Shown piece after piece: positions 1 to 22,382 of a DNA stretch of 22,382 nt. The notes beneath the pieces are model-generated. The model was not told the DNA's origin, did not search any database, and worked only from the letters and a program-made list of their open reading frames with translations. This DNA comes from a virus. The translations under genes and the position numbers were made by a program. The stretch spans positions 1 through 22,382 of the IMG/VR virus record IMGVR_UViG_3300029286_000261; one strand, given 5' to 3'. The first letter of the stretch is position 1. Each line of letters begins with the position of its first letter.

Positions 1-127
1 CGGGAAGATTCGTGAGTGCGGAGCCGTCGATCGCCGGTAATTTTCCGTCAGCGGCTAATTGGACGAGCTGATTGTTTCCGTTAAATCCATCTCGAATATT
101 CGCAGTCGAGATCTTGACTCCGGATCC
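1..127. repeat. 127-bp perfect direct repeat, copy 1 (edge)
   Basis: Positions 1-127 match 904-1030 base for base by eye; the first difference is at 128 versus 1031. Both copies lie in the same frame of the fibre gene (offset 903 = 301 codons) and encode a segment from SGVKISTANI through AADGKLPAIDG to SALTNLP. Copy 1 may extend beyond the window. The stretch is richer in A+T than the flanks. Confidence 0.9.
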
Positions 128-2398
128 TAGGTCGCCCGCCTCTACGTTCGCCGCTGGTAGCGTGGCGGAGGTGAGCTGACCGGTTACCTTAGAACCCGTC
201 AGGGCGGCTATGGAGTCGTCGGAGACCAGGACTCCGGTACCGAGTTGGCCAGAAGAGATGCTAGAGGGTGGGATACCAGTCAAACCCAACCCACCACCGA
301 CGAAATTCCCGGCGAACATGGACCCAGTCGTGGTGACGCTGGACTTCGCGCTGATGTAGGGAGCGGCAGCTAGGTCGCCAGGATCGGCGTTGAGCACGAT
401 GTTCCCAGCCGAGTCGATATACGTTATGCCGTGTCCGTTGTACCAGGGTTTGAAGTCGAATCCGATGTCGGATTGTGGCGCCACGTCGTGAAAATGCGGT
501 CCTCCAGTGAAGTTCACCTCACCTCTGTCTTCCCACGTTCCCGTCACGAGTTCTCCGCCGAGATCGATGCTGCTATCTGCGTGTAGGGATAACGTCCCAG
601 GGGCCGATGCATTGATGAAAGCATACTCGGCGCCGCCGTCCGTTGACCACCTGATGGCGGGGTTCGCCTCGCAGGCACCAGTCTCCGTCGTCCTGTCGAA
701 CAGGAGGCCGCGATTCGCTCCGTATCCTCCAACGACGCACCTCTCCCTGATGTGCAGGAAGTCAAGTGGGGTCGAGATGCCGATACCCATGAAGTTCGTC
801 GTGGTGCTGAAAGTGATCGAGCTCGCGCTGCCGGCGAATGCCCCGTTGGAGTTGAACTGAATGGCCCCATTGGTCCCCGCGGGAACCCCCCCGGGAACCC
901 CCCCGGGAAGATTCGTGAGTGCGGAGCCGTCGATCGCCGGTAATTTTCCGTCAGCGGCTAATTGGACGAGCTGATTGTTTCCGTTAAATCCATCTCGAAT
1001 ATTCGCAGTCGAGATCTTGACTCCGGATCCCAGGTCACCACTCTCCACGCTGGCCGCAGGAAGCGTCGCTGACGCGAGCTGCCCGGTGACCTTCGACCCG
1101 CTGACGGACACAATCGACGGGTCTGTGACCGCGCCGACGGCCACCGACGAGATGATGACGCCGGAGCCAAGTGATCCCGGAGACACGGCGTTGGCAGTCA
1201 GGCTGGTCAGCCCGGCGCCGTTTCCAGACACGGATGTGGCCTCGATCGGCGCCAGGAACGTCCAGCTAGAGTTGCTGGTCTGGGAGTGCGACCACTCGTT
1301 GTACGTGTCTCCGCGGACTGACCTGGTGCTGACGTCTGGGATGGAGTACTGAGCGGCGCTGGATATCCTGCCGTCAGCGCCGACGACGAACTTCGACGAG
1401 TACGTGGCCGCGCCGTACGCCCCCGGGACGACTCCTGTCGGGGTCAGGGTCTGGGCGGTGACGCCCTCGGCGAGCAGCCCGGCCATGACGCTGGCCGCCG
1501 GGACGGTGATGCCTGACGGGAGCACGCCGGAGCCGATCTGACCCATGGAGATCGCGATGTTCTGCTGGGCGATCGACGACAGGCGACCGTCTGACCGCAC
1601 GACAAGCTGCACCGAGTTGGACGCCGAGCCGTAGGTTCCCGGGGAGACCCCGGTGACGGTTACTGACGACGCCGGGTTCAGGTCCGACAGGGTGCCGGCA
1701 GCTAAGTCGGACACGGGCAGGGGCGACGTGAGCCCGGAGGCTTTTCCGGAGATGTCTCCGTTGACCTTGGCGGCAGATACCGTCGTCAGGGACGCGTCCC
1801 CGACGAGCACCGACGTACCGAGCGTACCGGGGAGCAGGTTCGCAAGCGGGACGTCAGTTACGTGCGTACCGAGCACCTGTGGGGCACCCGTCCACGCGAA
1901 CCCGCCGACACCAGTCGTACTCTGTAGCACGAAGCCAGGAGTCCCTGAGGCGAGGGTCTCCATGACGCCTGTCCCGGTGAACACCGGGATGCTCCCTGAC
2001 GGCTCTGCTGACCAGTTCTTGCCGGTCCCGCCGTACTGAGTCCCGATGACTCCGCCCTTCCACACCCCGGTCCCCAGCTCTCCGACTCCGACTACTCCGG
2101 TGTATCTCCCGGCTATCCTGGCTAGCGGCACTGTGCCGGACGCCAGGTTTGACGCGTTGAGCCCGGTAACCAGGGACCCGTCTCCCGCCACGGCGGTCAC
2201 GCTGATCGTGCTCACGGTCATGGATGTGACGTGCAGGACATTGACCGACATGAGCCCGCGGACGGTCCCGGTGCCGACGTTGAACTGCGCGTTCTGGGGC
2301 GCCGCTGAGTTGCTGATCCCTCCGGTCGGAGTGGGAGGGATCGGAGCGGCTAAGACTAACCCAGCTACTCCGACCAAGATCGCTGCTAGTATCCGCAT
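1..2398 (-). CDS. Tail fibre protein, partial (C-terminus beyond window)
   Basis: An open frame runs without a stop from the ATG at 2398 to the window edge (799 codons visible), so the C-terminus is missing. The start is fixed by GGAGG six bases upstream; an earlier in-frame ATG at 2419 has no comparable site. Residues 1-18 (MRILAAILVG...LAAP) look like a Sec signal peptide, which is odd for a virion fibre. The rest is low-complexity, Gly/Ser/Thr/Ala-rich, with repeated fibre-type motifs: GSLVTGL, YGGTG, DGRLSS/DGRISS, GLTSL/GLTGI and GSGV. A segment reading NGAIQFNSNGAF then GIGISTP and LHI matches what often lies ahead of S74-type chaperone domains in phage fibres; no such domain is in view. 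It lies last in the baseplate cluster, as expected for a host-recognition fibre. A 127-bp segment is present twice in frame. Family assignment rests on composition and motifs; receptor unknown. Confidence 0.75.
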   Translation of the reverse strand, partial: MRILAAILVGVAGLVLAAPIPPTPTGGISNSAAPQNAQFNVGTGTVRGLMSVNVLHVTSMTVSTISVTAVAGDGSLVTGLNASNLASGTVPLARIAGRYTGVVGVGELGTGVWKGGVIGTQYGGTGKNWSAEPSGSIPVFTGTGVMETLASGTPGFVLQSTTGVGGFAWTGAPQVLGTHVTDVPLANLLPGTLGTSVLVGDASLTTVSAAKVNGDISGKASGLTSPLPVSDLAAGTLSDLNPASSVTVTGVSPGTYGSASNSVQLVVRSDGRLSSIAQQNIAISMGQIGSGVLPSGITVPAASVMAGLLAEGVTAQTLTPTGVVPGAYGAATYSSKFVVGADGRISSAAQYSIPDVSTRSVRGDTYNEWSHSQTSNSSWTFLAPIEATSVSGNGAGLTSLTANAVSPGSLGSGVIISSVAVGAVTDPSIVSVSGSKVTGQLASATLPAASVESGDLGSGVKISTANIRDGFNGNNQLVQLAADGKLPAIDGSALTNLPGGVPGGVPAGTNGAIQFNSNGAFAGSASSITFSTTTNFMGIGISTPLDFLHIRERCVVGGYGANRGLLFDRTTETGACEANPAIRWSTDGGAEYAFINASAPGTLSLHADSSIDLGGELVTGTWEDRGEVNFTGGPHFHDVAPQSDIGFDFKPWYNGHGITYIDSAGNIVLNADPGDLAAAPYISAKSSVTTTGSMFAGNFVGGGLGLTGIPPSSISSGQLGTGVLVSDDSIAALTGSKVTGQLTSATLPAANVEAGDLGSGVKISTANIRDGFNGNNQLVQLAADGKLPAIDGSALTNLP
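881..904. repeat. Two 12-bp tandem units with seven-base C/G tracts
   Basis: Two exact copies of GGGAACCCCCCC (881-892 and 893-904), followed by GGGAAG. On the coding strand they give runs of seven G and the peptide PGGVPGGVPAG, a flexible linker directly beside repeat copy 2. Runs of seven G can slip during replication or transcription. Confidence 0.85.
904..1030. repeat. 127-bp perfect direct repeat, copy 2
   Basis: Second copy of the 127-bp repeat. Weaker similarity continues upstream in the protein (SKVTGQL, SATLPAA, GDLGSGV precede both copies), so the perfect block sits in an older, diverged repeat. This suggests recent recombination or gene conversion within the fibre gene. Confidence 0.9.
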
Positions 2399-2404
2399 GG
2401 TCGA

Positions 2405-2409
2405 CCTCC
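2405..2409 (-). promoter_or_regulatory. Ribosome binding site setting the tail fibre start
   Basis: GGAGG on the minus strand, six bases before the ATG at 2398. It favours this start over the ATG at 2419, which lies four bases after the upstream stop. The choice puts the hydrophobic signal-peptide-like stretch at the very N-terminus. Confidence 0.7.
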
Positions 2410-2423
2410 GCGCACTCATCGCA

Positions 2424-3317
2424 TCATGTCCACTCGATCCACGCTGTCATCGAAGCGGATCCAGACGGGACCACTTTGTAGTAGTTTCCGGGGAGCACGA
2501 TGAAGAACATCGCTCCGGCTCCGCCCTGGATGATGGCGTTGATCCCAGAGTACGCGTATGACGACACGTACACGGTAGGAGCCGCGGTCGCGTCCGTGAA
2601 AGCCTGCGCCCCGGCCGAGTTCATCCCGCCGTTGATGATGACTGACACGAACATGACCTTCCCGGTCGTGTTCTGGTACGTGACGGAGAGCGCCCTCGCA
2701 GCGGTCACGTCGCTCTGGCTGGTGATCGGGGACGCGGCCGTGCTCTGCGACGTGGCGTCCGCGAACTTTATCGGCTTCGCCGTGATCACGTAGTTGGCGT
2801 CCTGCGTCAGGTGGCTGGCAGCGAGCTGGGCAGGAGACGCGCCAGTGACAGCGGCGACTGACACCCGTGGGATGTCGTTGAGGACGAGGCCGGTGTCCTG
2901 CACGGCCGGGGGGTTGACGTACTCCCAGTTCGCATTGCTGACTGCAGCCGGCAGCGCGTTGGCCAGGTTCGTGTCAACGAGCGAGCAGTAGAGCTGCTTA
3001 GTGCCTGTCTTCTTGACGTACGAGCCGATCCAGTACGTGGTCCCGGCGTCCCACTCCGGGATCCCCTCCTGGAACAGGTACCCGATCATGGTCGAGTGCT
3101 CGAGCGCCCACGAGTTCAGGTCCTCAAGCAGCAGCGCCTTATTCGACGTGTAGACGGCAGCCTGGAATCCCGAGGTCCAGGCCGGCAGAGCCTGGATCGT
3201 AGCCATGTCCTTCGTCTTAACTGGAGACCCGTCGACCAGCGAGCCGAACTCGGCGAAGTTGTCGCTGGATCCCAGGCTCCCGAAGATCACGTGCGTCGCG
3301 CGCGCTGTCTTAGCCAT
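2424..3317 (-). CDS. Baseplate/tail-fibre adaptor-like structural protein
   Basis: 297 residues, with ATG at 3317 preceded by GAGGAGG at good spacing. It lies between the DUF2612 baseplate gene and the large fibre gene, so it probably forms a short fibre or the collar joining fibre to baseplate. The N-terminal third has aromatic-rich, carbohydrate-module-like sequence (FQEGIPEWDAGTTYWIGSYV at about residues 80-100, then KKTGTKQLYCSL), a pattern seen in many phage fibre proteins. The remainder is Ala/Thr/Ser/Val-rich and probably beta-structured. No enzymatic motif is visible. The gene ends four bases before the ATG at 2419. The structural role is inferred from place and composition. Confidence 0.6.
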   Translation of the reverse strand: MAKTARATHVIFGSLGSSDNFAEFGSLVDGSPVKTKDMATIQALPAWTSGFQAAVYTSNKALLLEDLNSWALEHSTMIGYLFQEGIPEWDAGTTYWIGSYVKKTGTKQLYCSLVDTNLANALPAAVSNANWEYVNPPAVQDTGLVLNDIPRVSVAAVTGASPAQLAASHLTQDANYVITAKPIKFADATSQSTAASPITSQSDVTAARALSVTYQNTTGKVMFVSVIINGGMNSAGAQAFTDATAAPTVYVSSYAYSGINAIIQGGAGAMFFIVLPGNYYKVVPSGSASMTAWIEWT

Positions 3318-3330
3318 CGTCAGTTCCTCC

Positions 3331-4095
3331 TCAGAACGTAGGGACGTCTATCGCGTCTACGTGCACTCCGGCCGGCTTGGGTAAGTTCCCCGTCTGGCGC
3401 AGCGCGCTGAACAGGTCGTTCGTGTCAGATGCCAGGTGCTGGTACGTCAGGCTCATGGCCGCAGGTGCGATCACGGTGTCAGAATACAGCATCGTGTGTG
3501 CGGTCGGCACTCCGCCGGCGTACAGAGCGAGCCCAGTCACGTCCGCGACGTCGAACGCCTCGTATCGAGGCAGCGTCACGTACGTCGTCGTCGTCACGGA
3601 GACCGCATCCAGGATATTCACGTTCACCCCGAAGTACTCGTAGCACAGGTCGTCCAGGTACCCGATGGTACAGTTCGACGAGTGGGCGGACGCCAGGAAC
3701 GTGATCATCCTCCTGAAGTCGGCGTCCGAGAGCGTGCACGCCGTGAAGTCGTCGTAGAGCATGAAGTACTGGACCGATGGGTGCGTCGCGGCGTCGTAGG
3801 TGTCGAGTCCGGGATACGTGGGGACGTCGTCCGCGTACGCCGGGACCGCCATGTACGTCTTGGACAGGTCGAGCGTGTAGTAGTAGCGGGTGACTCCCCG
3901 GAGTTCGCCCAGGACGTCTAGCTGCGCTCCGATGGCGGTGTCGACGTCGAAGCCGTCCCTGACCTGCGCGAAGATGGAGTCGGCGACCATGGCCCGCACG
4001 AAGGCCCTGACCGTGCCCGTGGCCTTCGGCTTCCTGTAGTACTGGGCTACCAGGAGCTCGGCGTAGTACGTCAACAGGGTGTCCGTGTCGCTCAT
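3331..4095 (-). CDS. DUF2612-like baseplate protein (gpI-like position)
   Basis: 254 residues, starting in an ATGA overlap with the upstream gpJ-like gene. The N-terminus (YYAELLVAQYYRKPKATGTV) and the following helical stretch with a GAQLDVLGELRGV segment fit the DUF2612 family. That family follows the baseplate J gene in many myophages and takes the place of P2 gpI, linking the wedge to fibres. The C-terminal half is rich in Tyr, Thr and Val and is probably beta-structured. Its place between the gpJ-like gene and the fibre genes supports the call. Confidence 0.7.
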   Translation of the reverse strand: MSDTDTLLTYYAELLVAQYYRKPKATGTVRAFVRAMVADSIFAQVRDGFDVDTAIGAQLDVLGELRGVTRYYYTLDLSKTYMAVPAYADDVPTYPGLDTYDAATHPSVQYFMLYDDFTACTLSDADFRRMITFLASAHSSNCTIGYLDDLCYEYFGVNVNILDAVSVTTTTYVTLPRYEAFDVADVTGLALYAGGVPTAHTMLYSDTVIAPAAMSLTYQHLASDTNDLFSALRQTGNLPKPAGVHVDAIDVPTF

Positions 4096-5267
4096 GTTAT
4101 GTCTATGTCGGCCGCGGCCAAGGTGAAGTAGTACTGCTGGTCGGTCGTGCCGACCGTGTCCGTGTAGGCCATGCCGTCGGTGGAGACGCCGAGCGACACC
4201 AGGATGGCCCGAGACTCGATAGCCTGCATCGCGACCACGATGTCCCCGATGGTGGCCAGCTGGTTCAACTTCCAGAAGGTGAGCATCGCCGCAGCCAGCT
4301 CCTGCGCGATCAGGGCGTCGTCGAACGTGATCCCCTGGACGGACGACACCATGCCGAACTGGACATACAGCCTCTGCGCGATCCCGACGTCCCAGTACAT
4401 CGTCGCTGACTGTCCGTTGGGCTTGGTGACGACGGCGCTCTCGCTCCCGAACAGGCCGCAGCCTGCCGACTTCTTGGCGTAAATCGCCGCCGCAATCACG
4501 GCGTCAGTCGCGCTGCCGACTACGATGGGCCATATGCTGTGGGCCGGTACGCTGCCGACCGGAGCATTCGTGTCATTCTCCACGACCAGGGCATCTGAGA
4601 CGTCCTCTAGGTCCAGGAGCGCCGCCTCGACAGCGTCTGCGGGCCCAGTCGCCGCGAGCTTGAACATCTTGGCGTGCCTGACCCGGAGCTCGGAGTCGGT
4701 CTCCTCGAGCTGACCCACGACGGAGCCGGCCGTTGTTGGGTTGTTCACGTCGGTGATCCCCAGGGTGGGCGTGTTCTGCTGGGTGATCGTGTTTGCGATC
4801 GGCGTGATCGCGCCCATCTCGTCGCACTGGAACACGAGGGCCTGGACCCCCGCGGTCGCGAATGCGTAGCTCGAGACTAGGGTCCACACGTTGTTGGAGT
4901 CCCTGACTGAGAACGCCACGGCCGCGGTCTGGTCCAGCCCCGGCAGGGTCTGCGCCCTGTCGGAGGTGACACTGACCGACGTCGTGGTGTACACGCCCGG
5001 TCGCAGAGTCAGGCCGTTGAGGGCCACAAGCCTGTGGAGGGAGATCCCGACCGCGCTGTCGACGGAGAACATGTTGTAGATGCTGACGAGCAGGTCGAGG
5101 ATGTCCTGGCTAGACTGCACGTAGATGCCGATCATCTGGCCGTCGGGAGAGTTCGACGATAGGTCGACGTCGCTGCCGAACACGGCCTGCAGGTCCGCCT
5201 CGATCTGCGTGGTCTGCTCGTCGGTGGTGGCGGTGGCCAGGCCGTCGCCGTCCAGGGTGTTAGGCAT
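4092..5267 (-). CDS. Baseplate J-like wedge protein
   Basis: 391 residues with the ATG at 5267, chosen because AGGAG lies upstream and the start overlaps the gp25-like stop by eight bases (ATGCCTAA). The longer frame back to 5345 only reads into the neighbouring gene. Features of the gpJ/gp47 family: an N-terminal segment SSNSPDGQMIGI followed by helical QDILDLLVSIYN, a LRPGVYTT region, a central acidic stretch with EETDSELRVRHAK, and a mixed C-terminal domain. In the family the protein forms the wedge that triggers sheath contraction. It lies downstream of gp25-like and upstream of DUF2612, the usual order. Confidence 0.82.
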   Translation of the reverse strand: MPNTLDGDGLATATTDEQTTQIEADLQAVFGSDVDLSSNSPDGQMIGIYVQSSQDILDLLVSIYNMFSVDSAVGISLHRLVALNGLTLRPGVYTTTSVSVTSDRAQTLPGLDQTAAVAFSVRDSNNVWTLVSSYAFATAGVQALVFQCDEMGAITPIANTITQQNTPTLGITDVNNPTTAGSVVGQLEETDSELRVRHAKMFKLAATGPADAVEAALLDLEDVSDALVVENDTNAPVGSVPAHSIWPIVVGSATDAVIAAAIYAKKSAGCGLFGSESAVVTKPNGQSATMYWDVGIAQRLYVQFGMVSSVQGITFDDALIAQELAAAMLTFWKLNQLATIGDIVVAMQAIESRAILVSLGVSTDGMAYTDTVGTTDQQYYFTLAAADIDIT

Positions 5268-5631
5268 TGAGGGCTCCTGCGAGGTTGGAGATCGTCGTCT
5301 GGAAGTCGTTGTCGTAGATCGTCTGCAGCCGCATTGACACGCCAAGCGCGCGAGTCTGGCGGTTCAGGCTCTTGCTAATCGACCTGATCAGCACGACGCC
5401 GTCAGTCTGCTGGACCATGGCCTGGATGTCCTGATACAGGTCGTCCTCGTGGTTCGGGTCCATCCTGAGCTGGTAGTTGATCCCGAACTCCGTGTCGAAG
5501 AAGCAGTTCCCGTAGACAGAGCGCAGGCGCGTGGCGATGCTCAGCGCCAGGGCGTCCTCCTCGCGGGCGTAGCTGCCGAGGCCCTGGCCGAGCATCCAGT
5601 CGCCGTCGGCGTCGAGTCCTCGGAATTTCAT
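5260..5631 (-). CDS. gp25-like baseplate wedge protein
   Basis: 123 residues, starting one base after the spike-gene stop (TGA-C-ATG), so probably translationally coupled. The segment FFDTEFGINYQ at about residues 44-54, then a helical DDLYQDIQAMV and a terminal strand region, fits the gpW/gp25 family, which starts sheath assembly at the baseplate. Length and position directly before the gpJ-like gene are typical. No strong Shine-Dalgarno is seen. Confidence 0.72.
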   Translation of the reverse strand: MKFRGLDADGDWMLGQGLGSYAREEDALALSIATRLRSVYGNCFFDTEFGINYQLRMDPNHEDDLYQDIQAMVQQTDGVVLIRSISKSLNRQTRALGVSMRLQTIYDNDFQTTISNLAGALNA

Positions 5632-5632
5632 G

Positions 5633-6316
5633 TCAGTAGAGCAGGTTTCCCAAGTTGGTGTACGCGTTGTTGATTACCGTTTTAGTAGAGCCGCTGAGCC
5701 CCGGATCTGCGGCTAGGGCCGTCAAGACAGCCTGCAGTATGAACAGGAGCGTGTTGTTGACCCCGGGACCAGCGACGGTCACCTTGTGCGTAGCGGGATT
5801 AATTGCGACCTTGGCTCCCTGGCCGGCCGCGGCGCTGGCTTCACCCAGCCCGCCCTCGGTCGCGCCGATAGAGCTGACCAGCAGGTTGCTCTGCGAGTTC
5901 AGCCCGACGACGGCGATCCCGTCGGCTATGTCGTGAGAGCGGTCGAGGGCCGGGACCTGCTGCCCGCCGACGCCGAACCACGTGTCCAGGTACTCGTCGG
6001 AGAAGATGACCAGGCACTCGTCGTCCTTCTTGATTGGGACCTTGATGTGCACGCCGCCGCCTTGGATCGTGACTACCGGAACGTCGAACAGGCCCGGGGC
6101 GTGCACGATCTCGCCGTCTGCGCTGACTCGACTGAACGCCGGCTTGACCGTGACGGTGCAGGTGACGGGGTCGTAGTCCTCGATAGTACCTGGCATCGCG
6201 ACCCTGATCGAGTGCATCGTGTTGCGCTTCAACATGGCGCCAAACTCCCGGATGCCGGGGTCGTACGCCATGGTCCGGTAGCTGATGGGCTTCGCAGGCG
6301 GCTTCGGATTGGTCAT
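5633..6316 (-). CDS. gp138-type baseplate spike protein
   Basis: 227 residues from the ATG at 6316, which forms an ATGA overlap with the hub gene; the longer frame to 6817 is only a shadow of the hub gene. The N-terminal domain (MHSIRVAMPGTIEDYDP, then TVTVKPAF) is an OB-fold-like start as in gp138/gpV spikes. It is followed by VPIKKDDECLVIFSDEYLDTW and a short Gly/Ala-rich C-terminus with the segments KVAINPATHKVTVAG and LLFILQAVL. No lysozyme or PAAR-like tip is visible. The protein should form the trimeric membrane-puncturing spike under the hub. Order hub-spike-wedge agrees. Confidence 0.75.
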   Translation of the reverse strand: MTNPKPPAKPISYRTMAYDPGIREFGAMLKRNTMHSIRVAMPGTIEDYDPVTCTVTVKPAFSRVSADGEIVHAPGLFDVPVVTIQGGGVHIKVPIKKDDECLVIFSDEYLDTWFGVGGQQVPALDRSHDIADGIAVVGLNSQSNLLVSSIGATEGGLGEASAAAGQGAKVAINPATHKVTVAGPGVNNTLLFILQAVLTALAADPGLSGSTKTVINNAYTNLGNLLY

Positions 6317-7233
6317 AGCGGGGTCACCACGTTCGGCGCGCCGTATGGCGATATCGTGCAGACCAGGTCTGTCACGGCCCCGCCGTCCACCGCTCCCGAT
6401 ATCGTACCGGAGTGCCTGACTTTCTGCACTGACAGGTAGTCGTTCTGTATCAGCTCGTTGAACTTCGACGACACGCCCAGGAGTTGACCCGGGGTCACCC
6501 TGGGTTCGAAGACCATCTGCAAGTCCACCCGGGTGAAGTACTTGCGCGGGGTCCCGATGAGTCCCACGCTGCCGTCGATGGCTGGGATGTTCCCGGGAAC
6601 GTCGAACGCGTCGTTGTAGTTCAGCACGTAGCTGCGCCCGGAGTCGATGTAGGGCACGGCGGCGGGACCAGCGATGTCGCAGATCACGTCCCACAGCGGC
6701 CCGAAGACCGAGCGCCTCCGGGTCCCCCCTCCGGTGAAGGACCCGACGACGGCGCTCTTTATACCCTGGTCGCCGAGTAGTCCGGTGAGGTCTTCTAAGA
6801 CCTTCTTCGTGAGACACCCCGCGCTGGCGTCTCCGAACACCTTGCTGATGATCTTCCGCATTGCTGGGTCAGAGCCGTCAAGGGCGTTGATCTCCGTGAT
6901 GACGGTTCCCCCTGACCTGTACGTGCACGCGTCCTGGATTGTCCCGCTGAACACGATCGAGCCGAGCGTCGTCGTCATGGATTGGTATGACGCCTCGAGT
7001 GTGACGCTCATCTTCTTGGTCTGGCTCTGCGTGTCTGGACTCTCGGGATCGTCCTTGTATATGTCGCGCTGCGCGGCAGGGCTGATGTTGTAGAGCCTGA
7101 AGTTTGCTGTGTTCAGCGACTTCTGCACCGTACGGCACACGTCGAACTGCAGGGTCAGCGGGGGCGCAAACGTGTACTCCTCCCCCGACTTGCCGACGAC
7201 CTTCATCGTGTACGACCGCAGCCACTTCGTCAC
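6313..7233 (-). CDS. Baseplate hub protein (gp27/gpD-like role)
   Basis: 306 residues if translation starts at the GTG at 7233, which sits in a GTGA overlap with the plug stop and has AGGAG eight bases upstream; a GTG at 7242 lies inside that site. The sequence starts VTKWLRSYTMKV and includes YTFAPPLTLQFDV, the tube-like beta domain common in hub proteins that bridge tube and spike. A Trp/Pro-rich middle (FGPLWDVICDIAG) and the C-terminal VTPGQLLGVSSKFN fit hub proteins of simple baseplates. It is placed between plug and spike as in Pam3-like phages. Confidence 0.7.
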   Translation of the reverse strand: MTKWLRSYTMKVVGKSGEEYTFAPPLTLQFDVCRTVQKSLNTANFRLYNISPAAQRDIYKDDPESPDTQSQTKKMSVTLEASYQSMTTTLGSIVFSGTIQDACTYRSGGTVITEINALDGSDPAMRKIISKVFGDASAGCLTKKVLEDLTGLLGDQGIKSAVVGSFTGGGTRRRSVFGPLWDVICDIAGPAAVPYIDSGRSYVLNYNDAFDVPGNIPAIDGSVGLIGTPRKYFTRVDLQMVFEPRVTPGQLLGVSSKFNELIQNDYLSVQKVRHSGTISGAVDGGAVTDLVCTISPYGAPNVVTPL

Positions 7234-7601
7234 GTGAACCACTCCTGCTCGATGTAGTCCAGGTCACCCAGGCCGCTGGTCGCGTCGACTTCTCCCGCAG
7301 AGTCGTCCATCACGAAGACCTTGACGCGTCCCAGTAGGAAGTCGCTAAGCATGAACGGGTCGGCCCCGTCGGAGGAGATGAACCCAATGCCGAATGGCAC
7401 GACGTTGCGCCACTGGCGCATGATGTTCGGGTGCGCGGTCACGATGATACCCTTCGCAGCGAACGTGCCCCACGCCACATCCATGGACCAGCGCTGGACC
7501 GCCGGGCGGTACCTGAAGAACAGATCCAGAGACGACCCGTCTCCGAGCGCGACTGACGTGCTCTGGAACGCGGCGTCTGACAAGTTCAGTAGCTGCTTCA
7601 T
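7230..7601 (-). CDS. Baseplate plug protein (Pam3 gp18-like)
   Basis: 123 residues starting in an ATGA overlap with the Dit-like gene. The segments RYRPAVQRWSMDVAWGTF, AAKGIIVTAHPNIMRQWR and VPFGIGFISSDG, with a closing DLDYIEQEWF, fit the small beta-rich family typified by the cyanophage Pam3 plug protein. That protein sits within the baseplate tube between the tube initiator and the hub. Small size and position agree. Recognition is by pattern and order, not by alignment. Confidence 0.68.
   Translation of the reverse strand: MKQLLNLSDAAFQSTSVALGDGSSLDLFFRYRPAVQRWSMDVAWGTFAAKGIIVTAHPNIMRQWRNVVPFGIGFISSDGADPFMLSDFLLGRVKVFVMDDSAGEVDATSGLGDLDYIEQEWFT
7242..7246 (-). promoter_or_regulatory. Ribosome binding site setting the hub GTG start
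   Basis: AGGAG on the minus strand, eight bases before the GTG at 7233. It overlaps the alternative GTG at 7242, so the downstream GTG in the GTGA overlap is the better start. Confidence 0.6.
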
Positions 7602-8434
7602 GAGAACGCCGTGGGACCCGCTGCTGACTGCTCGACTAGAGACCCGTTCGTCTTCCCGCCCTGCTGAGTCGTGTCTTCCTGGTTACGCGGGTTGCTAGTA
7701 GCAGTGGATGGCGGCAATGTGCGGATCTCCTGCAGCACGATCGTGACTTCCGTCTGGCCCAGGGTGTCCGACGGTGACACCAGCGTGAGCTGCTTGATGA
7801 GCATGAACTCGAAGGCCGTCTTGGAGCTTCGCGCCGTAAACGGCTGTATGACCATGAACGGGCACTGCGCCTGCCTGAGCTCCTCGAGCTTCTTGTACGC
7901 CGACTGGCACTTGGTCGGGAAGACCTTCGGGGCGATCAGCTTCATTATGCTCCCGGCTAGGTTCCCGATCTGGGTCAGCTGTCGGTCTACCTTGTCTATC
8001 TCAGACAAGGCTTTACCCATGATGCGAGAGGCCCCGGGCGCGTATCGACTCACGTACGGGGTCACGGGAGCCAGGGCGGCCATGAGCTGCCCTATCCCTA
8101 GGAACCCGTATGACTTGCGCTTAGTCTGCGCTAGGTCCGATACGAACCCGCGCATGGTGAGCTGGGTAGGCTTCAGCGCCGCGTGATCCTGGAAGAAGTG
8201 GTTGTCCTCGGTGTAGTGCTCCGTGATGTCAGAGCTGGCGTCGACTCTCTGTTCAGTCCTGAAGTCAAACTCGAAGCCACCGACGTCAGCAGCTAAGATC
8301 TCCCACATGTTCGCAGAAGCGAGCGACCCGAAGCCTCTGTAGATCCCGGAGATCCCGGAGATCAGGTTCTTGGCAGCAGCGGTCGAGGCGACCATAGCCC
8401 CCACGTGTGGTATCAGCGTCGCTGAGGCGCTCAC
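7598..8434 (-). CDS. Dit-like distal tail / baseplate protein
   Basis: 278 residues from a GTG at 8434 in a GTGA overlap with the tape measure stop. The middle segment TEHYTEDNHFFQDHAALKPT followed by QLTMRGFVSDL is the signature of the Dit-like family, in which the chain forms a ring at the distal end of the tail tube. A helical insert follows (about residues 130-175). Then comes a strand-rich part with QCPFMVIQPFTARSSKTAF, and a flexible Gln/Ser/Thr-rich tail. Position right after the tape measure gene fits. Confidence 0.75.
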   Translation of the reverse strand: MSASATLIPHVGAMVASTAAAKNLISGISGIYRGFGSLASANMWEILAADVGGFEFDFRTEQRVDASSDITEHYTEDNHFFQDHAALKPTQLTMRGFVSDLAQTKRKSYGFLGIGQLMAALAPVTPYVSRYAPGASRIMGKALSEIDKVDRQLTQIGNLAGSIMKLIAPKVFPTKCQSAYKKLEELRQAQCPFMVIQPFTARSSKTAFEFMLIKQLTLVSPSDTLGQTEVTIVLQEIRTLPPSTATSNPRNQEDTTQQGGKTNGSLVEQSAAGPTAFS

Positions 8435-9501
8435 GGCGTCACCTGTCTTGGGCCGGACTCTTGCGCTTGGAACTCCAGAGATCCTAGACGAAGATCGCGA
8501 ATGACTTGATGGGTATTGACGTCATATACACCACCGCCGATCTGGTTGCCCCGCGGGTCTTTAAGCATGATGTCGAGCTTCATATACTGCTTCTGCTCCT
8601 GGACAAATAATTTTGCGAGAGATTCCCCAATTGTTTGTACCAGGTTCGTCTGAATATCGCTAGGAGTTATGCCGCCACCAACTAGGCCTCTGTCTTTGAG
8701 GGCTGTGTCGACGCCCAGTACGGTACCCAGTATTTCCTTGCCTGAATATTTTCCAGACTGTACGTCCAGGATCCACTGCAGAATCGGCTGTATGTCATTG
8801 ATCAAGTAATCTTTGAATACCCCGCCGCCTAGGACCATATTTATTCCGATTTGCTCAGCCATGTTACCTAGGGTCAAAAATTCCGACTTCAGCGTGCCCA
8901 AGTCCTCAATCTGTTTTTCTGATAATCCGGGAGCTAAGTTGATCTTCGACTGCCACGTGCCGGCGCGTATCTCCTTCAGGATTACCAGCATTTCCTGAGG
9001 TAAGCCAAATTGCGGGAGCAGCTCCCTCTGCACCCCTGCTCCAGCCCTCCAGAACACCTCGTTCTTAGAGAGGTCTTTCATGATCTCTTCGAAATCTTTT
9101 AGCTTCCCCTTGGCGTTGGTCGCGGAGATCCCGAGCTGGTAGAATACCTTTGGCGGTTCCCCGGTCATGAATACCTTCGCCATGACGTCTTGCACGCCCA
9201 TCATAGCTTGCGCCACGGTATTCGAAGAGACTCCGACGTACGCCGCCGCCCTGCCCCACCTCTCGAACTTAGTAGCTGAGATGTCGGTCATGCCCTGGAG
9301 CTTCGTCAGCCCGAACGCGTTATTCATAGTCTTCTTGCCGAAGTTGGCAACGGCCTGGGCGATCTTGGTGAGTCCGGCCGCTCCGGCGAAGCTGGTCGCC
9401 TCGAGCTTTCCGATCGACGCGATGAGCTGGTTGATAGATAGGTTCCCCGACGCCGCGTCGACTAGGATGTCGATGAAGAAGGAACCTATCTTCGTGCCCA
9501 T
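8431..9501 (-). CDS. Tape measure protein (short)
   Basis: 356 residues, starting one base after the chaperone-fusion stop. It opens GSFFIDILVDAASG and continues with Ala/Gly/Lys helices (GLTKIAQAVANFGKKTMNN), as in tape measure proteins. The call rests on its place between the tail assembly chaperone and the Dit-like gene. It is short: at about 0.15 nm per residue, a family rule of thumb, it would set a tail of roughly 50 nm. No transmembrane block or peptidoglycan hydrolase motif is obvious. From about 8450 to 9300 the gene uses more A/T-ending codons than its neighbours, suggesting a different origin for this part. Confidence 0.68.
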   Translation of the reverse strand: MGTKIGSFFIDILVDAASGNLSINQLIASIGKLEATSFAGAAGLTKIAQAVANFGKKTMNNAFGLTKLQGMTDISATKFERWGRAAAYVGVSSNTVAQAMMGVQDVMAKVFMTGEPPKVFYQLGISATNAKGKLKDFEEIMKDLSKNEVFWRAGAGVQRELLPQFGLPQEMLVILKEIRAGTWQSKINLAPGLSEKQIEDLGTLKSEFLTLGNMAEQIGINMVLGGGVFKDYLINDIQPILQWILDVQSGKYSGKEILGTVLGVDTALKDRGLVGGGITPSDIQTNLVQTIGESLAKLFVQEQKQYMKLDIMLKDPRGNQIGGGVYDVNTHQVIRDLRLGSLEFQAQESGPRQVTP

Positions 9502-9502
9502 G

Positions 9503-10137
9503 TCAGCTCTTGTTCATCTCAAACGACACGTCCAGGTACTCAGCCTTGAACTTGACGTACTGTATCGCGGCGATCACCAGGTCCCCCCTCATCCTCAGGA
9601 CCCGCTCGGGGTCTCCGCCGCCGTAACCCTCTCCGGCGAGCTCGACGGCGACGCGCTCGGCGTCGCCGAGGGTACAGGTGACCCCCGGGTGGTGGCGTAC
9701 CTCTCCATGAGGGCCCTTAACGACGTAGAGAGGGCCTTGACAAAAGGGCGCAGGTTGACCTCCGCGACGGCGTACGCGATCGCGTAGTAGTCCTCCCGGG
9801 TTTGGTCCCTGACGGCGAGGTCGTCGAAGAGGGCGCGCGTCACCTTCCTGGAGGTCTCGTCGTCGCCGGTCTTGTACACGGCCTTCTCGGCGCATCTGAA
9901 CATGGCGTCCTCGACGGCCTTCGACGACGCCAGGCTGATCGCTCGGTCGATCAGCGCTGCGCCGGCCTCGATCTTTCCCTCGAGGACCCCCTGCACTGCC
10001 TCGACGTCGATGCCAGAGACGTCCCCCTTCTTAACCTCGCGCAACACCGCGTCGTGCAGCGCCTTGATCGACTCCCACGACGCGACGCTGAGGACGAGCG
10101 TCGCTCCGCTGGGCATCTCCCTGATGTCTTGCCCCAT
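9503..10137 (-). CDS. Tail assembly chaperone, -1 frameshift fusion product
   Basis: Joined product: residues 1-132 are read from 10137 to the TTT codon ending at 9742. A -1 slip on CCCTTTT then gives 79 more residues (CQGPLYVVKG...DVSFEMNKS) to the stop at 9503, for 211 residues in total. The fusion matches the G/GT arrangement found between the tube and tape measure genes of many tailed phages, where the long form binds the tape measure protein and tube subunits. The -1 frame lacks a start of its own at the right place and ends one base before the tape measure ATG, which supports expression by frameshift. Confidence 0.82.
9595..10137 (-). CDS. Tail assembly chaperone, short form
   Basis: 180 residues without frameshift, from the ATG at 10137 with GGGAGG and AGGGA upstream. 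It is mostly helical (SWESIKALHDAVLREVKKG; LIDRAISLASSKAVEDAMF; TREDYYAIAYAVAEVNLRPF) and ends in a Pro/Ser/Thr-rich stretch (SPVPSATPSASPSSSPE) where the second frame overlaps. The overlap of two coding frames between 9742 and 9595 probably explains the odd composition of this tail. Confidence 0.78.
   Translation of the reverse strand: MGQDIREMPSGATLVLSVASWESIKALHDAVLREVKKGDVSGIDVEAVQGVLEGKIEAGAALIDRAISLASSKAVEDAMFRCAEKAVYKTGDDETSRKVTRALFDDLAVRDQTREDYYAIAYAVAEVNLRPFVKALSTSLRALMERYATTRGSPVPSATPSASPSSSPERVTAAETPSGS
9712..9748 (-). promoter_or_regulatory. Programmed -1 ribosomal frameshift site with stem-loop
   Basis: The heptamer C CCT TTT (9742-9748, in the zero frame) fits the X XXY YYZ rule. 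Five bases later GGCCCT (9731-9736) can pair with AGGGCC (9712-9717) to form a six-base stem with a 13-base loop, a usual distance for a stimulating structure. A competing pairing of CCTCTC with a later GAGAGG is possible. The site lies in the tail chaperone, the classic place for such a shift. Confidence 0.82.
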
Positions 10138-10165
10138 GTATCCCTGCCTCCCTGCGACGAGTCGC

Positions 10166-10621
10166 CTACTGCATCATGCGGATGTTGTTCCGGAAGAGCA
10201 TCTTATACTCGGTCACGGACTGCTCAGTGTCTCCCGAGGTGTTCATCTTGGCGCCGGGGATGTACTCGAAGATCCCTCCCGCCAGCTGGTAGACCTCCGA
10301 CGTGATATTCCCCTGCCCGTCGCCGACCCGCTTCACGAACGACCCGGCCATGAGCGTGAACATGTCTGGGCTCGCCAGGAACTGCTGGAGCTTCGCGTTG
10401 AGGATCTGGTCGTCATACGACCCGCGGATGAGGCGAAGCGTGACCTTAACCACGATGCCCTCGTACTTCATGGCGTAGATCGCGTTGCCGTCCTTCGAGA
10501 TCTTCATCACGCCGATGGGGGTGTCGAACGCCAGCTGCACGCACGCCCCGTCCGCGAAGTCCGTGATGATCTCGTCGTCGATGATCGTGACGTCGCTGCC
10601 CGAGAGAGCTACTGAGCCCAT
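10166..10621 (-). CDS. Tail tube protein (DUF3277-like)
   Basis: 151 residues, with GGAGGAAC before the ATG. It is beta-rich with a central helix: GSDVTIIDDEIITDFADGAC, TPIGVMKISKDGNAIYAM, then LNAKLQQFLASPDMFTLM and SVTEYKMLFRNNIRMMQ. Length and pattern fit the DUF3277 tube family that accompanies DUF3383 sheaths. It sits directly downstream of the sheath gene. Subunits should stack as hexamer rings to make the inner tube through which DNA passes. Confidence 0.8.
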   Translation of the reverse strand: MGSVALSGSDVTIIDDEIITDFADGACVQLAFDTPIGVMKISKDGNAIYAMKYEGIVVKVTLRLIRGSYDDQILNAKLQQFLASPDMFTLMAGSFVKRVGDGQGNITSEVYQLAGGIFEYIPGAKMNTSGDTEQSVTEYKMLFRNNIRMMQ

Positions 10622-10630
10622 GAGTTCCTC

Positions 10631-11794
10631 CTACTGGTTGATCTGGACGAGCACGTTCGAGCTGTGCACCGCCCCGGCCATCTTGATCGCGATCTGGATG
10701 AGAGGGGCCTTGCGCGCGGCACGATCAGACGAACTCTGCTGCGACAGCGGTTTCGACCACACGAAGTACCCCACGTTCTCGATGTTGCTCATGAAGAGCT
10801 CCTGCGGGATCCCGGCGGGCACCGCCGCGGTCCACGTGCCGGGGGCCGAGACCCCGACGTCGACCGCCTGCGCGCACACCTTGCGGTACGCGCCCTTCAA
10901 TCCCTCGATCCCGGAGTTCGTCTGTGGGATCTTAAAGCTGATCGGGATCAGGTAGTTAAACCCAGCCACCTGCAGGGCCATCGAGAGCCAGTCCTGGTTG
11001 TAGACCTGGTCGAAGTACGTGTTCTCCTTCGAGCAGAAGACCATGGAGATGCCGCCGACTGAGACGTAGACGTCGATCCCGGCGGTCTGCGCCAGGGTCA
11101 GCTGCGTCTCCCCGATCGTGGTGTCCGGGGAGATCCCGGTCAGGGTCTTCCCGTGCATGGTGATCGACGTGCCGGTGCCGCTGAAGTCAACGCACAGGGC
11201 CCGACCGGCGTACGCGCCGGCGAACACCTGCGTCTGCTGCGCCCCGGCGCCGTTGAGCAACGCGTTCCCGTGGTAGAGCATCCGCCCCCGCGAGATCGAG
11301 CTCGAGCGCACCAGGTCGAGCATGGACCCGGGCTGCAGGTCCGCGACGCTCGACGAGCAGTAGACGAGCATCTTGTCCTCGACGTTGAGAGCAGCGACGA
11401 GCGCCGCGAACTCGGTAGGGTCTCCGCCCATCTCCTCGTCAATGAGCGCGGCGTAGTAGAACGCCTTGTCGCCCATGCGGGTGATCGCGGCCCTGACGGT
11501 CTCCAGAGACGGACTCTGGAGCCTGGGGATGATGACCAGGTATCCGTCAGTCTCGATCGGGTTCGGGACCTGCGCCAGCACGGAGGTCGCGATGGCGTAC
11601 GCGTCGGAGTTCGCGCCGAAGTCGGTGGACACGGCCGCGGCGTCGGTGTACACCGCGTAATCCTGGCCGGCGGTCCACCCAGACGGGCTCTCCTTGGAGA
11701 ACAGGGCGATCGTGTTGATCTCCGGCGAGCCGAGTTCGGCGGGAGTCGGGAGCACCGTGACGGATATGATGTTGACCAAGCTGAGGTTAGCCAT
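10631..11794 (-). CDS. Contractile tail sheath protein (DUF3383-like)
   Basis: 387 residues; GGAGG lies upstream of the ATG at 11794, and the first eight bases overlap the stop of the tail terminator gene (ATGGCTAA). The sequence fits the DUF3383 sheath family: an N-terminal strand region (VNIISVTVLPTP), an AVYTDAAAVSTDFGANSDAY segment typical of sheath domains, a TPIS-like C-terminal region around YLIPISFKIPQTNSGI, and a final ...AIKMAGAVHSSNVLVQIN arm. Its presence shows that the tail is contractile. Confidence 0.85.
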   Translation of the reverse strand: MANLSLVNIISVTVLPTPAELGSPEINTIALFSKESPSGWTAGQDYAVYTDAAAVSTDFGANSDAYAIATSVLAQVPNPIETDGYLVIIPRLQSPSLETVRAAITRMGDKAFYYAALIDEEMGGDPTEFAALVAALNVEDKMLVYCSSSVADLQPGSMLDLVRSSSISRGRMLYHGNALLNGAGAQQTQVFAGAYAGRALCVDFSGTGTSITMHGKTLTGISPDTTIGETQLTLAQTAGIDVYVSVGGISMVFCSKENTYFDQVYNQDWLSMALQVAGFNYLIPISFKIPQTNSGIEGLKGAYRKVCAQAVDVGVSAPGTWTAAVPAGIPQELFMSNIENVGYFVWSKPLSQQSSSDRAARKAPLIQIAIKMAGAVHSSNVLVQINQ

Positions 11795-12335
11795 TGATGT
11801 TGACCTCCGGTATGTTGGCGGAGCCGTCCGCGGTCGCTCCGTTGAACTTGTCGTAGTACGGCGCTTCGATCTTGACCACCCTGTGCAGGGCGGAGACCTT
11901 GACCTTCGTCACGTACTTGAGGAGCCGCGCGGCCGGCTCCGACTCAGACGCGTTGACGACCGGCTCCGGGTGGAACATCTCGCAGCAGTACCTCTCCATC
12001 TCGTACTGGGCGTAGAAGCTGGTTAGAGCCATGTAGACCTCGCTGACGCGAGTCCTGGCGGAAGTCCCCGGCATGAGGCTGATGACCTCGATCCTCACGT
12101 CGTGGATCGCCGACCTGATCATGGTCTCAGCGGGTGGGGTCGCGGTCTCGTCGAGCTCGGTCTTGGTCGACACGGTGACCGAACCGTCGTCGTGCACGGA
12201 CACGTACATCGCCTCGTCCGGGGGCATATCCCACGGCTGGTCGCCGAGCAGGCAGTGCGCCGCGTCGAGTTCCATGACATGGGCTAGCACGTCGGCTACG
12301 ACCTTGGCCGGCTCGCGTAGGATAAGGTCAGTCAC
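11787..12335 (-). CDS. Tail terminator / completion-like protein
   Basis: 182 residues from a GTG at 12335 in a GTGA overlap with the upstream stop and a G-rich site (AGGGGGCGG) ahead; the longer frame is a shadow. An N-terminal helix (AKVVADVLAHVMELDAAHC) precedes a strand-rich domain (EAMYVSVHDDGSVTVSTK; IRIEV-like VRIEVISLM) and more strands near the end (TKVKVSALHRVVKIEAPYYD). Placement just before the sheath gene is where the terminator that caps tube and sheath usually lies. I do not recognise the exact family. Confidence 0.55.
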   Translation of the reverse strand: MTDLILREPAKVVADVLAHVMELDAAHCLLGDQPWDMPPDEAMYVSVHDDGSVTVSTKTELDETATPPAETMIRSAIHDVRIEVISLMPGTSARTRVSEVYMALTSFYAQYEMERYCCEMFHPEPVVNASESEPAARLLKYVTKVKVSALHRVVKIEAPYYDKFNGATADGSANIPEVNING

Positions 12336-12682
12336 GACGCCGCCCCCTGCCCGCGCTGCGCCAACTCGTAGACGTAGAATCCGGCGATGCTGTAATCCAT
12401 GACGGACATGACCCTGTATCGCTTTTGATCTCCAGCGTCGACGAACGTCCAGCCCAGCTCCAGGCGCTCGGCGGTAGTCAGCTCCTTCCAGATCCACGAG
12501 CGCTCGCCCTCGGGCTTGCAGGATATGGCCCTGGCTTTCAGAGGAAGCAGCAGCCCGGTGATCACCTTCGTGGCGACCAGGGTCTCGACGACCTCGTGGT
12601 CCTCGACGGTCCTGCGGATGATCTGGGCTGAGATCTTCTTGGTCAGCCCGTGGAGGACCTGCTTCATCCTGGGGAAGCTCAC
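12332..12682 (-). CDS. Head closure (stopper)-like protein
   Basis: 116 residues from the GTG at 12682, which shares a GTGA overlap with the upstream stop; an ATG five codons later (12667) is the alternative. Features: LLLPLKARAISCKPEGERSW, a WKEL segment, then RYRVMSVMDYSIAGFYVYEL. This pattern of a KPEG-R-W element followed by a YRVM strand and a closing Y-x-Y-E-L strand recurs in small beta-barrel connector proteins between the capsid and the tail terminator gene. A head stopper role is inferred from position and fold-like pattern. Confidence 0.5.
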   Translation of the reverse strand: MSFPRMKQVLHGLTKKISAQIIRRTVEDHEVVETLVATKVITGLLLPLKARAISCKPEGERSWIWKELTTAERLELGWTFVDAGDQKRYRVMSVMDYSIAGFYVYELAQRGQGAAS

Positions 12683-13239
12683 GCCTTCACCACCTGGGAC
12701 GAGATCGAGAATCGCAGCTGCTTGGTGCGCACCAGGATCATCGACGAGCCCTTGGCCCTGATCGTGGCCGGCTTGAGCGCGGGCCACTTGCCGAATCCGC
12801 CGGTCTGGAACGCCATCTGGACCAGGTTCTCGCACGCGATCGCTGCCTTTTTCAAGAACAGGTCAATCTTGCCGCCCTTGAACAGCGTCAGGAACAGAGG
12901 CTGCATCGTGGAGTTCAGGGCCGCGGCCTCGTACAGGAAGGTATCCTGCAGGAACGACCGCCTCGGGATCCCGACCTTCTTCGAGCCCATCTCGTGCACG
13001 AAGCCGAGCTCGGCGTTCGTGAGCTCCCCTGGTCCGGCTGACTTCAGCGAGCTTGAGTCCTTCAGCTTCCTGCCTGACCACGAGCTTCTCTGCACGTCGG
13101 CGTACCTGGCGCTCTTGTCGCCGAAGATCCCGACCCGGATGTGGTACTTCCCCTTCGACATGACGGCGAACTGCTCTGCCATGTTCCCGACCAGGACTAA
13201 GTCGGTCCTGACCCTCTCCTGCGGTGTCTTGTCGGCCAT
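12679..13239 (-). CDS. Neck / virion morphogenesis (gp10-like) protein
   Basis: 186 residues from the ATG at 13239, one base after the upstream stop (TGA-C-ATG); the extended frame to 13299 is a shadow. The segment ELGFVHEMGSKKVGIPRRSF followed by LQDTF matches the pattern of HK97 gp10 and P2 gpS/Mu G-type proteins (a Glu-x-Gly, then IP-x-R-x-F). The C-terminal LKPATIRAKGSSMILVRTKQ then LRFSISSQV matches their usual ending. Members act in tail completion and head-tail joining. The neighbouring connector genes support the call. Confidence 0.7.
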   Translation of the reverse strand: MADKTPQERVRTDLVLVGNMAEQFAVMSKGKYHIRVGIFGDKSARYADVQRSSWSGRKLKDSSSLKSAGPGELTNAELGFVHEMGSKKVGIPRRSFLQDTFLYEAAALNSTMQPLFLTLFKGGKIDLFLKKAAIACENLVQMAFQTGGFGKWPALKPATIRAKGSSMILVRTKQLRFSISSQVVKA

Positions 13240-13240
13240 G

Positions 13241-13729
13241 TCAGTAGTCCGCGAACGGCACGTCCGGGGACTCAGAGGTGTCGGGGGCCTTCGGCCCATA
13301 CACCGCCCCGAACGCCCCTACGATCCTGGGGGTGACCATGGCCAGGTACTTGCGACCGTAATCGGTCTTCCAGAACTGGAGCAGGGACGGGCTCTTCTTG
13401 ACGATGTCCGGCGGGTCCATGAAGCTCAGGCTCGCTCCGCCAACGGACTGCTGGGTGACCACCCCAGCCGCCTCGTTCTCGATCCCCAGGCCGCCGGAGG
13501 TGCCGAGTCCCCCGGCGGCCTGGATGTTGGACACGACGAAGTGCGCCACGGCGAGCAGGAACGCCGTCTTCCCGTCAGCAGCCGTGAACAGGGCGGCGTT
13601 GAACATCGCGTTCGCGTCCGTCATGGCATTCGCGATGTCGCCGTCCATGACGCGGTCTGCCCCGGGACCGTAGGTGAAGTCCCTGGCAAATCTCGCCTTG
13701 AACTCAGCCGTCGTCGCCGGGTAGGCCAT
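13241..13729 (-). CDS. DUF4054-like head-tail connector protein
   Basis: 162 residues; AAGGAG lies ahead of the ATG at 13729. An N-terminal helical stretch (TTAEFKARFARDFTYG; DGDIANAMTDANAMFNAALF), then KTAFLLAVAHFVVSNIQAAG and QQSVGGASLSFMDPP, are the features of DUF4054 adaptor proteins, which dock under the portal. Position downstream of the capsid gene agrees. The helical N-terminal bundle with a Ser/Gly-rich strand after it is shared with gp6-like adaptors. Confidence 0.75.
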   Translation of the reverse strand: MAYPATTAEFKARFARDFTYGPGADRVMDGDIANAMTDANAMFNAALFTAADGKTAFLLAVAHFVVSNIQAAGGLGTSGGLGIENEAAGVVTQQSVGGASLSFMDPPDIVKKSPSLLQFWKTDYGRKYLAMVTPRIVGAFGAVYGPKAPDTSESPDVPFADY

Positions 13730-13735
13730 CCCGTC

Positions 13736-14137
13736 TTACTCCTTAGCCGCCGGGATCGCGTCTGCGTGCTTGTCCTTGAGCGCGTCGAGGTCCTTCTTGG
13801 ACCCGGCGCCCAGGAACTCCTGGAGCCTGGCCGATAGGTCGTTGACCTTCGTGCCCGACTCCTTCAGCTCGTCCTCGAGCGCGGAGATCTTCTCCAGCAG
13901 CGCAGCGTTCTCGCGCGCGAACTTCTCCCCGGCGCCGGCGCTCGGGACGACCGAGCTTGCCAGCACGATGCCTTTGTAGGCGCAGAGACTAGCGGCCTCC
14001 GCCTCCGGAACCTCGATCGACTGACCTCGAATCAACTTCCCGGCGCTGGTCGTGTAGTCGCACTGCCCCTGGTTCATGACCGCGACGACCTTCACGGCCT
14101 CCTTCACAGCCTCCTTCTTGACTCCTGCTTCTGCCAT
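13736..14137 (-). CDS. Small structural protein with coiled-coil C-terminus
   Basis: 133 residues, with GGGAGG six bases before the ATG. The N-terminus has a Lys/Glu/Ala helix (KKEAVKEAVKVV), then a small beta-type domain with TTSAGKLIRGQSIEVPEAEA and SLCAYKGIVLA. A similar element occurs in many short phage proteins lying next to capsid genes. Residues about 68-120 form a heptad-like coiled coil (ARENAALLEKISALEDELKE...LSARLQEFL). Function unknown; it could be a head fibre, spacer or assembly factor. Placed between the capsid and the connector genes. Confidence 0.6.
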   Translation of the reverse strand: MAEAGVKKEAVKEAVKVVAVMNQGQCDYTTSAGKLIRGQSIEVPEAEAASLCAYKGIVLASSVVPSAGAGEKFARENAALLEKISALEDELKESGTKVNDLSARLQEFLGAGSKKDLDALKDKHADAIPAAKE

Positions 14138-14169
14138 GATGCCTCCCGTGCGCGTCTCAGACTTCCTAT

Positions 14170-14203
14170 CCTGCGCGCCAGGTCACGTGACATGACGCGC
14201 AGG
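14170..14203 (-). terminator. Hairpin after the major capsid gene (partial terminator or mRNA stabiliser)
   Basis: CCTGCGCG (14196-14203 on the minus strand) pairs perfectly with CGCGCAGG (14170-14177). Between them lies a nearly self-complementary stretch centred on GTCACGTGAC, so the whole 34 bases can fold. It lies in the only sizeable gap here (84 bases), just after the capsid stop. No T-run follows, so a full intrinsic terminator is unlikely; read-through, attenuation or protection of the capsid message is more likely. Confidence 0.5.
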
Positions 14204-14221
14204 TACGAATCCCGAAGGCGC

Positions 14222-15352
14222 CTAGATGCTGGCCGCGTCGTCGAGGTATAACACCTCTGGGACGCGGTATGCGATCATGCCGGTGAACTGCCCGTAGCCC
14301 ACGCCGTTCCACTGGAAGTTGTTCCCGGTGGCCGGGGCGCAGATGTTCAGGTCGACTGGGATGTCCATGTGTATCGTCTCCCGGTCATCGTTGTACAGGG
14401 CGTAGCGGTTGGTGCCGTTCGTCGCCCAGTACCCGGCGTTCCTAGCCTTGTTGCCGTACGCGGTGCACATGATTTTGAAGTTCTGGCCGCAGATGCCCTT
14501 GAAGAGCTTCTCGAGCACCTCCAGCTTGGTCATGGCGATGCTGACCCCGCCGACAGCCACCAGGACGCCGAGCCCAACGAAGTCCGAGCGGGGCATGACG
14601 AACCGGGTGGGGAGCCGGGTGTCGTTGGAGTTATCCAGGTAGAGCTGGATGATCCCAGCGACGAACGCGTCGAAGTCCGCGGCGCTCATCGAAGAGATCG
14701 GCCCTCCGATGAAGGTCGTGTTGACGTTGACGGTGCTGTTGCTCAGTAGGCCGGGGAAGTTCGTCAGGTCGCTCTTGCGGCCGAGGAACCCGACCTTTTG
14801 GATGCCGAGCTGCCAGTTGCGCGTGAGGGCCTTGTACTTCGAGGCCACCACATCCCAGTTGTTGCTGGCCAGGGCCTTCTGCATCTCCGGCAGGGAGTAC
14901 ATGTAGCCTTTCGCCCACGACGCGATCTTCGCCGTCACGGGGCTCATGCCGACCTCGACGTTGCCGATCTGAGTCCGGGACGAGAGTCCCTGGATGCCCT
15001 CCTCGAAGGGGCCGGCGGCGTCGTACGTCATGTTCTGCTTGATCTCCTCCATCCACGGGCCTCGCCCCACGAGGACCGGCGCGAAGTCCGCCACGGCCTC
15101 CTCGTAGAACTTCTGCTCGATGATGTCGGCCGCGATCAGGGTCGTGGTCTGGATGGTGTACTGGTAGCCCAGGGACGACTGGTTCACGGAGCCGTTCGCG
15201 TTGCACAGCTCGCGTTCCATACCTGACTTCCAGGCGATCGGGTTCTGCGCGATCGCCAGCAGCGAGTTCAGGAGCTGCGGGTGCGCGCTATACTGCTCCA
15301 GGGTCTTGCGCTCCCCCTTGCGGAGGGAGTTCAGCAGTTCTGCGTGTCTCAT
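14222..15352 (-). CDS. Major capsid protein (DUF2184-like)
   Basis: 376 residues with a strong AAGGAGAG site before the ATG, as expected for the most abundant virion protein. Segments such as IIEQKFYEEAVADFAPVLVG, GPFEEGIQGLSSRTQIGNVE and TRNWQLGIQKVGFLGRKSDL, followed by FPGLLSNSTV, fit the DUF2184 capsid family with an HK97-type fold. Two LLNSL motifs stand near the N-terminus (Asn8-Ser9 and Asn29-Ser30) in a charged, helical leader that could be removed by the prohead protease; this is inference. The gene lies between the cement-like gene and the connector genes. Subunits should form the icosahedral shell. Confidence 0.82.
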   Translation of the reverse strand: MRHAELLNSLRKGERKTLEQYSAHPQLLNSLLAIAQNPIAWKSGMERELCNANGSVNQSSLGYQYTIQTTTLIAADIIEQKFYEEAVADFAPVLVGRGPWMEEIKQNMTYDAAGPFEEGIQGLSSRTQIGNVEVGMSPVTAKIASWAKGYMYSLPEMQKALASNNWDVVASKYKALTRNWQLGIQKVGFLGRKSDLTNFPGLLSNSTVNVNTTFIGGPISSMSAADFDAFVAGIIQLYLDNSNDTRLPTRFVMPRSDFVGLGVLVAVGGVSIAMTKLEVLEKLFKGICGQNFKIMCTAYGNKARNAGYWATNGTNRYALYNDDRETIHMDIPVDLNICAPATGNNFQWNGVGYGQFTGMIAYRVPEVLYLDDAASI

Positions 15353-15380
15353 TCTTGTTCTCTCCTTGACCTGAGGTCGC

Positions 15381-15848
15381 CTAGCTCGCCCTGAAGCCGA
15401 TCACGACTCGGCCCATGGAGTTCTGGACCACGTAGTCGATGAGCATGCCCATGACCAGGTGGGTGCCGTCAACGGCGGCGAGGAAGCCGCTGGACATGGC
15501 GACCGAGGTGCCGGGGGCGATGGTGGTGCTCCCACACTCGTAGACGACCGGGCCGCCGCTGAAGGAGACCTCGACCTGGTCGCCCTCGGAGAAGGTGGCC
15601 TTCTGGGCGGTGCGCTTCAGCACGCCGAAGGCGGCCTCGTTGTCGGCCGCGAAGACGAACTGCACGGTGCCGGCCGCGGTGACGGACGTGTCGATCTTCA
15701 CGCGGGTGCCGGCGTCGAGGCTCAGGTCACCGGCGACGGCGCCGAGCACGCCGGCGATGACCCCGGACTTCTGGATGGCCAGGTCGAGGTCACCCTTCAT
15801 CGGGCCCTGCTCGAACTGGTTGGTATAGACGGGCGGGACGGTGGACAT
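15381..15848 (-). CDS. Capsid cement/decoration-like protein
   Basis: 155 residues, with GAGAGGT before the ATG. It is almost all strand-forming and Gly/Val/Ala/Thr-rich: GVIAGVLGAVAGDLSLDAGT, TVQFVFAADNEAAFGVLKRT, GDQVEVSFSGGPVVYECGST, and a C-terminal strand set ending GRVVIGFRAS. Size, composition and position directly before the capsid gene fit the beta-barrel cement proteins that stabilise DUF2184-type shells. The exact family is not certain. It has one Asn-Ser pair (VVQNSMG), not placed like the putative cleavage motifs. Confidence 0.62.
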   Translation of the reverse strand: MSTVPPVYTNQFEQGPMKGDLDLAIQKSGVIAGVLGAVAGDLSLDAGTRVKIDTSVTAAGTVQFVFAADNEAAFGVLKRTAQKATFSEGDQVEVSFSGGPVVYECGSTTIAPGTSVAMSSGFLAAVDGTHLVMGMLIDYVVQNSMGRVVIGFRAS

Positions 15849-15921
15849 AGTTCGCTACCTCTCGATTGCGGATTGGTGCGTCTGCGCTGTGGTACGGCTC
15901 TTCAGCGACGGGTGCATGGCT

Positions 15922-16431
15922 TTACCTTCTCGAGCCGTAGCGCGCCCGTCCGAGATTCTCCTTGTCGTCTGGCGAGTGCACGTCGGTGAGGGCCACCAGG
16001 ACCCCCTCGTCGCGCAGCTGCGCCACCTGCTTCAGGTTGTTGAAGTGCGTCGCCCTGAGCTCCCTGCGGGAGTTGTCGAGCTCCAGCTGCTTGGCAGCCA
16101 GGGAGTTCCTCAGGGTTTCGGTCTTAGCCTCCGCGGCCTTGGCCAGATCCGCGTTCTTCTCCGCCACCCACTCCTTCATGGGCTGCGGGGCGGAGTTGTC
16201 GTACGGGTGTCTCATCTCCTTCTCGTAGTCGAGCTGGCAGGACTTGCACACGACCCCGTCGACCTTCGACAGGACCGCCCCGTCTCCGGCCGGCTCCCTG
16301 CCGCACGCGTCGCACTTCTTCGAAGCGTCAGTTAGTAGGTTCTTTTTCTCCTCGGCCTCCATCGCATTTACCAGCTCGCGGCGCCTGTCGGCCGGGACCA
16401 TCGCCAGCAGCATCTTCAGGATCTTGTCCAT
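15922..16431 (-). CDS. Zinc-ribbon and helix protein, candidate scaffold/core protein
   Basis: 169 residues from the ATG at 16431, with GGAGGTGA ahead and two bases after the protease stop; the longer frame to 16767 is a shadow. Residues 1-31 (MDKILKMLLAMVP...RRELVNAMEAEEKK) closely resemble residues 195-223 of the preceding protease protein, so this module is duplicated. Cys40, Cys43, Cys62 and Cys65 form a CxxC...CxxC zinc ribbon. Residues 85-145 are a long charged helix, probably a coiled coil. Five Asn-(Ser/Ala) pairs occur (22, 79, 93, 109, 120). The position between protease and shell genes is where scaffolds usually lie. Role inferred. Confidence 0.5.
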   Translation of the reverse strand: MDKILKMLLAMVPADRRRELVNAMEAEEKKNLLTDASKKCDACGREPAGDGAVLSKVDGVVCKSCQLDYEKEMRHPYDNSAPQPMKEWVAEKNADLAKAAEAKTETLRNSLAAKQLELDNSRRELRATHFNNLKQVAQLRDEGVLVALTDVHSPDDKENLGRARYGSRR

Positions 16432-16433
16432 GG

Positions 16434-18416
16434 TCACCTCACCTCCAGCGCCCTGCGGTACTCCGGCGGCAGCTCGTCGAAGCTCCTGCGCTCCCAGACC
16501 TGGAGCGGCGAGTCGCCTGGGCGCACCCGGACCAGGGAGTTCAGCAGGGCGGGCCTGAGCTTCCTGGAAGTGGAGTCCCATCTCCGCCGGGCCGCGACGG
16601 ACTTGTCGGCGGTGACGGCGTTCCTGTGCTCCAGCACGCAGAAACAGTCGCTCTCTTGGCAGCCAAACTCGTCGTGCCTTCCCGAGCCGTGCCCACACAC
16701 GACGCAGCTGGTGCTCAGCGAGTTGCCGAGCTCGGAGGCCGGGGCCACCGCGCCGCACGAGCGGCATGTCGCGAAGCCGCTGGCGACCGAGACCTCACCG
16801 CAGCAGGAAGGGCAGACGCCGAGTGAGTTCTTCATCAAGGTTGGCTCCTTCTTGTCCGACTCCGCGTTCTTGATTGGCTCGTGAGCCTTCCCGAGGTCGT
16901 TCCTGGCCTCGAAGTCCCCGATCGCGTCTGACTCGGTCTGGAAGTAGTGCCCGCTCGTGCACCCCCCAGACTTCTTCTCCCTGGTCCACGTGGCGAACGG
17001 GGAGGCGCCCTGCTTGATGTCCCCCACCAGGATGATCTCAAACTCCTGGTCCTTCGGGAGCTGCTTGACCCTGAGGAGTTTACCCCCCATCGGGATCGGC
17101 GACGAGTTCTTCGCCGGGGTAGGCTCCTTCGCGGGCTCCGAGTTCTTCGCCGGGACGGGCTCCTTCTCGGGCTCCGAGTTCTTCGCCGGAACAGGCTCCT
17201 TCACGGGCTCCGCGTTCTTCGCCGGGACAGGCTCCTTCGCGGGCTCCGAGTTCTTCGCGGCGACACTCGACGGCTGCGCGACGGAGATCCCAGCCGCAGC
17301 CAGCGACGGCTCCAGCACGACGTCGCCGCCTCCCAGCGGGAGCTTCGGCGCGTCGCCGTGCGGGGCGTCCTCGGTCACCTTCCTCTGCGTGGGGCCGTCG
17401 GGAGCGGGAGCCTGCTCGGCATTCTTCGCGGGAGGCGGCAGGTCCGCGCTGGTGATCTCCTTCGGGGCGGACGCGGGAGCCGGCTCAGGCTCCGCGTTCT
17501 TGGCTGGAGCTGGGACCGGCGCGTCCGGGGAGGGCTTGGCCGCGGCGCTCGCGGGGGCAGGCGCGTCAGGGGTCGGCTTGGGCTCCGGGGAGGCGTTCTC
17601 GCCCGGGAGATCACCCACGTGCCTGCTGAGTTCCTTCTCGAGCGCGTCGGCCTCGAGAGCTAGCTTCACTCTCTCCTCGGGAGTCGCGGTCTTGATCTTC
17701 TCGCGCAGGTCGGAGAGCTGGGAGATCTTGATCGCATCACTCTCGTTCTTCTCCTCCAACTCCATCGCGTTCACCAGCTCCCTGAGCTTGACCAGCGGCA
17801 CGACCGACAGCATCGCCCTGATGACTCTGTCCACGATCCCTCCGTTCTTCGAGTTGTAGATCTCCGCGCCGTTGTAGCGCGGGTTCGGGACGACGGCGAC
17901 GTGCGTGTACCTGCCGTCCAGGATGACGGCGTCGTACTTGCTATTGTGCCACAGGCCTGGCTCGTCCTTCGTCTCCGTCGGGAAGTAGGCGCAGGAGAGC
18001 TGGTAGCCCTCGTCGATCTTGCGCTTGGTGTCCTCGTCCCAGACCATGAACTCCACGTCCTCCCATCCGCACTGGGGGTCGGGGTTCACGAAGCTCCTGA
18101 CGACCACGCCGTCGGCCTCGCCGTCACGGAAGTCGGAGGGATTGACCTTGCGGTGGTCGTACCCCCCCGAGCGGCCGACGAGCGGGATCCCCTCGGCGGT
18201 GGGGCGCATCTTGGCGATCGCCTCCCAGGTGAGCAGGAATGTCGTCTGCTTCCCCGTCGGCTTCCCGTCGCCGTCGGTGTCGTCGTAGGTCACGATGCCG
18301 GGCTCCAGGTGGTGACCGACGCGGAGCTTCGCCCACTCGGGGTCGGAGGCGGTGTAGGCGTCGACGCTCCGGCGTAGAGGAGAGTTGAGGAGGACCTGCG
18401 TCAGTCGCTTGGACAT
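16434..18416 (-). CDS. DUF2213-like prohead protease fused to scaffold-like region
   Basis: 660 residues from the ATG at 18416, chosen because GGAGGAGCT lies just upstream; an ATG at 18440 would put that site inside the gene. Residues 1-190 fit the DUF2213 capsid protease family: YDHRKVNP (His88), GYQLSCAY (Ser141) and YTHVAVVPNPRYNG (His172), a His-Ser-His set like herpes-type assemblins. Then come a helix module (195-223), a charged coiled coil (about 224-268) and a Pro/Ala/Lys/Glu linker with 12-residue repeats (386-439). A globular part follows (about 445-505), then two zinc modules (Cys535...Cys554; Cys571...Cys593). Seventeen Asn-(Ser/Ala) pairs are scattered through it. The fusion suggests a protease that enters the prohead with its own scaffold and may cut it up. 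Confidence 0.72.
   Translation of the reverse strand: MSKRLTQVLLNSPLRRSVDAYTASDPEWAKLRVGHHLEPGIVTYDDTDGDGKPTGKQTTFLLTWEAIAKMRPTAEGIPLVGRSGGYDHRKVNPSDFRDGEADGVVVRSFVNPDPQCGWEDVEFMVWDEDTKRKIDEGYQLSCAYFPTETKDEPGLWHNSKYDAVILDGRYTHVAVVPNPRYNGAEIYNSKNGGIVDRVIRAMLSVVPLVKLRELVNAMELEEKNESDAIKISQLSDLREKIKTATPEERVKLALEADALEKELSRHVGDLPGENASPEPKPTPDAPAPASAAAKPSPDAPVPAPAKNAEPEPAPASAPKEITSADLPPPAKNAEQAPAPDGPTQRKVTEDAPHGDAPKLPLGGGDVVLEPSLAAAGISVAQPSSVAAKNSEPAKEPVPAKNAEPVKEPVPAKNSEPEKEPVPAKNSEPAKEPTPAKNSSPIPMGGKLLRVKQLPKDQEFEIILVGDIKQGASPFATWTREKKSGGCTSGHYFQTESDAIGDFEARNDLGKAHEPIKNAESDKKEPTLMKNSLGVCPSCCGEVSVASGFATCRSCGAVAPASELGNSLSTSCVVCGHGSGRHDEFGCQESDCFCVLEHRNAVTADKSVAARRRWDSTSRKLRPALLNSLVRVRPGDSPLQVWERRSFDELPPEYRRALEVR
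17100..17261 (-). repeat. 36-bp tandem repeats encoding AKN(S/A)EPxKEPVP units
   Basis: Four full copies and a fraction of a 12-residue unit in the protease-scaffold protein, with Asn at residues 389, 401, 413, 425 and 437, exactly twelve apart. Each unit holds one AKN(S/A) motif in a flexible Pro/Lys/Glu context. Related single units lie earlier at Asn307 and Asn332. Confidence 0.9.
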
Positions 18417-18418
18417 GA

Positions 18419-21400
18419 TCAGCTCCTCCGGCTGCGGCACTTCCTGCAGAGTTCCTGCTCGTTCTCGTCTTCTTCAGGGATCTCCTCGTTGCACTCGCAG
18501 CACCGGTCGCCGGAGTTCTCCTTCGACCTGTACCTGGAGTTCCCGATGGCCTCGCGGTCGCCAGGGAGGGAGACGGAGTCCCGCAGGATCGGGCCCTTTC
18601 GCCTCTCCATCTCCGCCCTGATGTCAGCCTCGCAGTCGGCGCAGTAGTCCCCGTCGCTGGGTACCACCTTCTTCTTGCACTTGTGGCAGAGGTTGCCGAT
18701 GAGGCCCTGCTCGTTCCTCCTCTCCGCCCTCGCGTCCCGGCGGGCCACCTCGGGGTCGTTGTGCGACTGTGGTACCTTGCTGTACGGGGTCGGCCTGAAC
18801 TTCGGGTCGTCGAGGGCGGAGTTGCCCAGCTGGTCAGCTGGTATCCCATATTTCCTGAGCGCAGCCCTGACCACGGGTTCTGAGAATCCAGCCGCCAGGG
18901 CCCTCTTACCGAGTTCGCCGGACGCTTCAGGGGTCGTGTAGTTCTTCTCCAGCCACTGCGTGATCTTGGTGAGGTCAAAGTCGGTGGCGTTGCTCTTTGC
19001 CGCGTAGTCGGGGCACAGCATCCCCGGGCCGGACTCGACCCAGTTGCCGGCCTTGCCGCAGGACACGCACTTACTGAGGGCGTTGCTCAGGAACAACCCA
19101 GCACGACCGATCAGGGAACCCCTCACAGCCTTGGGTAAGGTGCCCCAGCTGCCATGCGCGTATCCGTGACCATCCTCGTCGATCTCCTTCAGCCACTCCC
19201 GGCGATCGGTCAAGGACGACTTCTCCCATTGCTTCTGGAGTTCTTCGGCATCGGTGGCATTCTGCTTCGGCGCGACCAGAGCCTTCTCGTAGCACCCATA
19301 GCAGATCCCCCTCGAGGTCTTGACGTGCTCTCGCTTGCAGGCCGAGTACGTGCCGTCGGTGTCGAGATTGGCTCCCCAGGCGGCGTTCGCCCGCACCCCG
19401 AGCACGTCGTCGACCGCCTCCTCGTCCGCCTTCCCCCTGTGGTGGTCGCGCACGATCTCCCAGACCTGCTTCGATGGGAACTCAGGGTGCTCGGAGAACT
19501 CCTTCTTGAACTCGTCGGCGAGGGAGACCATGAGGTCGTTCTTCAGGGTGCTGTTCCCGAGCACCCGCACCGGCTTCCTGGAGGCGTACTCCACGACGCG
19601 CACGCGGCCCATCTTGGACCCCGGGGTCCTCTCGGCGTCGATCTTCTTGGCCTCCGCCTCTGCCTCGGCGAGCGTCAGCGGCGACGACGCGTCGTCCGTC
19701 CTCCAGTTGCCGTTCCACTCCCACTCGACGTCGTACCCGGGCTCGGAGTTCTTCCGCTCCTCCCGCCGCCTGAACTCGCCCTCGACACAGCCGCACCCCT
19801 GCTCGTCGCAGCCGAACTCGGAGTGTCTGGACTGGTCGTGGGCGCAGGCGGGGCAGACAGAGTTGAGTTTCAGCTTCACGGGCTGAGGATTCGCGAGCTT
19901 AAAGGCGGCGCACGAGCACGTGTTGCACGGGGCGAAGGTCTCGTCGACCTCGAACTGGTGTCCACTCTCGTCGTGGCCGCACTCGCACCACGGGCCGGAG
20001 TTCTCCAGTCCAGCCGCGTGGTCTCCCTGCAGCTTCAGGCCGCAGGCCTGGCAGGTCATCTCCGGCAGGGCGGCGTCTGGCGCCTCGAGCATCTCGCCGC
20101 AGCACTCGGGGCAGATCCCAGAGGAGTTCTTCGCCTCGCACAGCGGCTTACCGTCTTCTAGGATATGCTCAGAAGACTTGCGGTCGAACGAGTCAACATC
20201 GCGAAATTGCCGGCGCTCAGCGTACTTCTCGGCACATCTCGGACAGGTACCGAAGGAGTTCGAATTTACGGGATCCCCGGACCGGATGATGATCTGGAGC
20301 TTGGCGATATCCTCGGGGGACAGGTCCTGTGGGTCCATCGCCTCGACGGCGCGCTTCCCGTCTGAGTTGCCGGCATCCAGCACCACTTGCAGCGCCTCCC
20401 TGTACAGCTTGGAATCTGGTCGCCCGTTGGCGTTCTCGTTCGGTGGCAGGACGGTGTCCTTGTTGTCGTGGCCACACTTGGGACAGAGGTACGGGTACTC
20501 CTTGGTGAACTCCGACGCGCCGCACTTGTCGCACTTCTTGCCGGTCGGGTCAGTGGCGTTATCCATGTCTTCAGCTCCCGGGATACCGTGCAGGCGCGCG
20601 TAGCATGAGTCGTGGAACGACTTCCCGCCGTCATACCCGATGCGCCCCTTGCCCTCCGGTATCGGCTTCCCGCACTCGTCGCACTTCTTGCCGGTCGGGT
20701 CGGCGGAGTTGGAGAGGGAGTTGCTGAATATGAACTTGCGACAGGAACACGATGAGCACGCCCCCGTCCCGTCACGATGTGACGTTGCTGAGTGATTGCA
20801 GGCGTTGTTGGCGCAGTCCTCAGGAATGCGGGCGTTAGAGTTTTCCATGCATTTCACCCACCATCCCGGATTCCCAATCGGATACTCATCCTCTTCGACA
20901 GCCTTGACTTGCCGCCCCCTCCACGCAAAGAGTCCTCCCTTCTTGCACCCGGGGCAGTTCGCGTCGACAGTCTTCTTGGAGATGAATACCTGGTCGCCTT
21001 TGACGAATCCATCATGGTCATCATTCTTGAAATCAGCCATGTTCTTCCTCTCTCTGTACATCGAGTAGGCGACGGCGGCACGCTGCTTGTGGTCAGGGTA
21101 GTCCCGGAGGGCCTCCGCGGAGCCCATGAAGCGGGAGACGTAGTCGGACTGGGACTCTGAGGAGCGGGGCGAGGGGTTGGAGAGCTCGGAGTTGTCGATC
21201 GAGATCGCCCCCGGCTCCGCCGCAGTCTTCTTCAGGTCCTCCCACGCCGCCAGGCGAGCCCTGCACGCCGGGTTGGAGCACTGCCGGTAGTGGGCCAGGT
21301 GCTCCTTCAGCTTCCCGGTGCGCACGTAGTCGCAGGGCATCCTCTCGCCGGCGTTCTCCGCGGAGTTTGCCGGGCTGCTCCAGCCCTCGCGCCTATCCTG

Positions 21401-22382
21401 GTCGTCGCGCGCCCTGAAGCGGTGGTCGTAGTCAGCCTGGGACTCTGAGGAGCGCGGAGACGGGTTGGAGAGTTCAGAAGAATTAAACATGAGTCGGATC
21501 TTGGATTTCTCGAACTCCGGAATCAAGGCCCATCCCTGGTGGAGGTGCAGAGGTAGGCCGGCCTTCTCCAAAATCGCGTCTCGCTCGTCATAGGATAGCC
21601 TCGACCATGTGTCTTTGATATCCTGCTCAGACGCGTTTTGCAAGTACCCCTCCAACCGGTTGCTCGCCAAGTACCCCTTCTTAAATTCGTCGAGCGTCAT
21701 CTCGTCCATGGACCCGAAGCCGAAGTCCGGGCCGTGATCCCGGTACACCTGCTCCGCCGCCTCGGCGTCCTGGAACCCGAGCATCACCTTATCCTCGTCG
21801 TAGCTCCCGTCGCGGCGGAGCTGGTGGACGACGTAGACCTTCAGGTCCTGGGACTCCGTCGGCCCCAGGTAATAGTCGACCGCGTCTCCATCTGCACCCT
21901 CGGTCATGGAGACCTCGCCGTAGGGGTGTTCGTATGCGTGCGACCAGCTGATTCCCTGGTCGTCTACCCCAGACTTGGTCTCCCCCACCTCGACCTCCAC
22001 GCGCACCGGCATGCCTAGGAACGTCGTCGGGCGCGCCAGGTGCTGGTCAAGAGAGGAGTTCGACTGCTCCAGGTCGACGAGCTTCCCGCCGTTGTGGTCG
22101 AGCAGCGCTCGGCTGACGTCCGCGGGGAGCTCCTCGAATTTCTTGCTGACGAGGGCCGGAGCCTTCTTGACGACTCCCACTGCCTCCAGGAACTTGGCGC
22201 GGTCGGCCTCGGTCCCGGTGTCCCACTTGCCCGCCATGCTCGTCGGGGTCGCGTTCTTCAGGATCCCCCGGTCCTTGGCCACGCGGACGAGGTAGCCCAC
22301 GTGCGACGAGTTGCGGAGGTCAAGGGACCCCAGCAGGTCGCAGGCGGCGGCGATCTCGGTGAGGCGCTCGTGACTGTATCTC
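18419..22382 (-). CDS. Giant modular head protein with InPase-like domain and many zinc knuckles, partial (N-terminus beyond window)
   Basis: The frame is open to the window edge; 26 codons lie before the GTG at 22300, including an LRNSSH motif, so that GTG is probably internal. Numbering from it (1,293 residues): residues 82-215 fit the phage inorganic-pyrophosphatase-like (InPase) domain of polyvalent proteins, with HPYG, EGADGDAVDYYLGP, VHQ and DEDKVMLGF. Residues 274-295 and 371-391 are repeats, the second running into an RFMG...HKQRAAVAYS element. About eleven Cys-rich modules follow, among them 496-520, 540-566, 590-609, 686-753, 772-797, 816-838, 988-1003, 1078-1096, 1205-1223 and 1267-1288, split by small helical segments. 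About 28 Asn-(Ser/Ala) pairs tend to fall between modules. Its place before the protease suggests a minor head (MuF-like) or internal, ejected protein. The function of the zinc modules is unknown. Confidence 0.62.
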   Translation of the reverse strand, partial: RYSHERLTEIAAACDLLGSLDLRNSSHVGYLVRVAKDRGILKNATPTSMAGKWDTGTEADRAKFLEAVGVVKKAPALVSKKFEELPADVSRALLDHNGGKLVDLEQSNSSLDQHLARPTTFLGMPVRVEVEVGETKSGVDDQGISWSHAYEHPYGEVSMTEGADGDAVDYYLGPTESQDLKVYVVHQLRRDGSYDEDKVMLGFQDAEAAEQVYRDHGPDFGFGSMDEMTLDEFKKGYLASNRLEGYLQNASEQDIKDTWSRLSYDERDAILEKAGLPLHLHQGWALIPEFEKSKIRLMFNSSELSNPSPRSSESQADYDHRFRARDDQDRREGWSSPANSAENAGERMPCDYVRTGKLKEHLAHYRQCSNPACRARLAAWEDLKKTAAEPGAISIDNSELSNPSPRSSESQSDYVSRFMGSAEALRDYPDHKQRAAVAYSMYRERKNMADFKNDDHDGFVKGDQVFISKKTVDANCPGCKKGGLFAWRGRQVKAVEEDEYPIGNPGWWVKCMENSNARIPEDCANNACNHSATSHRDGTGACSSCSCRKFIFSNSLSNSADPTGKKCDECGKPIPEGKGRIGYDGGKSFHDSCYARLHGIPGAEDMDNATDPTGKKCDKCGASEFTKEYPYLCPKCGHDNKDTVLPPNENANGRPDSKLYREALQVVLDAGNSDGKRAVEAMDPQDLSPEDIAKLQIIIRSGDPVNSNSFGTCPRCAEKYAERRQFRDVDSFDRKSSEHILEDGKPLCEAKNSSGICPECCGEMLEAPDAALPEMTCQACGLKLQGDHAAGLENSGPWCECGHDESGHQFEVDETFAPCNTCSCAAFKLANPQPVKLKLNSVCPACAHDQSRHSEFGCDEQGCGCVEGEFRRREERKNSEPGYDVEWEWNGNWRTDDASSPLTLAEAEAEAKKIDAERTPGSKMGRVRVVEYASRKPVRVLGNSTLKNDLMVSLADEFKKEFSEHPEFPSKQVWEIVRDHHRGKADEEAVDDVLGVRANAAWGANLDTDGTYSACKREHVKTSRGICYGCYEKALVAPKQNATDAEELQKQWEKSSLTDRREWLKEIDEDGHGYAHGSWGTLPKAVRGSLIGRAGLFLSNALSKCVSCGKAGNWVESGPGMLCPDYAAKSNATDFDLTKITQWLEKNYTTPEASGELGKRALAAGFSEPVVRAALRKYGIPADQLGNSALDDPKFRPTPYSKVPQSHNDPEVARRDARAERRNEQGLIGNLCHKCKKKVVPSDGDYCADCEADIRAEMERRKGPILRDSVSLPGDREAIGNSRYRSKENSGDRCCECNEEIPEEDENEQELCRKCRSRRS
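18421..18429 (-). promoter_or_regulatory. Ribosome binding site setting the protease start
   Basis: GGAGGAGCT on the minus strand, just upstream of the ATG at 18416 and overlapping the end of the preceding gene. It decides against the ATG at 18440. Confidence 0.7.
20528..20551 (-). repeat. 24-bp direct repeat in zinc module linker, copy 2
   Basis: Identical to 20678-20701, 150 bp (50 codons) away. It encodes DPTGKKCD at the start of a CxxC knuckle; both copies are preceded by an Asn-(Ser/Ala) motif (NATDPTGKKC here). Confidence 0.9.
20678..20701 (-). repeat. 24-bp direct repeat in zinc module linker, copy 1
   Basis: Encodes DPTGKKCD in NSADPTGKKCDECG. The 50-residue spacing shows that an Asn-(Ser/Ala)-bounded zinc unit was duplicated as a block. 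Confidence 0.9.
21128..21190 (-). repeat. Internal repeat SELSNPSPRSSESQ, copy 2
   Basis: Residues 371-391 of the modular protein; 17 of 21 residues equal the copy at 21416-21478, 288 bp away. Here the repeat continues into a helical element ending QRAAVAYSMYRERK, a pattern found in several phage head proteins. Each copy directly follows an Asn-Ser pair. Confidence 0.85.
21416..21478 (-). repeat. Internal repeat SELSNPSPRSSESQ, copy 1
   Basis: Residues 275-295. The first copy lacks the QRAAVAYS continuation and instead runs into a charged stretch and a Cys-rich module (MPCDYVRTGK, then CSNPAC). It looks like a truncated or replaced module. Confidence 0.85.
21656..22057 (-). other. InPase-like domain within the modular head protein
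   Basis: Residues 82-215. Visible hallmarks are GVDDQGISW, HPYGEVSMTEGADGDAVDYY, LGPTES, VYVVHQ and a DEDKVMLGFQDAEAA stretch ending in an EFKKGYL helix. This pattern is typical of the inorganic-pyrophosphatase-like domain described in phage and conjugative-element polyvalent proteins. The acidic residues of EGADGDAVD are the likely metal-binding set. Its substrate in phages is not established. Confidence 0.75.

What the first reader, a model, noticed from the sequence alone, without database searches (positions are those of the whole stretch)
14222..22382. Dense hydrophobic-x-Asn-(Ser/Ala) motif in head proteins: candidate prohead protease cleavage signal with Asn at P1
Seen: Asn-(Ser/Ala) pairs, mostly with Leu/Ile/Met/Ala two residues before Asn (LLNS, LGNS, AKNS, LMKNS, YLQNA), occur about 28 times in the modular protein, 17 times in the 660-residue protease-scaffold and 5 times in the 169-residue protein. 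Two LLNSL copies stand at the capsid protein N-terminus. By eye the tail proteins have few: about 3 in the sheath, 2 each in the tape measure and gpJ-like proteins, and 0 in the Dit-like protein. Known: the T4 prohead protease cuts after (I/L)xE, and phiKZ-type enzymes after SxE, in scaffold, internal and shell proteins. Inference: the DUF2213-like protease here recognises LxN|(S/A), a specificity I do not know to be described for this family.
Basis: partly seen in the sequence, partly recalled or inferred. Interest (0 to 1): 0.88.

Follow-up and report, generated by a model that had tools for sequence, protein, structure and literature searches.

The report
Capsid protease that cuts after asparagine
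A large group of uncultured phages, including this one, appears to mature its heads with a protease that cuts proteins after asparagine (Asn before Ser/Ala), whereas its best-known relatives cut after aspartate; this phage also puts such sites all through a long chain of small zinc-binding domains, as if that chain were cut into pieces inside the capsid.

Summary
In detail: 17 Asn-(Ser/Ala) pairs in the protease-scaffold (4.3 expected), 30 in the modular protein (9.8), and no excess in tail proteins. I collected 90 relatives by capsid similarity, not by motif. In 52 non-redundant ones the protease's scaffold tail has 274 N[SA] against 98 expected; tail genes have 866 against 870. D, E or Q before [SA] is not enriched. 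The capsid protein carries Asn at one of two fixed places before the mature shell in 55 of 57 relatives; here it is ELCN51|A52, not the two LLNSL copies. The enzyme is a DUF2213 protease with a herpes-assemblin/T4-gp21 fold and an invariant His-Ser-His. Its sister clade shows D[SA] instead, and there the cut is known: TLS capsid protein starts at ASDMGIW, directly after ...GAKND; T1 capsid is ordered from exactly D26|A27; E217/Pa193 from one residue past D64|S65. So P1 appears to be Asp in one clade and Asn in this one. I found no report of a P1-Asn prohead protease. The sites also punctuate a zinc-ribbon/pyrophosphatase protein, suggesting a head polyprotein. No Asn cleavage has been measured; everything on this clade is sequence inference.

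The parts
16434..18416 (-). DUF2213 prohead protease with long scaffold tail (660 aa from ATG). 17 N[SA] sites. Invariant H88 (18153-18155), S141 (17994-17996), H172 (17901-17903).
   Evidence: Pfam DUF2213 26.6 bits against cut-off 22; PHROG 530 head maturation protease; invariant triad in 52+20 relatives; fold match VZV protease Z 9.4, T4 gp21 Z 8.9.
17103..17498 (-). Part of the scaffold tail with repeated PAKN|(S/A)EP sites.
   Evidence: Listed by position.
15922..16434 (-). Second scaffold-like protein (about 169 aa), 5 N[SA] sites, C-terminus ARYGSRR like the protease C-termini of relatives.
   Evidence: Sequence; family C-termini RSRYGS/RARYGS.
14222..15352 (-). Major capsid protein, 376 aa, with an N-terminal propeptide.
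   Evidence: Pfam PF09950 2.6e-21, PHROG 264; 40% aligned identity to the Bdellovibrio phage phi1422 capsid protein.
15197..15202 (-). Predicted capsid maturation site N51|A52 (ELCN|ANGSV).
   Evidence: Asn at this register in 39 of 57 relatives and at a second register 8 residues on in 16 of 57; it lies between predicted helices 25-36 and 61-78.
15326..15331 (-). Extra propeptide site ELLN8|S9.
   Evidence: Kept in close relatives L007, L008, L009, L020; aligns with IRN8|S9 of phi1422.
15263..15268 (-). Extra propeptide site QLLN29|S30.
   Evidence: LLN is kept in close relatives, but P1' is Ser or Gln; aligns with LLN|A of phi1422.
18419..22381 (-). Modular 'polyvalent' protein (at least 1320 aa, 5' end may lie off the contig), 30 N[SA] sites between small Cys-rich modules.
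21677..22027 (-). Inorganic pyrophosphatase (InPase) domain of the modular protein; no N[SA] inside it, sites at residues 108 and 249 on either side.
   Evidence: Pfam PF18823 7.7e-31; site positions.
15381..15848 (-). Decoration-type protein between protease and capsid genes; no enrichment of the motif.
   Evidence: the gene at this position in relatives has ratio 0.71.

Best explanation
The 660-residue protein is a DUF2213 prohead protease fused to its own scaffold. During head assembly it cuts after Asn when the next residue is Ala or Ser: (E)-[L/M/I/R/K]-x-Asn|[Ala/Ser], not acidic at P3, often Pro at P3'. It shreds its own scaffold tail, the second scaffold-like protein and the capsid propeptide, so that the mature capsid protein begins at Ala52. 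It probably also cuts the modular protein between its small domains. The same Asn rule holds through a clade of DUF2213 phages that includes Bdellovibrio phage phi1422. The sister clade (T1, TLS, PB1-like and others) uses Asp at P1. Shown: the motif statistics, conservation of the sites, family, fold and triad of the enzyme, and Asp cleavage in the sister clade from published data. Inferred: that this enzyme cuts at the Asn sites and that the modular protein is packaged and cut.
For: Scaffold tails of 52 non-redundant relatives: N[SA] 274 against 98 expected (2.80x), first 60 capsid residues 89 against 29, tail genes 866 against 870; D/E/Q before [SA] 0.62-0.85x in scaffolds. Asn at one of two fixed registers in 55 of 57 capsid proteins, P1' Ala 35, Ser 13. 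Asn before S/A is conserved in 74% of aligned cases against 48% for other Asn (177 scaffold pairs). Flank preferences learnt from other phages separate window head N[SA] from window tail N[SA] (p 2.9e-4). By gene position the excess lies in the protease, the genes just before it and the capsid gene. Calibration in the sister clade: D[SA] 142 against 80, 0 of 2000 shuffles, N[SA] 28 against 29; ten prophages not used before, D[SA] 56 against 36, N[SA] 10 against 8.8. Measured cuts there: TLS capsid Edman ASDMGIW follows ...GAKND; T1 capsid modelled from residue 27, the only D[SA] in its first 60 residues is D26|A27; E217 and Pa193 capsid ordered from residue 66, site D64|S65. The two clades part on one branch with 100/100 support.
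Against: No mass spectrometry, Edman or structure was found for any phage of the Asn clade (no PDB sequence relative of this capsid protein or protease). Some scaffold sites are homologous between relatives, so counts are not fully independent. Six capsid proteins have D, T or V after the Asn and one has Q, so P1' is not strict. The two LLNSL copies lie inside predicted helices. Window site N51|A52 scores poorly on the flank model learnt from scaffold tails (-4.2), so capsid and scaffold sites differ beyond P3-P1'.
Confidence: 0.86

Rival explanations
1. The pairs reflect composition, low-complexity repeats or linker preference (Asn, Ser, Ala are common in disordered linkers) and have nothing to do with cleavage.
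For: Some copies lie in PAKN-type and EEKAN-type repeats; the alignment ends of modules lie near sites only a little more often than chance (47 of 136 against 32.5, about 1% of shifts).
Against: Only Asn, not Asp, Glu, Gln, Ser, Thr or Lys, is enriched before [SA] in the same tails. Flanks show position-specific preferences (P4 Glu, P3 Leu/Arg/Lys, P3' Pro) absent from tail-protein N[SA]. One site is fixed in the capsid protein of 55 of 57 relatives. The sister clade has Asp in the same role, where cuts are measured.
Confidence: 0.08
2. The protease is of ordinary acidic P1 specificity (Glu or Asp, as in T4 or T1) and the Asn sites serve something else, such as a docking motif for the scaffold or the capsid.
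For: Measured relatives cut after an acidic residue: SPN3US AxE, TLS and T1 Asp. The fixed Asn in the capsid protein could be structural.
Against: D[SA] and E[SA] are below expectation in the scaffold tails of this clade (0.65x and 0.85x), so no acidic site class stands out. The Asn site lies before the mature shell part of the capsid protein, where capsids of the sister clade start.
Confidence: 0.04
3. The bonds break without the protease, by Asn cyclisation as at intein C-termini (Asn|Ser) or by spontaneous Asn chemistry.
For: Asn followed by Ser is a C-terminal intein splice context (general knowledge).
Against: Ala at P1' is more common than Ser in scaffold tails (169 against 105). No intein domain was found in the proteins scanned. 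The sites track the protease clade: Asp replaces Asn in the sister clade.
Confidence: 0.02

Closest known systems
DUF2213 head proteases of coliphages T1 and TLS and of Pbunavirus (E217, Pa193, LMA2)
   Same: Same family, same His-Ser-His, same gene order protease-decoration-capsid, same use of small P1' residues in protease tail and capsid propeptide.
   Different: P1 is Asp there (TLS ...GAKND|ASDMGIW by Edman; T1 D26|A27; Pbunavirus D64|S65), Asn here.
T4 gp21 and the SPN3US gp245 prohead proteases
   Same: Fold of the predicted protease domain matches T4 gp21 (5jbl, Z 8.9); a phage protease that cuts head proteins at short motifs.
   Different: They cut after Glu: AxE in SPN3US (PMC10052503), (I/L)xE in T4 (general knowledge).
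Herpesvirus assemblin (VZV, PRV, HCMV proteases)
   Same: Fold (VZV 1vzv Z 9.4) and a protease-scaffold fusion that cuts itself (the latter general knowledge).
   Different: Assemblin cuts Ala|Ser (general knowledge).
Bdellovibrio phage phi1422
   Same: The only cultured phage found with this type: protease gp48 has 11 of 25 Asn before S/A, capsid gp50 has IRN|S and LLN|A at the N-terminus.
   Different: No large modular protein between the MuF-like gene and the protease; the paper that covers its genome (PMC3391216) has no mention of protease or cleavage.
Polyvalent proteins (Iyer et al. 2017, PMC5512222)
   Same: InPase domain in a multidomain protein encoded in the head gene block.
   Different: Here the domains are separated by predicted sites of the phage's own prohead protease; Asn-type sites were not mentioned in the passages found.

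Membership tests
DUF2213 (PF09979) head maturation protease | Profile match over the curated cut-off | tested here: met
   26.6 bits against 22; PHROG 530 E 1.1e-9. Weak, as the clade is distant from the model's core.
DUF2213 (PF09979) head maturation protease | Invariant catalytic His, Ser, His | tested here: met
   H88, S141, H172 invariant in 52 Asn-clade and 20 Asp-clade rows.
DUF2213 (PF09979) head maturation protease | Assemblin/gp21-type fold | tested here: met
   AF2 pLDDT 86.8; VZV protease Z 9.4, T4 gp21 Z 8.9, top rows are all viral proteases; best viral-model matches are DUF2213/prohead proteases. Foldseek alone gave no significant PDB match.
DUF2213 (PF09979) head maturation protease | Gene lies just upstream of decoration and major capsid genes | tested here: met
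   Window gene order; same in relatives.
DUF2213 (PF09979) head maturation protease | Proteolytic activity | not testable with these tools
   Needs purified enzyme or virions.
P1-Asp DUF2213 subclade (T1/TLS/PB1 type) | D[SA] sites enriched in protease tail and capsid propeptide | tested here: not met
   D[SA] 0.65x in this clade's scaffold tails, N[SA] 2.80x; separate branch, 100/100.
T4-type prohead protease specificity | Glu at P1 | tested here: not met
   E[SA] 0.85x in scaffold tails. This concerns specificity only.
Major capsid protein PF09950 (DUF2184) | Profile match over the cut-off | tested here: met
   76.6 bits against 26.8.
Polyvalent proteins | Several effector-type domains in one polypeptide, encoded with virion genes | tested here: met
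   InPase plus many Cys-rich ribbon-like modules; in L009 the protein lies between a MuF-like gene and the protease. The ribbons match Pfam zinc ribbons only weakly.
Polyvalent proteins | Delivered into the host from the virion | not testable with these tools
   Needs virion proteomics.

The most novel reading that the evidence does not exclude
A whole clade of uncultured phages uses a prohead protease strictly specific for Asn at P1, which arose by a change of the S1 pocket relative to a P1-Asp sister clade. In the window's group the enzyme also dices a head-packaged polyprotein into about thirty mini-proteins (zinc ribbons, a pyrophosphatase), which are then delivered with the DNA.
Probability: 0.42. 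Interest if true: 0.82.

Novelty: new variant of a known kind. Interest (0 to 1): 0.68.

Why it matters
The prohead proteases whose cut sites I could find recorded or recall cut after Glu, Asp, Lys or Ala. An Asn-specific enzyme would be a new specificity class, and two sister clades that differ at P1 (Asp against Asn) give a clean test of what sets the S1 pocket. The motif also lets one predict, from sequence alone, the mature capsid start and the internal head proteins of many uncultured phages. If the modular protein is really cut, it is a polyprotein that loads the capsid with many small effectors from one gene.

Tried and rejected
Close relatives by single-protein scans: none in IMG/VR; the two-row alignment with phi1422 was needed. 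Broader protease alignments were too divergent to scan with. First zinc-ribbon regex test: no difference between N[SA] and other Asn inside ribbons (p 0.86); the pattern also joined neighbouring ribbons across sites, so it is uninformative. Module-boundary test: only weak support. Search of Bacteroidota genomes with PF09979: nothing beyond the known locus. Cleavage information in the paper that covers phi1422: none. Phage 7-7-1 and the Kuttervirus papers were opened as possible precedents; neither helped. Foldseek against the PDB gave no significant match to the protease model; the second-look aligner gave the viral proteases. A few columns separate the clades completely (for example window L62 is V/I/L/M here and R/T in the Asp clade) or nearly (E38 is mostly R there), which makes them candidate S1 residues. 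That is confounded with descent and I do not claim it.
Full report
What was checked. The window is a linear 22,382-base IMG/VR fragment that encodes, on the minus strand, the head and tail genes of a contractile-tailed phage. Asn followed by Ser or Ala occurs 17 times in the protease-scaffold (4.3 expected from composition), 30 times in the modular protein (9.8), 5 times in the 169-residue protein (1.5) and 6 times in the capsid protein (4.3). The tail proteins sit at expectation. Hypergeometric p values for the protease and the modular protein are 9e-9 and 4.5e-10.

What the proteins are. The 660-residue protein matches DUF2213 (PF09979, 26.6 bits, cut-off 22) and the PHROG head maturation protease 530. 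His88, Ser141 and His172 are invariant in all aligned relatives. An AlphaFold2 model of its domain (pLDDT 86.8) aligns best with varicella-zoster protease (Z 9.4) and T4 gp21 (Z 8.9), above unrelated rows. The capsid protein is PF09950/PHROG 264. The modular protein carries an inorganic pyrophosphatase domain (PF18823) and a run of Cys-rich modules.

Relatives. The cultured phages searched contain one clear relative, Bdellovibrio phage phi1422. Its protease has 11 of 25 Asn before Ser/Ala, and its capsid protein begins MKKFVIRNSKGEKILLNAQEAK. A scan with the window+phi1422 capsid alignment gave 80 viral contigs and 10 genome loci. They were chosen by capsid similarity, so the motif did not select them.

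Statistics in the relatives. After clustering capsid proteins at 80% identity, 57 representatives remained, window included, 52 with a protease gene. In the scaffold tails N[SA] is seen 274 times against 98 expected, in the first 60 capsid residues 89 against 29, and in tail genes 866 against 870. D, E and Q before [SA] are at 0.65x, 0.85x and 0.62x in the scaffold tails. The logo is P4 Glu; P3 Leu, Arg, Lys, Met with acidic residues almost absent; P1 Asn; P1' Ala over Ser; P3' Pro; tail-protein N[SA] lack these flanks. By gene position the excess is strongest at the protease position (2.41x), then the two genes before it (about 1.6x, inflated by the modular proteins) and the capsid gene (1.43x); the decoration gene and nearly all later genes show none. 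In 177 scaffold pairs at 40-92% identity, Asn before S/A is conserved in 74% of aligned cases, other Asn in 48%. A flank model trained on other phages scores the window's head N[SA] above its tail N[SA] (p 2.9e-4).

The capsid site. Among 57 capsid proteins, 39 have Asn at the register of window N51 and 16 have it eight residues on; the two exceptions have an Asn nearby. The residue after it is Ala 35, Ser 13, Asp 3, Thr 2, Val 1, Gln 1. Typical forms are LLN|ANGDIDPSSSGYQY and VN|ALGYEINITTLT. In the AlphaFold2 capsid model the site lies in an extended stretch between propeptide helices (ending at 36) and the helix 61-78. So the most probable mature start here is Ala52.

Calibration in the sister clade. 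Eighteen phages of the main DUF2213 group (Aaphi23, Pbunavirus, Naesvirus, Jedunavirus, Chaseviridae and others) show D[SA] 142 times against 80 expected (none of 2000 shuffles as high) and N[SA] 28 against 29. I first noticed this by eye in four of them, so I tested ten further prophages from a sample of genomes of the phylum of G001 (the Paraglaciecola MAG): D[SA] 56 against 36 (none of 2000), N[SA] 10 against 8.8. Published data then fix the cut. The TLS capsid protein was Edman-sequenced as ASDMGIW (PMC11447400), and the gene reads ...MQLRGAKND|ASDMGIW, so cleavage follows Asp32. (The paper itself surmises from an alignment with Rogue1 that 45 residues are removed; the Edman sequence placed on the gene gives 32.) The T1 capsid protein was modelled from residue 27 (PMC11945409), and the only D[SA] in its first 60 residues is D26|A27. 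The E217 and Pa193 capsid proteins are ordered from residue 66 (PMC10329688, PMC11042391); the nearest D[SA] is AMD64|S65, read in the near-identical LMA2 protein, and the same AMD|S occurs in the portal N-terminus and the scaffold. The TLS case is a direct measurement; the other two are ordered-region boundaries and weaker. In a tree of 82 protease domains the Asn and Asp groups are separated by one branch with 100/100 support.

Mechanism, and what is inferred. The protease-scaffold presumably assembles inside the prohead, activates, and cuts its own tail, the second scaffold copy and the capsid propeptide at N|[SA]. No cleavage in the Asn clade has been measured. Which residues make S1 prefer Asn is open; several columns separate the clades, but descent confounds them.

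The modular protein. In the window and in close relatives L008 (33 sites, 11 expected), L009 (22, 9.4) and the fragment L020, a large protein upstream of the protease strings together Cys-rich modules with N|[SA] between many of them. In L009 it follows a MuF-like gene. No N[SA] falls inside the pyrophosphatase domain. The statistical link between module ends and sites is weak, so 'head polyprotein' is a reasonable inference, not a result. I put it at about one in two.

Novelty. Ten full-text searches of the open library gave no prohead protease with P1 Asn; subscription journals are mostly absent from it, so this is not proof of novelty. The enzyme is a member of a known family with a new specificity: a new variant of a known kind.

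Noticed in passing
window 15922-16434: Second scaffold-like gene: its start (MDKILKMLLAMVPADRRRELVNAMEAEEKK) resembles part of the protease tail (VIRAMLSVVPLVKLRELVNAMELEEKN), and its end ARYGSRR resembles protease C-termini of relatives. The scaffold seems to have been split or duplicated.
   Followed up: partly
L020:655-1428: Scaffold gene with a nearly perfect 13-residue repeat EEKKKAEEKAN|AEA, one predicted site per repeat.
   Followed up: no
L111:23-2320 (Pseudomonas phage LMA2 portal): The Pbunavirus portal C-terminus resembles the InPase domain of the window's modular protein, seen by eye. In Pa193 that part (529-765) has no density.
   Followed up: no
L116 and L119 (both in genome G001): One genome (locus title: Paraglaciecola MAG) carries both DUF2213 types, the Asp type at L116 and the Asn type at L119/L089; a natural side-by-side test.
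   Followed up: partly
L103:3471-4862 and 4065-4862 (BcepNY3): The record annotates a nested in-frame scaffold gene (13') inside the prohead protease gene, as in lambda C/Nu3; internal starts in the window's protease were not examined.
   Followed up: no
Pa193 gp24 (Asp-clade protease-scaffold; LMA2 copy at L111:4031-5464): Residues 286-326 of gp24 remain in the mature Pa193 capsid as a vertex pentamer (PMC11042391). In the LMA2 copy this stretch has no D[SA] inside; the nearest are at 255 and 379. The paper calls gp24 a putative scaffold; its protease domain was not mentioned in the passages I read.
   Followed up: partly
C-termini of the proteases (e.g. L008, L009, phi1422 gp48): A conserved GR[AS]RYGS-type C-terminus, RY being the most enriched dipeptide in the tails (51 against 5); it may be the capsid-binding end of the scaffold.
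   Followed up: no
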